Assembly (NCBI RefSeq): GCF_003860345.1
Contig: NZ_CP034179.1
Location: 1,488,001 to 1,552,000 of the forward strand
Source: Caenibius tardaugens NBRC 16725
GTDB taxonomy: Bacteria; Pseudomonadota; Alphaproteobacteria; Sphingomonadales; Sphingomonadaceae
DNA length: 64,000 nt
Reading direction: 5' to 3'
Made by a program: the position numbers and the translations under genes. The notes under the pieces are model-generated. The model saw only the letters and a program-made list of their open reading frames with translations. It was not told the origin of the DNA and made no database searches. Positions 1-64,000 of the stretch are shown one piece after another (within the stretch, counting starts at the first letter, position 1; each line of letters begins with the position of its first letter).

Positions 1-1
1 C

Positions 2-193
2 GCCTACATCATCGCGGGCGAGGCATCACTTGCCGCCGCCGATCTGGCCGCACATGTCGCCGCCAGCGGACTTGCGAAGCAAAAGATTCCCGAACGCTTC
101 GAATTCGTGGCGGATTTCCCGCGCACAGCATCCGGCAAAATCCGCAAGGATCGCCTGCGCGAAGATATCGCCAGTAAATTGGCCACCATCTGA
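2..193 (+). CDS. Acyl-CoA synthetase (AMP-forming), C-terminal fragment
   Basis: Only the last 63 codons are present, because the gene enters from the left edge. The visible part is the small C-terminal domain of the AMP-binding (ANL) superfamily. It contains PRTASGKIRKDRLR, the A10 motif whose lysine (SGK) takes part in adenylate formation. The family activates carboxylic acids as CoA thioesters, and a catabolic role would suit the neighbours. Substrate cannot be judged because the binding pocket lies outside the window. The stop is followed by a hairpin at 244-275. Confidence 0.85.
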   Translation, partial: AYIIAGEASLAAADLAAHVAASGLAKQKIPERFEFVADFPRTASGKIRKDRLREDIASKLATI

Positions 194-243
194 TCAAGGC
201 CCGGCGGCGAGACACACACCCGCATACGCGTTGCCAACAAAAA

Positions 244-275
244 CGCCCGGTCCGTGAGACAATCCGGACCGGGCG
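244..275. terminator. Hairpin between convergent genes, probable terminator
   Basis: An 11-bp perfect inverted repeat (CGCCCGGTCCG at 244-254 and CGGACCGGGCG at 265-275) with a 10-nt loop. It lies between the acyl-CoA synthetase stop and the end of the opposing SnoaL-like gene. No T-run follows, so it may need Rho or act as an mRNA 3' end structure. Confidence 0.5.
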
Positions 276-323
276 CCTGGTTGCAGCCCTTACAGGAGAG
301 AAGTGGGCTGCAAAACCCGTCCG

Positions 324-752
324 TCAGAGCCCCTTGGGGGCGTGCTGGCGGTGGATGTTCCGGAACGACCGGCTGCGGAACTGCCATGTTCCATCCCGCT
401 TCACACAGACATCGTCATAGACCCCGCGATCGCGCTTGGTCTGGCCGTCCTGATCATAGACTTCCGATGTGTAACTGCGAACGCGGGCGACATCGCCTTC
501 CACTTCGATCGAACCGGGCCATGCCTCGAACATGATCCCGGGATAGGCCTTCATCGCTTCGAGCCACATCGCGACAATGGCGTCGCGGCCTTTGGTCGTC
601 CCGATTTCGGGATAGTCGGGCAAGGACCATTCCCCATCCTCGGCCCAGGTTGCCCCCCAGGCAGACGCATCGTTGCGGGTTACGGCATCGGCATAGGTTT
701 CAAGCAACTCGCGGATGGCCAGACGGTCCTCAAATGGGCCGGTAAAAGGCAT
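324..752 (-). CDS. SnoaL-like / NTF2-fold protein
   Basis: A 142-residue protein of the SnoaL/NTF2-like superfamily: the opening FEDRLAIRELLETYADAV followed by WGATWAEDGEWSLPDYPEIG is the usual helix-then-strand start of that cone-shaped fold. Members are dehydratases, isomerases or cyclases, and the beta subunits of ring-hydroxylating dioxygenases share the fold. It lies 79 bp downstream of a Rieske ferredoxin gene on the same strand. It is a clear paralogue of the protein at 10843-11277 (shared FTGP-EDR-AIREL and WAED motifs). The reaction is not deducible. Confidence 0.8.
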   Translation of the reverse strand: MPFTGPFEDRLAIRELLETYADAVTRNDASAWGATWAEDGEWSLPDYPEIGTTKGRDAIVAMWLEAMKAYPGIMFEAWPGSIEVEGDVARVRSYTSEVYDQDGQTKRDRGVYDDVCVKRDGTWQFRSRSFRNIHRQHAPKGL

Positions 753-831
753 GGCATTCTTTCCCTTCGCTGATTTTCGAAGGAAACTACCGCCAACGCG
801 GCCGATGCGAACCTATGGCTAGTGCGAGGAT

Positions 832-1182
832 TCAGGTGCTGATCGGCAGTTCGTCCATGCCCGGCGGTGTGTCGGGCAGCGCCACTTCGATCATCCCGTC
901 GGTAATCCGCAAAGGGAAGATGCGCAGATCGCGATACTGGGACCCGATGCACCGGCCCGTCGCCAGTTCGAAGCGTGCGCCATGCAATGGACACATCACC
1001 GCACCGCGCCGGATGCGCCCGCCAGACAACAGCGATGCCTGATGCGTGCAACGGTCATTCACAGCCTGAAAGCCGCTCTCGATCCGGGCGACCAGAACAT
1101 ACCAGCCGGCGATCCGGGCCGCCAGCTTGCCCTCTTCCGGAAAGAGAGCCTCTTCAATTACGCCGTGCCAAACTTCGCTCAT
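832..1182 (-). CDS. Rieske [2Fe-2S] ferredoxin
   Basis: A 116-residue single-domain Rieske protein. The cluster ligands are visible as CTH at residues 45-47 and CPLH at 64-67 (C-x-H-x16-C-x2-H). With no catalytic domain, it should be a soluble electron carrier feeding Rieske oxygenases, several of which lie in this window. I chose the ATG at 1182 (MSEVWHG), preceded by a GGGG stretch, over an upstream TTG in the same frame. It is probably co-transcribed with the SnoaL-like gene downstream. No ferredoxin reductase is present, so its electron source lies elsewhere. Confidence 0.88.
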   Translation of the reverse strand: MSEVWHGVIEEALFPEEGKLAARIAGWYVLVARIESGFQAVNDRCTHQASLLSGGRIRRGAVMCPLHGARFELATGRCIGSQYRDLRIFPLRITDGMIEVALPDTPPGMDELPIST

Positions 1183-1240
1183 AACCCCATCCGCATCCCA
1201 TGTTCCTGCCTGCGTATCTATCGCCAAGACAGCGGAATTT

Positions 1241-1256
1241 TTCCATAGCTATGGAA
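1241..1256. promoter_or_regulatory. 16-bp perfect palindrome in divergent promoter region
   Basis: TTCCATAGCTATGGAA is a perfect palindrome without spacer. It lies in the 205-bp gap between the divergently read Rieske ferredoxin and ThuA-like genes. That position and symmetry suit an operator for a dimeric regulator. No regulator gene lies next to it. Confidence 0.5.
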
Positions 1257-1387
1257 TCGCACAAGTGTCCCCCGACAAAAGGATAACCCTATCCCATTCG
1301 CTAGGTTTGCGATGTACACGGCCACGGCACCCTTTTCCGCCGGAACCCGGCCCACGGTGGGCACGCCTGAATCGAAGGAAACCGTCC

Positions 1388-2185
1388 ATGCCCATCATCC
1401 GCCATCGCGCACCGATCCAGTGCCTCGTGGCGGTGCGGGGCCATCCCTTTGATCGGACCGCATTTGACGCGCTGTTTCAGGCGATGGAGGGGATATCCGC
1501 CACTATGGTGGACCAACCTGCCGCCAGCCGCCTGATGTCGCCCGAAGGGATGCGCGGGTTCGATGCGCTTGTTCTCTACGATATGCCCGGTCTCGATTTC
1601 GAGGCGGAACAGAACGCCCCGCATTATCGCGAACCGGAACCGGAACTGCGCGATGGCCTGCGCCGTCTGCTGGAACAGGGAACGGGCGTGGTCGCCCTGC
1701 ACCATGCTCTGGCGGGATGGCCGACCTGGGCGGACTATCATGAATGGCTGGGCGGGCAGTTCCTCTACCATCCCGGCGAAGTGCGCGGGGCGAACTGGCC
1801 CGATAGCGGCTATCGCCACGATGTGCGGCATGAACTGACCGTGATGCCCGGGCACCCGGTTACCGAAGGGCTACCACCCCGCTTCACCCTGACTGACGAG
1901 CTCTATCTGTGCCCGACATTTCCGGAAGACAGCACGCCCTTGCTGCGGTCGTCGGCGCCTTTCGATCGCGATCACTTCTGGTCCGCCGAACTTGCTGTCG
2001 CCGGGCAGATGTATGCGCATGAAGGATGGGAACACCCGGCAGGCTCAAACGTGATCGGGTGGGCGAAGCAGGCACTGGCTTCACGGCTGGTCTATCTCCA
2101 ACCGGGTGACGGGCCATCGGTTTACGATGACCCGCACTATCGAAGGTTGGTCGAGAATGCGATCCGTTGGGTCACGGCTCGCTGA
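1388..2185 (+). CDS. ThuA-like (trehalose utilisation) domain protein
   Basis: A 265-residue protein of the ThuA family, which has a class I glutamine amidotransferase-like fold. Family features seen are FDALVLYDMPG, then GTGVVALHHALAGWP with WLGG downstream, then a late HEGWEHPAGSN stretch and YDDPHYRRLVENAIRW at the end. ThuA-like proteins occur in sugar and aromatic catabolic clusters, often without assigned chemistry. The start is ATG at 1388; the open frame extends further upstream but lacks a better ribosome site. It is divergent from the Rieske ferredoxin and shares the palindrome-bearing gap. Confidence 0.8.
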   Translation: MPIIRHRAPIQCLVAVRGHPFDRTAFDALFQAMEGISATMVDQPAASRLMSPEGMRGFDALVLYDMPGLDFEAEQNAPHYREPEPELRDGLRRLLEQGTGVVALHHALAGWPTWADYHEWLGGQFLYHPGEVRGANWPDSGYRHDVRHELTVMPGHPVTEGLPPRFTLTDELYLCPTFPEDSTPLLRSSAPFDRDHFWSAELAVAGQMYAHEGWEHPAGSNVIGWAKQALASRLVYLQPGDGPSVYDDPHYRRLVENAIRWVTAR

Positions 2186-2203
2186 TATCCCGCCGGCTGC
2201 GCG

Positions 2204-2968
2204 TTATTGTGCAGCCATGCCGCCATCGACAACAAATTCCGACCCGGTGATGTAACGGGCTTCATCCGATGCCAGAAACAGGTTCATGTTCGCGATATCC
2301 AGCGGATCGCCCATGAAGCCCATCGGAACCAGAGCCATGGTGGAATCGAAATTGTCGGCGTTATCTTCCTGCGCGACACCCTGCATATTGGTCAGGATCA
2401 TGCCCGGATGGACGGTGTTGGAACGGATGCGATCGCGGGCGCATTCCAACGCTACGACTTTGGAAAACAGCCGCACCCCGCCTTTGGACGCGGCATAGGC
2501 CGCGCAGCCCGGCACCCCGAACAGCCCGGCAACCGACGAAATGTTGATGATCGAACCGCCCTGCCCCACCTTGCGCATCAGCGCAACGGCGCGCTGCGTA
2601 CCATAGAACACGCTGTCCAGATTGACGCTGTTCTGCAGTTTCCAGTCTGCCGTGGTGAATTCTTCGAGCATCCGCAAAACGGCAATACCCGCGTTGTTGA
2701 CCAGCACGTCGAGCCTGCCATGCGCGGTTTCGATGGCCGCCATCACACGGTCCCAATCGCTTTCGCTGGTGACATCGTGGGGCAGCGCCTCCGCCGCGCC
2801 ACCTGCGGTACGGATACCTTCCGCCACTTTTTCCGCGCCCACACCATCGCGGTCGGTGATGAATACGATGGCCCCTTCCTCGGCAAAACGCTGCGCCGTG
2901 GCGCTGCCCAATCCCGGCACCGATGCACCGCCAGTAACCAGTGCCACTTTTCCTTCCAGACGTCCCAT
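2204..2968 (-). CDS. Short-chain dehydrogenase/reductase (SDR)
   Basis: A 254-residue classical SDR, an NAD(P)-dependent alcohol/ketone oxidoreductase. The cofactor motif is TGGASVPGLG, two residues longer than the usual TGxxxGxG. NNAG follows, and the catalytic pair is in YAASK with the serine in INISSVAG. It ends in the usual VDGG motif. I chose ATG 2968 (GGAGAG ahead) over an upstream TTG. A terminator at 2997-3030 separates it from the TonB receptor upstream on the same strand, so it probably has its own promoter. Substrate unknown. Confidence 0.88.
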   Translation of the reverse strand: MGRLEGKVALVTGGASVPGLGSATAQRFAEEGAIVFITDRDGVGAEKVAEGIRTAGGAAEALPHDVTSESDWDRVMAAIETAHGRLDVLVNNAGIAVLRMLEEFTTADWKLQNSVNLDSVFYGTQRAVALMRKVGQGGSIINISSVAGLFGVPGCAAYAASKGGVRLFSKVVALECARDRIRSNTVHPGMILTNMQGVAQEDNADNFDSTMALVPMGFMGDPLDIANMNLFLASDEARYITGSEFVVDGGMAAQ

Positions 2969-2996
2969 TCCACTCTCCAATACAAAAGGGGCCAAT

Positions 2997-3030
2997 AAAA
3001 AAGGGGCGCAGACTTGCCGATCCGCGCCCC
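2997..3030 (-). terminator. Intrinsic terminator of the TonB receptor gene
   Basis: Read on the minus strand, a stem GGGGCGC/GCGCCCC (3024-3030 and 3003-3009) is followed by a T6 run (the A's at 2997-3002). It lies 37 bp beyond the TonB receptor stop. Confidence 0.8.
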
Positions 3031-3066
3031 AGCAGGGAATTCGTTATTGAACCCGGTTGGGTATCA

Positions 3067-5364
3067 TCAGAATTCAACACCCAGTTGCGCGCCAAACACA
3101 CGCGGTTCACGAGCCGTTGCAAAGCCCCAGTAAACCGGGAAGGCCGAGGCGGTGAACGCCGTCTGCGTGCCACGATCGTCCAGCAGATTGCGAACGAACC
3201 CGGTCAGGCGTGTCTTGATCGTATCGTTGAGATCGAAAATGAACGAGACCGAGACATCGACCAGATTCTGCGCATCGGAACGCAGACGCGGATCGTTGCG
3301 GGGCACCACAACCGTGGCACCGGCAGGCGCGATGATTGCTTCGGTATAGATCGCCGGATCGGCCGAAATCTGCTGATCATAACGCGACAGATAACGGTAG
3401 CCCGCGTTGATCTTCACTTCCCCGTTCAATGCCCCTTCCAGCGGAATGGTGTATTCGGCGTTGATCGAAGCGGTGATCTTCGGTGCGTAGATCATGTCCA
3501 CGCCCGAATAGTCCAACGCACGGGTGATCGAGGTGGTCGGCCCTGTGGCCACAGGCTGATTGACGATGAAGCCGCGGAACCCGGAATCGGTGTAACCGAA
3601 GGCACCACGCACTGTCAGCTGCGAACTGGGACGCAGCGTGAAATCTGCCTCGAAGCCCTTGATCTTGGCCGCCGCAGCATTGATCACCACGGTCTGCGGG
3701 ACGGCGAGACCCGGCACCGCGACTGTGCTGGTCTGCTGGATATCCTTGTAATCGGAATAGAACGCCGCGAGATTCAGCGTCAGCATGCGATCGAAGAATT
3801 CACTCTTCAGACCGATTTCCCACGCATCCACCGTTTCCGGATCGTAGGGCAGCGTGGCCGAGAATGGCGTCAGCCCACGTCCGTTAAACCCGCCCGAACG
3901 ATACCCGCGCGACCACGAGGCATAGAGCATCAGATCCTGGTTGGGGCGATAGTCGATACCCAGCTTGGGCGTAAACTTGTTCCACTTGTTCGAAACACGC
4001 GGCGAACTGAAGCCCGCAGCGAGATTGCCCGGATCGGCAAAGTCCGTCTGCAGCGCCTTTTCGTCATGCGTGTAACGCCCACCGCCGGAAATGCGCACCT
4101 TGTCGAACACTTCCCAGTTGAGATCGATGAAGCCCGCCAGCGATTTCGACCAGCCGGTCGTGCTCTGATCGGTGGGCGCTGCACCGAAGACGGACGTCAA
4201 CTGATCCAGATGATAGCGGCTCTTGAAGTAATAGACGCCAGCCACATAATCGAGGGAATCCCCGATCTGGCCACTGGCACGCAGTTCCTGGCTGAACTGC
4301 CAATACTTCTGGTCACGATTGGCGAGATAGAGTCCGGCAGTGCCGAAATCCTGCTGAATCTGGTCCTTGCTTTCGCGATAGGCAGTCACCGAGGTCAGCT
4401 TCACCGCGCCCAGATCGAGATTCAATTCCGCCGTCACGCCCGGCGAACGGTAGGTGCCGTATTCCGGCGCGGGCGCAACGACCTTGTAAACGCCCTTGGT
4501 GTTGCCCTGATCAACCATGATCGGTGGCAATGCAGGCGCAAAGGCATCGCCCGTGACCGACAAACCGCCAAGGACCGGATCGAAATCCTGCACCTGCTTG
4601 TCGACCGTGATCAGCGCCTCGAAATTCGAGGAAGGCGTAAACAGCAGGCTGACCCCGAAGTTTTCGTTATTGGTGCCGCCACGACGCTTGCCCGTGACCA
4701 CTTCACGATAATAGCCGTCGTTTTCGGTGTGCATGTAGAACAGCTTGGCCGCCAGAACATCGGAAATGACCGGCACGTTCACGACATTGCGGCTGCTGAA
4801 ACGGCCATAGCTGCCGATTTCCAGCTCCATCTTGCCGCCGAGTTCATGCGTCGGCCGGGACCGCTTGACATTGATAACGCCGGCAATCGTGTTGCGGCCG
4901 AACAGGGTGCCCTGCGGCCCGCGCAGAACTTCGATGGAATCGATATCGAAAAAGTCGAGCATCTGGCCCGTCGACGTGCCGATATAGACACCATCGATAT
5001 TGACGCCCACCGCCGGGTCGAACGATTTTTCGATATCGGCAAAGGCAATGCCGCGGATGGAAATATTGGCGGCAGCGGCCCCCGTGCCCCCGCTGGTGAT
5101 CAGGACGTTCGGTGCAGCGCCCTGCAAGTCGCCGATGGTCAGCGCGGCGGCACCTTCCAGCTGCGCGCCTTGCAGCGCGGTCACGGCGACAGGTGCGGTC
5201 TGGATCGATTCATTGCGGCGGCGCGCAGTGACGATGATAGCATCCGGCCGGGCCGTTTCCGCCGATTCCTCTGTGCTTTGAGCAAAAACCGGCGTTCCAA
5301 GACCGCCCAGCAGCGAACTTGTTAATACGGCAACCAGTAATTTCTGACGCGCGCGACCAGACAT
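3067..5364 (-). CDS. TonB-dependent outer-membrane receptor
   Basis: A 765-residue receptor for energised uptake across the outer membrane. The signal peptide ends at about residue 28 (PVFA/QS). The plug domain starts at DAIIVTARRRNESIQ and includes VLRGPQGTLFGRNTIAG. Beta-barrel segments run to the C-terminal phenylalanine in QLGVEF. Receptors of this type are amplified in sphingomonads and usually sit next to catabolic genes, so the ligand is probably the cluster's substrate rather than a siderophore; that is inference. The ATG is preceded by GGGAGGGG. It is divergent from the oxidoreductase at 5517. Confidence 0.93.
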   Translation of the reverse strand: MSGRARQKLLVAVLTSSLLGGLGTPVFAQSTEESAETARPDAIIVTARRRNESIQTAPVAVTALQGAQLEGAAALTIGDLQGAAPNVLITSGGTGAAAANISIRGIAFADIEKSFDPAVGVNIDGVYIGTSTGQMLDFFDIDSIEVLRGPQGTLFGRNTIAGVINVKRSRPTHELGGKMELEIGSYGRFSSRNVVNVPVISDVLAAKLFYMHTENDGYYREVVTGKRRGGTNNENFGVSLLFTPSSNFEALITVDKQVQDFDPVLGGLSVTGDAFAPALPPIMVDQGNTKGVYKVVAPAPEYGTYRSPGVTAELNLDLGAVKLTSVTAYRESKDQIQQDFGTAGLYLANRDQKYWQFSQELRASGQIGDSLDYVAGVYYFKSRYHLDQLTSVFGAAPTDQSTTGWSKSLAGFIDLNWEVFDKVRISGGGRYTHDEKALQTDFADPGNLAAGFSSPRVSNKWNKFTPKLGIDYRPNQDLMLYASWSRGYRSGGFNGRGLTPFSATLPYDPETVDAWEIGLKSEFFDRMLTLNLAAFYSDYKDIQQTSTVAVPGLAVPQTVVINAAAAKIKGFEADFTLRPSSQLTVRGAFGYTDSGFRGFIVNQPVATGPTTSITRALDYSGVDMIYAPKITASINAEYTIPLEGALNGEVKINAGYRYLSRYDQQISADPAIYTEAIIAPAGATVVVPRNDPRLRSDAQNLVDVSVSFIFDLNDTIKTRLTGFVRNLLDDRGTQTAFTASAFPVYWGFATAREPRVFGAQLGVEF

Positions 5365-5425
5365 CGCAAACCCCTCCCGTTGATCGTCTTCAGACGAGTT
5401 ATTTCACTGGCGGAAACATAGGATG

Positions 5426-5440
5426 ATTGGCCGGGCCAAT
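5426..5440. promoter_or_regulatory. Inverted repeat in the TonB receptor / oxidoreductase gap
   Basis: ATTGGCC-G-GGCCAAT is a perfect 7-1-7 inverted repeat in the 152-bp divergent gap. It is about 62 bp from the receptor start and 77 bp from the oxidoreductase start. It may be an operator for either gene. Confidence 0.4.
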
Positions 5441-5516
5441 TTAACTACCCATAGTCACAGGTGCGACCCGCCAAATAACGCGCAAGCAATTGCAATATTG
5501 CTGGAGAGTGCAAAGA

Positions 5517-6530
5517 ATGCAGAACAACCGTCGATTCCTGTTGGCGCGCAGGCCTGTCGGAACACCTGTCCCCGAAGATTTCCATCTTGTGCAGGAAGAG
5601 ATTCCAGCCCCTCCACCCGGCGGATTTGTCATTCGCAATCACTTCGCCTCGCTCGACCCGGCGCAGCGCGGCTGGATGGATGATGCGCCCAGCTATATGC
5701 CGCCTATCCCGCTGGGCCAACCGGTGCGCGCAACCACTGTCGGGGTGGTCTACGCGTCGGACAATCCCGATTTCCGGCCGGGCCAGTGGGTCATGGGCAT
5801 GAACGCGCTGGAAGACTATTCCGTGTCCGCGCCGGGTGGCTTCACCATGCCGATCGACGTTTCCACCGTCGATTCCCCGTCACGCTATCTCTCCGCCATG
5901 GGCGCGGTCGGCCTCACCGGCTATTTCGGATTGCTGGAAGTCGCCAAACCCCAGCCGGGTGAAACCCTGCTGGTTTCCGGGGCCGCTGGTGCGGTCGGCT
6001 CCGTGGTCGGGCAGATCGGCAAGATCGCGGGGCTGCGCACGGTCGGTATCGCTGGCGGCGCGGAGAAATGCCGCCGCCTGATCGAAGATTACGGTTTCGA
6101 TGCGGCCATCGATTACAAGGGCAAAACGGTGGAGGCGCTGGCTGCGGAAATCCGCACGGTCATACCCGATGGTGCGAATATCATTTTCGAGAATGTCGGC
6201 GGCGATGTCATGGATGCCGAACTGCTCAATCTCGCCAGAAAGGCGCGGATCGTACTGTGCGGCCTGATCAGCGAATACAATGCACCTGAAAAGATTGGCA
6301 TTCGCAACCTGTGGCAGGTGCTGGCGCAGGAAGCCACGGTCTACGGCTATCTCATCATGGATTTCGCGCCGCGCTTCGCCGAAGCCGGGGCGGTAATGGC
6401 GGAATGGATGGCGCAAGGGCGCCTGCGCGTGGACGAGGATCTCCAGCACGGGCTGGAAAACACCTACGATGCCTTCATGCGGCTGTTCACCGGCGCCAAT
6501 ACGGGCAAGCTCGTGCTGCAGATCGCCTGA
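5517..6530 (+). CDS. Zinc-independent NADP-dependent oxidoreductase (MDR, PTGR/CurA-like)
   Basis: A 337-residue medium-chain dehydrogenase/reductase of the leukotriene B4 dehydrogenase/curcumin reductase type. These enzymes reduce the double bond of enones with NADPH and need no zinc. Visible features are LDPAQRGWM near residue 55, the nucleotide-binding stretch SGAAGAVGSVVGQIGKIAG, and NIIFENVGGDVMDAELL in the Rossmann half. The start is ATG 5517 with GGAGAG ahead. It is divergent from the TonB receptor and closed by a strong bidirectional terminator, so it is monocistronic. Confidence 0.9.
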   Translation: MQNNRRFLLARRPVGTPVPEDFHLVQEEIPAPPPGGFVIRNHFASLDPAQRGWMDDAPSYMPPIPLGQPVRATTVGVVYASDNPDFRPGQWVMGMNALEDYSVSAPGGFTMPIDVSTVDSPSRYLSAMGAVGLTGYFGLLEVAKPQPGETLLVSGAAGAVGSVVGQIGKIAGLRTVGIAGGAEKCRRLIEDYGFDAAIDYKGKTVEALAAEIRTVIPDGANIIFENVGGDVMDAELLNLARKARIVLCGLISEYNAPEKIGIRNLWQVLAQEATVYGYLIMDFAPRFAEAGAVMAEWMAQGRLRVDEDLQHGLENTYDAFMRLFTGANTGKLVLQIA

Positions 6531-6545
6531 GCGCGGAACGGATAC

Positions 6546-6580
6546 AAAAAACGGCCGGGTTCAACGCCCGGCCGTTTTTT
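6546..6580. terminator. Strong bidirectional intrinsic terminator
   Basis: A 14-bp perfect stem (6546-6559 with 6567-6580) with a 7-nt loop. It carries A6 on one side and T6 on the other, so it works on both strands. It sits between the convergent oxidoreductase (5517) and SDR (6601) genes. Confidence 0.92.
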
Positions 6581-6600
6581 GTTGTGCGGGGCTGCGCGAA

Positions 6601-7362
6601 TCAGAACTGGACGCGCTTGGTATAGCCGCCATCGATCACGACATTGGTGCCGGTGGTGTAGGACGATGCCGGGCTGGCCAGGAATACGACCGACCGGGCC
6701 ACTTCTTCAGGCCCGCCCCAGCGGCCAAGCGCAAATTGCGATTCAACCGAATCGTAGAGTTCGGGTGCGGCGGCCTTGATCGCTTCCCAGTTGCCGCCGG
6801 GGAACTTGATCGGCCCGGGCGAAACGGTGTTGACGCGAATGCCCTTGGGGCCAAGCGCCTGGCTGATCTGGCTGGCATAGACGATTAGCGCACCCTTCAG
6901 CGCGTTGTAGCCCTGCGGCATGATAAAGGTTTCGAGCCCGGCGGTGGATGCCATGATCACGATCGATCCCGTACCGGACTTTTCCAGATGGGGTTCGAGC
7001 ACTTCCACCCCAACCACAGCACCCATGATGTCGAAGTCGAGCGTCTTCTGCCAATCGGTCGTGGCGCCAGCGCCCGACGTGGAAATCATCGGCACAAAGA
7101 TATCGCAGCCGCCCAGCTTTTCGGCAGCGGCTGCCAGCCATGCGCGATAAGCGTCGGCGCCCGCTTCCATATCGAACGGTTCGCCAACCACCTTGCCGCC
7201 ATGCCGGGCAATGGCCGCTGCGGTTTCCGCAACCTGTTCCGCATTGCGCGAACAGAATGCCACGTCCGCGCCTTCGGCGGCGAACAATTCGACAGTTTCA
7301 CGCCCAATGCCGCGGCTACCGCCGGTCAGGATGACCTTCTTGCCTTTTAAACCCAGATCCAT
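6601..7362 (-). CDS. Short-chain dehydrogenase/reductase (SDR)
   Basis: A 253-residue classical SDR with cofactor motif TGGSRGIG, catalytic YNALK, the PG motif in VNTVSPGPIKFPGG, and terminal VIDGGY. The usual NNAG is replaced by VPMIST, a divergence in the strand-4 region also seen in some reductases with unusual substrates. The ATG at 7362 is preceded by GGAG. It is divergent from the SDR at 7510 with a 147-bp shared promoter region, and convergent with the oxidoreductase at 5517. Confidence 0.88.
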   Translation of the reverse strand: MDLGLKGKKVILTGGSRGIGRETVELFAAEGADVAFCSRNAEQVAETAAAIARHGGKVVGEPFDMEAGADAYRAWLAAAAEKLGGCDIFVPMISTSGAGATTDWQKTLDFDIMGAVVGVEVLEPHLEKSGTGSIVIMASTAGLETFIMPQGYNALKGALIVYASQISQALGPKGIRVNTVSPGPIKFPGGNWEAIKAAAPELYDSVESQFALGRWGGPEEVARSVVFLASPASSYTTGTNVVIDGGYTKRVQF

Positions 7363-7509
7363 GGGGAACGCTCCTCACCCAAAAGTTATCGAATACAATC
7401 CGCTTGATCATTTGCCTGTCCCTTGGTGCGGGACCACTACCCTTTTGGTCAGGCAAGCCGCGTAAACGGGAATGCTAGCTTCCGTGACAAACAAGACAAG
7501 GATGGATGC

Positions 7510-8313
7510 ATGGCAGGCCTCGCAGGCAAGACCGCAATCGTATTGGGGGCCAGCAGCCCCGACAATATGGGCCAATATATCGCACGCCGTTTTCTGGCGG
7601 ATGGCGCGCGCGTTCTGGTGGCAGGGCGCAAGGCCGATGTGCTGGAAGCTTTCGCTGCGGAAACGGGCTGCGCCTGGACCGCGTGTGATATTACCGATAC
7701 CGCCAGTCTCACCGCTTTGGCCGATACCGCGATGCAGCGGTTCGGCGGGATCGATATCGCGGTCAATGCCACCGGCTGGGGCCTGCTGAAACCGTTCCTC
7801 GAAACCACGCATGACGAACTCGTCGCGATCACAGCGCTGCAATACGTCGGCCCCTTCGAATTCTGCCAGGCGATGATCCGCAAGATGGCGCGCAGCACCG
7901 GCGGCCGGGGCGGTTCGATCATCCAGATCAGTTCCGCCACGGCCACGATCATGCTGAATGACCATGCCGCCTATATGGGCACCAAGGCAGGCACCGATCA
8001 TGTGATCCGCTGCGTCGCGCATGAATTCGGCCACGAGGGAATCCGTGCCAATTCCATTTCACCCGGGCTGACCGACACCCCGATGAATGCCGAGGCCAAG
8101 GAAGTGCCCGGTCTGTTCGACGCGTTTCTGGCCGCTTATCCGCTGGGCCGGATCGGCACGTCCGAAGATGTCGCGGTTGCAGCGGCATTTCTCGCCAGTG
8201 ACGAATGTTTCATGACAGGTGAAAATCTGCAGGTTAACGGGGGGCTTACGCTGCGCCGCAACCCCACCCGCGACGAGATCGCGGCCAGTGTCGCCCGGGC
8301 AACCGGCGCCTGA
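7510..8313 (+). CDS. Divergent SDR-family oxidoreductase
   Basis: A 267-residue SDR. The cofactor loop is LGASSPDNMGQYIARRF, in which the usual TGxxxGIG is replaced by a form closer to enoyl-reductase-like SDRs. NATG stands in for NNAG. The catalytic tyrosine and lysine are in YMGTK, with the serine in IQISSATA. The C terminus has about 20 residues beyond the usual VNGG motif. The start is ATG 7510 with AAGGA upstream. It lies 164 bp before the Rieske oxygenase on the same strand and may be co-transcribed. Confidence 0.85.
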   Translation: MAGLAGKTAIVLGASSPDNMGQYIARRFLADGARVLVAGRKADVLEAFAAETGCAWTACDITDTASLTALADTAMQRFGGIDIAVNATGWGLLKPFLETTHDELVAITALQYVGPFEFCQAMIRKMARSTGGRGGSIIQISSATATIMLNDHAAYMGTKAGTDHVIRCVAHEFGHEGIRANSISPGLTDTPMNAEAKEVPGLFDAFLAAYPLGRIGTSEDVAVAAAFLASDECFMTGENLQVNGGLTLRRNPTRDEIAASVARATGA

Positions 8314-8477
8314 ACCGCATGGCAAACACCGCGTCCGTTGCGACAGACACAGGCTGTGCACGGCCCACGCCCGGCTGATAAAACTGTCACCTGTCGCAGC
8401 TTGTCGGCGGCGGGTGGCGATGCTCAAATTCGCTTTATGACGGGGGGCCGACAGGCCTCGAGGTTGGGAGACGACAG

Positions 8478-9656
8478 TTGAACCGCGTGCAGCAAATCGG
8501 CGACGTTGCCGAAATCATGCTCGACTATGTCGAGAACAAGAAAACCCATCAGACCGACAAGGTGCTGCGCGTGCCGACCGGCAGCTATACCGATCCCGAC
8601 CAATGGCGCGCGGAAATGGAACTGGTGTTCAAGCGCGCGCCGCTGATGCTGGCGTTCACGTCCGAACTGCCCAACCCCGGCGACTACAAGGCCATGGAAG
8701 CGGTCGGCGTTCCCGTGCTGATCAACCGGGCAAAAGACGGCACCGTGCGCGCATTCCTGAACGTCTGTTCGCATCGCGGCGCGCCCGTGGCCAATGACGG
8801 CCATGGCAATTGCCCGCGCTTCACCTGCAAGTATCATGGATGGACATTCGGCCAGGATGGCAAGCTGATCGGTATCTCCGAAGCCTCCACCTTCGGCGAA
8901 GTGAACAAGGCGGAACGGGGGCTGCGCGAATTGCCGTGCGAAGAACGCGCAGGCATGATTTTCGTTTGCCTCACTCCCAATGCCCCGCTCGATCTCGACC
9001 GCCATTTCCGCGGTTTTCTGGACGATTTCGAAGCGCTCGATTTCGCGAACTGGACCTACATGGGATCGCGGGTGATCGAAGGCGCGAACTGGAAGATCGC
9101 GTTTGACGGCTATCTTGAAGGCTATCACTTCGCATCGCTGCATCCCACGACGATTAACCCGCGCACGCCATCGAACTGCGCCCATTACGAAGGCTTCGGC
9201 CCGAATATCCGCATCGGCTTCCCCCAGCGCCGCATTGCCGACGTGCTGAAAGACATCCCGCGCGAGGAATGGGGCAATCAGGAAAACAACGGATACGATT
9301 TCGTGCGTATCTTCTTCCCCAACGTCTCGTGCTTCGTCGCGCCGGAAATCACGCAAGTTGCGCAGCTCTTCCCCGGGCCGACGCCGGACAAGAACCGCAC
9401 CGTGCTGAATTACCTGCGGCGCGAACCGATCCGCGACGAGGAAGATCGTGCCAATGTCGAAGCCGCGATGAACTTCTTCCGCGACGTGACCTATACCGAA
9501 GACTACGTCATCGGGCTGGAAATCCAGCGCGGCCTCGAATCCGGCGCACATGACGATCTGGTGTTCGGCAAGAACGAACGCGGTAACCAGTACTTCCACG
9601 AATGGCTGAACTGGTATCTGGAAGACGACATCTCCGCCCCTGAACCGGTGATGTAG
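8478..9656 (+). CDS. Rieske non-haem iron oxygenase, alpha subunit
   Basis: A 392-residue aromatic-ring-hydroxylating-type oxygenase. The Rieske ligands are C97/H99 (CSHRG) and C117/H120 (CKYHGW). The mononuclear iron site is H217 and H222 (EGYHFASLH) with D342 (EDYVIGLEIQRGL). These enzymes hydroxylate or demethylate aromatics and related substrates with electrons from a ferredoxin. The start is a TTG at 8478: GGAG ends 7 bases before it, and no in-frame ATG precedes the conserved region. A TIM-barrel gene follows after 22 bases. Substrate unknown. Confidence 0.92.
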   Translation: MNRVQQIGDVAEIMLDYVENKKTHQTDKVLRVPTGSYTDPDQWRAEMELVFKRAPLMLAFTSELPNPGDYKAMEAVGVPVLINRAKDGTVRAFLNVCSHRGAPVANDGHGNCPRFTCKYHGWTFGQDGKLIGISEASTFGEVNKAERGLRELPCEERAGMIFVCLTPNAPLDLDRHFRGFLDDFEALDFANWTYMGSRVIEGANWKIAFDGYLEGYHFASLHPTTINPRTPSNCAHYEGFGPNIRIGFPQRRIADVLKDIPREEWGNQENNGYDFVRIFFPNVSCFVAPEITQVAQLFPGPTPDKNRTVLNYLRREPIRDEEDRANVEAAMNFFRDVTYTEDYVIGLEIQRGLESGAHDDLVFGKNERGNQYFHEWLNWYLEDDISAPEPVM

Positions 9657-9678
9657 GATCGGAACCATAGGCCTGACC

Positions 9679-10476
9679 ATGAACCCGATTTCGCTCGCTT
9701 CGGGGGTACTCCCCGAATTCGGACCGGTCGAGACAGTCGAAGCCGCCCGCCACGGCGGCTTCGATGCGGTGGGTCTCTGGGTGGAACCGGAAAACTGGAC
9801 CGATGCGACCACGCGGGCCGTGCGCGATGCCCTGGCCGCCGGCGCCCTGCCCCTGCTCGATGTCGAAGTGATCTGGCTGAAACCCGGCAGCGCGATGGAC
9901 GATCATCGCAAAGTGATCGATATCGGTGCGGAACTGGGCGCGGCGAACGTGCTGTGCGTGTCATCCGATCCCGATCATGCCGCTACGGCCGCGCGCCTTG
10001 CCGATCTGTGCCGCCATGCGGAAGGCAGCGGCATGCGCGTTGCGCTGGAATTCGGGATTTTCACCGAAGTGAAGACATTGGCGCAGGCGCTGGCCATCCT
10101 TGACGATGTCGCCCATCCGCAACGGGCGCTGCTGATCGATCCGATCCATGTCGACCGATCGGGCGCCACCCCGGCGGATATCGCGCGGATCGATCCCGCG
10201 CTGCTGCCTTACGCGCAATTCTGCGATGCACGGGCGGAGCGGCCTGACCCGGCCGATTTCGACGCGATTATCACCGATGCGATCGATCTGCGTGAACAAT
10301 GCGGTGCCGGGGCGTTGCCCCTGTTCGCGCTCCACGCCGCCCTGCCGGCACATATCCCGCTCAGCATAGAATTGCGCTCGCGCGCCTTGCGCGAACGTTA
10401 CGACGATCCGGGGCAACGCGCGAAAGCGGTTGCCGATGCGACCCGCCGCTGGCTGGCACAGGAGACCCGTTCATGA
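9679..10476 (+). CDS. Sugar phosphate isomerase/epimerase-like TIM barrel
   Basis: A 265-residue protein of the xylose-isomerase-like TIM-barrel superfamily. Features include the early GGFDAVGLWVE strand, the ALEFGIFTEVKTLAQAL acid-bearing strand, LLIDPIHVDRSG (metal-ligand region), and a late IPLSIELRSR. Members isomerise sugars, but catabolic versions include ring-intermediate dehydratases and hydrolases, so the name describes the fold only. It sits directly behind a Rieske oxygenase; the same pairing recurs at 26060-28359. Its stop overlaps the start of the EthD gene by 4 bases. Confidence 0.8.
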   Translation: MNPISLASGVLPEFGPVETVEAARHGGFDAVGLWVEPENWTDATTRAVRDALAAGALPLLDVEVIWLKPGSAMDDHRKVIDIGAELGAANVLCVSSDPDHAATAARLADLCRHAEGSGMRVALEFGIFTEVKTLAQALAILDDVAHPQRALLIDPIHVDRSGATPADIARIDPALLPYAQFCDARAERPDPADFDAIITDAIDLREQCGAGALPLFALHAALPAHIPLSIELRSRALRERYDDPGQRAKAVADATRRWLAQETRS

Positions 10477-10835
10477 CCGTCACCCTGATTACCCTGCTCA
10501 AACGCCGCGAAGGCATGAGCAAAGCCGATTTCATCCGCTATTACGAAGAAACCCACCGGCTGATTGGTGAACAGGTTCTGGCTGGCCATGCCACCCGTTA
10601 TGTGCGCCGCTTCCTGCATCCCGCCGATGGGACAGAGCAGCACGAAGACGCCGATGTGGTAACCGAAATCGACTTTCCCGATCAGGCCGCCTGCGATGCC
10701 TGTCTGACCGCGCTGGCCGATCCGGCAACGGCGGCGATGATCGCCGCCGACGAAGAAAACCTGTTCGACCGCAACCGTATCCGGATGTTCACGGTGGAGG
10801 AGCACCAGTCGGCGCTGCCGCCCCTCCCCCGCTAA
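10473..10835 (+). CDS. EthD-domain protein
   Basis: A 120-residue protein of the EthD family (dimeric alpha-beta barrel). The opening MTVTLITLLKRREGMSKADF followed by YYEETHRLIGEQ is typical. EthD proteins accompany oxidative pathways for ethers and aromatics; several relatives are small-molecule cyclases or decarboxylases, but many have no known activity. The ATG overlaps the stop of the TIM-barrel gene (ATGA), pointing to translational coupling. It ends the plus-strand unit, 7 bases before the end of the opposing SnoaL-like gene. Confidence 0.82.
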   Translation: MTVTLITLLKRREGMSKADFIRYYEETHRLIGEQVLAGHATRYVRRFLHPADGTEQHEDADVVTEIDFPDQAACDACLTALADPATAAMIAADEENLFDRNRIRMFTVEEHQSALPPLPR

Positions 10836-10842
10836 ACCCGCA

Positions 10843-11277
10843 TCAATCGGCGAAAACAGTCCGGTATTCGCGGCGGGTGAACAGCCATCGCCCGTCGATC
10901 TTCTTCAGTTCATCGTCATAGCGCCCGGTCGCATGGACCCGCTTTCCGGTGAACGGATCGTCGTAGATTTCAATGGTGTAGGCGACCGCCGTGGCGGCAT
11001 TGCCATCGACCGCGATTTCGCCGGGCTGCATGAAATAGACCATCGGCCGCGTGCCGTTATCCAGGCCATAATGCTTGAGCGATTCAATCCATCCGGCAAG
11101 GATCGCCTCCTTGCCGGTATAGCCACCCAGATCGGGATATTCGGGCAGCGCCCAATAGGCATCCTCTGCCCAGATCGAACCCCAGATGGCTGGGTCTTTC
11201 GCCATGACGCCATGGGCATGGGTATCCATCAATTCGCGGATCGCCACACGATCCTCCAGCGGGCCGGTAAACGCCAT
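10843..11277 (-). CDS. SnoaL-like / NTF2-fold protein, partner of the split Rieske gene
   Basis: A 144-residue SnoaL-like protein, closely similar to the one at 324-752 (LEDRVAIRELMDTHAHGV, WAEDAYWALPEYPDLGGYTG). Its ATG shares one base with the stop of the Rieske gene upstream (TGATG), so it was translated with that oxygenase. It may act as a non-canonical beta-type partner or on the product; the sequence does not decide. The IS element upstream has probably reduced its transcription, since the shared promoter lies beyond the insertion. Confidence 0.8.
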   Translation of the reverse strand: MAFTGPLEDRVAIRELMDTHAHGVMAKDPAIWGSIWAEDAYWALPEYPDLGGYTGKEAILAGWIESLKHYGLDNGTRPMVYFMQPGEIAVDGNAATAVAYTIEIYDDPFTGKRVHATGRYDDELKKIDGRWLFTRREYRTVFAD

Positions 11278-12494
11278 CAGGGCTTCCTTCCTTCGAGCCA
11301 GTCGTTGAGCACTTCATGGAAGAACCGCACGCGCGTTTCCTGCCCGGTCAGATAGGCATCCTGATAGCCGCGCGAATGCATCCCGGCCTGCATGCCTTCT
11401 GCCAGTTCCATATCCTGATAGACGATCTGCCCGGCCAGTTCGGGGATGCCCCGCCCCGCATCGAAATCGCGCTGTTCGCAATAGTCCGCCTCGCGCAGTG
11501 GCCGGGGACCAGCCATCACCGATTCCACGACCTCCTGCCCTTCGACCGGGAACGCCATGCACCACAGGTCGAAATAGCATTTCTCCGGATCATCCGGATG
11601 CGGTTCGCTGCGGAAAAACACCAGGTTGTCGGGCAGGAAACTGATGGTGACATTCGGGAAGATCACCGTATGCGGGCTGTCGGTGATTTCCTCGTCATCC
11701 ATGTGTTCGTAATGGACATAGCCGCGCTCCTTCCACAGGCGGCGCTTGGCGGCCTTGAGATCGAGCCAGCCCTGCATCGCCAGATCTTCGTACGAAGCAT
11801 AGCTTTCGGGATCGATATCCCATTGCTGCAGGATCAGCTTGAAGGGATGGGGCATGGTCTCCGGTAGGCGATCGGACAGCGACGGGCGCATCGGCTGCAC
11901 AGTGCGACCATGGCCCTTCGGCCACATTTCGTGCCGGGCGGTATCCACATCCTGATCGATCCACGGCGGCACTTGCGGGTGTGCCGTCCGGGTGTGGTAG
12001 CTTTCCGAGAAATTGTCCGTCACGAACTTCCAGTTCGCGTTGAGCGCGATGCGGTACCATGCCACGCGCACGGCCGTATCCATCGGATAGTTCTTGTAGA
12101 GCTGGGGCATAGGATCGAGATATTCGGCCAGCGACGGGCCTTCCTCCGCCATCGTGTACCACACGAACCCGCCCCAGATGTCGCAGCGCAGTTCCTTCAG
12201 TTTCACTTTCCCGCAAGGATCGCCCTGCGGGAAATCATGGCCATCCTGTGCGAATTTCACGAACCCATCGAGGCCATAACGCCAGCCATGATACGGGCAG
12301 CTGATCCCGTCGGATGACGAGCTTTCCTGGACCATGCGCATCCCGCGATGCGCGCAGGAATTGTAAAAGGCCTTCACAGAACCATCTTCCTGCAGGATGC
12401 AGATCACCGATTCCTTCAGGAAATTGTGCACCAGATAATCGCCCGGATCGATCAGTTCGGCCGTTCGCCCGGCGATGTGCCAGATCTTCGTCCA
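11277..12494 (-). pseudogene. Rieske oxygenase alpha subunit, 3' part (interrupted by IS)
   Basis: Codons from W43 onward of a Rieske oxygenase whose first 42 to 44 codons lie beyond the IS at 13893-14024. Rieske ligands (CAHRG, CPYHGW), the iron site (SESYHTRTAH) and a late YQDMELAEGMQ are intact. Rejoined, the gene would code for about 447 residues, close to the 440-residue paralogue at 16080. The frame is open into the IS to a GTG at 12563, adding 23 residues from the element's end, so a chimeric protein with an intact Rieske domain is conceivable. No ribosome site is evident for that start. Confidence 0.88.
12489..12494. repeat. CGTCCA at left IS junction
   Basis: The hexamer CGTCCA is present at both junctions of the element (here and 13893-13898) and must be counted once to rebuild the Rieske reading frame (W43-T44). 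It may be a core shared between element and target rather than a target duplication, since IS110-family elements usually make none. Confidence 0.7.
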
Positions 12495-12506
12495 GAGGTG
12501 TTGGGT

Positions 12507-12518
12507 TGGACGGCTCCC
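12507..12518 (+). repeat. Left subterminal inverted repeat of the IS
   Basis: TGGACGGCTCCC, exact inverse of 13887-13898, lying 12 bp inside the left junction. Subterminal repeats mark the IS1111 subgroup. Confidence 0.85.
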
Positions 12519-12578
12519 AACGGCATCGCGATGTGCCAAAGGTGATGTCGTTGTAGGACTCACACGAGGGAGCCGCCC

Positions 12579-13619
12579 ATGGAACAGATTACGCGTATAG
12601 GTATGGACACGTCAAAGAACGTTTTTCAGCTGCATGGCGTCGATGCAGCTGAAAAACCGGTCCTGCGCAAGAAGCTGACACGCCGGGAAATGATCCGATT
12701 TTTCGAGAAGCTGCCGCCGACCGATGTCGCCATCGAGGCCTGCGGCAGCGCGCATCACTGGGCGCGTCTCCTCGGCTCGTTCGGCCATGAGGTAAAGTTG
12801 ATTGCCCCGCAGTTGGCGAAGCCATACGTCAAGCGCGGCAAGAACGATGCCGCAGATGCTGAAGCCCTATGCGAGGCGATGAGCCGCCCGACGATGCGGT
12901 TCGTGCCGGTGAAGAGCACTGACCAGCAGGCGGCGCTTATGCTGGTGGGCATGCGCACCAGGCTCATCAAGAAGCGCACCCAGCTTGCCAACGCGATCCG
13001 GGGCTTCGCTGCGGAATTCGGGATCGCCGCAGCGAGGGGCATGTGCCGGATCGAACCCCTGCTAGAGCGCATAGCGACAGATGAGACCATCCCCGAACTT
13101 GCGCGCGAACTGTTCGCATTTCACGGGCAGGAATATGCGCAACTTCTGCGCGAGATCAATCTGGTCGAGGCCAAAGTTATGGAATGGCATCGCGCTGACG
13201 AATGTAGCCAGCGGCTCGCGAAAATCCCAGGCATCGGTCCGATCGGCGCATCCCTGCTGATGATGAAGGCGCCAGACCCGCGCATGTTCAAGTCCGGGCG
13301 AGACTTTGCCGCCTGGATCGGTTTGACGCCCAGAGATCATTCAACAGCCGGGAAGGTCAGGCTCGGGGGCATCACGCGAGCTGGCGATGAACTCTTACGG
13401 AGCACGCTTGTGGTCGGAGCAACCGCCGTCGTTCAGCATGTCCGTCGTACCGGAGGCAGGAACGCCTCGACTTGGCTTCTGGGGTTGCTCGAACGCAAGA
13501 AGCCCAAGCTCGTTGCGGTTGCGTTAGCCAACAAGGTCGCGCGCATCGCCTGGAAGCTGATGGTGAGCGGCGAGCAATATCGAAGGGCCGACCTGCCAGC
13601 AGCGGCAGCCGTGGCGTAA
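12579..13619 (+). CDS. IS110-family transposase (DEDD recombinase)
   Basis: A 346-residue intact transposase. The N-terminal RuvC-like DEDD domain shows GMDTSKN (D), AIEACGSAHHWARLL (E) and KRGKNDAADAEAL (two D). The C-terminal Transposase_20 domain has IPGIGPIGASLL, the FAAWIGLTPRDHSTAGK stretch holding a conserved serine, and GGITRAGDELLRSTLV. This family excises a circular intermediate and is directed to target sites by an element-encoded RNA. The ATG at 12579 has GAGGGA ahead. No frameshift or stop is seen, so the element should be active. Confidence 0.95.
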   Translation: MEQITRIGMDTSKNVFQLHGVDAAEKPVLRKKLTRREMIRFFEKLPPTDVAIEACGSAHHWARLLGSFGHEVKLIAPQLAKPYVKRGKNDAADAEALCEAMSRPTMRFVPVKSTDQQAALMLVGMRTRLIKKRTQLANAIRGFAAEFGIAAARGMCRIEPLLERIATDETIPELARELFAFHGQEYAQLLREINLVEAKVMEWHRADECSQRLAKIPGIGPIGASLLMMKAPDPRMFKSGRDFAAWIGLTPRDHSTAGKVRLGGITRAGDELLRSTLVVGATAVVQHVRRTGGRNASTWLLGLLERKKPKLVAVALANKVARIAWKLMVSGEQYRRADLPAAAAVA

Positions 13620-13620
13620 A

Positions 13621-13892
13621 AGATTGGCCAGACACGATGAGCAACTACTCAACGCTATCGTGCTGAGCTGATGCCGGATCTTGCAAGAAAAGAGCAGATG
13701 GTGCGATCGATCGATCCAAGGCGTGTGGCACTCCATCGGGACCAATGGCCCTCCGAGGCCGCTGAGGTGTTAGGAACTCACGCTGCGGAAACCATCTTGG
13801 CCAGCGATCACATGCGGTCGCGCCCAAAGGCCGGACATATGGACGCAAGCGATACGATCAAATCTTTCCGCTCAGCCCTTGCAAGAGGGAGC
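13621..13892 (+). ncRNA. Candidate guide (seeker/bridge) RNA region of the IS
   Basis: This is the 3' non-coding tail of the element, where IS1111-type elements encode their guide RNA (established for the group). Two short matches support it. GAGGTGTT at 13764-13771 equals the first eight bases of the element's left end (12495-12502), and two further G's match after one mismatch. GGGACCA at 13738-13744 equals the minus strand of the target just right of the insertion (13903-13909). A GGCC-CTCCGA-GGCC hairpin (13747-13760) lies between them. Exact RNA ends were not determined. Confidence 0.5.
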
Positions 13893-13898
13893 CGTCCA
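13887..13898 (-). repeat. Right inverted repeat of the IS
   Basis: GGGAGCCGTCCA, exact inverse of 12507-12518. Its last six bases are the CGTCCA shared with the target. Confidence 0.85.
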
Positions 13899-14024
13899 CA
13901 TATGGTCCCATTCCTTCTGCGCGAAATCCTGCGAATAGTAGCGATCGCCGGTGATCGCATCGCCGCGAAGATTTGCCGAATCGCGGCCCGAAATCGCGGG
14001 CGGCACGGCGGCAAGCTCAGTCAT
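13893..14024 (-). pseudogene. Rieske oxygenase alpha subunit, 5' part (interrupted by IS)
   Basis: Codons 1-44 of the split Rieske gene. It starts at ATG 14024 with GGAGAGGA upstream. The peptide includes RGDAITGDRYYSQDFAQKEW followed by DHMWT. It aligns without gaps to RGDVITADRYISREWMEQET of the paralogue at 16080, and continues into TKIWHIAG on the other side of the element. The natural promoter must lie in the gap toward the P450 gene, so transcription of the remainder now has to cross the IS. Confidence 0.85.
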
Positions 14025-14198
14025 ATCAGTCCTCTCCGACTGCCAATTGGTAGCCATGCAGGCTGCCCCATCGCCCCGCATCGGCAAACTGGCACTTGTC
14101 CGAGAAATTGCCCGGACGTTCTGCACCTTGTGCCATTCCGTGCCCTGTCTCCGGCTGACCTTTAGGACAGGCTGACGGTTCCCACAGTCTTGGGCAGA

Positions 14199-14229
14199 TT
14201 GCCGCGCACACCCGGTTATCGCGCGGCAA
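14199..14229. promoter_or_regulatory. Inverted repeat upstream of the P450 gene
   Basis: TTGCCGCGC and GCGCGGCAA form a 9-bp perfect inverted repeat with a 13-bp spacer, ending 32 bp before the P450 start. It could be an operator or a leader hairpin. The 237-bp gap also holds the promoter of the divergent split Rieske gene. Confidence 0.4.
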
Positions 14230-14261
14230 GCGTCGAAACCGCGCTATACAACGGAGGGGTT

Positions 14262-15485
14262 ATGAGTAGCGCAGACCATGTGCCGCCGACGCATGTTCCG
14301 GCAGACAGGGTGGTGGATATCAATATCTACGCCCTGCCCGGGCAAACGGATGATTTCCACGCGGCGTGGAAATCGCTTCAAGACAGCAGCCCCGATATCG
14401 TCTGGACCCCGCACAACGAAGGCCACTGGATCGCCTTGCGCGGCGACATTCTGGCCGAAGTGCAATCGGACCATGAACGGTTCTCCAATCGCGTGATCGT
14501 CCTGCCCAAGTCTGTTGGCGAGAAGCATGGACTGATCCCCACCACGATCGATCCGCCGGAACACCGCCCCTATCGCAAGTTGCTGAACGACGGGATGGCT
14601 CTGGCCAAAGTACGTGGCATGCAGGGCGCAATCCGCGAAGCGGCAGCCAGCCTGATCGATGGCTTTGCCGCAGGCGGGCGCTGCGATTTCACCGGGGAAT
14701 TTGCCGAAGTTCTGCCGATCCGCATCTTTATGGCGCTGGTTGGGCTGCCCATGGAACATGCCGACCAGATACGCACTTGGGCCGAATGCCTGACACGGCC
14801 CAACCCGCCCATGCCCTTCGAGGAAGGCAAGCAGGCGTTTTTCGATTATCTCGCCCCTATTCTCGCAGAACGGCGGGCACATCCCGGAGAAGACCTGCTG
14901 AGCCAGGTGGTCACCGCCCCGATCGGTGATGCCAACGGCGCAACCCGCACGCTGGGGCAAGAGGAATCGCTGGCACTGGCCACGCAAATTCTGGTCGCCG
15001 GGGTGGACACAGTGGTCAACTTCCTCGGCTTCGCGATGTTGTATCTTGCGCAGAACCCGGCGGCACGCGCGGAACTGGCGGGCCGTTCCACCAACGAAGT
15101 GCTTGCCGCCACGCACGAACTGTTCCGGCGCTTCGGCCTCGTGACCATTGCCCGCACAGTGCGCAATGATATGGAATTTCACGGCGTGCAGTTGAAAGCG
15201 GGCGAACTGGTCTGCATCCCCACGCAGATTCACGGGCTTGACGACCGGATCAATGCCAATCCCATGACGGTGGATTTCTCGCGCAGAAACGCACGGCATT
15301 CCGCATTTGGCAGCGGCCCGCATATGTGCCCGGGGCAGGAACTCGCACGGGCGGAAGTCGCCATCACGATTGAGGAATGGCTCAAGCGTATCCCGGAATT
15401 TTCCGTGGCTGATGATGCCGATACCCATTGTTCGGGCGGCATTGTCGGGCAGGTCAACCGCCTGATACTGGAATGGCCGGTATGA
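14262..15485 (+). CDS. Cytochrome P450
   Basis: A 407-residue soluble bacterial P450. The I-helix oxygen-activation motif is AGVDT (246-250), ExxR is ELFR (286-289), and the haem loop is FGSGPHMCPG with the cysteine ligand at 356. P450s of this class hydroxylate or demethylate small hydrophobic substrates using ferredoxin electrons. The ATG at 14262 has an excellent site (GGAGGGG); the frame is open further upstream without support. Its stop overlaps the next gene by ATGA. It heads a plus-strand set running to 21459. Confidence 0.95.
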   Translation: MSSADHVPPTHVPADRVVDINIYALPGQTDDFHAAWKSLQDSSPDIVWTPHNEGHWIALRGDILAEVQSDHERFSNRVIVLPKSVGEKHGLIPTTIDPPEHRPYRKLLNDGMALAKVRGMQGAIREAAASLIDGFAAGGRCDFTGEFAEVLPIRIFMALVGLPMEHADQIRTWAECLTRPNPPMPFEEGKQAFFDYLAPILAERRAHPGEDLLSQVVTAPIGDANGATRTLGQEESLALATQILVAGVDTVVNFLGFAMLYLAQNPAARAELAGRSTNEVLAATHELFRRFGLVTIARTVRNDMEFHGVQLKAGELVCIPTQIHGLDDRINANPMTVDFSRRNARHSAFGSGPHMCPGQELARAEVAITIEEWLKRIPEFSVADDADTHCSGGIVGQVNRLILEWPV

Positions 15486-15901
15486 CCGATGCCCCGGCCA
15501 TCCGTCACGGCGGGTGTCTGTGCGGCGCCGTGCGTTACGAAGCGGACTGGCCGCCCGAAGCGCTGGTCCTGTGCCATTGCACGCATTGCCAGAAACAGGC
15601 CGGTTCGGCGCTGTCCGTGGTGGCGGCGCTGCGGCGCGATGCCCTGCGCATCCACGGCACACTCAAGACTTACGAGGATCGCGGCACCAGTGGCCAGCCG
15701 GTTTGGCGAAAGTTCTGCCCCGAATGCGGGTCACCGGTGGTGACGGATACCCCCGCAGTGGAGGCTCAGGGCATGATTTTTCTGAAAGCGGGCACGCTGG
15801 ATGAAACCGCCGATCTCGCGCCCACGCTGCATTACTGGACGCAGAGCGCACAGGGCTGGTTCCCGTTCGATGGCCAGATCGCCTGCCAAAAAACCCAATG
15901 A
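15482..15901 (+). CDS. GFA/CENP-V family zinc protein
   Basis: A 139-residue protein of the glutathione-dependent formaldehyde-activating (GFA) family. Its zinc cysteines are visible: CLC (12, 14), CHCTHC (31, 33, 36) and CPEC (79, 82). The founding member was linked to the glutathione-formaldehyde adduct, but most relatives lack a proven activity. It is translationally coupled to the P450 (4-base overlap). If the P450 performs a demethylation, handling of released formaldehyde would be a logical role; that is inference. Confidence 0.85.
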   Translation: MTDAPAIRHGGCLCGAVRYEADWPPEALVLCHCTHCQKQAGSALSVVAALRRDALRIHGTLKTYEDRGTSGQPVWRKFCPECGSPVVTDTPAVEAQGMIFLKAGTLDETADLAPTLHYWTQSAQGWFPFDGQIACQKTQ

Positions 15902-16044
15902 AAGCATAGCTCTTCATCATGCGAATCCGGGCCGCCTGTAACATTGGTGAGTGGAGCGCGATGTCCGGTGCGCGTATCATCGCGCGATGGAAAACGACCC
16001 GTCCGCTCCGGCAACGGCGCGCCAACACGATCGGGGTCGTCATT

Positions 16045-16060
16045 GACCGCACCTGCGGTC
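16045..16060. promoter_or_regulatory. Palindrome upstream of the second Rieske oxygenase
   Basis: GACCGCA-CC-TGCGGTC, a perfect 7-2-7 inverted repeat ending 19 bp before the GTG start at 16080. It is a candidate operator in a 178-bp gap that otherwise shows nothing I can identify. Confidence 0.4.
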
Positions 16061-16079
16061 TGCATGGGAGAATCCTGTC

Positions 16080-17402
16080 GTGAATGCCGAAACCAATGTG
16101 TCCCGTTACTCCAAGGATTTCGACCTTCCCGTACGCGGGGATGTGATCACAGCCGATCGTTATATCAGCCGCGAATGGATGGAGCAGGAAACCCGGAAGC
16201 TCTGGCCCAAGGTCTGGCATCTGGGCGGCATGCTGGCCGAACTGGAAGAACCGGGCGACATCATCCGGCATAATTTCGGCAAGGAATCGATCATCATGGT
16301 GCGGCAGGACGACGGGTCCATCCGCGCGTTCTACAATACCTGTCCGCACCGTGGGAACCGGCTGATCCTCGGCGATGTCGCCAGTGTCGACCAGATCACC
16401 TGCGGCTATCACAGCTGGACGTTCGACATCGACGGCACGCTTGCCAAAGTGCAGGACCCCGACGATTTCGCCGGTGGCAATCCCTGCGGCAAGGTCCATC
16501 TGGCGGAAGTCCGCTGCGAAACCTGGGGGCCGTTCGTGTTCTGGTGCATGGACGACGATGTTGCCCCGCTGCGCGAATGGATGGCGCCGCTGCCGGATCG
16601 GCTGGCCGCCTATGGCCTGGAAAACTGGGTGCGCGTGCTGCACGTATCGGCGGACTGCAACTTCAACTGGAAGATCCTGCGCGATAATTTCAACGAAAGT
16701 TACCACCTGCCCACGATCCATCCCGAACTGGCGATGTTCATCAATGACGGGTTGCCCACGACGCTGTTCGAAATGTACCCGTCAGGCCACAATTCCATGT
16801 GGATGATCGGCCATCAGGCCACCACCCGCACCGATTATGAAAGTGGCGATGTCCCCGCAGGCCTCGCCGAAGCGGCGGTGGCGTGGGGTATCGATCCGGC
16901 CGCATACAAGGGCCGCACCGGGGAAATCCGTCAGGCGGTGATCGATGCGAAGCGACGTCTCGGGGCGGAACGCGGCTATGCCAACTATGCGGATATGAGC
17001 GACCAGCAACTGGTCGACTATTTCCACTGCACGCTGTTCCCCAACCTGACGATCACCATGTCGCCCGAACAGTGCCAGATTCTCCGCACCGAACCGCACC
17101 CGACCGACCCGGAAAAGTGCATTTTCCAGCACTGGTGCCTCTATCCCCCGGTTCCTGGCATGACCGAAGTCTATACCCCGGTGGGCATGGCCCCCTTGCA
17201 GCATGACGCGATCAGCAGCCATTCGGTTTATGGTGACGGTGTATCACTGGGCTTTGTGGCGGATCAGGATCTGTCGATCGGCACCTCCCAACAACAGGGC
17301 CTCAATTCGCGCGGTTTCAAAGGCTGCATCCTGCCGGGTCAGGAAAAGCGTGTGCAGCGGTTCCACGAACTGCTCAACGATATGATTGGCGGGCCCGCCT
17401 GA
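16080..17402 (+). CDS. Rieske non-haem iron oxygenase, alpha subunit
   Basis: A 440-residue oxygenase. The Rieske ligands are C88/H90 (CPHRG) and C108/H111 (CGYHSW, where CPYHGW is commoner). The iron site is H209 and H214 (NESYHLPTIH) with D397 (VADQDLSIG). It is a paralogue of the IS-split enzyme at 11277-14024, sharing the RGD-IT-DRY N terminus. The start is a GTG with GGGAGA about 9 bases ahead; no ATG fits better. It is followed with a 1-base overlap by a VOC protein and then a SnoaL-like gene, forming a small oxygenase unit. Confidence 0.93.
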   Translation: MNAETNVSRYSKDFDLPVRGDVITADRYISREWMEQETRKLWPKVWHLGGMLAELEEPGDIIRHNFGKESIIMVRQDDGSIRAFYNTCPHRGNRLILGDVASVDQITCGYHSWTFDIDGTLAKVQDPDDFAGGNPCGKVHLAEVRCETWGPFVFWCMDDDVAPLREWMAPLPDRLAAYGLENWVRVLHVSADCNFNWKILRDNFNESYHLPTIHPELAMFINDGLPTTLFEMYPSGHNSMWMIGHQATTRTDYESGDVPAGLAEAAVAWGIDPAAYKGRTGEIRQAVIDAKRRLGAERGYANYADMSDQQLVDYFHCTLFPNLTITMSPEQCQILRTEPHPTDPEKCIFQHWCLYPPVPGMTEVYTPVGMAPLQHDAISSHSVYGDGVSLGFVADQDLSIGTSQQQGLNSRGFKGCILPGQEKRVQRFHELLNDMIGGPA

Positions 17403-17947
17403 TGTCGTTCGCACCCGGTATTGCTGGCAAGCACATGATGCAGGCTGCCTTTGTCGTCGAAGATATCGAAGCCGCCGCGCTTGCGTGGGCGCGGACCGCC
17501 GGTGTCGGCCCGTTTCTGATGGCGCCGCATATCCTGATCGAGGAATACGACTATCGCGGCACACGGCAGAGCGGCCTCGATTTTTCCGTGGCGCTGGCCC
17601 AATCCGGCGGCATACAGATCGAACTGATCCAGCAGCATTGCGACAATCCTTCCGCCTATCGTGACACGATCGCGAAAGGAGGTCAGGGGTTTCATCACCT
17701 CGCGGTCTATTGCGATGATTATGATGCGGATTTCGAACGGTATCGCGAACAAGGCTTTGCGGCCGCCGTGCAGGGCCGCCTCGGCACGCTGCGCTTCTCC
17801 TATATCGATACCAGCGCGGTGCTGGGCTGCATGATCGAACTGATCGATGTCGATCCGGTGCAGGCCGATTTCTTCCAGCGCATCGCCGCAGCCGCACAGG
17901 ATTGGGACGGCAAGACCGACCCCATCCGGCCCGCCTTCCCAGCCTGA
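17402..17947 (+). CDS. VOC (glyoxalase-like) family protein
   Basis: A 181-residue vicinal-oxygen-chelate fold protein. The first module has FVVEDIEAAALAWARTAGVG with IQIELIQQH, and the second starts at GFHHLAVYCDDYDADFERY. Family chemistry is metal-dependent ring cleavage, epimerisation or lyase action. It is closer to the methylmalonyl-CoA epimerase-like branch than to extradiol dioxygenases. It is translationally coupled to the Rieske oxygenase (TGATG) and is paralogous to 24082-24618 (shared GVGPF, YRG, IQIELI and RDWDG-type ends). Confidence 0.85.
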   Translation: MSFAPGIAGKHMMQAAFVVEDIEAAALAWARTAGVGPFLMAPHILIEEYDYRGTRQSGLDFSVALAQSGGIQIELIQQHCDNPSAYRDTIAKGGQGFHHLAVYCDDYDADFERYREQGFAAAVQGRLGTLRFSYIDTSAVLGCMIELIDVDPVQADFFQRIAAAAQDWDGKTDPIRPAFPA

Positions 17948-17958
17948 AAGACCGCCCG

Positions 17959-18402
17959 ATGACCACTTGCCCAATCGAAGATCGCTTCGCGCTCGAGGAT
18001 CTCACCGTCGCCTATGCCCATGCGCTGGATAGCATGTCCGATGTGGAGGCGATCTGCGCCTGTTTCACCCCCGATGCCGTCTATGATCTGTCGGGCATCG
18101 GCATGCCCAAAGTCGATGGCCACGCCGGCATTCGCGAACTGTTCACCGGCGTGTTCGCGGCCATGCGTCATCAGGCGCACTATCTCAGCAATTTCGCGGT
18201 CACAGCCTATGCGGGCGACAATGCCAGCGTCAGAACTTACGTCACGGGCATGGGCCTGTCGAAAGACGGCACGCAGGTAACAGTGAACGGGCGGTATTAC
18301 TTCGACGCTGTGCGCACGCCCGATGGCTGGAAGTTCGCCAATTATCACATGGACTTCCTCATGCCTCTACCCGGGTCGCTCGACACCATTCACAACAGCT
18401 GA
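17959..18402 (+). CDS. SnoaL-like / NTF2-fold protein
   Basis: A 147-residue SnoaL_4-type protein. RFALEDLTVAYAHALDSMSD precedes CFTPDAVYDLSG, with GHAGIRELF and MRHQAHYLSNF in the second half. The start is ATG 17959, 11 bases after the VOC stop. It completes a Rieske-VOC-SnoaL set and may be a dehydratase/isomerase or a structural partner of the oxygenase. Activity unknown. Confidence 0.82.
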   Translation: MTTCPIEDRFALEDLTVAYAHALDSMSDVEAICACFTPDAVYDLSGIGMPKVDGHAGIRELFTGVFAAMRHQAHYLSNFAVTAYAGDNASVRTYVTGMGLSKDGTQVTVNGRYYFDAVRTPDGWKFANYHMDFLMPLPGSLDTIHNS

Positions 18403-18509
18403 CCGCTGCGCCTTTCCGGGCTGCGGACCGGTGCCTCTCCTTATGGGGAGTGGACGCAACGCGTGTTGAATCCAACAAGCAAAAGAACAAGAAACTGGAG
18501 GGGACCGTA

Positions 18510-20243
18510 ATGTCCGAATACGCAATTGGCCGCCGCCAATTACTTGCCGGTGCGGGTGTAACCGTTGTTGCCGCCGCAACCGCCGGCTGCGCGCAAAGCG
18601 CGACATCGGGTGCAGGAGAAGGCGCGTGGGATCATGAAGCCGACGTCGTCTGTATCGGCAGCGGTGCGGCAGCCGGAACCGCAGCGGTGATCGCCGCCGC
18701 CGAAGGGGCCAAGGTTCTGGTGCTGGAAAAAATGCCGATCACGGGTGGCACCACGGCCAAATCGGGCGGGGTCGCGTGGATTTTCAACCACTTCATCCTC
18801 AGGGAACAGGGCATCAAGGATGAAAAGCCCGATGCCTTGAAATATGCCGTGCGTTACGGCTTCCCACGCCATTACGATCCCGCCAGCCCGACTCTCGGGC
18901 TCGATGAAAACCGGTACAAGGTTATCGAAGCCTTTTACGACCATGGATCGGACGCAGTGGACAAGCTGCGCGATCTGGGCGCGGTGCAGTTCAAACAGTT
19001 CCGCCTGTTCCAGCTCGACCGCCCCGCCCCCGATTATGCCGACCACCTGCCTGAAAACAAGGTGCCCACCGGCCGCACCCTGGAACCGGCGGTCGGATCG
19101 GGATCATCGGCAGGTGGCGGCAGCCTCGCCACCCAACTGGCCGCCTATCTCAAGAAAAACGACACGCCGATCATGATGGATACGCGCGTGACGAAAATCA
19201 TCCGCAATGCCGAAGGCCGCGTTACCGGCGTGGAAGCGGAACAGGCTGGCAAGACCATCCGCGTAAAGGCCAACAAGGGCGTCATTTTCGGAACGGGCGG
19301 CTACGCGCACAATGTCGATCTGTGCAAGCATCACCAGCCGTGGATTTACGGCACGTGCGCCCTGCCCGGATCGACCGGGGATTTCATCCCGCTGGCGCAG
19401 GCTGCCGGTGCGCAGATGGGCGATCTCGGCCTCGCCTGGCGCAGCCAGGTGGTGCTGGGCGAGGCATTGGCCAATCGCGGTGTCGGCCTCGGCGCCTTTG
19501 TGCTGCCCGGGGATTCGATGATCCTCGTCAACAAGTACGGCAAGCGCGTGGTCAATGAGAAGCGCGACTACAACGACCGCACGCAGGCGCATTTTCCCTA
19601 CGATCCCTCGCACGAGGATTACCCCAACCATCTGATGTTCATGCTGTTTGACGAACGTTCGATCGATGCGTTCGGCGGTGCCTTCCCGTTCCCGGCCAAA
19701 AAGGGCGAGCAGCCCCATCTCGTGGAAGGGGCGACCTGGGATGCACTGTTCAACAAGGTCGGCGCACAGCTCGCCCAGTGGAGCAGCCAGACCGGCGGGG
19801 CGAAACTGGCCCCGGAATTTGCCGCCAATGCCAAAGAAACGATCGCCCGGTTCAACGGCTATGCCAAGGCCGGAAACGATCCGGAATTCAATCGTGGCAA
19901 GTACAATTACGACAAGGAATGGCACCTGCTGTTTTCGGCGCGGCGCGAAGGCACCACACAGCCGGAAAACCCCTATCCAAACCCGGTCATGCATCCGTTC
20001 GCGGATCAAGGGCCGTATTATTGCATCGTCCTGGGCCCCGGCGCGCTCGACACGGCGGGCGGGCCGCAGATCAACGAAAACGCACAGGTTCTGGCCGCTG
20101 ATGGCAAACCCATTCCCGGGCTTTACGGTGCAGGCAACTGCATCGCATCGCCCACCGGGCAGGCTTATCTCGGCGCCGGTGGCACGATCGGCCCGGCGCT
20201 GGCATTCGGCTACATCGCCGCCAGACATGCGGTGAATTCCTGA
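18510..20243 (+). CDS. Tat-exported FAD-dependent dehydrogenase (fumarate reductase/ketosteroid dehydrogenase-like)
   Basis: A 577-residue flavoprotein of the FAD_binding_2 family. The N terminus GRRQLLAGAGVTVV is a twin-arginine signal, followed by a lipobox-like TAGC (C27), suggesting a Tat-exported lipoprotein. The FAD motif is CIGSGAAAGTAAV (48-60), with GGTTAKSGG downstream and the C-terminal GAGNCIASPTGQAYLGAGGT motif. Relatives oxidise ketosteroids or reduce fumarate-like acids. The next gene, overlapping by one base, is a c-type cytochrome lipoprotein, an obvious electron partner. The ATG at 18510 has GGAGGGG. Confidence 0.9.
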   Translation: MSEYAIGRRQLLAGAGVTVVAAATAGCAQSATSGAGEGAWDHEADVVCIGSGAAAGTAAVIAAAEGAKVLVLEKMPITGGTTAKSGGVAWIFNHFILREQGIKDEKPDALKYAVRYGFPRHYDPASPTLGLDENRYKVIEAFYDHGSDAVDKLRDLGAVQFKQFRLFQLDRPAPDYADHLPENKVPTGRTLEPAVGSGSSAGGGSLATQLAAYLKKNDTPIMMDTRVTKIIRNAEGRVTGVEAEQAGKTIRVKANKGVIFGTGGYAHNVDLCKHHQPWIYGTCALPGSTGDFIPLAQAAGAQMGDLGLAWRSQVVLGEALANRGVGLGAFVLPGDSMILVNKYGKRVVNEKRDYNDRTQAHFPYDPSHEDYPNHLMFMLFDERSIDAFGGAFPFPAKKGEQPHLVEGATWDALFNKVGAQLAQWSSQTGGAKLAPEFAANAKETIARFNGYAKAGNDPEFNRGKYNYDKEWHLLFSARREGTTQPENPYPNPVMHPFADQGPYYCIVLGPGALDTAGGPQINENAQVLAADGKPIPGLYGAGNCIASPTGQAYLGAGGTIGPALAFGYIAARHAVNS

Positions 20244-20686
20244 TGCGCCGCCTGTTTACAGCCGCCGCCGCGACATTGGCTCTCACCGCCTGTTCGGGCA
20301 CGGATAGCGGCGGTTCGGCCCCATCGAATGGCGATGCCGGGACAGACGCGACCGCCACCGCGCCATCGGCATTCGAAACCGATATCGCCCCGATCATCGC
20401 CACCTCCTGCGTGACCTGCCACCTCACCGGGCAGGAAGCGGGCAATATGGCGCTGGTCCCGGCCAAAGTCCGCGAAAGCCTCGTCGATGTGCCCGCCGTA
20501 GGTGCGCCCGGGCTGCAACGGGTGGTGCCGGGCGATCCGGACAAGAGCTATCTGGTGATGAAGCTCGAAGGGACGCAGCTCGAACATGGGGGCACGGGTG
20601 CCCGGATGCCATTCGGCAACCCGCCGCTCCCGGCAGAACAGATTGCAAAGATCCGGCAATGGATCGCGAATGGAGCAAAACCATGA
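20243..20686 (+). CDS. c-type cytochrome lipoprotein
   Basis: A 147-residue exported monohaem protein. The lipoprotein signal ends at LTAC (C17). A low-complexity linker of Gly, Ser, Ala and Thr follows. The haem motif is CVTCH (56-60), and the likely axial methionine is M122 (GARMPFG). It should be anchored in a membrane and take electrons from the flavoprotein translated just ahead of it (TGATG). Together they resemble a split flavocytochrome c. Its stop overlaps the next SDR start by 4 bases. Confidence 0.88.
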   Translation: MRRLFTAAAATLALTACSGTDSGGSAPSNGDAGTDATATAPSAFETDIAPIIATSCVTCHLTGQEAGNMALVPAKVRESLVDVPAVGAPGLQRVVPGDPDKSYLVMKLEGTQLEHGGTGARMPFGNPPLPAEQIAKIRQWIANGAKP

Positions 20687-21459
20687 AAGCAGATGCCGTA
20701 TCGCTGGCTGGCAAGGTCGCGATTGTAACCGGGGCGGGCATGGGCATGGGTGCGGCAACCGCGCGTCTGCTGGCTGCGCGCGGGGCAATGGTGGTTGTCT
20801 CCGACATCAACGGCGACGCCGCCCAATCCACTGCGGCCACCATCCGTGGCGATGGCGGAACCGCCGAAGTGATCCTGTGCGACGTGACCGAGGAAGCGCA
20901 GGTCGCCGCGCTGATCGCCGGGGCGGTGGATCGGTTCGGCAAGCTGGATTGCGCGGTGAACAACGCGGCGATCACGCCCGATGTCCTGCCGATTGCCGAA
21001 GCCGATATGGCCGTGTTCGACAAAGTGCTGAATGTCGATCTGCGTTCCGTCATGCTGTGCATGAAGTATGAAATCCGCCAGTTTCTGGCGCAGGAAAGCG
21101 GCGGATCAATCGTCAATATCGGTTCGGTCAGTTCGGTACGGCCACAGCCCAACAACGCCGCTTATGTCGCGGCAAAGCACGGTGTGATCGGGCTGACCAA
21201 GACCGGCAGCCTGGAATATGCGCCCAAGGGTATCCGGGTGAATGCGGTGCTGCCGGGCGCGATTGACACGCCCATGCTGCGCGGCGCGCTGGAAACGACC
21301 GGCCTTACCGAGGAGGATTTTGCCCCGGCGCTCAGCCTGCTGGGCCGTTTCGGCAAACCGGAAGAAGTGGCCGAAGCGAGCGCCTGGCTATGCTCCGATG
21401 CGGCCAGTTATGTGACCGGCCACAGCCTTGCCGTAGAAGGCGGCTATCTGACCCGCTGA
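20683..21459 (+). CDS. Short-chain dehydrogenase/reductase (SDR)
   Basis: A 258-residue classical SDR: TGAGMGMG cofactor motif, NNAA, catalytic YVAAK with the serine in IGSVSS, PG in VLPGAIDTPM, terminal VEGGY. The start ATG overlaps the cytochrome stop (ATGA). This cytoplasmic enzyme is therefore translated with the exported flavoprotein/cytochrome pair, implying the same substrate is handled on both sides of the membrane. Substrate unknown. Confidence 0.9.
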   Translation: MKADAVSLAGKVAIVTGAGMGMGAATARLLAARGAMVVVSDINGDAAQSTAATIRGDGGTAEVILCDVTEEAQVAALIAGAVDRFGKLDCAVNNAAITPDVLPIAEADMAVFDKVLNVDLRSVMLCMKYEIRQFLAQESGGSIVNIGSVSSVRPQPNNAAYVAAKHGVIGLTKTGSLEYAPKGIRVNAVLPGAIDTPMLRGALETTGLTEEDFAPALSLLGRFGKPEEVAEASAWLCSDAASYVTGHSLAVEGGYLTR

Positions 21460-21465
21460 TCCCTT

Positions 21466-21497
21466 TGGCGCCGCTGCGATTTCCCGCGGCGGCGCCA
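21466..21497. terminator. Hairpin between convergent SDR genes
   Basis: TGGCGCCGC and GCGGCGCCA form a 9-bp stem with a 14-nt loop in the short gap between two converging SDR genes. No T-run, so possibly an mRNA-end structure rather than an intrinsic terminator. Confidence 0.5.
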
Positions 21498-21508
21498 TGG
21501 AATACCCG

Positions 21509-22287
21509 TTAGACCTGGCTGAAACCGCCATCTATCACCAGTTCGCTGCATGTCACGAAACTGGAAGCATCCGAACAGAGATAGACGACCCCGCCGCCCA
21601 GTTCATCGGGCCTGCCAATACGGCCGATCGGATGGTTTGCCTTCATGCTCGCCACCGCCACTTCGCGCGATGGCGTCGCGCCGAGTTCGACATAACGATC
21701 CATGATCGAACCCAGCATGGTGGTGTCGATCCCGCCGGGATGCAGCGAATTGACCCGGATATTGTAGCCAAGCGCGGCAAATTCTGCCCCGAGGCACTTG
21801 GAGAGCATTTTGACAGCCGCCTTGCTGGTGCAATAGGCCGCGTTGAATGCAGCCCCGCGCAGCCCGGCAATGCTGGAGAAGTTCACAACAGATGCCCCGC
21901 TTTCACGACGCTTGCCGCCTTCGCGCAGCAACGGCAGCAGAATTTGCGTGCCGATGATGATTGAATCCACATTGACCGCGTTAACCCGGTGAAAATCGCT
22001 GAGCGGGGTTTCATCGAACTTGGTCACGATGGAAATGCCGGCATTGTTCACCAGCGCATCGACCCGGCCATAGTGTTCCTGCGCCAGCGCGGCGACGGCA
22101 CGCCAATCGGCTTCGCTGGTCACGTCATGCCGCACATAGTGATCCGCCCCTTCGATCTGCGCATTGTCCGCCAGATCGGTGGCAATGACCGTGGCATTGG
22201 CCGCCTTTAGCGTCTTGACCAGTTCGCGCCCGATCCCCCGGCCGCCCCGGTGATCACCGCAACCACGCCATCCAGTGCAATTGTCAT
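21509..22287 (-). pseudogene. SDR gene with frameshift in the cofactor motif
   Basis: Translation from ATG 22287 gives MTIALDGVVAVITGAAGG and then leaves the SDR frame. The rest (GIGRELVKTLKAANATVIAT through VIDGGFSQV) continues in another frame. Adding one base near the C5 tract at 22235-22239 restores TGAAGGIGRE, a perfect TGxxxGIG motif. Beyond this the gene looks complete: NNAG, YCTSK, terminal VIDGG. It is either a genuine one-base deletion or a homopolymer sequencing error. It is the last gene of a three-SDR minus-strand operon. Confidence 0.85.
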
Positions 22288-22320
22288 GTTCGCCCTCTCC
22301 TTGTTTTGTGGTGCGGTGCC

Positions 22321-23139
22321 TTACTGCGCGGTCCAGCCGCCATCGATAACCAGTTCGGCACCCGTCATGTAGGAACTGTCCTCGCTGGCGAGGAAGAAGA
22401 CCCCACTGGCCAGTTCCGCCGGATCGGCCAGCCGTCCGATAGGCGTTTTCGATGCCATCATATCGAACAGATCCTGCGTCTTTTCGGCAAAACCCTTGTC
22501 CACCCAACGCTGGAACCCGCCATCAAGCAGCGGGGTCAGGACAAAGCCCGGATGCAGGGAATTGGCGCGGATGGGCATCTGCTTCTGCGCAAATTCGATC
22601 GCGATCCCCTTGGTGAACAGACGGACCGCACCCTTGCTGGCGTTGTAGGGTGATACCTCGTTAAAGCCGACCAGCCCCATGATCGAGGACACATTGATAA
22701 TCGAGGAACCGCCCTTGATACCCTGTCCGCTTTCCGCGAGCAGCGGGACAAAGGTTTTCACGCCCAGGAACACGCCATCGACATTGATGTCCATGATCCG
22801 CCGCCAACTGGCCAGATCGGTGGTTTCCACCGCGCCCGTCAGGTCGATACCGGCATTGTTGACCAGAATATGCAGTTTGCCATGGCGTTGGATCACCGCA
22901 TCGCGGGCCCGCTGCCAATCGTCTTCGCGCGTGACATTGGCCTGCACATAAGTGGCAGCCTGCCCCAGCCGCGCAATCGTGGCAGCGGCCAGTTCGCTGT
23001 CCGGCGCGTCGAGATCGGACAGAATGACTTCCGCGCCTTCGGCCAGAAACCGTTCCACACAGGCGAGGCCGATGCCCCGTAGCCCGCCCGATACGAATGC
23101 GACCCTGCCTTGCAGACGCTGTGAACCCAATGCGCTCAT
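22321..23139 (-). CDS. Short-chain dehydrogenase/reductase (SDR)
   Basis: A 272-residue SDR with SGGLRGIG as cofactor motif (Ser for the usual Thr), NNAG, serine in INVSSIMG, catalytic YNASK and terminal VIDGGW. An insertion of about 10 residues before INVSS (GQGIKGGSS) lengthens it slightly. ATG 23139 overlaps the stop of the upstream SDR by 4 bases, so the two are coupled; the frameshifted SDR follows 33 bases downstream. Substrate unknown. Confidence 0.88.
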   Translation of the reverse strand: MSALGSQRLQGRVAFVSGGLRGIGLACVERFLAEGAEVILSDLDAPDSELAAATIARLGQAATYVQANVTREDDWQRARDAVIQRHGKLHILVNNAGIDLTGAVETTDLASWRRIMDINVDGVFLGVKTFVPLLAESGQGIKGGSSIINVSSIMGLVGFNEVSPYNASKGAVRLFTKGIAIEFAQKQMPIRANSLHPGFVLTPLLDGGFQRWVDKGFAEKTQDLFDMMASKTPIGRLADPAELASGVFFLASEDSSYMTGAELVIDGGWTAQ

Positions 23140-23918
23140 ACACCCATCATCCCTGCTGTGGTTGCCCCATCGATCACGTACTCGCTGCCCGAGACAAACG
23201 CCGCCTCGTCGGAAGCGAGCCACGCGACCAGCCCGGCGACTTCTTCTACCGTTGCCATGCGCCGCAAGGGCGACATGCTGTTATACGCGGCGCGCGCGGC
23301 CTGCGGATCGTCCGCACTGGCGATCAGATCGGAAATCATCGCGGTTTCGACCACACCGGGCAGAATCGCGTTGGTGCGAATCTGGTACCCCTGATTGCCG
23401 CAGTGCACCGCCGCCGATTTGACCAGTGCCACGACGGCCGCCTTGGTCACCGAATAGGCCATGAAATTGCCCATCGCGCGGTGCGCGTTCATCGACGAAT
23501 TGACAATGATCGAGCCCTTGGGCCCATCGGGGTTCTGCTTCATGGCGCGAATGGCGTGCTGCACCGTCAGCATGACACCGGTCTGGTTGACCGCGATAAC
23601 ATTGTCCCAGCCTTCGATGCCGATATCTTCGATGCTGGCATCGCCATGTTCCGTCCCGGCATTGGCAAAGGCAATGTCCAGCCGACCGTAATCGGACACA
23701 ATCCGCTCCATCAAGCCGGTCCAGGCATCGGCATCCTGCACGCGCAAGGCTTCGAACCGCGCGCCGGTTTCCGCGCACAGCGCATCTGCGGCGGCCCGGT
23801 TCGAACCGGTGAAAATCACTTTGGCGCCTTCCGCGGCAAGCCGGCGGACCGTGCCCGCACCGATGCCCGAAGTCCCGCCCGTGATCAGCGCGACTTTTCC
23901 ATCAAGCCGTTTGCTCAT
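23136..23918 (-). CDS. Short-chain dehydrogenase/reductase (SDR)
   Basis: A 260-residue SDR: TGGTSGIG cofactor motif, NAG in FANAGTEH (first Asn replaced by Ala), serine in VNSSMNA, catalytic YSVTK and terminal VIDGA. It is the first gene of the three-SDR operon. The start at 23918 has a strong GGGAGAGGA site. The 163-bp gap upstream is shared with the divergent VOC gene at 24082. Substrate unknown. Confidence 0.88.
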   Translation of the reverse strand: MSKRLDGKVALITGGTSGIGAGTVRRLAAEGAKVIFTGSNRAAADALCAETGARFEALRVQDADAWTGLMERIVSDYGRLDIAFANAGTEHGDASIEDIGIEGWDNVIAVNQTGVMLTVQHAIRAMKQNPDGPKGSIIVNSSMNAHRAMGNFMAYSVTKAAVVALVKSAAVHCGNQGYQIRTNAILPGVVETAMISDLIASADDPQAARAAYNSMSPLRRMATVEEVAGLVAWLASDEAAFVSGSEYVIDGATTAGMMGV

Positions 23919-24081
23919 GGTCCTCTCCCATGTTGATACTTCTGCAGCATTGGCCGATATTTCCGCGCCCGCAACCTATGCTTTCGGCAAGGTGACTCGT
24001 CGCGCGGTCACCGTCACAAACCGTGGTTGAGCAGGCTGTGCACAACGGCCGCACCATAATGCATCAGGGAGACCCTTCAGC

Positions 24082-24618
24082 ATGACCCGACCCGGCCCGA
24101 TCAAAGCACTGGGCGACATCATCCAGATCGCCTATCTTCCCGCCGATTTCGATGGCGCCCTGCGCCACTGGACCGAAACCATGGGGGTCGGTCCGTTCTT
24201 CCTGATGGAGAACGTCCGCCTCGGCGATATGCGTTATCGCGGGGAACCCTCCGATGCGGTGTTCTCGATCGCCATCGGGTACTGGGGCGATATCCAGATC
24301 GAACTGATCCGCGCGGAAAACGATGCGCCCTCGATCTACACCGGCGAATATGCCGTGACCGACCGGATGCACCATGTGTGCATTTTCGTGGCTTCGATTG
24401 CGGATGCGCGCAAGGCATGCGCGGAAATCGGTGCCGAAATCCTCGTGGAAGGCAAAGTCGGCGATACCGGCGAGGTTATCTATGTCGATGCGGGTGGCGG
24501 CCCGGGGAACGTTGTCGAACTGCTGCAGCCCATGGAAGGTTCGGAAGGACTGTTCGCCATGATGAAGCAGGCCGCCCGCGACTGGGACGGTTCCGATCCG
24601 CTGCGCAAGATCGGGTAA
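24082..24618 (+). CDS. VOC (glyoxalase-like) family protein
   Basis: A 178-residue VOC-fold protein, paralogous to 17402-17947. The motifs are WTETMGVGPFFLMENV, YRGEPSD, IQIELIRAEND and MHHVCIFVASI in module two, then VIYVDAGGGPGNVVELL and a RDWDGSDPLR end. Metal ligands are probably the histidine and acid in HHVCIF and ELL, as in methylmalonyl-CoA epimerase-like members. It stands alone on the plus strand between minus-strand operons. Activity not assignable. Confidence 0.82.
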   Translation: MTRPGPIKALGDIIQIAYLPADFDGALRHWTETMGVGPFFLMENVRLGDMRYRGEPSDAVFSIAIGYWGDIQIELIRAENDAPSIYTGEYAVTDRMHHVCIFVASIADARKACAEIGAEILVEGKVGDTGEVIYVDAGGGPGNVVELLQPMEGSEGLFAMMKQAARDWDGSDPLRKIG

Positions 24619-24633
24619 CCGTCCCGTGCGCCG

Positions 24634-25047
24634 TCAGGCCGTCTGGCGGCGCTTCGCCTCTGCGGCAGCCACGAATGTGGCCGAATTGAAATAGTAAGGC
24701 TTGATCTCGCAGCATTTCCCATCGCGGAAACGGAACATTTCCAGCAATTGGGCTGGTGCGAGATCGGGATCGGCAAAGCGCATTTGCAGGATCGTGATCG
24801 CGCAATCGCCGCTCGCCACAGTCTGTTCGCGTTCCAGCGCCACCACATCGACGGTGCCCATCACGGTGACGAACAGTTCATGCAGCGCGTTCTTGCCGCG
24901 ATAGACCCCCGCCATCGGCAGCGTATCCGCTTCGGAGACGAAGAAATCGTCAGTCAGCATCGATGCCGCGCGATCCCAGTCTCCGGTGCCGGTGGCATCG
25001 TAGAGATCATCAACGAACCGGATCATTTCCTCAGACGTCATGGCCAT
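24634..25047 (-). CDS. SnoaL-like / NTF2-fold protein
   Basis: A 137-residue SnoaL-like protein: MIRFVDDLYDATGTGDWDRA, then MLTDDFFVSEADTLPMAGVY and RGKNALHELF, ending in a strand-rich half with FRFRDGKCCEIKPYY. I chose ATG 25047 (GAGGAG at 7 bases); a second ATG two codons later is possible. It lies 109 bp downstream of another SnoaL-like gene on the same strand. Two unlike members of this fold next to one Rieske oxygenase hint at separate steps or a heteromer. Confidence 0.8.
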   Translation of the reverse strand: MAMTSEEMIRFVDDLYDATGTGDWDRAASMLTDDFFVSEADTLPMAGVYRGKNALHELFVTVMGTVDVVALEREQTVASGDCAITILQMRFADPDLAPAQLLEMFRFRDGKCCEIKPYYFNSATFVAAAEAKRRQTA

Positions 25048-25156
25048 AAAATCAGCTCCTCTCACCCGCCGGAAATTGCCTGCAATGGCCAAAAAATGGG
25101 CCTAGCGATTAGACTAGGGCGATGAGATCAAGGCACAGACCAAGGCCCGCAACCGA

Positions 25157-25681
25157 TCACACAGGCCAATCGCGGGTTTCGCTGAAATCGGCACCTTTGC
25201 GCCCGGCGCGAATGACCGGATTGGCCTGAAGGAAACCGTCCGTTGCCGGGTCCGTACGCGCCCAGTCGACGATTTCGCGGCGGCGGCTGATCCGCCAGTC
25301 GCCATCCTTGCAGGTATATTCATCGACATAACGACCGGCGACGGACAGGTCTTTGTGCGCACCCTCCTCCACAAGGCGGTGCCAGGCATAAAAGTAGACT
25401 TCGCCCGAGGCGCGATCGCCATCAATCGTGAACTGGGTCTGCCCGATTATGTGCTGGCTGCCTCCAAGATCGGCGAGAAAACCTTGGGCGAACGCCACGA
25501 ATTCGTCGGCAGTGCCCTGCATCAATCCGCAATCGACCCAGGCTTCATCATGAAAGGCAGAACGATGGAGTTCAGGATCGAGCCTGTCCTGCCCCCGCAT
25601 ATAACGGCATACGGCATCGTAAATGTCGCGCCGTGCGGCAAGGTCGCGCACTTCGGCTTCCAGATCAAAACGCTTTGCCAC
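25157..25681 (-). CDS. SnoaL-like / NTF2-fold protein, longer form
   Basis: A 174-residue protein of the SnoaL_4 type, longer than its neighbours. It has LAARRDIYDAVCRYMRGQDR, FHDEAWVDCGLMQGTADEFV, HIIGQTQFTIDGD and RYVDEYTCKDGDWRISRRRE. Histidine and aspartate residues at the pocket mouth (ELHRSAFHDEA) recall SnoaL-type dehydratases or dioxygenase small subunits. It starts with GTG 25681, preceded by a GGAGAGGAGA stretch. It is downstream of the Rieske/TIM-barrel pair but separated by a terminator. Confidence 0.8.
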   Translation of the reverse strand: MAKRFDLEAEVRDLAARRDIYDAVCRYMRGQDRLDPELHRSAFHDEAWVDCGLMQGTADEFVAFAQGFLADLGGSQHIIGQTQFTIDGDRASGEVYFYAWHRLVEEGAHKDLSVAGRYVDEYTCKDGDWRISRRREIVDWARTDPATDGFLQANPVIRAGRKGADFSETRDWPV

Positions 25682-26059
25682 GATGTCTCCTCTCCCTCCG
25701 AACAGGGGTATGTATATTCTGCGCTCGGGTAAAATCTGTGTCGGCGTGCCTGTCGGTTACTGCATGGGCCACCGATGCGCGGGCATGTTCAGGATTATCC
25801 CTGCCGCGCTTGACCAATCGCGATCCGGTCAAAAAATCCGGCCGGCGAAAGCCGACCGGAGGCAGGGAGAGAAATTCCGTTTTACAAGCCGCAGGCATAA
25901 CACCACTGGATTGACCAGACCGATGCACCCACGACCGGATACAGTCGGAATAATAGGTAATTTATCCGGTCGCGATAATACGGGTAACTGATACTTTAAT
26001 CAGGATTGGGGTGACGTTCCGCTTTACGATCCCGTTACTTTCACGCCAAACAGAATGAC
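25682..26059. other. Intergenic region, 378 bp
   Basis: No credible gene. It holds the terminator of the Rieske gene at 25831-25859 and presumably the promoter of the minus-strand SnoaL gene. Short open frames here lack ribosome sites and family-like composition. Confidence 0.6.
25831..25859 (-). terminator. Intrinsic terminator of the Rieske/TIM-barrel unit
   Basis: On the minus strand, CCGGTCGGC-TTTC-GCCGGCCGG forms a 9-bp stem with one mismatch, followed by ATTTTTT (A's at 25831-25836). It is placed 200 bp beyond the Rieske stop at 26060. Confidence 0.82.
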
Positions 26060-27472
26060 CTACCGCGCTGTGCGGAGCGGCGGCATGGCCAGAAACCGGT
26101 CGAGCGTCTGGTGCATGTGGCGAATGCGCACTTCCTGATAATTGGCCAGCGTCTCGCCCGCTTTGTGCGATGCGTAGAAACCTTCCTGCTGCGCCTGCAT
26201 ATTGCCCGTGTCCTGATCGAACACATGCCCAAGGGCTGCATCCATGCCGGGAACGGTCGTGAAGGATTCGTCCACACCAAGATGGTGCCGTTCCGCGGGA
26301 AACGGGCGTTCGCCGCCCTTGGGCAACGACGGAAGCAGGAGAAGATCAAACACCGACTTGTTCGGATCGCGCCCCAACGGACGAAAACGATACATCACCG
26401 GAAAGGACAGGGCGAGGAAGAAGAACCCGTTGGGAAACACGAAGTACTGCAATGTATCGATAACTTCCGAAGTACTCAGGCCATCCACATCGGCCGCAAC
26501 ATTATCGCGCAGGGCATCCTTGAAAAACCGCGCCATGACATGACGGGCCGTATCGCCTTCAGGCACTTCCAGCCGCCCGCCCAAGGCATCGCGATCACCC
26601 AGCACCATGGAATCGAGGATCAGCTGCTCATCACTCTCCCCCTTGTAATTGGGGCTGGTCACGCCGGTCAGCGCGAACAGGCGGTTCACGGTGTCGCTGT
26701 AGATATCGTACTGCGTGTTCGTATCGCCGTTCGCCACCAGAAGCTGCGGATGCGTACCCACCAGATGGTAGCTTTCCATGAACGCCTCCATCGCAACCTT
26801 CCAGTTGCAGGGCAGTTCCTTTTCCACGTGCAGGGAAACGTAACGATCTTCCAGCGCCGCCGCCCGGGCGTGTTCCGGCAGGGGATCGAGCCATTCTTCC
26901 AGAGACGGGGCATCGGGGTCCATATTGATGAAAATGAAGCCGCCCCAGACACCCACCCGTGCTTCGGGCAAGGTGAACTTTGCCTTGTCGACATGCGGGA
27001 AATCCCACTGACACGGCAGGTCCTTCAACGTACCATCGAGATTCCATTTCCACGCATGGAACGGGCAGGTGAAATCCGTGCCCGACCCTTCCGAATTGCT
27101 CGGCTTGAGCTTGGTGCCGCGATGCAGGCAAGCATTGTAGAAGGCCTTGATACTACCGTCGTCGGTCCGGCTAATGATGAAGGAATAGCCCACCACTTCA
27201 TAAACGTAGAAATCGCCCGGTTCCGGAATATGTTCTTCGCGGCATGCCCATTGCCAGGTGCGCGGCCACATCCGTTCCACTTCGGCGTGAAAGAATTCCG
27301 CGCTGGTGAAACGATCGAACGCGACGTCTTCCGTGCCTAGAAATCGGTAGGATTCGGAACGATAGGCTTCGGGCTGGCGCATGATATCGCCATCGGCGCG
27401 CAACACGTCCTGCACAGTGTCGCCCGGGCAACGCGCAACAGCCTGTTCCCGTATTGCGGTGGAATTGTTCAT
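26060..27472 (-). CDS. Rieske non-haem iron oxygenase, alpha subunit
   Basis: A 470-residue oxygenase, the longest of the four. The Rieske ligands are C115/H117 (CLHRG) and C136/H139 (CPFHAW). The iron site is H236 and H241 (MESYHLVGTH) with D421 (FDQDTGNMQAQQ). An N-terminal extension of about 40 residues precedes the usual RFLGTEDV start. The ATG at 27472 follows the TIM-barrel gene by 20 bases, so both form one transcript ending at the terminator near 25,835. Together they repeat the Rieske/TIM-barrel pairing of 8478-10476, in reverse order. Confidence 0.93.
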   Translation of the reverse strand: MNNSTAIREQAVARCPGDTVQDVLRADGDIMRQPEAYRSESYRFLGTEDVAFDRFTSAEFFHAEVERMWPRTWQWACREEHIPEPGDFYVYEVVGYSFIISRTDDGSIKAFYNACLHRGTKLKPSNSEGSGTDFTCPFHAWKWNLDGTLKDLPCQWDFPHVDKAKFTLPEARVGVWGGFIFINMDPDAPSLEEWLDPLPEHARAAALEDRYVSLHVEKELPCNWKVAMEAFMESYHLVGTHPQLLVANGDTNTQYDIYSDTVNRLFALTGVTSPNYKGESDEQLILDSMVLGDRDALGGRLEVPEGDTARHVMARFFKDALRDNVAADVDGLSTSEVIDTLQYFVFPNGFFFLALSFPVMYRFRPLGRDPNKSVFDLLLLPSLPKGGERPFPAERHHLGVDESFTTVPGMDAALGHVFDQDTGNMQAQQEGFYASHKAGETLANYQEVRIRHMHQTLDRFLAMPPLRTAR

Positions 27473-27492
27473 GCCGGTCTCCTGAAAGTCTG

Positions 27493-28359
27493 TCAGTCTG
27501 ATTTGGGGAAGAAACGCCGCGCGGCGTTGAAAGAAAGCTGCGCGGCCGTTTCGGGATCGCGGGCGCGATGTTCGTCAGAAAGGATTTCGACACCCCAGGC
27601 CCCACGATAACCGGTCGCGGCCACCGCATCGAGAAACGCGGGCAAGGGAAGATCCCCTTCGCCGCACAGACGCCTTCGGCAAATGGTATCGTCCAGAATG
27701 GTGCCCACCTGCACAGCATCGGCATTGTCGATTTCGATATGCAGGATATGGGCAGCGTCCAGCGCGGCTATCTCGGCAAAGTCGATACCGCCGCGCACCA
27801 TATGCCAGATGTCGAGCAGCAACCCGCCATTGCGGCGACCCGCCCCGGCGGCAATCGCCTTGCCCGTGGCGATATCCGCGATCGAACTGCCCGGAAACAG
27901 TTCGATACAGATACCGGTGCCGACCTTGGCGGCATCGTCGCACAATTGCGCGAAATCGGCGATGACACGATCCATCGGCCAGTCCTCGCCCGACAAGTCG
28001 CCCCCAACTTTGAGATGGACCGCGCCAAGATCACCCGCAGCCCCCAGCAGGAATGCGCGCGCCGCGTCGGACTGTGCCCGGCGATCGCCATCAGCGTACC
28101 AGTCCACGAGGACTTCCAGCTCGAGAAATTCAAGACCGTTTGCAGCAACGATATGCCTGATCTCCGCAGCGCCCAGCGACGCGATCAGATGTTCCGCATC
28201 CTGCACACCCAGGCCGATCCCACGATAGCCTGCCCGTGCAGCCGCTTCGGCGCGTCTTGCGAAAGGAACCGGGCTGACCGTGCTTTCATCGAAAGGCTGC
28301 ACATTTCCGGCCAGCGTGAAATAGCTCGCGACGAGCAGCGGGTCCGCTGGCAGTACCAT
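27493..28359 (-). CDS. Sugar phosphate isomerase/epimerase-like TIM barrel
   Basis: A 288-residue xylose-isomerase-like TIM-barrel protein. Features include the opening LLVASYFTLAG, ARAGYRGIGLGVQDAEHLI, CIELFPGSSIADI (metal-ligand acid), LLLDIWHMVRGG (typical DxWH) and ILHIEIDNAD. The DIWH and EID pattern is nearer to the IolE/sugar-epimerase core than the paralogue at 9679. Start uncertain: ATG 28359 lacks a clear ribosome site, and a TTG at 28389 would add 10 residues. It heads the Rieske transcript and is divergent from the TetR gene. Confidence 0.83.
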   Translation of the reverse strand: MVLPADPLLVASYFTLAGNVQPFDESTVSPVPFARRAEAAARAGYRGIGLGVQDAEHLIASLGAAEIRHIVAANGLEFLELEVLVDWYADGDRRAQSDAARAFLLGAAGDLGAVHLKVGGDLSGEDWPMDRVIADFAQLCDDAAKVGTGICIELFPGSSIADIATGKAIAAGAGRRNGGLLLDIWHMVRGGIDFAEIAALDAAHILHIEIDNADAVQVGTILDDTICRRRLCGEGDLPLPAFLDAVAATGYRGAWGVEILSDEHRARDPETAAQLSFNAARRFFPKSD

Positions 28360-28532
28360 TACCGCACGCCGCGGCGCGCCGCGACGCAATCATGGCCCTG
28401 CATATCAACCATCAGAAACGCCTGCATGTTCTGCATCGTATCCTCTACCACTTGCCGCCCTCGATTCCCGGGCATATTTATTTTGCAACAATGGTTGGAA
28501 AAAACGCGCATAACAAGCTAGCACTTTGGTCT

Positions 28533-28565
28533 GGTGCCTGCCGACATGGTCTGTGATCAGGCACC
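28533..28565. promoter_or_regulatory. Inverted repeat before the TetR gene
   Basis: GGTGCCTG and CAGGCACC form an 8-bp perfect inverted repeat with a 17-bp spacer in the 274-bp divergent gap. Total length and position fit a TetR operator, though a leader hairpin is equally possible. Confidence 0.4.
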
Positions 28566-28633
28566 GCGATCACCACGCGATGCCTCGGGGATCAAGCAAC
28601 GGGGACAGGGCGGCAAGAACGGGGCGCAGACAC

Positions 28634-29221
28634 ATGCCGAAGATTGTCGATCACGCTGCGAGGCGGCTGGCCGTTGCGGAAATTGCGGCCCGGTTGATCG
28701 CCAGAGAAGGGCTCGAAGGAACAAAGGTTCGCGAGATTGCGCGCCTCGCGCAATGCAGCACATCGATCGTATCGCATTACTTTCACAGCAAGCATGACCT
28801 ACTGCTGTTCGCCTATCGCGTGCGCATGGAACGCACGGTCGCTGGCGTGCTGCAGGCGACGGCTGACGGGGCCAGCCTGTTCGATTGCCTTGCCACCATT
28901 CTGCCGCTGGATGAGGAACGGGTGGAAAGCTGGCAGGTATGGCTATCCTTCTGGGGACTGGCCGTTTCCGACCCGGCATTCCTGCGTGAACAGCGCAATC
29001 GCAGCCGCGAAGCCGTAGATCTGTTTCATCACACGCTCATCGCCACGCATGCCATGGACGACGGGCCCCAGGCCCATCTGGTTGCACAAGCCTTGCTTGC
29101 CAGCGTTTCCGGCATGGCAACCCAGGCCCTTTATGATCCCGAGTTCTGGCCGCCCGATCGCCAAAAGGATATCCTCGCGTTTGAACTTGAACGCATGGTG
29201 ACAAGGTCGACAGGGGGCTGA
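28634..29221 (+). CDS. TetR-family regulator (BetI-like)
   Basis: A 195-residue TetR repressor. The N-terminal helix-turn-helix covers about residues 8-55: RRLAVAEIAARLIAREGLEG, VREIARLAQCSTSIVSHYFH and SKHDLLLFAYR, which closely follow the BetI pattern. The C-terminal ligand domain has WLSFWGLAVSDPAF as in BetI-type members. The start is ATG 28634 (MPKIVDHAARR), chosen because BetI relatives begin there; the ribosome site is weak. It is divergent from the TIM-barrel/Rieske operon, which it probably controls. Confidence 0.88.
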   Translation: MPKIVDHAARRLAVAEIAARLIAREGLEGTKVREIARLAQCSTSIVSHYFHSKHDLLLFAYRVRMERTVAGVLQATADGASLFDCLATILPLDEERVESWQVWLSFWGLAVSDPAFLREQRNRSREAVDLFHHTLIATHAMDDGPQAHLVAQALLASVSGMATQALYDPEFWPPDRQKDILAFELERMVTRSTGG

Positions 29222-29269
29222 AAACGGGGGGGTATAAGGACGCCTCGAAAACAAGGTCCCGAAAATAGG

Positions 29270-29299
29270 GAAGGCGGTACTGCAACCAGTACCGCCTTC
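29270..29299. terminator. 13-bp hairpin after the TetR gene
   Basis: GAAGGCGGTACTG-CAAC-CAGTACCGCCTTC, a perfect 13-bp stem with a tetraloop, 49 bp after the TetR stop. No T-run follows directly, so it may be a stabilising or Rho-assisted 3' structure. Confidence 0.6.
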
Positions 29300-29344
29300 A
29301 GGACCGACTCACTTGAGGGAGCAATTCTGTCCTGAGTCCTTATT

Positions 29345-29398
29345 TATCACGCAAATAAATTTATGTAAATATTTTCATGTATTTGCGTGATATTTTTT
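29345..29398 (+). terminator. AT-rich inverted repeat with T-run
   Basis: TATCACGCAAATA (29345-29357) and TATTTGCGTGATA (29380-29392) form a 13-bp perfect stem with a 22-nt loop. A run of T's follows to 29399. It would end plus-strand transcripts from the TetR gene. Confidence 0.55.
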
Positions 29399-29441
29399 TG
29401 TCCTTCAAATCGTTAATTTGCACAATGACTTCAGATTGCAA

Positions 29442-29474
29442 GTAATGGCCGGGGGAAATTACCCCAGCCATTAC
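29442..29474 (-). terminator. Hairpin after the autotransporter gene
   Basis: GTAATGGC and GCCATTAC pair over an inner CGGGG/CCCC helix, 20 bp past the autotransporter stop. The T-rich tail is weak. Confidence 0.55.
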
Positions 29475-29494
29475 AAGCACTACGAACTTCCTTA

Positions 29495-32400
29495 TTAATT
29501 ACCGGAACCCGGACCGTAGGTGATTTCCACCCGGCGGTTCTGCAGTTCGCGCACGCCATCGGCGGTCGGAACGCGCGGGTTGGCTTCACCGAACGCCTGG
29601 CTCGTGATCCGCCCATCGGGGATCCCGCGCGAGGTCAGATAACCGCGCACCGAAGTGTTGCGACGCGCCGACAGGCCCATGTTGTACTGCGTCGAACCCG
29701 AACGGTCGGTGTAACCGGCCAGCATGATCGGAACCACATCGCAGTTGCCGTAAGCCGTTACCGCACTGTCGAGGATGGTCGCCGCTTCAGGCGTGATATC
29801 CGACTTATCCCAGTCGAAGAACACGATGTACGGGCCCTTGTTGCAGACGGCCTGCGGCGGCGGGGGCGGCGGAGGCGGCGGCGGGGCCGGCGGGGGCGGC
29901 GGCGGCGCGGCCACCGGTTGCGAACCGCCGAACAGATAGCTCAGCGTCAGACCGCCAGCGTGCCTTTGCACATCGCTGGAGAAGCGCCCCTGATACCCGA
30001 TGTGGGCATCGAAGTTCGGGCTCAGCTGGGCCGTCAGCCCCACTTCCACAATCGCGCTGTCGGCCGAGAAGTCTTCCGAAATAATCCGGAAATCACTGCC
30101 AGCAGGCGCATCAATGAACGATGCCCGGAAATCTGCCGTATCGTTGGTGAAGGCATGCTGCCATCCCACCCGCAGGCTGGGAATGATCTTGCCCATCTGA
30201 CCTGACAGTTCGAGGCCCAGTTCCGATGCCGCGAATTTGTCCTTGCCGCGGACGGACAGGTTCGCACCCGGCAGTCCGCTTTCATCAAACCGCCCCATCT
30301 TCACCGTAGCGTAATCGAATCCGGCATAAGGGGTCAGCGCGGCATTGGCACCCAACGGAATGCGATAGCCGGCTTCGATATTGGCTGCCCAGATCTTGGC
30401 ATCCGGATCACCCTTGATCGAACCCACCGTGTTGACGAAGTTCACGTCACGACGTGACTTGCCATTCATATCCGAATAGCTCACCCCGCCCTTCAGGTAG
30501 TACGGGCCCGGATCGTAGGCGCCATAAACGCCCAGCTGCCAGCCCTTGGATTTGATGCGGCCGTTGAATTCGTCGAAGTCCATATCGTTTTCGACATAGG
30601 CCCCGGCGATACCCAGGATCGCATTCTGCCCGACCGAGAAGTCCACGCCCAGTGCGCCGAACCACTGTTCGGTGTTGAAGCCACCGGCTTCCACATCGCC
30701 ATCGGTGTCGGTCTTGCCGTAATTCAGCTTGCCCCACACGCGGACACCGCTTTCGCCTTCGTCACGGCAGATTTCGCTGACTGCCGCGCCACGGGCGCAT
30801 TCGGACATATCGTTCATCAGGCCGTTGAAGCGAGTCCCCATCCAGCCCAGTTTCCTGAGGTATCCGGCATATTGCACACCGGAAAGCTGATCGAGAGCAT
30901 CGCCATAGGCGATCGCATCATTGATCGTGAACAGATCCGCCAGAACACCGGCAAACGGCCCCGTCAATGTCGGCAGATAGACATTTTCGATGCCATCACC
31001 GACCGACTTCTGGTTACGGGTGAGGCCCGCGACATCACCAAAGGCGACTCGATTGATATCGAGATCGATCGTACCATCATTGTCGCTGTAGTCGTCATCG
31101 GCCACCAGCAGCAGGGATTGGGTTTCCACCCCGGCAAACTGGCCGTGGAGCGCCCCTGCACCACCTGTCGCGATCACCACGTCTTCATAACGATAGTGGT
31201 CGTGATAGAGACCGTTCTGCGACGCCTGCCGCACTTCGAGGATCGCCTCGTTGCCATCCCCTTCGGGATCGAGGTCGACCGTATTGGCGATGACCTGCGG
31301 ATAATCGTTCAGCACGATAGCCGACGGATCGGTGCCCATCAGATGCAGTGCCAGCCTGCCCTTGCCTTCGATCGTGAAGTCGTCGACGTAGACTTTCGAC
31401 GGACCGGAATAGTCATGCGGGCTGAGCAAGTCGTTGCGATCGTCGAGCAGGAACAGCAATCCGCCTTCCTTGATCGTCATCGAACCATCGGGCACGGCAT
31501 CGGAATTGACCATGCCATCCAGCCAGGTTTCACCGGCGGCGACATTTATCGTGTCGGTCGCCTTGATCTCCACGTTACCGTAGACGTAGCCGTATTGCGC
31601 GTCGTCGAGCGCCACCGTGGGGTGATAGATCGTGGAATAAAGCGTTCCGTTCCCTTCGAAGTTGAGTTCGGCAGGCGTCGTGGCACCATCGGTATCAATG
31701 GCCGTGCCCCATTGGTAGGTCGCGCCCAGATCGGTGCTTTGCCGGGCGATGATATTGCCCGCCTTGTTGTTGAGAACGAACAGGTCTGTGCCTGTCCCAC
31801 CCGACAGATAGATGCCAGTTGCCGTTGTCGTGCCGCCAGCATCCGTCACGGCATCCGCCTGGATCGTACCCGAATTGGTCAGAACCAAGCTGTTGGCACC
31901 ACCGGCATCAATACCGACAGCGGTGGCCTGTGCAGAACCGATCTGGGTCGCACCTGCGCCTGTCGCATCCGCCTTGGCGACCGCCTTGATCGTGCCGCTG
32001 TTGTCGATTGTCCCGCCAACATCCGTTACTGCCTCAACGTAGAGGCCATAGGCTACCGCATCGGCGCTATCCAGCGCCTGGGCCGATGCCAGGACATCCA
32101 GCGTGCCGGAATTGGCAATGTCGAGCACGGCGCCATTGCCGTTGGCATCGATGTAAATGCCCGATGCCGTCGCTTCAGCAGCCCCTTCGGTCGCCCCATC
32201 CGCGATCGCGGTGGCATGCACCTTGAAGGCCCCCGCATTATCGACCGTGAATACCGCACCGATATCGTCGGTATCCTGCTGCAGGCCATAGGCGTATGCA
32301 TTTGCACTCGCGTCGTCGCCAGTCGCCACCGCATGGGCCCCGACATCAATCGCGCCTGCCGCCGCGTTGGTGAAGGTCAGCGAAGACCCATCCGCCCCTT

Positions 32401-34336
32401 CGACTGACTGATAGATAGCGTTCACCGAAGCCGACGCATAGGCTTCGGTCCCGCCAACGGCCTTGACATCGCCCAGCACATTGATCGTCCCCGAATTGCT
32501 CAGGGAAACTGACGCCGATCCTTCATCGGCAAACGCATATTGCGTAACGACATCATGTGCATGAGCATAGGCTGTGGCATTCTCACCCGTCGCGACAGCG
32601 CCAGCCAGAACGGACACCGCATCAGTGTTGTTCAAAACAACAGCAGCATCGCCGCCGCCATAAGCATAGGCATTCTGATCGACGATGCCATCCAGTTCAA
32701 CATCTGCGTAAGCTGATGTTGCACCATTTGCTGCAGTGTTTGCCTTGACATCAATCGACCCTGCATTGGTCAGTTCGACACTGGCATCGGCCCCATCCCT
32801 GCCCTCAGCAGTTTGATAAATGAGCGTAGATCCTGTCACGCTGGCTTCGGCAGAGTTCGCCGGCGCCGCTGCCGATCCCGCGTTTGCGGTCAATGTCAGC
32901 GCCACCGCGCCGGTGTTATTGATTTTTGTTGAGGCCAGATTGCCTGCATCATAGGCCGTCACTGATTGATACAGGAGGTATTCCGCCGAGACATCCGCAG
33001 TGGCGAGATCACCCAAGGCATTCGCCGTCGCGCGCAGCGTCAGGTCCCCGGAATTATCCAGCAAAACACCTGCCGATCCTTCATCGGCACTGGCATATTG
33101 ATAAATACCGCTGGTCAGGCTGGCTTCCGCCGATGCCCCGGCCACGCCGGTCGCCTTGGCATCCACCGCGATTGTGAATGCACCGGAATTATCCGCCACG
33201 ACGGATGCATCGCCGCCATTGTTGGCGTCCGCAGACTGATAGACAACAAATTCGGCAATGGCCTCTGCACTACCAACAGATCCAGCCCCTGCTGCCACGG
33301 CTTCCGCCACTGACCCCAGTTCGATGGTTCCGCTATTGTCGATCGTCACCGTGGGGGTAGCGCCGTTTTCACCAGTGGCGATCTGATATATCGCGGATTC
33401 CATAAATGCACTGGCCGTGGCATTCCCAGCGGAAGCGCCCGCAACTGCCTCTGCCGCCATGGAAATCGCGCCATTGTTGAGCAGTTCGACATTCGCCTCA
33501 TTCTCCGGATCGGACGCATCGGCAATCTGCGAAATACCGCTGTCGAAGGCTGCATTTGCCACTGCCACTGTGCCATTGGCATGGGCAGAGGCAAGCATGT
33601 CAATGCTCGCTTCGGCATCGACGGCCGTACCCGCCACCCCGTTGCTCAGCGAAACCGAGGCACTGCCCTCGGCCGCTTCTGCACTCTGATAAATTCCATC
33701 ATCAATTTCAGCATCGGCATCCGCCGCCGCATTGGTGGATGATGCCGTTGCAATCGATGACAATGTCACGACGCCGGTATTGTCGAAGGAAACCGCCGCA
33801 TCCCCTTCCCCGGCAACTTCTGCCGTTTGTGAAACCGCATTGCTCACATTAGCCACAGCCGTGCGTGCGCCCGCCCCGGAATCCGCCGCATCTGCAACGA
33901 TTGACACCGTTCCGGCACTTGCCAGATCAACCGTGGCGTTCCCGTTACCGGTGGTTTCCGCCCACAGGTGAATGGCGTCTGAAACAGTTGCTGTCGCGGT
34001 TCCTTCCGCCAGAATCGAAACCGTGCCCGGATTGGTCAGCGTCAGCGTGGCATCCCCGGCTGCGCTCAGCCCGATATCCAACTGGCCGGTCGCGATCGAA
34101 TTGACAACAGCGGCAGCCACGGCAGGCGGCGCATAAACGCCCAGCGCATCCGCATCGGCAATGCCCGACAGTTCGACTGTCAACTGCCCCGGATCGGCAT
34201 CGCTGTCATAGTCGACATCACCATCAGTGATGGTGTCGCCGGGAACAGTACCGGCAACCGCAGGAACGAAAGGCAGTGCCGCCAGCGCAATGCCGGAAAC
34301 ACCCGCAGTCAATATCTGACGCATAGTGGTCTTCAT
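29495..34336 (-). CDS. Giant autotransporter with C-terminal OmpA domain
   Basis: A 1,613-residue surface protein. A signal peptide (residues 1 to about 28, ending PAVAGT) is followed by about 15 degenerate repeats of roughly 45 residues. A non-repetitive region of about 350 residues comes next. The autotransporter barrel spans about 1190-1465 (VRVWGKLNYGKTDTDGDVEA to GGLTLSYLFG). A proline-rich linker follows, then an OmpA/Pal-type peptidoglycan-binding domain from about 1496, with FFDWDKSDITPEA and NMGLSARRNTSVRGYL. Barrels of this class normally end at the membrane, so a periplasmic cell-wall anchor after the barrel is unusual. Probable role: adhesion or surface layer. Confidence 0.9.
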   Translation of the reverse strand: MKTTMRQILTAGVSGIALAALPFVPAVAGTVPGDTITDGDVDYDSDADPGQLTVELSGIADADALGVYAPPAVAAAVVNSIATGQLDIGLSAAGDATLTLTNPGTVSILAEGTATATVSDAIHLWAETTGNGNATVDLASAGTVSIVADAADSGAGARTAVANVSNAVSQTAEVAGEGDAAVSFDNTGVVTLSSIATASSTNAAADADAEIDDGIYQSAEAAEGSASVSLSNGVAGTAVDAEASIDMLASAHANGTVAVANAAFDSGISQIADASDPENEANVELLNNGAISMAAEAVAGASAGNATASAFMESAIYQIATGENGATPTVTIDNSGTIELGSVAEAVAAGAGSVGSAEAIAEFVVYQSADANNGGDASVVADNSGAFTIAVDAKATGVAGASAEASLTSGIYQYASADEGSAGVLLDNSGDLTLRATANALGDLATADVSAEYLLYQSVTAYDAGNLASTKINNTGAVALTLTANAGSAAAPANSAEASVTGSTLIYQTAEGRDGADASVELTNAGSIDVKANTAANGATSAYADVELDGIVDQNAYAYGGGDAAVVLNNTDAVSVLAGAVATGENATAYAHAHDVVTQYAFADEGSASVSLSNSGTINVLGDVKAVGGTEAYASASVNAIYQSVEGADGSSLTFTNAAAGAIDVGAHAVATGDDASANAYAYGLQQDTDDIGAVFTVDNAGAFKVHATAIADGATEGAAEATASGIYIDANGNGAVLDIANSGTLDVLASAQALDSADAVAYGLYVEAVTDVGGTIDNSGTIKAVAKADATGAGATQIGSAQATAVGIDAGGANSLVLTNSGTIQADAVTDAGGTTTATGIYLSGGTGTDLFVLNNKAGNIIARQSTDLGATYQWGTAIDTDGATTPAELNFEGNGTLYSTIYHPTVALDDAQYGYVYGNVEIKATDTINVAAGETWLDGMVNSDAVPDGSMTIKEGGLLFLLDDRNDLLSPHDYSGPSKVYVDDFTIEGKGRLALHLMGTDPSAIVLNDYPQVIANTVDLDPEGDGNEAILEVRQASQNGLYHDHYRYEDVVIATGGAGALHGQFAGVETQSLLLVADDDYSDNDGTIDLDINRVAFGDVAGLTRNQKSVGDGIENVYLPTLTGPFAGVLADLFTINDAIAYGDALDQLSGVQYAGYLRKLGWMGTRFNGLMNDMSECARGAAVSEICRDEGESGVRVWGKLNYGKTDTDGDVEAGGFNTEQWFGALGVDFSVGQNAILGIAGAYVENDMDFDEFNGRIKSKGWQLGVYGAYDPGPYYLKGGVSYSDMNGKSRRDVNFVNTVGSIKGDPDAKIWAANIEAGYRIPLGANAALTPYAGFDYATVKMGRFDESGLPGANLSVRGKDKFAASELGLELSGQMGKIIPSLRVGWQHAFTNDTADFRASFIDAPAGSDFRIISEDFSADSAIVEVGLTAQLSPNFDAHIGYQGRFSSDVQRHAGGLTLSYLFGGSQPVAAPPPPPPAPPPPPPPPPPQAVCNKGPYIVFFDWDKSDITPEAATILDSAVTAYGNCDVVPIMLAGYTDRSGSTQYNMGLSARRNTSVRGYLTSRGIPDGRITSQAFGEANPRVPTADGVRELQNRRVEITYGPGSGN
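32050..34220 (-). repeat. Degenerate ~45-residue coding repeats in the autotransporter passenger
   Basis: About 15 units of roughly 135 bp. The protein pattern is (S/N)xIYQSA, then a short acidic or glycine turn, then ASVxLxNSGxIxV and a long alanine-rich stretch with A at alternate positions. This fits a beta-helix in which each unit is a few coils. The units are diverged at DNA level, so recent tandem expansion is unlikely. Boundaries are approximate. Confidence 0.75.
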
Positions 34337-34700
34337 AGGACAAATTCCCTCATGCTCCCCCACGCGTGGAGAGGGGCCCGAACAAAACGGTTATGTGATT
34401 ATGGAATGCGCCCGATTCCCATTATTGTCTCGCGAACGATCCAAGTGGTCAAGAAATTAAATCATTATTTACAAGGATATATCGAAGATTTTCAACCGCT
34501 CATCCGTTACACGGAACGGACCGTCGCACACTTGCCAAGGCAATCGATATGGCCAAAACTCCGAAAAATGGCCGTATTGCGCGCCATAATCCGCGGCCAA
34601 CCGCGAAATCGCCACAGATCCGTCCTATGGCATTCAGATCAACCGATTATATCAGGTGTGCGCACCATGTTGCAGACGCGCTGAGAGAGGATACAGGCCC
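34337..34700. other. Intergenic region, 364 bp, divergent promoters
   Basis: Separates the autotransporter (minus) and the monooxygenase (plus). It contains one good minus-strand promoter candidate (34424-34452). Nothing else recognisable; no small gene is supported. Confidence 0.6.
34424..34452 (-). promoter_or_regulatory. Sigma-70-like promoter of the autotransporter gene
   Basis: Minus-strand TTGACC (34452-34447), 17-base spacer, GACAAT (34429-34424): five of six and four of six consensus matches at ideal spacing. It lies about 88 bp upstream of the autotransporter ATG. Confidence 0.5.
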
Positions 34701-36155
34701 GTGAATCGTGATATTCGCTTCGTTATAATCGGGGCTGGCATGGCCGGCATTCTTGCGGGCATTCGCCTGCTCGACGCGGGCTATGCGAACTTCGTGATCT
34801 ATGAGAAGGCGACGAGCCTCGGCGGAACCTGGCGGGAAAACACGTATCCGGGGCTGACTTGTGACGTTCCCGCGCACGCCTACACGTATTCCTTCGAACC
34901 CAATCCCGACTGGACCAGCGAGATGGCGTCCGGGCCCGAGATCAGGGACTATTTCGAACGCACAGCGCGCAAATACGGTGTTTACGACCATATCGCGTTC
35001 GATGAAGACGTGATCGCATGCCGGTATGACGATGCCCAATGGCAGATCGAAACCGCGCGCGGCACGCGCGACACGGCAGATATGGTCATTGCCGCCACAG
35101 GCATTCTCCACCATCCGGTCTATCCCGATATCGATGGACTCGACACGTTTGCCGGCGCGCGCTTCCACAGCGCCCGATGGGACCACAGCATCCCGCTGGA
35201 CGGGCAGCGCATCGGCGTCATCGGTACAGGATCGACGGGCGTTCAGATCGTCGCAGCACTGGCATCGCGGGCGGGCAAGCTGATCCATTTTCAGCGCAGC
35301 GCACAATGGATTTTCCCCGGTACCAACGAACCCTATACCGAAGAACAAAAAGCCGCTTTTCGCAGCGATCCGGCGCTGCTCAAGCACATGCAGAACGATC
35401 CCGCCTATGTCGATGTGGCCTGGGCATGGTCCGAGGCGGTCACGGACGCGAATTCTGCTGCACTGGCGGAAACCGAAGCTTACGCGCTGGCCAATCTGGA
35501 AAACAGCGTGACCGATCCCGCCCTGCGCGAAGCGCTGCGCCCCGATCATCGCGCCGGGTGCAAACGCCTTGTCCGTTCACCCGATTACTATCAGGCGATC
35601 CAGCACCCCAATGCACAACTGGTGACCGACGCCATCGTTCGCGTGGAGCCCGAGGGCGTGCGCACCGCCGATGGCGTGCTGCATGAACTCGATGTTCTGG
35701 TGCTGGCAACGGGCTTCAATGCCCACCAGTTCATGCGGCCGATGAACGTGACCGGGCGTGGCGGGATTGCCCTGAACGATGTGTGGGAAAAACGGCCGAC
35801 CGCCTATCTGTCGATTTCAGTTCCTGAATTTCCCAATTTCTACATGCTCAATGGCCCGACATCGCCGGTCGGCAATTTCTCGCTCATCGATGTGGTCGAA
35901 CGCCAGTGGACCTATATCGAACACTTCATAGCCCTGATCGCGGAAGGGCCGGCGCGCGCGATCAGTGCAACCCCGGATGCCCTGGCAGCGTATGAACGCG
36001 ATCGGATTGCCGCAGCACGAGGCACGATCTGGGCATCGGGCTGCAACAACTGGTATCTCGATTCAGAAGGGGTCCCGGCAACATGGCCGTGGAGTTACCG
36101 CCGTTTCGCCGATGAAATGGCGGCTCCGAAAATGGATGCCTACGAGGTTGCCTGA
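34701..36155 (+). CDS. Flavin-dependent monooxygenase (Baeyer-Villiger type)
   Basis: A 484-residue FAD/NADPH monooxygenase. The FAD motif is GAGMAG (11-16), with GGTWRENTYPGLTCD downstream. The Baeyer-Villiger fingerprint F-x-G-x3-H-x3-W-D is FAGARFHSARWD (150-161). The second Rossmann motif is GTGSTG (175-180), and ATGF occurs in LVLATGFNAHQF. Such enzymes insert oxygen next to a ketone, giving esters or lactones. It starts with GTG 34701, GAGAGAGGA upstream. It is convergent with the FAD dehydrogenase at 36212. Confidence 0.9.
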   Translation: MNRDIRFVIIGAGMAGILAGIRLLDAGYANFVIYEKATSLGGTWRENTYPGLTCDVPAHAYTYSFEPNPDWTSEMASGPEIRDYFERTARKYGVYDHIAFDEDVIACRYDDAQWQIETARGTRDTADMVIAATGILHHPVYPDIDGLDTFAGARFHSARWDHSIPLDGQRIGVIGTGSTGVQIVAALASRAGKLIHFQRSAQWIFPGTNEPYTEEQKAAFRSDPALLKHMQNDPAYVDVAWAWSEAVTDANSAALAETEAYALANLENSVTDPALREALRPDHRAGCKRLVRSPDYYQAIQHPNAQLVTDAIVRVEPEGVRTADGVLHELDVLVLATGFNAHQFMRPMNVTGRGGIALNDVWEKRPTAYLSISVPEFPNFYMLNGPTSPVGNFSLIDVVERQWTYIEHFIALIAEGPARAISATPDALAAYERDRIAAARGTIWASGCNNWYLDSEGVPATWPWSYRRFADEMAAPKMDAYEVA

Positions 36156-36161
36156 GCAGCA

Positions 36162-36196
36162 GCCGCTACGCCCTCTGCAAGGGGGAGCGTAGCGGC
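36162..36196. terminator. Hairpin between convergent flavoprotein genes
   Basis: GCCGCTACGC and GCGTAGCGGC form a 10-bp perfect stem, with inner C/G pairing extending it. It lies in the 56-bp gap between two converging genes. No T-run. Confidence 0.6.
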
Positions 36197-36211
36197 CAAA
36201 GCGCGCGTCTT

Positions 36212-37732
36212 TCAAAGCAGATCGCGCACCCCGAGCCAGGCGAACACCATGCTGCTTCCCACCGGGTTGCCCCCGGCAGGATAGGCTTCACCACTGACGG
36301 CCGCCATCGAATTACCCGCCGCATAAAGGCCCGGAATGACAGCACCGTTCCGGTCGAGCACACGCGCCGCGGTATCGACGCGCAAGCCGCCCTTCGTCCC
36401 CAGATCGGACAGGCCGAACGCCACCGCGTGAAACGGTCCCTGCTCTATCGGACCCATGGGAATGCCGCCCGTAAACATCTGTTCGTAAGGTTCTTCGCCG
36501 CGATGGAAATCGGCGTCATGCCCTGCTCGGGCGAAGCCGTTATACCGTTCCACCGTGGCAATCAGCGCATCGGCAGGCACGCCAATATCCTGTGCCAGCG
36601 CCGCCAGAGTCGGCGCCGTACGCCAGAGCCTTTTGGCGCGGTAGGCCGCTGGATCATCAAATGGGATATTGGGATAGAGCACCGGCGGCATATCGCCATC
36701 GCGATTGTCGTAGACCAGCCAGTAAGGCAGTGTGAGACCATCCTCCATCGCCCGGATAACCGCACGTCCGGCGCGATCGTAAGGCAAGGTTTCGTTGACG
36801 AACCGCTTGCCCTTCTGATCGACGAAAATACCGGCGGCGATGCCCACGCTGAACGTCTCGCTGCCATCGGGCTGTAGCAGACCGGGCGACCACCAGGCCT
36901 GATCCATCAAATCGACATCCGCGCCGATCGCCAGCGCCGCTTCCAGCGCAGTGCCCGTGTTACCTGGGGGCGCCATGCTGCCATGCACGCCGCCCGGCAC
37001 CCCATAATCCGTCCGCAGACCGGCATTCTTTTCAAACCCGCCCGCCGCAATAATCACGCCGCGCCGCGCCCGAATACGCCGCGCCGCATCCCCCGTGCCC
37101 ACGATCGCGCCATCCACCCGGTCACCGTCTCGGATGAGTGCAACCACGGGGCTATCACGGTGCAGCCGTACATTCGGCATTTGCGACAGCACGATCAGGA
37201 AGCGTCCGATCAGCGCCTGCCCACCTTCCAATTCTTCCGGGGCAGGCTCTCCACGCCGTTCTTCCGCAAGGGCGGGTCGCAATTGCGCCTTCAATGCGCC
37301 CAGTTCACTGGCCGGAAACGGTTCCAGCACGATATGCCGACCATCCGCCCGGGCCAGCGGCTCTTTCCCGAAATAGTCGGGCCAGGGGAACACGACAAAG
37401 CGGAAGCGCGGGTCGCTTTCAAGGTAGTCGACCAGCTTACGCCCGGTTTCAAGGAAGGCATCCTGCAAATCCCGTGGGGTCCGGTCGCCCACCACGGCAC
37501 GGTAATATCCCGCCGCCGCTTCCATCGTATCGTCGCTCCCCGCGCGGACCAGCGCGGCGTTACAGGGGAACCACATCCCGCCACCGGAATAGGCAGTCAT
37601 ACCACCGAACTGGTCGGTCGCTTCTACCTGGATAACATCCAGCCCTTCGCGCGCCGCCGTGTAGGCAGCCACCATTCCACCCGCACCTGACCCTACGACC
37701 AGTACATCGCAGGTTTCATCCCAATCGCTCAT
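36212..37732 (-). CDS. FAD-dependent dehydrogenase (3-ketosteroid-dehydrogenase-like)
   Basis: A 506-residue cytoplasmic FAD_binding_2 protein; unlike the one at 18510 it has no signal peptide. The FAD motif is GSGAGG (14-19), GGMTAYSGGGMWFP follows the usual pattern of 3-oxosteroid 1-dehydrogenases, and the C terminus has LYAAGNSMAAVSGEAYPAGG. Relatives introduce a double bond next to a ketone. The ATG at 37732 has GGAGAGG. It lies 162 bp downstream of the unknown/2OG-oxygenase pair on the same strand. The substrate need not be a steroid. Confidence 0.88.
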   Translation of the reverse strand: MSDWDETCDVLVVGSGAGGMVAAYTAAREGLDVIQVEATDQFGGMTAYSGGGMWFPCNAALVRAGSDDTMEAAAGYYRAVVGDRTPRDLQDAFLETGRKLVDYLESDPRFRFVVFPWPDYFGKEPLARADGRHIVLEPFPASELGALKAQLRPALAEERRGEPAPEELEGGQALIGRFLIVLSQMPNVRLHRDSPVVALIRDGDRVDGAIVGTGDAARRIRARRGVIIAAGGFEKNAGLRTDYGVPGGVHGSMAPPGNTGTALEAALAIGADVDLMDQAWWSPGLLQPDGSETFSVGIAAGIFVDQKGKRFVNETLPYDRAGRAVIRAMEDGLTLPYWLVYDNRDGDMPPVLYPNIPFDDPAAYRAKRLWRTAPTLAALAQDIGVPADALIATVERYNGFARAGHDADFHRGEEPYEQMFTGGIPMGPIEQGPFHAVAFGLSDLGTKGGLRVDTAARVLDRNGAVIPGLYAAGNSMAAVSGEAYPAGGNPVGSSMVFAWLGVRDLL

Positions 37733-37894
37733 GCAACCTCTCCAGTTCGGGGGAGGAAGAGCATGTTTTGGCGGACTCTGTCAAAAGAACCGCACGGCCA
37801 TGCGCACAATCATGGCCGGATCGGCAATATCCGGCCGGGTGGTCATGCCGGGTGGTCGTACTGGGGCCCAATCAGCCCCTTGATCACCGTATCA

Positions 37895-38782
37895 TCAGCG
37901 CACCAGCGCGGCATTGTGCATCAGATGGGTACGCTCCTCATGCAGCCATTGTTCTGCTGCCGGTCCGCAATGGCTGCGGCAGGTGAAGGCAAATTCGCGC
38001 ACGAACACATCAAGAGTGTAGAGAAAAGTGCAGGGTTCGCCTGCGAGCGCGCCACTTTGTATGATCGTGCCGTCAGACAACAGATCGTAATCGTCCAGAT
38101 GCAATGTTTCGCCATAACGCGCGGAGCAGGTGCTGTGCCGGATGATCGCGCCATCCAGAGCCAGCGAGACCTCGTAGCTTTCCACTTCAGCCGTGCTGGC
38201 CAACCCATGGGCAACTGCTGCTTCCAGCCCGGATGCGCCGCGCAGGCGCTGTTCCACATCCGGCAGCCGCGATTGCGCATAGGCGGTGTGGGCCCCGGCC
38301 ACGATCAAGCCGCCATCCATGGGGAGCAAGGCGCCTGTCCGCTCGTTGCGGACGGCCTTCAACCGTAACCCGATCAGCGGCCCGGAGGCCGATTGTTGCC
38401 GCCAGTCCTCGACATAGGCCCCCGAAGGCGCGAACTCGAGCACGCTGTTGCCGACCGGATAGAGCTTCGCCGGTTCGGGCCATTGATTGTGCGGCTGATA
38501 GCTCTGCACAATATGCCACGAGAGCAGTTCCTCCCGGTCATCCCACAGGGTGTCACCGATCCAACCCTGACGCGTGGATACAGGAGTTTGTGCGCCATCC
38601 GACAGGCGCAGATCAATGCTGAACGAGCGCGACTGGAACCAGTAAACCACGGTCGTCTCATCCGTGAGACCATTGGAAAAGGTGATGCTCTTCCGCCGGA
38701 AACTGCCCAGAAGGTAAGACGGGAATGCCAGCCCATCGAGACCTGTCGCCGTGAGTTGCCCGGTCAACTGCGCCAGGTTCAT
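37895..38782 (-). CDS. Uncharacterised protein coupled to a 2OG oxygenase
   Basis: A 295-residue protein I do not recognise with confidence. It is strand-rich, with VVYWFQSRSFSIDLRLSDG near residue 45, a tryptophan-rich stretch (GWIGDTLWDD, LSWHIVQSYQPHNQWPEP) and YVEDWRQQS. A second half (SLALDGAIIRHSTCSARYGE) looks like a repeat of the first fold. This pattern recalls two-barrel lipocalin-like (HRI1-type) proteins; that is a guess. No signal peptide or membrane segment. Its ATG overlaps the stop of the 2OG/Fe(II) oxygenase (4 bases), so it probably serves the same pathway. Confidence 0.6.
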   Translation of the reverse strand: MNLAQLTGQLTATGLDGLAFPSYLLGSFRRKSITFSNGLTDETTVVYWFQSRSFSIDLRLSDGAQTPVSTRQGWIGDTLWDDREELLSWHIVQSYQPHNQWPEPAKLYPVGNSVLEFAPSGAYVEDWRQQSASGPLIGLRLKAVRNERTGALLPMDGGLIVAGAHTAYAQSRLPDVEQRLRGASGLEAAVAHGLASTAEVESYEVSLALDGAIIRHSTCSARYGETLHLDDYDLLSDGTIIQSGALAGEPCTFLYTLDVFVREFAFTCRSHCGPAAEQWLHEERTHLMHNAALVR

Positions 38783-39783
38783 GCGGATTCTCCTGCGGTG
38801 TTCATCCCGAACGAATCCAGCGGGACCGCATTGGTCAGTTGCACTTCACCACTGGCCACCTTCTTCTTGAGATAGGAAAAGGTCTGTGCCGTCTGGTTAT
38901 AGAGATGCTCCCCACCTTTCAGCGCCTGGTACCGGGGCTTTTCCCCCTCCACGACCGGTCGGATCACGTAATCGTAATCGCATGAAAAGAACAACGGGAA
39001 GGAATAGCGTTCTTCGCTCACGCGTTTGACTCTGTGTTTGGTCGCCAGATAGCGCCCGTTGGACAGGATCTCCATCATGTCGCCGATGTTCATGATCATG
39101 GTATTTTCAATGATCGGCACATCCAGCCACGCCCCGTTCTTGTCGAGCACCTGCAGCCCGGGCGCCGTCGGGAAAAGCAGGGTGAAGCATTCGTAATCGG
39201 TATGCGCCCCGATACCGGAAGCATCCTGTGCAGCGGCATTGAAAGGGTAATGGATCAGGCGAAGCTGGCTGGGGGAATGGCGCAGCTGGGCATCGAAAAA
39301 ATGTTCCTCGAGATTGAGCGCAAGGGCAAAGGCGCCGAATATTTGCCGTCCGATCGTTCGGACATGCTGATAGTAGGCCTGAACAGCGGACTTGAATCCG
39401 GGCATATCCGGCCAGAGCGTCGGCCCCAGCAGCGGCCGACGCCCGTCTTCCGCCAGATAGTCGTAATTGACGTCGTAAGCCTCTTTCAGATCGAACGTAC
39501 CGCTGCCGAACTGTTCCTCCCCAATGGGGACATAACCGCTGTGGTTTTCGGAATAGCCGATGTAACTGCGCAGCTTGATCGCGTCTTCCTGCGCGAAGTA
39601 GGTTTTCGCCGTCTCGACCAGCTGCGCGAACAGCTGCGGATTCAGCTGGTCGCCCCTGATATAAAGAAAGCCGACATCCCGGCACGCCCGGTCCAGTTGC
39701 CGGGCCACGGCCATCCGGTCCTGCACATCCGCGCTTTCCAGCAGGGAAATGTCCACCATGGGCAGAACATGTTCATCGTTCAT
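38779..39783 (-). CDS. 2-oxoglutarate/Fe(II)-dependent oxygenase (isopenicillin N synthase-like)
   Basis: A 334-residue member of the plant-type 2OG oxygenase family. The N-terminal DIOX_N part has LPMVDISLLESADVQ and DRACRDVGFLYIRG. The iron ligands are H194 and D196 (GAHTDYE) and H250 (ATKHRV), and the 2-oxoglutarate anchor is RYS (259-261). It hydroxylates, desaturates or cyclises small molecules. The start is ATG 39783; the frame is open 28 codons further, without support. It heads an operon with the unrecognised gene at 37895. Confidence 0.9.
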   Translation of the reverse strand: MNDEHVLPMVDISLLESADVQDRMAVARQLDRACRDVGFLYIRGDQLNPQLFAQLVETAKTYFAQEDAIKLRSYIGYSENHSGYVPIGEEQFGSGTFDLKEAYDVNYDYLAEDGRRPLLGPTLWPDMPGFKSAVQAYYQHVRTIGRQIFGAFALALNLEEHFFDAQLRHSPSQLRLIHYPFNAAAQDASGIGAHTDYECFTLLFPTAPGLQVLDKNGAWLDVPIIENTMIMNIGDMMEILSNGRYLATKHRVKRVSEERYSFPLFFSCDYDYVIRPVVEGEKPRYQALKGGEHLYNQTAQTFSYLKKKVASGEVQLTNAVPLDSFGMNTAGESA

Positions 39784-40101
39784 CGTCGCAACCACCGCAT
39801 GAATCCCAGCGTAAAAACTGATGGCGAAGCGCAAGGCTCCGCCGATGCCAGGCCCGCATTCGCGCACAGGCAGGCATGATCATGAAAGTGCGCCGCCCAT
39901 TACACTAGGTGGCAGTTTTCGATATGATCCATAGATATGATCTATGACCTGTGTGCGGCAGGCTTTCGCAGGAGCGAACCGACCTGCCCGCCAGACCGCA
40001 ACGCCAAACAAAACACTGTTGATCCGCAATAATTATGGTGTACTCCCAGTTTTGTTAATTGGGCCACAGGGCCGATCCATGATTTTTGGGAGAATGCGGG
40101 C
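39784..40101. other. Intergenic region, 318 bp, divergent promoters
   Basis: Lies between the 2OG oxygenase (minus) and the GMC oxidoreductase (plus). The noteworthy element is the repeat at 39922-39946. No gene is supported here. Confidence 0.6.
39922..39946. promoter_or_regulatory. Overlapping direct and inverted repeats, candidate operator
   Basis: ATATGATC occurs twice, 13 bp apart (39922 and 39935). CATAGAT-ATG-ATCTATG (39930-39946) is a perfect 7-3-7 inverted repeat. It sits mid-way in the divergent gap, placed to control both directions. The regulator is unknown; the TetR at 43405 is the nearest candidate. Confidence 0.5.
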
Positions 40102-41703
40102 GTGGCGCAATATGACTACATCATTGTCGGCGCGGGTTCCGCAGGCTGCGTGCTCGCCAACCGGTTGAGCGCGGACCCTGCGAAAAAAGTACTCCTGCTG
40201 GAAGCCGGCCCGTCCGACCGGCACCCGTTCATCCAGATGCCCGCCGGGATGCTGGAACTGTTCAAGACCGGGCGCCACCACTGGCACTATACCAGCACGC
40301 CGCAGAAGCATCTGAACAACCGCGAGATCATGCTCTACACGGGCAAGACACTCGGCGGTTCCAGCAGCGTCAACGCGATGCTCTACATCCGTGGCGCGAA
40401 GAAGGACTATGACGATTGGGCCGCTGCCGGGAACGAAGGCTGGAGCTTTGACGATCTGCTCCCCTACTTCCGCAGCACCATGCATCAGACCCGTGGCGAA
40501 AGCGCCGCTCATGGCGTCGGCGGGGAACTGTGGGTATCGGATGCCCCGGACCTGCCCAACCATGTGCTGCTGCGCTGCTTCATGGCCGCAGCACAGGCCC
40601 ATCAGATACCGCTGACCGACGATTTCTGTGCGGGCGACCCCGAAGGCGCGGGCTGGACACAGGCCACGATCAAGAACGGCATCCGCTGCTCCAGCGCCGC
40701 AGCCTTCCTGCGCCCTGTTCGCCATCGCCCCAATCTGGAGGTGCGCACCGGCGCGCACGTGCTGCATATCGACATCGCCCATGGCCGCGCCCGTTCCGTT
40801 GCCTTCCAGCAAGGCGGGCGAGAACACATTGCCGACGCGAACGAGATCGTTCTTGCCGCAGGCGCGCTCAAATCGCCGCAGTTGCTGCAGGTATCCGGCA
40901 TCGGCAATGCACCCGATCTGGAACGCGCCGGGATTACGGTGAAGCATCACCTGCCGGGCGTGGGCGCCAATCTCCACGATCACCCGTCCGTTCTGATAAA
41001 GTACAACACCGATCGCCCGCTGACATTCAGCGGCATGTCGTTCTTCGAGCGCGCGAAGATTTTCCTGCAATGGGCCTTCCTGCGCAAGGGCTACGGCGCG
41101 TGGCACAATTTCGATGGCAATATCTTTACGCGGTCGAAGCCCGGTCTGGATGCGCCCGATCTGCAGTTGCAGTTCGTACCGCTGATGTCCGATGGGCTCG
41201 ACGGGGGCGATACGCGGCGTCATGGCCTATCCATCACGATGTGCTGCATCACCCCGGAAAGCCGTGGCACCGTTCGCCCGCGTTCTGCCTCCGCGCTCGA
41301 CACGCCGGAAATCGATCTCAACTTCATGGAACAGCGGGCCGATATGGAAACGCTGATCAACGGCGTAAAACTGGGCCGCAGCATCATGACCAGTGACGTC
41401 TGGCGGGATGAAAAAGGGCCGCTGGTCGGATCGGAACGGGCCCCCGGCATCGCGGTCGAAACCGACACCCAGATCGAGGAATTCCTGCGCGAGGCCGTCA
41501 CCACCGACTTCCACTATGCTGGCACCTGCCGCATCGGACGCGATCCGATGGCGGTGGTGGCACCCGACATGCGGGTTCATGGCATAGAAGGCCTGACAGT
41601 GGCCGATGCCTCGGTCATGCCCACCCCGCTGCGCGGCAACACCAATGCCCCATGCATCGCAATCGGCGCAAAAGCAGCCGATATTCTGCGCAAATCGGCC
41701 TGA
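40102..41703 (+). CDS. GMC-family FAD oxidoreductase (choline/alcohol dehydrogenase-like)
   Basis: A 533-residue glucose-methanol-choline oxidoreductase. The FAD motif is VGAGSAGCVLANRLS (9-23). The PROSITE-type GMC signatures appear as GKTLGGSSSVNAMLYIRG and GALKSPQLLQVSGIG. The catalytic histidine is in DFHYAGTCRIG and the partner Asn in GNTNAPCIAIG. These enzymes oxidise primary or secondary alcohols, passing electrons to oxygen or a quinone. It starts with GTG 40102, GGGAGA ahead. It is divergent from the 2OG-oxygenase operon. Confidence 0.93.
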   Translation: MAQYDYIIVGAGSAGCVLANRLSADPAKKVLLLEAGPSDRHPFIQMPAGMLELFKTGRHHWHYTSTPQKHLNNREIMLYTGKTLGGSSSVNAMLYIRGAKKDYDDWAAAGNEGWSFDDLLPYFRSTMHQTRGESAAHGVGGELWVSDAPDLPNHVLLRCFMAAAQAHQIPLTDDFCAGDPEGAGWTQATIKNGIRCSSAAAFLRPVRHRPNLEVRTGAHVLHIDIAHGRARSVAFQQGGREHIADANEIVLAAGALKSPQLLQVSGIGNAPDLERAGITVKHHLPGVGANLHDHPSVLIKYNTDRPLTFSGMSFFERAKIFLQWAFLRKGYGAWHNFDGNIFTRSKPGLDAPDLQLQFVPLMSDGLDGGDTRRHGLSITMCCITPESRGTVRPRSASALDTPEIDLNFMEQRADMETLINGVKLGRSIMTSDVWRDEKGPLVGSERAPGIAVETDTQIEEFLREAVTTDFHYAGTCRIGRDPMAVVAPDMRVHGIEGLTVADASVMPTPLRGNTNAPCIAIGAKAADILRKSA

Positions 41704-41726
41704 CCTGGCCCCTCGAACCCTGCCAT

Positions 41727-41755
41727 GCGGGTGCCCGATAATCTCAGGCACCCGC
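41727..41755. terminator. Hairpin between convergent GMC and monooxygenase genes
   Basis: GCGGGTGCC and GGCACCCGC form a 9-bp stem with an 11-nt loop in the 64-bp convergent gap. Only TT follows, so a weak intrinsic or Rho-aided terminator. Confidence 0.6.
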
Positions 41756-41767
41756 TTGGCGACGCCT

Positions 41768-43201
41768 TCACATGCCCGTTTCGTAAGCCCCGGCATCAGG
41801 CGCGCTGGTCATCTCGCGGTAACGCTGCATGCCGTCCGGCCACTGTGTGACATTCAGACCGCCTTCGGTGCGATAGTACCCTGAAACGCCCGTATTCCAC
41901 GCAGGAATAGCCGCGATTTCGCGCTGAAGATTGCTGTTGTAGGCATCGAGCACTTCGGGCCGAAGATCGATCCAGGCAAGCCCGTCCTGCTCCATCCGTT
42001 GCATATGGCGCACAACGTAGTCCGCCTGACATTCGATATTGTGCAGGATCGAGCCGTTGTTGGTGTTGGGACCATAGAGCATGAACAGGTTCGGGAAGCC
42101 CGACGTGGTGATCCCGAGATAGGCGCGTGCGCCATCGGCCCAGACGTGATCCAGCTTCCTGCCACCACGCCCCTGAACCGGAATCGCCGAAAGAAAGCGC
42201 GTCGTCTGGAAACCGGTGGCAAGGATCAGCACATCCGCCGGATAGCGGGTGCCGTCATCGCCGATCACCGCATCGGGTTCGATCCGGGCAATGGCATCGG
42301 TGACCAGACGGACATTCGGGCGATTGAACGTGGGATACCAGTCGCTGGAAACGAGCGGCCGTTTTCCGCCAAAGGCATAGCCGGGGGACAGGCGCTGGCG
42401 CGTATCCTCATCCTCCACCACGGTGGCATTTTGCGCGCAGTCGGCCGCTGCGATATCAAGCAGCGCCGTGTCCTGCATCTTGCACATTGCGTCCACCCAT
42501 CCGGCAACCTTTTCGCGTTCCGCATGGAGCAACGCCGGGTCGGAGGAAATCGCCGCCTGCTCCTCCGGGGTGTAATCCGCCTCGCGGAACCGCACATGGT
42601 TTGGCGTGCGTTGAAAGACCGTAAGATCACCAGCCACCGGGGCGATTTCGGGCACGAACTGCACCGCACTGGCCGCACTGCCGATGACGGCGATCCTGCG
42701 CCCATCCAGCGGCAGATCATGCTGCCAACGGGCGGAATGCATGACCGGGCCGGAGAAGCTTTCGATCCCGGGAATGGCGGGGATATTGGGTTCGTTAAAC
42801 AGGCCAACCGCACTGACCAGCACTTCGGCCTCAAGGCACGACCCGTCATCCAGCGCGATGCGCCACAGGCTGGCATCATCATCCCAGACCGCGCCCTGCA
42901 CGCGGGTGTTCAGTCGCACATGGGGCATCAGACCGTATTGTTCTGCGAGATCCTCCAGATAGGCGAGGATTTCCGGCTGGGCGGCATAACGCGCCGTCCA
43001 GTCCGCCTTCTGCGCGAACGAAAACGAATAGAGCACCGACGGCACATCGCACCGGCACCCCGGATAAGTATTATGACGCCAGGTCCCCCCGACCCCATCG
43101 GCCTGCTCGACAATTGTGAAACTGTCGTAACCGGCTTCCTTGAGCTTGATGCCCGTGCAGATACCGCCCGGACCCGCACCGATAATGACAACCCTTTTCA
43201 T
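41768..43201 (-). CDS. Flavin-dependent monooxygenase (Baeyer-Villiger type)
   Basis: A 477-residue enzyme related to that at 34701. The FAD motif is GAGPGG (8-13), with GGTWRHNTYPGCRCD downstream. The fingerprint FSGPVMHSARWQ (149-160) has glutamine where proline or aspartate is usual. The second Rossmann motif is GSAASA (174-179), departing from GxGxxG at two glycines, so NADPH binding may differ. ATGF occurs in LILATGFQTTRF. The start is ATG 43201. It is divergent from the TetR at 43405 (203-bp gap), its likely regulator. Confidence 0.9.
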   Translation of the reverse strand: MKRVVIIGAGPGGICTGIKLKEAGYDSFTIVEQADGVGGTWRHNTYPGCRCDVPSVLYSFSFAQKADWTARYAAQPEILAYLEDLAEQYGLMPHVRLNTRVQGAVWDDDASLWRIALDDGSCLEAEVLVSAVGLFNEPNIPAIPGIESFSGPVMHSARWQHDLPLDGRRIAVIGSAASAVQFVPEIAPVAGDLTVFQRTPNHVRFREADYTPEEQAAISSDPALLHAEREKVAGWVDAMCKMQDTALLDIAAADCAQNATVVEDEDTRQRLSPGYAFGGKRPLVSSDWYPTFNRPNVRLVTDAIARIEPDAVIGDDGTRYPADVLILATGFQTTRFLSAIPVQGRGGRKLDHVWADGARAYLGITTSGFPNLFMLYGPNTNNGSILHNIECQADYVVRHMQRMEQDGLAWIDLRPEVLDAYNSNLQREIAAIPAWNTGVSGYYRTEGGLNVTQWPDGMQRYREMTSAPDAGAYETGM

Positions 43202-43404
43202 ACCATCGCTTTCCCATCGTTCCCGCTGCCTCTGCGGGATATATCCCTGCCACCGCCGGTACACGCACCGACACGGTTATAATTAACTTTACCGTTTCGT
43301 TTTATTTTTGAAAAGTTCGTGCTGTCAAGCTATCTTGCCTGAATGGGCGGAAGCCCGGCCTAAAGGGGCTGGCGTTCCGGTAGAAACTCAGGGATTGGCA
43401 TGGC

Positions 43405-44070
43405 GTGAAACAGGACAGGCCAGTGACGCGCAGCGATACGCAAAGCGATACCCAAAGCTCCAGGCGCGGGGGCAGGCCCCGGCGTGACGAGATGGAAGGC
43501 AGGCTGTTCGCGCTTCTCGATACGGCGGCGGAAATTTTCGCGCATCAGGGTTATGCCGGTGCATCCATCGATTCCATCGCCTCTGCCGCCCGGATCGGGA
43601 AACCTACAATCTATGCGCGATACGGCAACAAGGCAGGCCTGCTGAAAGCGGTCATCCAGCACGTGTTGCAACACAGGCTGGTCCCGATCGACCGGCCGAT
43701 CATCGCGCAAACGGCGCAAGGGGCGTTGCAGGAACAGCTCGCGAATATCATCGCCGCATCCATCGCACCGGCATTTATCGATCTCTATCGCCTCTATCTG
43801 AATGAAGGGTCGCGTTTTCCGGCCATTTTTGAGGCGTTCTCGCCGCAGGACCATACCCACCGCCTGCTGGTCGAACAACTGGAGCGTAATACGGCATTCG
43901 ACACCCTGCGGGTCAGCAAGGACGAGGCAGCCTCCACCATGCTGGCCATGGCGGGCATGCTGGTGACCATGGCCAGCGCGCAACCCGATTATCGCGAAAC
44001 GATCGATCCATCGGCAGAGGCGGCGCGCATTGTCGATGTGTGCCTTTATGGGCTGCTCAAGCGGGATTGA
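43405..44070 (+). CDS. TetR-family regulator
   Basis: A 221-residue TetR regulator. An RRGGRPRRDE tail precedes the helix-turn-helix (about residues 30-80): LLDTAAEIFAHQGYAGASID and IASAARIGKPTIYARYGNKA. The C-terminal ligand domain is of the AcrR C-terminal type (FIDLYRLYLNEGSRFPAIFE). It starts with GTG 43405; a later GTG is possible. It is divergent from the Baeyer-Villiger-type monooxygenase and probably represses it. The small-molecule ligand is unknown. Confidence 0.9.
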   Translation: MKQDRPVTRSDTQSDTQSSRRGGRPRRDEMEGRLFALLDTAAEIFAHQGYAGASIDSIASAARIGKPTIYARYGNKAGLLKAVIQHVLQHRLVPIDRPIIAQTAQGALQEQLANIIAASIAPAFIDLYRLYLNEGSRFPAIFEAFSPQDHTHRLLVEQLERNTAFDTLRVSKDEAASTMLAMAGMLVTMASAQPDYRETIDPSAEAARIVDVCLYGLLKRD

Positions 44071-44097
44071 GGCAACAGGACATCGGGGCGCGCCCGC

Positions 44098-44781
44098 TCA
44101 AACGGCTGCCCGCCGCAAACCGCCGGGATCACGCAACAACAGATAGCCGTAACGCAGGGACACCAGCCCTTCCCTTTCGAAAGCGGCAAGGTGCAGGTTC
44201 ACGGTTTTACGGGTCAACCCGGTCATTTCGCCCAGCGCCTGTTGCGACAGCCGGACCATTGCGGGCGATCCGTCCACCGGTTCGGCGGAAGCAATCAGAC
44301 GGGCCGCGATACGCTGACGCGGCGCAAGCGTGATCGCTTCCACCATCATTTGCATCGCGCGGCGCAAATTGGCGTAAGCAGAGCTTGCGATCACCCGCCA
44401 GATTTCAGGGCGCCGCTCCGCGATCCGTTCCAGGGCGGTCTCAGGAATCTGCAACAGGAGGCCCGGTTCCGTGCAAATCGCGGTAACCAACCGGGGGCCG
44501 CCGCTGAAACGGGTCGCGTGTCCCAACACCGCCCCCATCCCGGCCACGCCGATCATCACATCGCGGTCCCCCGATGCCGTGCAATAGGTGTGAAACACCC
44601 CGTCAATCACCACGAACAGGCCCCGATCCTCGTCCCCTTCGCCCTGGGCCCATTCACCGGGCCGGATGCGGACCAGCCGCCCGTGCGCCAGCAGGGCTTC
44701 CGCCAGGACGGGGGCGAAACCCTGCATCCATTCGGCATGGGCCAGCACCCGCACCGCCAGCTCGCGTTCTTCTCTTTTCAT
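44098..44781 (-). CDS. Crp/Fnr-family transcriptional regulator
   Basis: A 227-residue regulator with an N-terminal cyclic-nucleotide-binding-type beta-roll (about 15-135; GRLVRIRPGEWAQGEGDEDR, GLFVVIDGVFHTY) and a C-terminal winged helix (about 150-215; RLSQQALGEMTGLTRKTVNL). No N-terminal cysteine cluster, so not an oxygen-sensing FNR. The roll lacks the canonical phosphate-binding RS motif, so cAMP binding is doubtful. The start is ATG 44781. A perfect CRP-type operator lies just upstream (44788-44807), suggesting autoregulation and control of the divergent aldolase gene. Confidence 0.88.
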   Translation of the reverse strand: MKREERELAVRVLAHAEWMQGFAPVLAEALLAHGRLVRIRPGEWAQGEGDEDRGLFVVIDGVFHTYCTASGDRDVMIGVAGMGAVLGHATRFSGGPRLVTAICTEPGLLLQIPETALERIAERRPEIWRVIASSAYANLRRAMQMMVEAITLAPRQRIAARLIASAEPVDGSPAMVRLSQQALGEMTGLTRKTVNLHLAAFEREGLVSLRYGYLLLRDPGGLRRAAV

Positions 44782-44787
44782 CGGAAC

Positions 44788-44807
44788 AATGTAACCTGTG
44801 TTACATT
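44788..44807. promoter_or_regulatory. CRP/FNR-type operator
   Basis: AATGTAACCTGTGTTACATT is a perfect 8-4-8 palindrome matching the CRP-family pattern TGTnA-N6-TnACA. It lies 6 bp before the regulator's own ATG and 65 bp before the aldolase ATG, so bound protein would block the first and could activate the second. Confidence 0.75.
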
Positions 44808-44872
44808 CCTGCGCAAAGGGATGGCGTAGATGTCCTGCGCACCAGAAGGCGATAAACAGCCGGGAGACGATC

Positions 44873-45691
44873 ATGGACAACCCAACCGATATCAGCGCCG
44901 GTACCCCGCTCGGCCTCAACCGCGAAGATACCAGTCTCGACTGGCAACAACTGGCGCCGCTGGTTCCGCGTGATGGCCGCTATCCGGTTCTGCCCCGCCT
45001 GACCCCGCAGCAGGAACTGGCGCTCCTGTGCCGCACGCTGTTCCGCGAAGGCTATAACGACCACATTGCCGGGCACATCACCTATCGCCAGCCCGACGGC
45101 ACGCTACTACTCAATCCGTGGGAATTGACGTGGGATGAAGTGACCGCCAGCGATATCGTGCGGCTGGACCACGAAGGCAATGTTCTGGAAGGCGACTGGA
45201 ACATAACCCCCGCCATCAATGTGCATGTCGATCTTCATGCCCTGCGCCACGATATTGGCGTTGCGATCCACAACCATTCCGAATGGGGTTCAGTCTGGGC
45301 GGGCGCGGGCCGCGTGCCCCCGATCTATGACCAGACATCCGCAATGGTCGATGGCGACCCTATCCTCTACGACGAATATCGCGGCACCGTGGAAGATCGC
45401 GCCGCCGGGCGCAGCGCGGTCGAACGGTTGAGCGAAAACAAATGGGCGCTGCTGGCGAACCATGGCGTCTTCGTCGTCGGCAAGGACATACGGCAGGCGC
45501 ATCTGCGCGCCATCACGCTGGAATGGCGCTGCCGCCTGGCATGGCGCATCGAAGCCTTGGGCGGCGGCACCCCGGTTGCACCCGAAACCGCAGAGGCGAT
45601 CGGCGCCCGCACCGACCGGAGCGGTTTTCCGTTCCTGTGGGAAGCCATGGCCCGCCGCGAAATCCGCCGCGATCCCGGCGTGCTGGAATAA
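44873..45691 (+). CDS. Class II aldolase/adducin-family protein
   Basis: A 272-residue protein of the fuculose-phosphate aldolase/adducin head family, which uses zinc for retro-aldol cleavage. Metal-ligand histidines are visible in IHNHSEWGSVWAG and in LLANHGVFVVG. GHITYRQPDGTLLLNPWELT is typical of the catabolic branch that includes decarboxylase-like members rather than sugar-phosphate aldolases. The ATG has GGGAGA 6 bases ahead. Control by the divergent Crp/Fnr regulator is likely. Closed by a strong terminator. Confidence 0.87.
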   Translation: MDNPTDISAGTPLGLNREDTSLDWQQLAPLVPRDGRYPVLPRLTPQQELALLCRTLFREGYNDHIAGHITYRQPDGTLLLNPWELTWDEVTASDIVRLDHEGNVLEGDWNITPAINVHVDLHALRHDIGVAIHNHSEWGSVWAGAGRVPPIYDQTSAMVDGDPILYDEYRGTVEDRAAGRSAVERLSENKWALLANHGVFVVGKDIRQAHLRAITLEWRCRLAWRIEALGGGTPVAPETAEAIGARTDRSGFPFLWEAMARREIRRDPGVLE

Positions 45692-45715
45692 GGCGCGCAT
45701 CGCACCCCGGATGAC

Positions 45716-45746
45716 AAAAAGGGCAGGCCGAGGCCTGCCCTTTTTT
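45716..45746. terminator. Bidirectional intrinsic terminator
   Basis: AAAAAGGGCAGGC-CGAG-GCCTGCCC then T6: an 8-bp GC stem flanked by A5 and T6, between the convergent aldolase and TonB receptor genes. Confidence 0.92.
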
Positions 45747-45751
45747 CTGCG

Positions 45752-48091
45752 TCAGAACGAGAACCCGACGTCGATCCCGTATGTTGCCGGATCGCCGTAG
45801 GAAATGGCCTGATTCGGGTAACCGGCGATGATCGAGCCCGAGCCGATCACGAAGCCGGGATAGCGCTTGTCGAGGATGTTCTTGCCCCACAGCCCGATGG
45901 TGATGTTGCGGTTGTCTCCGCGATCGATGGTGTAGCTGAGCCGTGCATCGACCAGCGTGTAGCTGGGGTTGACCGGTGCATCGCGACCCACCGGAATCGC
46001 CGGGCCATCACCAGCCGTGGTGTAGACCTTGTCCTTCCACGTATAATCGATGTGCGCCGCCAGTTCACCCGGGCCAACCTGACCGAAGACATAGTCCGCT
46101 GACAGACGAATGCTGTGTTTGGGGGTAAACGGCAGGACGAAATAGTCCGAGATATTGTCGCCCACGCCGACCGGCGAAGCGGGATTGATAACCGGATCGA
46201 AGATCGATCCTGCCGGTGCCTTGACCCCGCGAATTTTCGACGTGGTGTAGGAATAGTTCGCCTGCAGCGTCAGCCCCTGAACCGGGATCAGGGTGACATC
46301 GGCTTCGATACCCTTCACCGTGGCCCGGCCGGCGTTGAACGTATCGGCCAACGATGCATCCACCGCATCTGCCGAAATATTCAGCTGCAGATCCTTGTAC
46401 TTCGCCATGTAGGCCGCAAGGTTCAGACGCAGACGGCGGTCCAGCAGATCGGACTTGAAGCCCAGTTCATAGCTGGTCACCGATTCCGGATTATAAGTGC
46501 GGGTGAATGTCGGCGATGCCTCGTTCGAGCCGCCCGCCTTGTAGCCCGTCACCACCTTGGCATAGAGCGAGGTGTTGTCCGTCGGGCGATAGCTGATCGT
46601 GGCCGAAGGGTTGAACTTCTTGTTCTTGACGTCGGTGGCGCCGATCACGCTGCCCAGCGGGATATAAACCCCATCCCCGAGGAAGCGGCGGTTCACCAGC
46701 GGCGAAACGTCGCCAATGAAGAAGCGCTGGGTACGATCACGATCGGCCGAACGCTTGTCAGACGTGTAGCGCGCGCCAAGCGTCAGATCGAGCCGACCAT
46801 CGGCAAAACCCGGCGTCCAGGTGATCTGGCCGAACGCCGCTTTCGAGGTCGATTTGGCAGTGGTGTAACGGTCGACCAGCAACAGTTCGCCAGCTGCACC
46901 AGTGCCAATGTCCCCTTCCAGCAGGTGGTCCGATTTTTCGTGGAAGTAATAGAGGCCGACCACGTATTTCAGTTCGGAACCGAAATTGCCGACAGCCTGG
47001 AATTCCTGCGTATAGGTCTTAGACTTGATCTTGTCGTAGCCGTAGAACGGCACAAGGAACGCTTCGGTATAGTCCTGATAGGTGCTGTAGCGAATCCGGC
47101 GATAGGCGCTGAGCGAACGCAGCGTCAGGCTGTCCGATACCTCGAATTCCCCGGTCAGCGTGTGCCCATCAGACTTCACGTGGCTGTAAGGCAGGTAGAC
47201 CGGGCGATAGGAACGTTCCGGATCGGAAGAATACGTCGGAAACAGGAACGGCGCGAAGGCATTCTTCGTGACATAGCGCACCGGCGTGGTGCGCTGGTTC
47301 GCATAATCGCCCGCGTAATCGATCGTGACGGAATCCGACGGCTCGAACCGAACGGCGCCCCGGAACGCGATCTTGTGATCGGAATGGAAATCATGCGCCG
47401 CGGGCACGCCTGCCGTATCCTTGGCATTCTTCGCCCAGCCATCGCGATTGGCGTAGAGGCCGGTCAGCTTCACCGAAAAATCGCCGAAGCGCGGCAGGTT
47501 GAGATTCACCAGTGCACGGCGATAATCCAGATTGCCGACCGACAGCAGGCCGGTCACACCCAGTTCGCCAGTCGGCTTCTTGGTGATGATATTGACCGCG
47601 CCGCCCGTGGTGTTGCGGCCATACAGCGTACCCTGCGGCCCGCGCAGCACTTCCACGCGTTCCACGTCAGCCAGATCGAATGTCGAGGCTTGCGGACGCG
47701 ACTGATAAATTCCGTCGACATAGAGCCCGACGCCGCCATCGGACGTGATGATGTTCGGATCGCCCACGCCCTGCCCGCGCATGTACAGCACCAGCGTGGT
47801 CGAAGAACTGGGATAGGGCGCGAAATAAAGGCTCGGCGTGGCCTGAACGACGCCGGTGATGTCCCTGATGCCGGATGCCTGCAGGCTCTGCGCGGTAAGC
47901 GCGGTGATCGCAATCGGCGTGCGCTGCAAATTCTCGGACCGACGCTCTGCAGTAACAACGATTTCCTCAACCCCACCACGACCAGTGGTCGCAGCGGGCG
48001 CCGGAGACCCGGCATCCTGCGCAAGAGCCGGCATTGCCAATACCAAGGTACCGACCGCAGTTGTCGCAGACAAGAAATACGAAAATTTCAT
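45752..48091 (-). CDS. TonB-dependent outer-membrane receptor
   Basis: A 779-residue receptor. The signal peptide ends PALA/QD (about residue 25). VEEIVVTAERRSENLQRTPI opens the plug, VEVLRGPQGTLYGRNTTGGA is the conserved plug loop, and the barrel closes with phenylalanine in IDVGFSF. It belongs to the sphingomonad-expanded group thought to import carbon compounds, and its place beside an oxidative block suggests it brings in that block's substrate. The ATG at 48091 has GGGAGAAGG. Not adjacent to ExbBD/TonB genes. Confidence 0.93.
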   Translation of the reverse strand: MKFSYFLSATTAVGTLVLAMPALAQDAGSPAPAATTGRGGVEEIVVTAERRSENLQRTPIAITALTAQSLQASGIRDITGVVQATPSLYFAPYPSSSTTLVLYMRGQGVGDPNIITSDGGVGLYVDGIYQSRPQASTFDLADVERVEVLRGPQGTLYGRNTTGGAVNIITKKPTGELGVTGLLSVGNLDYRRALVNLNLPRFGDFSVKLTGLYANRDGWAKNAKDTAGVPAAHDFHSDHKIAFRGAVRFEPSDSVTIDYAGDYANQRTTPVRYVTKNAFAPFLFPTYSSDPERSYRPVYLPYSHVKSDGHTLTGEFEVSDSLTLRSLSAYRRIRYSTYQDYTEAFLVPFYGYDKIKSKTYTQEFQAVGNFGSELKYVVGLYYFHEKSDHLLEGDIGTGAAGELLLVDRYTTAKSTSKAAFGQITWTPGFADGRLDLTLGARYTSDKRSADRDRTQRFFIGDVSPLVNRRFLGDGVYIPLGSVIGATDVKNKKFNPSATISYRPTDNTSLYAKVVTGYKAGGSNEASPTFTRTYNPESVTSYELGFKSDLLDRRLRLNLAAYMAKYKDLQLNISADAVDASLADTFNAGRATVKGIEADVTLIPVQGLTLQANYSYTTSKIRGVKAPAGSIFDPVINPASPVGVGDNISDYFVLPFTPKHSIRLSADYVFGQVGPGELAAHIDYTWKDKVYTTAGDGPAIPVGRDAPVNPSYTLVDARLSYTIDRGDNRNITIGLWGKNILDKRYPGFVIGSGSIIAGYPNQAISYGDPATYGIDVGFSF

Positions 48092-48284
48092 TAACCTTCT
48101 CCCTGACCGTTTTTTATTTGCAACACGCTTCTGGACTGTCGCTGTTTGGCCGGGGAGATACTGCGCATTCCTGCACGACACTACCCATTATCAATTGGAT
48201 ACAGTTATTTTTTCGCGGTGCGTGACCTGATTACATCGCCCTGCCTCATCGTGGATGCAACGCGGCAGCGCCTACCGTGCGCAA

Positions 48285-49463
48285 TCAATCCGATTGGGCC
48301 GGGGCGTAAGGCATGATCAGGGTGCCATCGGGCGCGGCCGTAAAGGCGGTCTGCGTGGGATAGGGGATGGTTATGCCTTCTGCGGCAAAGCGCTTCATGA
48401 TCGCCACCAGCAGCCGGTCCCGCAGAGGATGCGCCACCGACCAGTCATTGCCCGGAACATCGACCAGCAGGACAAAATCGAGCGAACTGGGCCCGAACGC
48501 TTCGAAGCTGGCGCGCGCGGCTATCCCCCCTTCGGCCTCGACCAGTTCTTTCAGGATTGCAGGGATGCGGGCCAGCGTATCGGGCGGTGTTTCATAGGCG
48601 ACACCGATCGCAAACGGCAGGCGAATATGTTCGCGGCCCGTGACATTGAGGATTTCCTTGTCCAGCAGGTTCTTGTTGGCGATGATCCGCAGTTCCCCGG
48701 TATAGGCGCGGATGCGCGTCGACTTCAGGCCAATCGCCTCAATGGTTCCGGAACTGTTGTCATAACTGATCGCATCGCCCTTGCTGAAGGGCCGATCGAA
48801 GATGATCGCCAGTGCCGCGAACAGATCCGCAAATATCCCCTGTGCGGCCAGACCAATCGCGATACCGCCTACCCCCAGACCGGCCACCAGCCCGGTCACG
48901 TTCACGCCGAGATTGTCGAGCAGCACGACCACTGCGATCGCGAACACCGCCACGCTGACCAGCAACCGGATCAACCCCATCGCGTTCATGATCGTTTCGC
49001 TGCGATAGTGATCGCCCAGCGTGCGATATTCTATCGTGCCGAGGATCAGCTCACGGGCCCAGATCGCCCCCTGAAGCACCGCCGCGACCGTGAACAGGAA
49101 GACGGTGACCTTGTCGATGGCCGGTGGTGGTTGCGTATATCCGTCCACCATGCGGATCGCGACCATGAGAATGAAAAAGTTGGTGGTTTTCGCCACTGCC
49201 CCGCCCAGAATCGCCAGCCATGTAACAGGCGCACGTTCCGGATCGCTCCACCTCAGCCCCAGCCGCCGGATCGCGTAGAAGCCGGTAATGATGCCTGTCG
49301 CGATGATCGCGGCAACCAGAACATAGAACCAGTTCGCTTCAAGCCATGTGACGGTCAACCGCCACATCTCGTTGGCATCCACCATGAATTTTTCCGTTCG
49401 CTGTGTATCGGGCAAGGGTATGTCCACTGTACGCATTTCGAAATCTTCATCCAGTCTGGTCAT
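48285..49463 (-). CDS. MscS-family mechanosensitive channel
   Basis: A 392-residue inner-membrane channel. Several hydrophobic helices precede the MscS core: GLVAGLGVGGIAIGLAAQGI is the pore-lining TM3 with its glycine/alanine packing, followed by the beta-domain FDRPFSKGDAISYDNSSGTI and GLKSTRIRAYTGELRIIANK. It releases solutes on hypo-osmotic shock. I start at ATG 49463; an ATG at 49436 is also possible. The 224-bp divergent gap is shared with the DUF808 gene. Confidence 0.9.
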   Translation of the reverse strand: MTRLDEDFEMRTVDIPLPDTQRTEKFMVDANEMWRLTVTWLEANWFYVLVAAIIATGIITGFYAIRRLGLRWSDPERAPVTWLAILGGAVAKTTNFFILMVAIRMVDGYTQPPPAIDKVTVFLFTVAAVLQGAIWARELILGTIEYRTLGDHYRSETIMNAMGLIRLLVSVAVFAIAVVVLLDNLGVNVTGLVAGLGVGGIAIGLAAQGIFADLFAALAIIFDRPFSKGDAISYDNSSGTIEAIGLKSTRIRAYTGELRIIANKNLLDKEILNVTGREHIRLPFAIGVAYETPPDTLARIPAILKELVEAEGGIAARASFEAFGPSSLDFVLLVDVPGNDWSVAHPLRDRLLVAIMKRFAAEGITIPYPTQTAFTAAPDGTLIMPYAPAQSD

Positions 49464-49687
49464 TATCGCCAGGAGCACGACCCTGTTGCCCAAGGCCCCA
49501 ACGCCTTGCCGCGCAATTGGTTGGCACACATGGGACGGGCCGTTTTGCCGGACGGACGAGAAAAGCGGTGGCCACTGCGAAAGCGTTGCGTTTTCTACGC
49601 AAATTGATGGCGTTCCCCGTGATGCCCGATTAGCAAGCACAATGACCATGGGCTGTCATCGCGACGGCCGCACAAAAGGATAACCGG

Positions 49688-50668
49688 ATGGCTGGCGGAC
49701 TTGTCGCACTGCTGGATGACGTGGCGATGCTTGCGAAACTGGCGGCGGCGTCGATCGACGATGTGGCTGCGGCTGCCGGGAAAGCGGGCACCAAGGCCGC
49801 CGGTGTCGTGATTGACGATACCGCAGTCACCCCGCGCTATGTCGTGGGGCTTTCCCCCGACCGCGAATTGCCGATCATCTGGAAAATCGCACGAGGATCG
49901 CTGCGCAACAAGTTGCTGTTCATCCTCCCTGTCGCGCTGGCGCTCAGCGCGCTGGCCCCGTGGGCGATCACCCCGCTGTTGATGATCGGCGGGGCCTATC
50001 TCTGTTTCGAAGCGGCCGAGAAAATCTTCGCTGCCCTGACCGGCCACGATCACGCCGCCGAAGTCACCACGATCGGCGATCCGGCGGAACTGGAAGCCCG
50101 GCAGGTCAGCGGCGCGATCCGGACCGATTTCATCCTTTCGGCAGAAATCATGGCCATTGCCCTCGCCGAGATACCCGATGTGTCACTCGGCATGCGGGCC
50201 GCAGTCTTGCTGGCGGTGGCCGTGGTGATCACTCTGGGCGTCTATGGGGTGGTCGGGCTGATTGTAAAAATGGACGATGTCGGGCTGCATCTCAGCCGCA
50301 AGGCATCCGCCGCCGCCCGCACGACCGGCCACGCGCTGGTGCGGGCCATGCCGGTGCTGTTACAGGCCCTTTCCCATATCGGCGTGGCCGCCATGGTGTG
50401 GGTCGGTGGCGGCATCATCCTGCACGGGCTGGAGGCCTTTGAGCTTCGCGCGATCCCCCATACGGTGCATCATCTGGCAGAGGCCGCCGCGCAGATGGCA
50501 CCCTTTGCGTCCAGGGCGGTCGAATGGTTGGTTACTGCGATCGGTTCCGGCATTCTCGGCCTGATCGTCGGTGCTGTGATTGTCGGCGTGCTGCACCTTC
50601 TGCCCCGCAAAAGCCACGCCCACATGGCAGAGCACAAGGCCGATACCGAACGGGAACAAGCACAATAA
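49688..50668 (+). CDS. DUF808 (YedI-like) inner-membrane protein
   Basis: A 326-residue protein matching the DUF808 family by its opening GGLVALLDDVAMLAKLAAAS and IDDVAAAAGKAGTKAAGVVI, the VTPRYVVGLSPDRELPIIWK stretch, and at least five later hydrophobic segments. The tail is hydrophilic. Function of the family is unknown. ATG with AGGA ahead. It is followed after 90 bp by putA; no functional link is evident. Confidence 0.88.
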   Translation: MAGGLVALLDDVAMLAKLAAASIDDVAAAAGKAGTKAAGVVIDDTAVTPRYVVGLSPDRELPIIWKIARGSLRNKLLFILPVALALSALAPWAITPLLMIGGAYLCFEAAEKIFAALTGHDHAAEVTTIGDPAELEARQVSGAIRTDFILSAEIMAIALAEIPDVSLGMRAAVLLAVAVVITLGVYGVVGLIVKMDDVGLHLSRKASAAARTTGHALVRAMPVLLQALSHIGVAAMVWVGGGIILHGLEAFELRAIPHTVHHLAEAAAQMAPFASRAVEWLVTAIGSGILGLIVGAVIVGVLHLLPRKSHAHMAEHKADTEREQAQ

Positions 50669-50758
50669 GGGCAAAATGCGGGCCGGGAACATGATCCCGT
50701 TCCGGTCAGTTACGAAACCATCTATCCTTGTTGCCTTGCTGCAAAAGGGCCCCGCTGC

Positions 50759-53700
50759 ATGGTTTCCCGTTCTGCCCCGTTTGCCGAATTTGCCCCGCAG
50801 GTTCATCCGCAAAGCAGGTTGCGCCAGCGCATAACGGCAGCCTGCCGCAGGCCAGAGGCTGAAAGCATCGCCCCGCTGTTGGCGGAAGCGGCAGTGCCCG
50901 CCGACATGCGCGCACCGATCAGGCACACGGCGCTCGCGCTGATCCACGCACTGCGCGGCAAGGGGCAACGCGGCGGCGTGGAAGCACTGGTTCGGGAATA
51001 TGCGCTGTCCAGCCAGGCAGGCGTGGCCCTGATGTGCCTTGCCGAAGCCCTGCTGCGCATCCCCGATACTGCCACACGCGACGCGCTGATCCGCGACAAG
51101 ATCGCGCTGGGCGACTGGCAGGCCCATTTCGGGCAGGATCGATCGCTGTTCGTCAACGCCGCGACATGGGGCCTGATGGTCACCGGGAAGTTGACCGGCA
51201 CGATCCACGAACCCGGTCTTGGCGCGGCCTTGACCCGTTTGATCGCCCGCTGCGGCGAGCCGGTGATCCGGCACGGGGTCGACATGGCGATGGAACTGAT
51301 GGGGGAACAGTTCGTCAGCGGCGAAACCATTGGCGAGGCGCTGAAACACGCCCGCAAACGGGAAATGCGTGGTTTTTGTTACAGCTACGACATGCTGGGC
51401 GAAGCGGCGATGACCGCAGCCGATGCCACGCGATATCATACCAGTTATGTGCAGGCGATCCACGCCATCGGCAAGGTTGCGGGGGGACGCGGCGTCTATA
51501 CGGGACCGGGTATCTCGATCAAATTGTCCGCGCTTCACCCACGCTATGCGCGCGCGCAGGCGCAACGGGTCATGGCCGAACTGCTGCCGCGCCTGCGCGA
51601 ACTGGCGGTGCTGGCCAAACATTACGACATCGGTCTCAATATCGATGCGGAAGAGGCCGACAGGCTCGACCTCTCGCTCGATCTGTTGGAATCCCTCGCG
51701 CTCGACTCCGCGCTTGGTCACTGGAACGGGCTGGGGTTCGTGGTGCAGGCTTATGGCAAGCGTTGCGCACAGGTGATCGACTGGCTGGCCGATCTCGCCC
51801 GCAGGGCCGATCGCCGGATCATGGTCCGTCTGGTCAAGGGCGCCTATTGGGACAGCGAGATCAAACGGGCGCAAATCGACGGACTGGCCGACTTTCCCGT
51901 GTTCACCCGCAAGGTCCATACCGATGTGTCCTATATCGCCTGCGCCCGCAGGCTGCTGGCGGCGCGCGCCCATCTGTTCCCGCAATTCGCCACGCACAAC
52001 GCACAGACACTGGCGTCGATCTACCATCTTGCCGGGGCTGATTTCCAAATCGGCGATTATGAATTCCAATGCCTGCACGGCATGGGCGAGCCGCTCTACG
52101 AAGAGGTCGTCGGGCACGACAAGCTCGACCGCCCGTGCCGCATCTATGCCCCTGTCGGCACGCATGAGACGCTGCTGGCCTATCTGGTGCGGCGCCTGCT
52201 GGAAAACGGCGCCAATGCCTCGTTCGTCCACCGGATCGGTGATCCAGATATCGCGGCGGAGGAACTGGCCGAAGACCCTGTGGAACAGGCGCTGGCCGTG
52301 GTTCCACAGGGATCACCCCATCCGCTGATCGCCCTGCCCGATGCGCTATTCGCCCCCCGCCGCAATTCGGCCGGACTGGACCTGGCCGACGAAGCCGTGC
52401 TGGCCAGCCTCTCGGTGACATTGCGGGACAGTGCGCAGCGCCCATGGCAGGCCGCGCCAATGATTGCCGGGCTGGGGATAGAGCGGCGTCATCACGCTAT
52501 CGTGAACCCCGGCGATCATACCGATCAGGTGGGCACGGCGGCCTTCGCACTCCACCGCGATGCAATCTTCGCTATGCAGGCCGCCAGCCGCGCCCGCGCC
52601 GACTGGGCCGCCATCCCGGTAGACGCCCGTGCAGACTGCCTCGATCGCGCCGCCGATCTGCTGCAGGCGCGCATGCCCGGCCTGCTTGGGCTGATCGTGC
52701 GAGAAGCGGGCAAGACGGTCGCCAATGCCATTACCGAAGTGCGCGAAGCCGTGGATTTCCTGCGCTACTACGCGGGTGAAGCCCGCCGAACGCTGCACCG
52801 GGACACACGCCCTCTCGGCGTGGTCGCCTGCATCAGTCCATGGAATTTCCCGCTCTCGATCTTCACCGGGCAGATCGCCGCCGCGCTGGTAACGGGCAAT
52901 ACCGTCGTTGCCAAACCGGCCGAGGAAACCCCACTGATCGCGGCCGAGGCGGTGCGTATCCTGCATGCGGCGGGCGTGCCGCCCCAAGTGCTGCATTTCG
53001 TGCCCGGCGACGGGGCCATCGGCGCCACACTGGTGGCCGCGCAGGAAACCGCTGGCGTGGTCTTCACCGGCTCAAACCCGGTAGCCAGCCTGATCCAGCA
53101 GGAATTGGCCAGCCATATGACTGCCAGTGGCGCGCCCATCCCCTTCATTGCGGAGACCGGCGGCCAGAATGCGATGATTGTCGATTCCTCGGCACTGGCG
53201 GAACAGGTCGCTGCCGATGTCATCACATCCGCCTTCGACAGCGCCGGGCAGCGATGCTCTGCCCTGCGTGTCCTGTGCCTGCAGGACGACATCGCCGATC
53301 GCCAACTGGCCATGCTCAGGGGGGCGATTGCCGAAATTGCGGTGGGCCGGACCGATCGTCTGGCCATCGATGTCGGGCCGGTGATTACAGCGGAGGCGAA
53401 AGACCGGATAGAGGCGCATATCGCGCGCATGCAGGCCGCAGGGCACGCGATCGACCGGATCGCCCTGCCGCCTGGTACCGATGCCGGAACGTTCGTTGCG
53501 CCCACGATCATCACTATCGACCGGATCGACCAGATCGGTGGCGAGGTGTTCGGGCCGGTGCTGCACATCCTGCGTTGGCGGCATGGCGAACGCGCCAGCG
53601 TGATCGCGCAGATCAATGCCACCGGATACGGCCTGACCTTTGGCCTGCATACCAGGCTGGATGAAACCGTGGCGGAGATCGGCGATGCGATCGATGCGGG

Positions 53701-54409
53701 CAACATCTACGTCAATCGCAACGTCATCGGCGCGGTGGTGGGGGTTCAACCGTTTGGCGGGCGCGGCCTTTCCGGCACCGGGCCGAAAGCGGGCGGCCCG
53801 CTCTACCTCAGTCGGCTCGTACAGACGCAGCCGGATACGGGTATGGCCGGGAGCCATCATGCCGATACGACTTTGGCAGATTTTGCCCGATGGCTGACGG
53901 ATCACGGCAGGCCAGAGCACGCGACCTGCCTGCAAAGCGCGGCCAGTGCAAGTCTTGCCGGTTACCGCACCGCATTGCCGGGCCCGGTGGGAGAACGCAA
54001 TCTCTACGCACTCCGGCCCCGGGGGGCCGTTCTGCTGATCCCGCACACCCACGATGGGCTGCTGGATCAGCTGGTGGCGGTCCTTGCCACGGGGAATGAT
54101 GCCGTCATCGTCTGGCCCGGCGCGGACGGGCCCGATCTGCATGACCTGCCGCCACGCATTGCCGCGCGCATCACATGGCTATCCGCCATCCCCAACGCAT
54201 CGGTATTCCCGGCCGCACTGGTGGAAGCCCGACCGGGGGGAATCGCCGTTATCCTGCATGCCATCGCGGCCATGCACGGCCCCATTCCCCTGACGCAGAT
54301 GTCCGATGCCAACGGGCAATATCGCCTCGACTGGCTGGTTGACGAAACATCCCTCTCCATCAACACCGCAGCCGCAGGGGGTAATGCCAGCCTGATGGCC
54401 GCCGTCTAG
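50759..54409 (+). CDS. putA: Bifunctional proline dehydrogenase / L-glutamate-5-semialdehyde dehydrogenase
   Basis: A 1,216-residue PutA converting proline to glutamate. The FAD-dependent proline dehydrogenase half (about 80-510) shows KLSALHPRY, GLGFVVQAYGKR, MVRLVKGAYWDSEIKRAQ and RIYAPVGTHETLLAYLVRRL. The aldehyde dehydrogenase half (about 560-1070) has ISPWNFPLSIFTGQ, FIAETGGQNAM and the catalytic cysteine in SAGQRCSALRV. A C-terminal domain of about 140 residues follows, as in long PutAs. The N-terminal ribbon-helix-helix domain of the trifunctional form is absent, so it should not repress its own gene. Confidence 0.96.
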   Translation: MVSRSAPFAEFAPQVHPQSRLRQRITAACRRPEAESIAPLLAEAAVPADMRAPIRHTALALIHALRGKGQRGGVEALVREYALSSQAGVALMCLAEALLRIPDTATRDALIRDKIALGDWQAHFGQDRSLFVNAATWGLMVTGKLTGTIHEPGLGAALTRLIARCGEPVIRHGVDMAMELMGEQFVSGETIGEALKHARKREMRGFCYSYDMLGEAAMTAADATRYHTSYVQAIHAIGKVAGGRGVYTGPGISIKLSALHPRYARAQAQRVMAELLPRLRELAVLAKHYDIGLNIDAEEADRLDLSLDLLESLALDSALGHWNGLGFVVQAYGKRCAQVIDWLADLARRADRRIMVRLVKGAYWDSEIKRAQIDGLADFPVFTRKVHTDVSYIACARRLLAARAHLFPQFATHNAQTLASIYHLAGADFQIGDYEFQCLHGMGEPLYEEVVGHDKLDRPCRIYAPVGTHETLLAYLVRRLLENGANASFVHRIGDPDIAAEELAEDPVEQALAVVPQGSPHPLIALPDALFAPRRNSAGLDLADEAVLASLSVTLRDSAQRPWQAAPMIAGLGIERRHHAIVNPGDHTDQVGTAAFALHRDAIFAMQAASRARADWAAIPVDARADCLDRAADLLQARMPGLLGLIVREAGKTVANAITEVREAVDFLRYYAGEARRTLHRDTRPLGVVACISPWNFPLSIFTGQIAAALVTGNTVVAKPAEETPLIAAEAVRILHAAGVPPQVLHFVPGDGAIGATLVAAQETAGVVFTGSNPVASLIQQELASHMTASGAPIPFIAETGGQNAMIVDSSALAEQVAADVITSAFDSAGQRCSALRVLCLQDDIADRQLAMLRGAIAEIAVGRTDRLAIDVGPVITAEAKDRIEAHIARMQAAGHAIDRIALPPGTDAGTFVAPTIITIDRIDQIGGEVFGPVLHILRWRHGERASVIAQINATGYGLTFGLHTRLDETVAEIGDAIDAGNIYVNRNVIGAVVGVQPFGGRGLSGTGPKAGGPLYLSRLVQTQPDTGMAGSHHADTTLADFARWLTDHGRPEHATCLQSAASASLAGYRTALPGPVGERNLYALRPRGAVLLIPHTHDGLLDQLVAVLATGNDAVIVWPGADGPDLHDLPPRIAARITWLSAIPNASVFPAALVEARPGGIAVILHAIAAMHGPIPLTQMSDANGQYRLDWLVDETSLSINTAAAGGNASLMAAV

Positions 54410-54444
54410 CCGACCATCACCGCCGACATCACTCGCCGCGCAAA

Positions 54445-54558
54445 CTATGCCTCGCGCGTGAAGGCATCAGCGACCGACGTAACGCCGAGTACGGCCGAGA
54501 AAAGCCCAAAGGCACCAACGACGATGACAAGAAAATGCGAACCCACGAAACCGATCAT
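54445..54558 (-). CDS. Small membrane protein, 37 residues
   Basis: MIGFVGSHFLVIVVGAFGLF is followed by SAVLGVTSVADAFTREA. A single hydrophobic helix spans about residues 7-28 with a short charged C terminus. The ATG at 54558 is preceded by a perfect GGAGGA site at 6 bases, the best evidence that this short gene is real. It is divergent from the SDR at 54668 and convergent with putA. I do not recognise a family. It could be a small membrane regulator or subunit. Confidence 0.6.
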   Translation of the reverse strand: MIGFVGSHFLVIVVGAFGLFSAVLGVTSVADAFTREA

Positions 54559-54667
54559 GATTTCCTCCATTGCGGAACTTGCCAACCGTGCATTTGATCT
54601 GCACGCTGTTCCTTGATCGGCGTCAAAAGCCGGAATGAAATAGATCAGAACGAGAGGATACAGCATC

Positions 54668-55624
54668 ATGCCTGCCAAGTTCGGGGCACAATCGACAACG
54701 GAAGAGGTTCTGGAAGGGATCGACCTGACGGGCAAACGGGTGCTGGTTACCGGTGTCTCGGCCGGGCTTGGCGTGGAGACCGCGCGGGCTCTTGTGGCGC
54801 ATGGCGCCGACGTGGTGGGCGCGGCCCGCAACCTTGCGAAAGCGGAAGCCGCAACCGCCCCCGTACGGGCAGCCAGCGAAGCGGGCGGCGGCACGTTCGA
54901 CGTGGTCGAACTCGATCTGGCATCGCTTGCCAGCGTGCGCGCCTGTGCTGATCGGTTGAATGCGGATGGGCGCCCCTTCGATATTGTCATTGCCAATGCC
55001 GGGATCATGGCCACCCCGTTCGCAAAAACGGCGGATGGTTTCGAATCCCAGTTCGGCACCAACCATCTGGGCCATTTCGTTCTGGTCAATCGCATCGCCC
55101 CGCTCGTGGCCGATGGTGGCCGCGTGGTGATCCTGTCATCCGGTGGGCATCAGAACAGCGATGTCGATCTGGACGATCCCAATTTCGAACACACCCCATA
55201 CGATCCATGGCGCGCCTATGGCCGGTCCAAAACGGCCAATATCCTGTTCGCGGTGGAACTGGACCGGCGGCTGCGCGATCGCGGCATTCGGGCCTGCGCA
55301 CTGATGCCGGGCGCAATCCAGACCGAACTGGGCCGTTACCTGACCCCTGAAGCCATCAGCACGCTGCAGGAAATGGTCAAGGCATCGGGTATCGCGAGGC
55401 TCGAATACAAATCGGTCCCCCAGGGGGCCGCAACTTCGGTCTGGGCTGCGGCTGTGGCCGATGCGGACACGATCGGCGGCCAGTATTGCGAAGACTGCCA
55501 GATCGCCCAAGTGGCAACGGGCGGCGGGGTGGTTTCGGGCGTACGCCCCTATGCGCTGGACCCGGAAAATGCCCGGAATCTCTGGACGCTGAGCGAAAAT
55601 ATGGTCGGCGAACAGTTTGCCTGA
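54668..55624 (+). CDS. SDR, retinol-dehydrogenase/WWOX-like
   Basis: A 318-residue SDR of the longer type. The cofactor motif is TGVSAGLGVETARAL, then VELDLASLASVRACADRL, NAGIM, FGTNHLGHFVL, serine in VILSSGGHQN and catalytic YGRSK. The N113-H pattern (NHLGHF) and the C-terminal 70-residue extension place it with retinol-dehydrogenase-like reductases. ATG with GAGAGGA ahead. It may form a unit with the SnoaL-like gene 137 bp downstream. Substrate unknown. Confidence 0.88.
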   Translation: MPAKFGAQSTTEEVLEGIDLTGKRVLVTGVSAGLGVETARALVAHGADVVGAARNLAKAEAATAPVRAASEAGGGTFDVVELDLASLASVRACADRLNADGRPFDIVIANAGIMATPFAKTADGFESQFGTNHLGHFVLVNRIAPLVADGGRVVILSSGGHQNSDVDLDDPNFEHTPYDPWRAYGRSKTANILFAVELDRRLRDRGIRACALMPGAIQTELGRYLTPEAISTLQEMVKASGIARLEYKSVPQGAATSVWAAAVADADTIGGQYCEDCQIAQVATGGGVVSGVRPYALDPENARNLWTLSENMVGEQFA

Positions 55625-55761
55625 CCGGTCACGCGGAACAAGTTGTGCGGGCCTCGTTTCCGACACCTGCACAACCGGCCACCTGACCTGATCTGCCGTG
55701 CTTGATCTCCTGCCGTGCATTGGTCAGTACGTCATCCGCACGCGATATCCGGGAGACAAGA

Positions 55762-56262
55762 ATGACTCTGCGTCTGGAAGACATTGAGCTGATCAAGCAG
55801 CTAAAGCACCGCTATATGCGCATGCTCGACAGCGGCGATAACGATGGGCTGCGGGCCTGCTTCGTCCCCGAGGCGACAATCCGCTATGAAGGCGGCAGCT
55901 ATCTGTACGAAGCGGGTGACCGGGAAGAGATCATCGGCCTGCTCAGCCAGATGCAGAACAACCAGTATGTCGGGATGCATCTGGCACTGATGCCCGAAAT
56001 CACCGTCCTGGACGATGATAACGCCGAAGGCCGATGGACCATGATCGACTGGGCGGTGAACATGACCACCAATCGCGAAACGCAGGGCGCGGCATTCTAT
56101 CAGGATCGTTACGTGCGCCGCGATGGCGAATGGAAGATCCTGCACAGCGGCTATGTGCGTGCCTTCGAGAAAGTCGAATTCCGCGACAGGCCGATCGACC
56201 TGCACAGCCATCTGTTTGCGAAATTCGGCCCGCCGATCGATACCGGCTCCTTGCCGAAATAG
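55762..56262 (+). CDS. SnoaL-like / NTF2-fold protein
   Basis: A 166-residue SnoaL_4-type protein: IELIKQLKHRYMRMLDSGDN, CFVPEATIRYEGGSYLYEAG, then MHLALMPEITVLDDDNAEG and FYQDRYVRRDGEWKILHSGY. ATG 55762 has GGGAGA. It follows an SDR, echoing the SDR/SnoaL pairings of the first 25 kb. A palindromic terminator lies 25 bp beyond its stop. Confidence 0.82.
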   Translation: MTLRLEDIELIKQLKHRYMRMLDSGDNDGLRACFVPEATIRYEGGSYLYEAGDREEIIGLLSQMQNNQYVGMHLALMPEITVLDDDNAEGRWTMIDWAVNMTTNRETQGAAFYQDRYVRRDGEWKILHSGYVRAFEKVEFRDRPIDLHSHLFAKFGPPIDTGSLPK

Positions 56263-56286
56263 CGGACGAACGGACAGGCGGCTTTA

Positions 56287-56314
56287 TCCACGCGGTCAGG
56301 CCTGACCGCGTGGA
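56287..56314. terminator. 28-bp perfect palindrome between convergent genes
   Basis: Two 14-base arms meet with no spacer (centre CAGG/CCTG; outer arms TCCACGCGG and CCGCGTGGA). It sits in the 70-bp gap between the SnoaL-like gene and the opposing small gene. It probably folds as a bidirectional transcript-end hairpin; no T-run. Confidence 0.55.
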
Positions 56315-56332
56315 CAACAAGAGCGGTAGACG

Positions 56333-56539
56333 TCAGTCCTTCGGCTTAACCGTCACCCAGACATCGACGGGCGCGATGAATTTGCCCGGTGCGGGTTTGC
56401 CCACATCGACGCGCTCGGCTGTCACCAGTTCTCCGGTGTCGAGATTGAAGCTCGCCCAGGGTTTGGGCATCCGGCCGAACTTCATTTTCTGGATGGGTCG
56501 CCCGGTGGCGGTGTTCATGATGGTTGCAACGATACTCAT
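56333..56539 (-). CDS. Small uncharacterised protein
   Basis: A 68-residue protein from ATG 56539: MSIVATIMNTATGRPIQKMK, then a middle with SFNLDTGELVTAERVDVGKP, and DVWVTVKPKD at the end. Composition is protein-like with alternating strands, and no signal or membrane segment is seen. The frame is open 36 codons further upstream without an ATG. The ribosome site is poor. I do not recognise a family. Confidence 0.5.
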   Translation of the reverse strand: MSIVATIMNTATGRPIQKMKFGRMPKPWASFNLDTGELVTAERVDVGKPAPGKFIAPVDVWVTVKPKD

Positions 56540-56668
56540 CCCGCGCCGGTAGCCAGCACCATGCGGACCTGTCCACACCACCACCGCATTTTTCCAGACA
56601 CATATTTGTTCATCATGCGTTGGGGATGGCGGCGATAGCGCGCACAATCCATTCCAATGGGGGAATTC

Positions 56669-57421
56669 ATGACGAAATTTCTTGGTGTTACAGTTTCACT
56701 TCTGGCGATATCCACTGCCCCGGCGATGGCGGAGAGCTCCGCCAAAACAGCACTGTTCGCAGTGGACGACGTCAATCGCGACACTGTACCCGCTGGCACA
56801 CCGGAAGCCTTCCAGGCGGCTTTTGGGAAATCCTCGTCCAACGCGGTGACCCGCGCGGTGGACGATCAGAATTACAGCTTCGTCCCGCTCGCGCTTATTC
56901 CTCTGTCCGGAGGGAAAACGGCCCTGATCAGCACCGGCGCGAGCGAATGCACCGGCCATGTCTGTGGCGGTTTGAACACCGTCCATTATCTGCAGCCCGC
57001 ATCCGGCCAAGCCGCCAGTGCCAGTCGCTATGCCGTGGCAGGTGAATGGATGGATGTGGGCGCAAGTGGCACATTCGGCAATCCCGCCTTGCGCTGGGGA
57101 TGGACGGACGCAATCGCCAGCGCCCCCGTTCTCTATACCGAAGGTGGCGGGGTCTGGCAGGGGTATGCCTGTTCCTATGCCGTGCTCACCGAGCTGACAC
57201 CAGCCGGACCTGTCGAAATTGCCAGTATTCCTATCTATTATTCCGACGGCGGCGCGAAGGAAACCGGGGCATCCGCTTATGAGGGGACCATTACTTCATC
57301 TGTGAAAAATCAAAGCTTCACCGTCACTTACACGGGGTCGAAGACCATTGCCGAACGCTACATTCGGAACAAGGATGGCAAGTACGAGCTGAAAGGAAAG
57401 ACAAAAGTACCGCAATGCTGA
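56669..57421 (+). CDS. Secreted protein of unknown function
   Basis: A 250-residue exported protein. The signal peptide MTKFLGVTVSLLAISTAPAM is cleaved after AMA (about residue 21). The mature part is strand-rich with DRETVP-like turns, two cysteines close together (SECTGHVCGG), another in YACSYAVL and a terminal cysteine (PQC), suggesting disulphides. The start is ATG 56669 with GGGGG upstream, rather than the ATG four codons earlier. No family recognised. Probably periplasmic. Confidence 0.7.
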   Translation: MTKFLGVTVSLLAISTAPAMAESSAKTALFAVDDVNRDTVPAGTPEAFQAAFGKSSSNAVTRAVDDQNYSFVPLALIPLSGGKTALISTGASECTGHVCGGLNTVHYLQPASGQAASASRYAVAGEWMDVGASGTFGNPALRWGWTDAIASAPVLYTEGGGVWQGYACSYAVLTELTPAGPVEIASIPIYYSDGGAKETGASAYEGTITSSVKNQSFTVTYTGSKTIAERYIRNKDGKYELKGKTKVPQC

Positions 57422-57460
57422 TTGCACATTCCTGATTTCAATATTACCATGGATTCATAT

Positions 57461-57492
57461 TACAACTGAATAATCCTTATTATTCAGTTGTA
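57461..57492. promoter_or_regulatory. 13-bp inverted repeat overlapping a TATAAT box
   Basis: TACAACTGAATAA and TTATTCAGTTGTA flank a 6-bp spacer, all perfect. TATAAT (57491-57496) overlaps the right arm, about 80 bp before the IclR start. A repressor bound here would cover the -10 box, as in IclR autoregulation. A terminator role for the preceding gene is less likely because no T-run follows. Confidence 0.5.
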
Positions 57493-57527
57493 TAATCTGA
57501 ATTTGAGGTGCAATTTCGTGGCAATAT

Positions 57528-57564
57528 ATTCCAATATGGAAGGCAAGTTCTTTCCTATTGGAAT
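57528..57564. promoter_or_regulatory. Second inverted repeat in the IclR leader
   Basis: ATTCCAATA and TATTGGAAT (9-bp perfect arms) with further GGAA/TTCC pairing inside past a one-base bulge. It ends 12 bp before the proposed IclR start. Either a leader hairpin limiting translation or a second operator half. Confidence 0.35.
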
Positions 57565-57576
57565 GTATTTCACACA

Positions 57577-58395
57577 ATGTCCCAGGTGTCATACGCGGAT
57601 ATCCAAAGTATGGAACCGACAATGAACAGTGATCAATCCGGTTCCGTCAAAAGCGTGGAAGTGGCAGTCCAGATACTGGACGTTCTGGCCAATGCGGACC
57701 GTCCGCTCCGGGTCACCGAAATCGCCCGCAGTCTTGGCATGACAAAAGCCCGCATTTCGCGGCATCTGCAAACATTGCAATCACCTGGTCTGGTCGGTCG
57801 CGATGCAAACGGTACGGGTTATGTGTTCGGCCAGAAATTGCTGCACTATGCACGCGTGGCGATTTGTCGCAGCAGTGTGGTCGAAGCCGCACAACCTTTC
57901 CTCAGGCATTTGCGGGACGTAACCGGACATACCGCGATGCAGACGGTACCAATTCCCGGTGGCGCGCTGGTGGTGGCGGCACTGGGTCACGAATTGAAAC
58001 CCGGCGTTGCCATACAGGTCGGCACCGTGCTGCCATTTCCGCAATCGCCCTCTGCCCGCATGGTGCAGTATTTCGATGCCAACAATGTCCCCGGCAGCAC
58101 TGCAAACACCCGCACTTTTAATGTCAGCGAACTCAGGGCCAAATTGGCAACGTTCGGCGTCGAATACGAAGACGATGGGCTCGGCAATGGCTTCGGCAAA
58201 ATTGCTGCGCCGATTTTCGGGAGCAATGGCAATCTGGCGGCCACTGTGGGCGTGATCCTGTCGTCCTCGCTGCTCTCGCCCAGCCCGCACCCGGGATTGA
58301 TGGAACAAATCCGCTCCACAGCCGCGTTGTTGCAGGCGCATTATGCGGATGGCGCGGTGTCGCCGCTTATGCCGGCTTTCCGGCGGGCGGGCTGA
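57577..58395 (+). CDS. IclR-family transcriptional regulator
   Basis: A 272-residue IclR regulator. The winged helix covers about residues 24-78 (SVKSVEVAVQILDVLANADR, EIARSLGMTKARISRHLQTL). The effector domain follows (ALVVAALGHELKPGVAIQVG, LGNGFGKIAAPIFGSNGNL). IclR proteins bind small organic acids and often control aromatic catabolism. Start uncertain: ATGs at 57577, 57610 and 57622 are in frame and none has a strong ribosome site. Its stop abuts the sortase stop on the other strand with no gap. Confidence 0.9.
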   Translation: MSQVSYADIQSMEPTMNSDQSGSVKSVEVAVQILDVLANADRPLRVTEIARSLGMTKARISRHLQTLQSPGLVGRDANGTGYVFGQKLLHYARVAICRSSVVEAAQPFLRHLRDVTGHTAMQTVPIPGGALVVAALGHELKPGVAIQVGTVLPFPQSPSARMVQYFDANNVPGSTANTRTFNVSELRAKLATFGVEYEDDGLGNGFGKIAAPIFGSNGNLAATVGVILSSSLLSPSPHPGLMEQIRSTAALLQAHYADGAVSPLMPAFRRAG

Positions 58396-59004
58396 TCAAC
58401 GCGGGTCATCCGCATCCATCCGCGCCCAGACAACATAACGCAGCGGCCCGCGTACCGTGGCGCCAAAGGGATAGCAGGTCGTCAGTGCCAGAACCCGATC
58501 CGCGGGGTCGGCCGGATAGGCAAATCGATCCCAATGCACCACCTGCGTTCCGGTCACGGTATAGGTGCGCAGTTCCCCTGCAACGGAACGCACGACCACG
58601 CGATCACCCCGGCGCAAATGCTGCAGGAAGGCAAAATGCGTATCCCGATGCGCCGCCATGACAGTTACGGGTTCGCGCGCCGCCAGCATGGTCGGGCCGA
58701 AAGCCATGGCCTGTCCCGATCCGCCCGAAAGGACAATATCGCTCACCCCCAGTCGCGGCACGGTAATGCGTGCAACGGGCGCCATGTCCGCCCAGGGCCA
58801 CGGCTTGATCCGCGTGCCCTGGGCCACGCTCTGTTCAAAGGCCCGGTCGAGGAGGATTTGCGCGACCCACGCCTTGACCGGGATCACGGCTGCACTGACC
58901 ATCAACCAGACACCCAGAATGCACAGTCCGATCAGGAAAAGGTTGGTGAGGGCGCGCCCCACGGCGCGCCCTCCCTTCACCCCGGCGTGGAGCGCGGCGA
59001 TCAT
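58396..59004 (-). CDS. Proteobacterial sortase
   Basis: A 202-residue sortase. An N-terminal membrane anchor (about 18-40) precedes the catalytic barrel. The triad is H119 (AAHRDTHF), C177 (LTTCYPFG) and R189 (GPLRYVVW). Sortases cleave an LPxT-type signal and transfer the protein to an acceptor; in Gram-negatives they are rare and usually paired with one substrate. The ATG overlaps the stop of that substrate gene (59001-61151) by 4 bases. Confidence 0.93.
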   Translation of the reverse strand: MIAALHAGVKGGRAVGRALTNLFLIGLCILGVWLMVSAAVIPVKAWVAQILLDRAFEQSVAQGTRIKPWPWADMAPVARITVPRLGVSDIVLSGGSGQAMAFGPTMLAAREPVTVMAAHRDTHFAFLQHLRRGDRVVVRSVAGELRTYTVTGTQVVHWDRFAYPADPADRVLALTTCYPFGATVRGPLRYVVWARMDADDPR

Positions 59005-61151
59005 GCCCGGGCGTCCTTGCGCGCGTTGCGGCGCTGCAGCCACAATCCGCCCGCACCAATCACCAGCAGGACAAGCCCCCGGCCCAGCAGGCCCAGATAG
59101 CCGGTCGCGGTTTCCGGCAGGTCCATCGCTTCCGACCGGGTCGCAGGCGACACGGCCCCACCCGTCATGGCACCACCGGCATGGGCGCGCTGCGTGCCGA
59201 ACAGGGTATCGAAATCCCAGCCGGCAGGGAGCAGCAGCGGCAAATCTTCGCGGGTCAGCGTGGCACCCTCGGGACGGCTGGGGGTTTCATCCACCGCCAC
59301 CAGGCTCGTCTGGCGGGTCACGATGCTATAGGCGAGACCGAGCTGCGCAATCGCATCATCGGCGGCCCCACTTTCCATTTCGCTGGCGAAACGTGCGGCC
59401 TCAATTTCCGCGATACGGCGGTTTGCCCACAATTTGGCCACGGCAGGGCTATCCTGCGCCTGCGACAAGTCCACGCTTTGCGACCAGGCCTTGTCCCCGA
59501 TCATGCCCGACACCGTGAGCGTACCGGAAGCCGATCCCCCCTTGCCCAGCAGAACCAGCGGCTCTCCGGCATAGAGATCGGGCAACTGGCGCGGGGTGAG
59601 GTCCAGCGTACCACCCGCAACGGCCACCTTGAGATCGCGTACGGCAGGCGACGTCAGACGATCGAGCAGCGCCGTCATTCTGGCGGCGACATCATTGCCG
59701 GTGCCAACATTGGTGAACGTGCCGCGTCCTGCTTCTGCCATACGGCGCATCAGGAACTGGTTGGGCGCCGAACCGATGCCGACCATGAAGATACGGCTGC
59801 GACCGGCATTGGCGTTGATTTCGGCCGTCATTTCCTTCTCGTTGGAGATATCGCCATCGGTCAGGAAGATCACCTGCCGGACGGTGCGCGTGTCGGACGG
59901 ATGCGTATCGATCAGCGCCGATTTGAGCGCCGGAAGCATTTCCGTGCCACCCGTTGCCTCAAGCCCTTCGGTAAAGCGCCGGGCCAACGCGATCTGTTCC
60001 GGTGTCGCGGGAACGCTGTCCTCGAACAGCCGCGTCAGCGTGTCATCGAAACGGATTATGTTGAAGCTGTCTTCCGGGCGCAGGGTACCCAGCGCGTAAA
60101 GCAGGCTGTTTTTGGCGGATTCCATGGACGTGCCGCCCATCGAACCGCTGTTGTCGATGACGAAGACCATTTCCCGTGGCGGGAACGGGCGCTTGCGATC
60201 CTCTACCGGGGGCGTGATCGAGGCCATGATATAGCTATCTCCATCAAATTGCTGACGGAACAGACCGAGAGTCGGATCGGCACTGGCGGAACGCCAGCGC
60301 AGTTCGAAATCGCGATCGGCAGGCACCTCGCCATCGGTCAGGCGAATGGTACGGGTCTGGGCATCGGCTTCTTCCACCGCCACACCGTGATAGGGGCTGA
60401 TGATGTTCGCTGGCTGGAACCCGGGTGCGAGATGCACCGTGATCGATACCGGGTTGATTTTCTCGCGGGTTCCCAAAACCGGATGCACCATCGGCGCGGT
60501 CACCGCATCGGCATCTTCGACGTCCTTTTCGGTTTCCAGCGTGTGCGGCGGGACATAGCGCGGGCCAACCACGAGCGGCAGGCGCAGGCTGAATTCGCCC
60601 GATACCTGGCGAACCGGCGCCTGATATTCGATCGCGATCAGCACGGTTTCGCCGGGCCCGACATTGGCCACGCTGTTGCGGAACATGTTGGGGCGTTCGG
60701 ATTCGACAAGCCCGGCCTTCTTCCCTTCCGCGCGGGCTTTCTCGTAGATCGCGCGCGCTTCTGCCCGGCGTTTGATACGCCCCACGATCACGCGCTGGCC
60801 TACAACCATTTTCAGGCTGTCGACGGCCCCCTCCTCGGGCAGAGGATAAAGGTAGGTCGCCTCCATCCACTGATCGCTGGTATTGCGGAAAGCCTGTGTC
60901 ACCCGGACCCGGGCGATCTGGCCGCTGACCGTGACATCCATATCGGTGCCAAGCCGCACGGCAGGCACCGCAGTCGCCACCCCCTTGCCGCTGAGCATCA
61001 GTGTTCCGCTGCCAATGGCATCGGCATCCGCGGCGGCTTCGGAAGCAGTCAGGCGGTTGGTGAGAAAGACGAGCGCAACGAGGCCCAGCAAAAGCGAGAG
61101 CCCCAGCACAAGCCGGCATCGCGGCCGGTCGGAAAAGATCAAGGCGAACAT
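59001..61151 (-). CDS. Sortase target protein with VIT and vWA domains
   Basis: A 716-residue exported protein of the marine-proteobacterial sortase target type. A hydrophobic N-terminal signal/anchor, then a VIT domain (about 45-165), then a von Willebrand A domain whose MIDAS is DNSGSMG (FVIDNSGSMGGTSMESAK). The C-terminal sorting signal is LPETATG at 678-684, followed by a hydrophobic helix and a QRRNARK tail. It should be anchored at the cell surface or periplasm by the adjacent sortase. The start is ATG 61151 with GGAG 6 bases ahead; ATG 61163 is an alternative. Confidence 0.93.
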   Translation of the reverse strand: MFALIFSDRPRCRLVLGLSLLLGLVALVFLTNRLTASEAAADADAIGSGTLMLSGKGVATAVPAVRLGTDMDVTVSGQIARVRVTQAFRNTSDQWMEATYLYPLPEEGAVDSLKMVVGQRVIVGRIKRRAEARAIYEKARAEGKKAGLVESERPNMFRNSVANVGPGETVLIAIEYQAPVRQVSGEFSLRLPLVVGPRYVPPHTLETEKDVEDADAVTAPMVHPVLGTREKINPVSITVHLAPGFQPANIISPYHGVAVEEADAQTRTIRLTDGEVPADRDFELRWRSASADPTLGLFRQQFDGDSYIMASITPPVEDRKRPFPPREMVFVIDNSGSMGGTSMESAKNSLLYALGTLRPEDSFNIIRFDDTLTRLFEDSVPATPEQIALARRFTEGLEATGGTEMLPALKSALIDTHPSDTRTVRQVIFLTDGDISNEKEMTAEINANAGRSRIFMVGIGSAPNQFLMRRMAEAGRGTFTNVGTGNDVAARMTALLDRLTSPAVRDLKVAVAGGTLDLTPRQLPDLYAGEPLVLLGKGGSASGTLTVSGMIGDKAWSQSVDLSQAQDSPAVAKLWANRRIAEIEAARFASEMESGAADDAIAQLGLAYSIVTRQTSLVAVDETPSRPEGATLTREDLPLLLPAGWDFDTLFGTQRAHAGGAMTGGAVSPATRSEAMDLPETATGYLGLLGRGLVLLVIGAGGLWLQRRNARKDARA

Positions 61152-61278
61152 GGCAGACTCCATGAAAAGCGGAGCCTTCCCAATAAATACACGCGATGCC
61201 GGACAGCCATCGGCAAGTCATGCCGGTTGTTGCCGCACCGCGACGGACATGTCCGGCAGCACGAAGAGGCTTGACGGG

Positions 61279-61308
61279 TTGTGCGGTTTTGTGCGGAATT
61301 GTCCGGCA
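61279..61308 (+). promoter_or_regulatory. Three 10-bp tandem repeats before the XRE gene
   Basis: TTGTGCGGTT, TTGTGCGGAA and TTGTCCGGCA follow each other exactly, one helical turn apart, 16 bp before the XRE ATG in the divergent gap with the sortase operon. The arrangement suits a regulator binding one face of the DNA, possibly the XRE protein itself. Confidence 0.45.
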
Positions 61309-61324
61309 CTTTTCTGGAGATGGC

Positions 61325-62053
61325 ATGCACGATCCCGATAACGGCTTTGCGGAACGACTGCGCGAGGAACTGGCCCGGCGGCGCATGTCGCGTCAGGCGC
61401 TGGCCGACATGGCACGCGTCAGCCTGTCAACGCTGGAAAAAGCCCTGTCGGGCAGCCGCCCGTTCACACTCGCCACAGTCGTGCGGATCGAAGAGGCGCT
61501 GGGAACGCCCCTGCGCGGAAAGACCGGGCAGGAACCCGCCTCGGCCCACGATCTCGCGCCCGAACACATGGGGGCCTACAGCCGTGCTGCGGTGCGATGG
61601 ATCGAACAGGATTACCTCACGCTACGGGCCAGTTTCGACACGACGGGGGCGGTTTACGCCTATCGCAGCCGGATATTCTGGGATGACGGTGCGGGCTATC
61701 TGCGGTTCATCGAAGGGGAGAGGCCCGATGGCGTCTATGCCCAATCCGGCTATGTCTCCATGCCGACCTTGTCCGGGCATATCTATCTCGTCACCAACGA
61801 GGCGGGCCAGCATCGCCTGATGATGCTGGGGCGGCCGACGCGGGACGCACGGATGTTCGGTTTGCTCAGCACGCTGCAATTCGGGGCCGGATCGCAACTG
61901 GTGCCGGTTGCCTGCCCGATCGCATTCGTGCCCGCCGTACAACTGGATGATGTGGAGAATGGCCTGATCGACACGGATCATGCGCACTTTTCCACCTGCA
62001 AGGACATTCTCGATCACGCCATGGAGAACGATTTCTGCCGCTGGCGGCAATAG
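61325..62053 (+). CDS. XRE-family regulator with C-terminal sensor-like domain
   Basis: A 242-residue protein with an N-terminal helix-turn-helix (about 8-62; FAERLREELARRRMSRQALA, ARVSLSTLEKALSGSRPFTL). A C-terminal region of about 150 residues is strand-rich (YRSRIFWDDGAGYLRFIEGE, SGHIYLVTNEAGQHRLMMLG) and may sense a ligand. The ATG at 61325 has GGAG. It is divergent from the sortase substrate gene, so it probably controls the sortase pair. Confidence 0.85.
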   Translation: MHDPDNGFAERLREELARRRMSRQALADMARVSLSTLEKALSGSRPFTLATVVRIEEALGTPLRGKTGQEPASAHDLAPEHMGAYSRAAVRWIEQDYLTLRASFDTTGAVYAYRSRIFWDDGAGYLRFIEGERPDGVYAQSGYVSMPTLSGHIYLVTNEAGQHRLMMLGRPTRDARMFGLLSTLQFGAGSQLVPVACPIAFVPAVQLDDVENGLIDTDHAHFSTCKDILDHAMENDFCRWRQ

Positions 62054-62131
62054 GGGGCGCCGCGCGGTCAGGATATGTTTCCTCTTTCAGGCGTTGAAAA
62101 GGCAAAACAGCAGAAAGACTGACACGCAATC

Positions 62132-63421
62132 ATGAACGGGCGGGATAATACTGGCGGCACAAGCGGGTCCAACAAACCCGGCCTCACCCTCCATATCCCC
62201 GAGCCGCCATTTCGCCCCGGCGATCCGGTCGATTATTCCTATCTCGAGATTCCCCGCCCCGATGCGATTGCCCGGCCGGATGAAACCGCTGCTGCGCGCA
62301 GCATGGTCGATCTTGCCTATGGCCTGATCCGTGTTCTCGATGATGACAATCGCGCCGTCGGCAGCTGGAATCCGCACCTCGACGACACCACCCTGCTGCG
62401 TATGCTGCGCACAATGGCGTTGCAGCGTGCCTTCGATGACCGGCTGTTTCGCGCACAACGTCAGGGCAAGACCAGCTTCTACATGAAGGCCACCGGGGAA
62501 GAGGCCGTCGCCATCGGTGCGACCTTTGCGCTGGATCGCGAAGACATGTGTTTTCCAAGCTATCGCCAGCAGGGTATCCTGTTCGCGCGCGATTATCCGA
62601 TCGTGCAAATGATCAACCAGATCTATTCCAACCGGCTCGACCCGCTGTTTGGCCGCCAGTTGCCAATCATGTATTCAGCCCGCGCCTACGGGTTCTTCAC
62701 GCTGTCGGGCAATCTCACCACGCAATATCCGCAAGCGGCAGGCTGGGCCATGGCCAGTGCGTCCAAAGGGGACAGTCGGATCGCCGCCACATGGTGCGGC
62801 GAAGGCTCCACCTCCGAAGGCGATTTTCACAATGGCCTGACATTCGGGGCCGTCTACAACGCCCCGTGCATCTTCAATGTGGTGAACAACCAGTACGCCA
62901 TCTCCAGCTATTCCGGATTTGCCGGCAGCGAACGGACCACGTTCGCCGCGCGGGCGATCGGCTATGGCATTCCTGGCTTGCGGGTGGATGGCAACGATAT
63001 CCTTGCGGTCTATGCCGCGACCAACTGGGCGGCCAACCGGGCGCGGCTCAATCTCGGGCCGACCTTGCTGGAACTGTTCACATATCGTGCCGAGGCCCAC
63101 AGCACATCGGACGATCCCTCCGCCTATCGCAGCGCGCAGGAACGGCAGGAATGGCCGCTGGGCGATCCGATCACGCGGCTGAAACGGCACTGCATCGACA
63201 AGGGTATCTGGGATATCGCACGGCAGGAGGCCATGGATCTCGAAGTCGCGCAGGAAGTGCAGGCCGCGCAAAAGGAAGCCGAACAGAACGGCATTCTCGG
63301 CCACGGCCTGCATCAGCCGGATCAGACCATGTTTCAGGACGTCTACGAAGAGATGCCCTGGCACCTGCGGGAACAATCCGAACAGGCCATTCGCGAAAGG
63401 GCGCTGAAATGGCCGGAATGA
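62132..63421 (+). CDS. Branched-chain 2-oxoacid dehydrogenase E1 alpha
   Basis: A 429-residue thiamine-diphosphate-dependent E1 alpha subunit that decarboxylates the oxoacids of Val, Leu and Ile. A sphingomonad-style N-terminal extension (about 1-75) precedes the core. The ThDP motif [20 protein letters not shown] ends in NNQYAISS, and the phosphorylation-loop-like region is [15 protein letters not shown]. Size fits the bacterial BCKDH (bkdA1-type) rather than the pyruvate enzyme. It overlaps the E1 beta gene, with which it forms an alpha2-beta2 component. Confidence 0.93.
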
Positions 63422-64000
63422 GTATGATTCAGGCGCTGAACAGTGCACTGGACGTCATGATGGCGCGCGATGATCGCGTGGTGGTTCTGGGGGAAGATGT
63501 CGGATATTTCGGCGGGGTTTTCCGGGTCACGGCGGGGTTGCAGACCAAGTTCGGCAAGCAACGCTGCTTCGACACGCCCATCACCGAATGCGGGATTATC
63601 GGTGCGGCGATCGGCATGGCTGCCTATGGCCTCAGGCCCGTGCCCGAAATCCAGTTTGCCGATTACATCTATCCCGGTCTCGACCAGATCATCAGCGAGG
63701 CCGCGCGTATCCGTTATCGTTCGGCCGCCGATTTCATCTGTCCGCTCACCATCCGCGTCCCCTTCGGCGGCGGGATATTCGGTGGCCAGACACACAGCCA
63801 ATCGCCCGAAAGCCTGTTCACCCATGTCACCGGCATCAAAACGGTGATCCCGTCCAACCCGCACGATGCCAAGGGCCTGCTGATCGCCGCCATGGAAGAC
63901 AACGACCCGGTGATCTTCATGGAACCCAAGCGTTGTTACAACGGCCCGTTCGATGGCTATTATGATCGCCCCGCGAAAAGCTGGGCAGACCATCCGGACG
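63409..64000 (+). CDS. Branched-chain 2-oxoacid dehydrogenase E1 beta (partial)
   Basis: The first 197 residues only; the gene continues past the window. Transketolase-type pyrimidine-binding domain with [60 protein letters not shown] and [20 protein letters not shown]. It pairs with the E1 alpha above. Start at ATG 63409 (MAGMSMIQ) overlaps the alpha gene by 13 bases; ATG 63418, an ATGA overlap, is equally plausible. Confidence 0.92.

What the first reader, a model, noticed from the sequence alone, without database searches (positions are those of the whole stretch)
11277..14024. Rieske oxygenase gene cleanly split by an IS1111-like element
The two coding parts (13893-14024 and 11277-12494) join in frame once the element and one copy of CGTCCA are removed. 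The rebuilt protein aligns without gaps to the paralogue at 16080 across the junction (EWDHMW then TKIWHIAG). No other lesion exists, so the loss looks recent and reversible. It may distinguish this strain from relatives able to use the substrate.
Basis: seen in the sequence. Interest (0 to 1): 0.75.

Follow-up and report, generated by a model that had tools for sequence, protein, structure and literature searches.

The report
RNA-guided mobile element splits oxygenase gene
A small mobile DNA element that seems to find its landing site with its own guide RNA has landed inside an otherwise undamaged oxygenase gene of a steroid-degrading bacterium; it is a clear example of a known kind of event, with the exact join a few bases away from where it was first placed.

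Summary
Confirmed with a correction. The orthologue is contiguous and stop-free in 82 of 85 loci examined, among them a same-genus genome with largely conserved gene order. No other lesion is present, and there is no sign of relaxed selection, so the insertion looks recent.

The junction in the finding is off by a few bases. The CGTCCA repeat is a coincidence: its right copy is part of the element's subterminal inverted repeat. A second, identical copy and 17 further copies put the element at 12499-13902, inserted at GAGG|TGGTCCC. The rebuilt motif is EWDHLW, not EWDHMW; both joins restore the frame.

The non-coding end downstream of the transposase carries a covarying RNA whose two guide segments match this element's flanks, and which in relatives change together with theirs, as published for IS1111 'seekRNA'. 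'Reversible' is unproven: empty sites were not detected for ISEc11. Substrate unknown. New member of a known kind.

The parts
12499..13902 (+). IS1111-group insertion sequence, 1404 bp (starts TGTTGGG, ends CCACATA)
   Evidence: boundaries from the second identical copy, from 19 copies in register and from the 7-bp/3-bp extension rule
12579..13619 (+). IS110-family DEDD transposase/recombinase, 346 aa
12506..12518 (+). left subterminal inverted repeat (TTGGACGGCTCCC; its first base does not match)
13887..13899 (+). right subterminal inverted repeat GGGAGCCGTCCAC; contains the right 'CGTCCA' of the finding
13694..13801 (+). predicted seekRNA (guide RNA) core in the non-coding region downstream of the transposase
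   Evidence: covarying consensus structure of 15 elements; model also finds it beside elements not used to build it
13738..13744 (+). guide segment GGGACCA, complementary to the top strand of the right half of the target (TGGTCCC)
13764..13769 (+). guide segment GAGGTG, identical to the top strand of the left half of the target plus core
13835..13841 (+). ACATATG in the non-coding region, same as the element's own right end: possible donor-recognising segment (inference, by eye)
12495..12498 (+). left target flank GAGG (gene sequence)
13903..13909 (+). right target flank TGGTCCC (gene sequence)
13903..14024 (-). 5' part of the split Rieske oxygenase alpha-subunit gene (codons 1-40 and two bases of codon 41)
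11277..12498 (-). 3' part of the split Rieske oxygenase gene (Rieske and catalytic domains)
10843..11277 (-). SnoaL-like gene directly downstream; its start codon shares one base with the oxygenase stop; possible polar effect

Best explanation
A 1404-bp IS1111-group element inserted recently, in one step and without target duplication, into a Rieske oxygenase alpha-subunit gene at GAGG|TGGTCCC (codons of the conserved motif EWDHLW). Shown from sequence: anatomy, boundaries, a second copy at a like target, guide segments that match both target halves and change with the target in relatives, a covarying RNA fold, contiguous orthologues. Inferred: the transposase with its seekRNA chose this site through those guides (the target matches them over 11 bases, against 16 at the second copy's site, which may be the preferred one). 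Inferred: the oxygenase is inactive, since residues 1-40 are separated from the rest, and the downstream SnoaL-like gene is probably expressed less.
For: Transposase family. Second copy identical from 12495 to 13909, left flank different beyond GAGG. Nineteen copies in register: left end TG(T/A)TG in 19 of 19; right end CCACATA followed by TG in 15 of 19 (L192 has GG and L194 AG in place of TG; L195 CCACACA; L003 CCACAGA), with unlike flanks. Guides against flanks: both match by 3 or more bases beyond the TG core in 13 of 16 distinct elements, against 25 of 240 swapped pairs; 5 or more: top guide 8 of 16 against 3 of 240, bottom guide 9 of 16 against 7 of 240. RNA fold: 97.9% of 480 cells paired, 10 pairs with changes on both sides, neither reached in 500 shuffles. 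Loci not used to build the model: hits in 10 of 12, three of them identical copies, worst E 1e-5. In the genome the model hits 7 places; 6 of the 7 transposase matches have one beside them, two of these being the window's element and its twin. Orthologue contiguous and stop-free in 82 of 85 loci. Gene order largely kept in G003. No relaxed selection. The element's right end joined to this target is in 1 of 397 family genomes, this one.
Against: Guide test: L056, L003 and L194 fail it; for L148 and L192 the top-guide match, and for L187 the first bottom-guide match, is not at the usual place; short matches are common in swapped pairs too (3 or more: top 64, bottom 91 of 240). One covariation measure, the number of pair types, is reached by 50 of 500 shuffles, and the structure was derived from the same sequences. 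The window's RNA folded alone is no better than shuffles (z 1.44). No Rfam family matches. L007 and L037 gave no model hit. The exact ancestral target is not seen in the nearest relative: G003 has GGGATCGCCTC, 2 mismatches; 1 of 81 loci with the motif has it exactly and 13 have one mismatch. Transposition, RNA expression and loss of enzyme activity were not tested.
Confidence: 0.93

Rival explanations
1. One reading: the element is bounded by a duplicated CGTCCA and the gene read EWDHMW before insertion.
For: CGTCCA is on both sides in the same register and the join is in frame. EWDHMW-like forms are natural: of 81 loci with the motif 29 have M there, 51 L and 1 V, and 5 have exactly GGGACCATATG.
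Against: CCACATA is the right end of most copies compared, whose targets differ, so those bases belong to the element; the second copy lacks CGTCCA on the left but shares GAGG and TGGTCCC; the guides match GAGG and TGGTCCC; the G003 orthologue has CCTC.
Confidence: 0.03
2. Reversible switch: the element leaves precisely in part of the population and the gene works again.
For: Both target halves are intact, the transposase ORF is full length, and IS110-family elements are described as excising scarlessly (passages of PMC11208160). Precise excision of IS492 I know from recall and from the title of a reference printed.
Against: For ISEc11, an IS1111 member, the empty target was not detected when circles formed. 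No reads were available here.
Confidence: 0.1
3. The gene still works from a start inside the element: an ORF of 428 aa starts at GTG 12563 and runs in frame into the Rieske and catalytic domains, with the first 40 residues replaced by 21 others.
For: The frame is open through the element's left end; both domains are matched in this ORF.
Against: No purine-rich ribosome site is seen by eye in the 27 bases before that GTG; the native promoter is presumably on the far side of the element (inference); the replaced stretch is kept in most orthologues.
Confidence: 0.07

Closest known systems
IS1111 group with seekRNA (ISEc11, ISKpn4, ISPa11; PMC11187229: abstract, introduction and five results sections seen)
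   Same: DEDD transposase of 330-350 aa, subterminal inverted repeats, 7-bp and 3-bp extensions, long non-coding end downstream of the transposase, guide segments for both target strands in the same order, no target duplication
   Different: target GAGG|TGGTCCC; movement of this element not tested
Element annotated 'ISShsp1 family' on Sphingobium xenophagum plasmid pSH1 (L145; label from its annotation)
   Same: 78.2% identical over the whole element, same right end
   Different: guides and target differ together
IS110 element on Novosphingobium sp. MBES04 plasmid (L144)
   Same: 83.1% identical, same left target GAGG
   Different: right target TGGTGC with guide GCACCA
Rieske oxygenase alpha subunits with solved structure, e.g. 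carnitine monooxygenase (6y9c), 3-phenylpropionate dioxygenase (8k0a)
   Same: Rieske and ring-hydroxylating domains
   Different: best solved relative E 2.2e-24 over residues 2-196 of the 405-residue G003 stretch searched; below the cut-offs of the 6 NCBIfam equivalogs that matched

Membership tests
IS1111 group (IS110 family) | N-terminal DEDD domain and C-terminal PF02371 domain | tested here: met
IS1111 group (IS110 family) | transposase 330-350 aa with GL-P----S(T)G motif, occasionally TA | tested here: met
   346 aa; GLTPRDHSTAG, the TA form, read by eye in the translation; rule
IS1111 group (IS110 family) | subterminal inverted repeats, usually 11-13 bp | tested here: met
   12 of 13 bases pair; rule
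IS1111 group (IS110 family) | 7-bp left and 3-bp right extension | tested here: met
   TGTTGGG and ATA with ends 12499 and 13902; rule
IS1111 group (IS110 family) | longer non-coding end downstream of the transposase | tested here: met
   283 nt downstream, 80 nt upstream (from the coordinates)
IS1111 group (IS110 family) | guide for the top strand precedes guide for the bottom strand, the two overlapping in the target | tested here: met
   rule
IS1111 group (IS110 family) | circular intermediate and movement to the target | not testable with these tools
   needs the strain
Rieske non-haem iron oxygenase alpha subunit | Rieske [2Fe-2S] and ring-hydroxylating catalytic domains | tested here: met
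   PF00355 and PF00848 above cut-off in 11277-12563
Rieske non-haem iron oxygenase alpha subunit | oxygenase activity on a substrate | not testable with these tools
   no NCBIfam equivalog above its cut-off
Insertion with target duplication | duplicated target bases at both ends | tested here: not met
   CGTCCA not shared by the second copy's left flank; right CGTCCA is in the inverted repeat

The most novel reading that the evidence does not exclude
An RNA-guided, reversible catabolic switch: the seekRNA recombinase excises the element precisely in part of the population and restores the oxygenase, so that a steroid degrader carries the pathway step as a recoverable reserve.
Probability: 0.07. 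Interest if true: 0.6.

Novelty: new member of a known kind. Interest (0 to 1): 0.3.

Why it matters
It is a worked case of how to place the ends of an IS1111 element: a shared short repeat misled the eye, while guide-flank co-variation and a second copy fix the join. It marks a gene of a model steroid-degrading strain that is probably dead in the sequenced stock, which matters when gene lists of that strain are used to infer its pathways. The set of relatives is an independent natural test of seekRNA targeting in alphaproteobacterial elements.

Tried and rejected
Rejected: CGTCCA as a duplication. Considered: that the guide aims at Rieske genes because GGGACCACCTC encodes their WDHLW. Rejected as a purpose: the second copy sits five codons before the end of another ORF, hydrophobic by eye; the two unoccupied exact targets in the genome (control 1) lie in ORFs that do not look like Rieske genes (by motif, recalled, they resemble carB and an rRNA methyltransferase); sites with up to one mismatch number 32 against 73 for the backward control. 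Considered: a rearrangement at the second copy's left flank; not needed, since with the ends used here its reading frame runs through the join and stops five codons on. An intact form of that second site was sought in 249 genomes; the one hit besides the genome itself (G223, 46% identical) I did not examine further. Led nowhere: Rfam; single-sequence RNA fold. Selection controls: two neighbouring Rieske genes and the SnoaL-like gene also show no significant difference between branches (58/33 against 46/25; 63/21 against 56/9, p 0.10; 23/9 against 17/11). In print: I found no report of this insertion, by the listings (20 of 25 shown; 5; 25 of 4,102 shown, none of them naming the species) and by searching 'transposase' and 'insertion sequence' within the main texts of PMC7793797, PMC12239570, PMC12882949 and PMC6895838 (none); supplements were not open to me, so this is not exhaustive. 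PMC6424214 was read but for the end of its reference list.

Slips: one search covered the wrong strand and was redone; the target tally was off by one base and was redone; the join of the second site dropped two bases and was redone. Rows dropped: L188, L189, L191 (ends not caught by my pattern); L002, L184, L185 counted as repeats of a target already held. The 16 are not wholly independent: window and L144 share the left target, L186 and L187 much of the right one. Relatives were chosen by me: 18 of the 60 rows listed (of 1,128 records), plus L056 and L003.

Full report
What is there. The window lies in a 4,358,096-base single-contig genome. That length equals the published one of Novosphingobium (now Caenibius) tardaugens NBRC 16725, CP034179 (PMC6424214), so I take it to be that strain (inference). 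On the plus strand 12579-13619 encodes an IS110-family transposase. On the minus strand, on either side, lie the two parts of a Rieske oxygenase alpha-subunit gene. Joined, they give 447 residues and one stop, at the end.

Is it a real split gene? Yes. In 82 of 85 orthologue loci the protein aligns in one piece, without stops, from residue 15 or before to residue 435 or after. Of the other three, L124 and L138 are cut by contig ends and L137 (Croceicoccus hydrothermalis) has its own internal deletion with a frameshift. The same-genus genome G003 keeps the gene whole, with most neighbours in the same order: TonB receptor, dehydrogenases, a first Rieske gene, isomerase-like, EthD-like, SnoaL-like, this gene, GFA-like, another Rieske gene, SnoaL-like, flavoprotein (the names are mine, from the translations, apart from those tested). 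The P450-like, the VOC-like and the last SDR gene of the window stretch have no counterpart in place there. In this genome no second copy of the gene was found: besides the gene itself two paralogues, 44% and 41% identical, with 18 of 27 candidates scored. Of three other genomes of the genus, only G003 had a match at E <= 1e-60.

Where exactly is the join? The genome holds a second copy of the element, identical from window 12495 to 13909. Identity runs past the right end proposed in the finding, by CATATGGTCCC, and on the left it ends with GAGG, without CGTCCA. I set these beside 17 further copies: 15 from plasmids of other alphaproteobacteria, one from a family member and one paralogous element of this genome. 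The right end reads CCACATA followed by TG in 15 of 19 (L192, L194, L195 and L003 deviate in one or two bases) and the left end begins TG(T/A)TG in 19 of 19, while the bases outside mostly differ from element to element. So CATA belongs to the element and GAGG to the gene. The element is then 12499-13902, with a 7-base and a 3-base extension outside the inverted repeats, as published for IS1111 members. With the same ends the second copy is also 1404 bases long. The repeated CGTCCA is a chance match of target to inverted repeat: 6 of 6 in the window, 1 to 4 of 6 in the other 18 copies. The gene read EWDHLW, not EWDHMW, before insertion. Both joins have the same register, hence the correct frame in the finding.

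How did it get there? IS1111 elements find their target with a short RNA from the non-coding end (PMC11187229). Here that end carries GGGACCA (13738-13744), the complement of the right target half, followed by GAGGTG (13764-13769), the left half, in the order published for the group. In 16 distinct elements, guides match their own flanks better than flanks of others: both sides by 3 or more bases beyond the core in 13 of 16, against 25 of 240 swapped pairs; by 5 or more, top guide 8 of 16 against 3 of 240, bottom guide 9 of 16 against 7 of 240. L056, L003 and L194 fail; for L148 and L192 the top-guide match, and for L187 the first bottom-guide match, is not at the usual place. By eye L003 has a longer top-guide match that lacks the core. 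The two guides sit on the two sides of one internal loop of a consensus fold of 15 elements: 32 pairs, 10 with changes on both sides. Four of five covariation measures exceed all 500 shuffles; the fifth, the count of pair types, is reached by 50. The structure came from these same sequences, so a better test is elsewhere: a model of this RNA hits 10 of 12 loci not used to build it, three of them identical copies, and in this genome stands beside 6 of 7 transposase matches, plus once where no IS110 transposase is matched. The window sequence folded alone shows nothing unusual, and no Rfam family matched.

The second copy's site matches the guides over 16 bases, the oxygenase site over 11 (from the matches), so the oxygenase may be a secondary target. 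Exact unoccupied targets number two in the genome. The element's right end joined to this target occurs in 1 of 397 family genomes, this one. The insertion looks recent: both copies are identical, and synonymous and nonsynonymous changes are 61 and 21 on this branch, 63 and 23 on that of G003.

Consequences. Residues 1-40 are cut off from the Rieske and catalytic domains, and the start codon of the SnoaL-like gene behind shares one base with the oxygenase stop, so both products are probably lost or lowered (inference). An ORF starting inside the element could give a protein with a foreign N-terminus, which I think unlikely. Reversal is possible in principle but not shown; the published test with ISEc11 did not detect empty sites. 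The substrate is unknown: the nearest solved structure by sequence is a carnitine monooxygenase at E 2.2e-24, and no NCBIfam equivalog reaches its cut-off.

Verdict. A correct and useful observation with a misplaced junction. It is an element of the IS1111 group doing what that group is known to do.

Noticed in passing
L137 7902-9101 (Croceicoccus hydrothermalis): The same oxygenase gene has an independent internal deletion of roughly 46 codons with a frameshift, so the gene has been broken at least twice among the loci examined.
   Followed up: partly
G000:C1:852374-852530 (L203): A seekRNA-like match with no IS110 transposase match beside it, near ORFs that look (by eye) like IS3 and IS6 transposases: probably a remnant of an IS1111 element that kept its guide RNA.
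   Followed up: partly
L003, L004, L005 (G000:C1 near 855 kb, 899 kb, 968 kb): Three copies of a second IS1111-type element, identical over about 1.4 kb, all at GACTGA-TGACAGCACC targets, with matching guide segments read by eye.
   Followed up: partly
window 13835-13841; L003; L006: The non-coding region repeats the element's own right end (ACATATG here, ACAGATG in L003, ACAGAA in L006), as a donor-recognising segment would; read by eye, not counted, and L195 does not fit.
   Followed up: partly
window 8478-9656, 11277-14024, 16080-17402: Three Rieske alpha-subunit genes within 9 kb, with P450-like, SnoaL-like, SDR and TonB-receptor genes; a cluster with partly kept order in the sphingomonad loci compared; pathway unknown.
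   Followed up: partly
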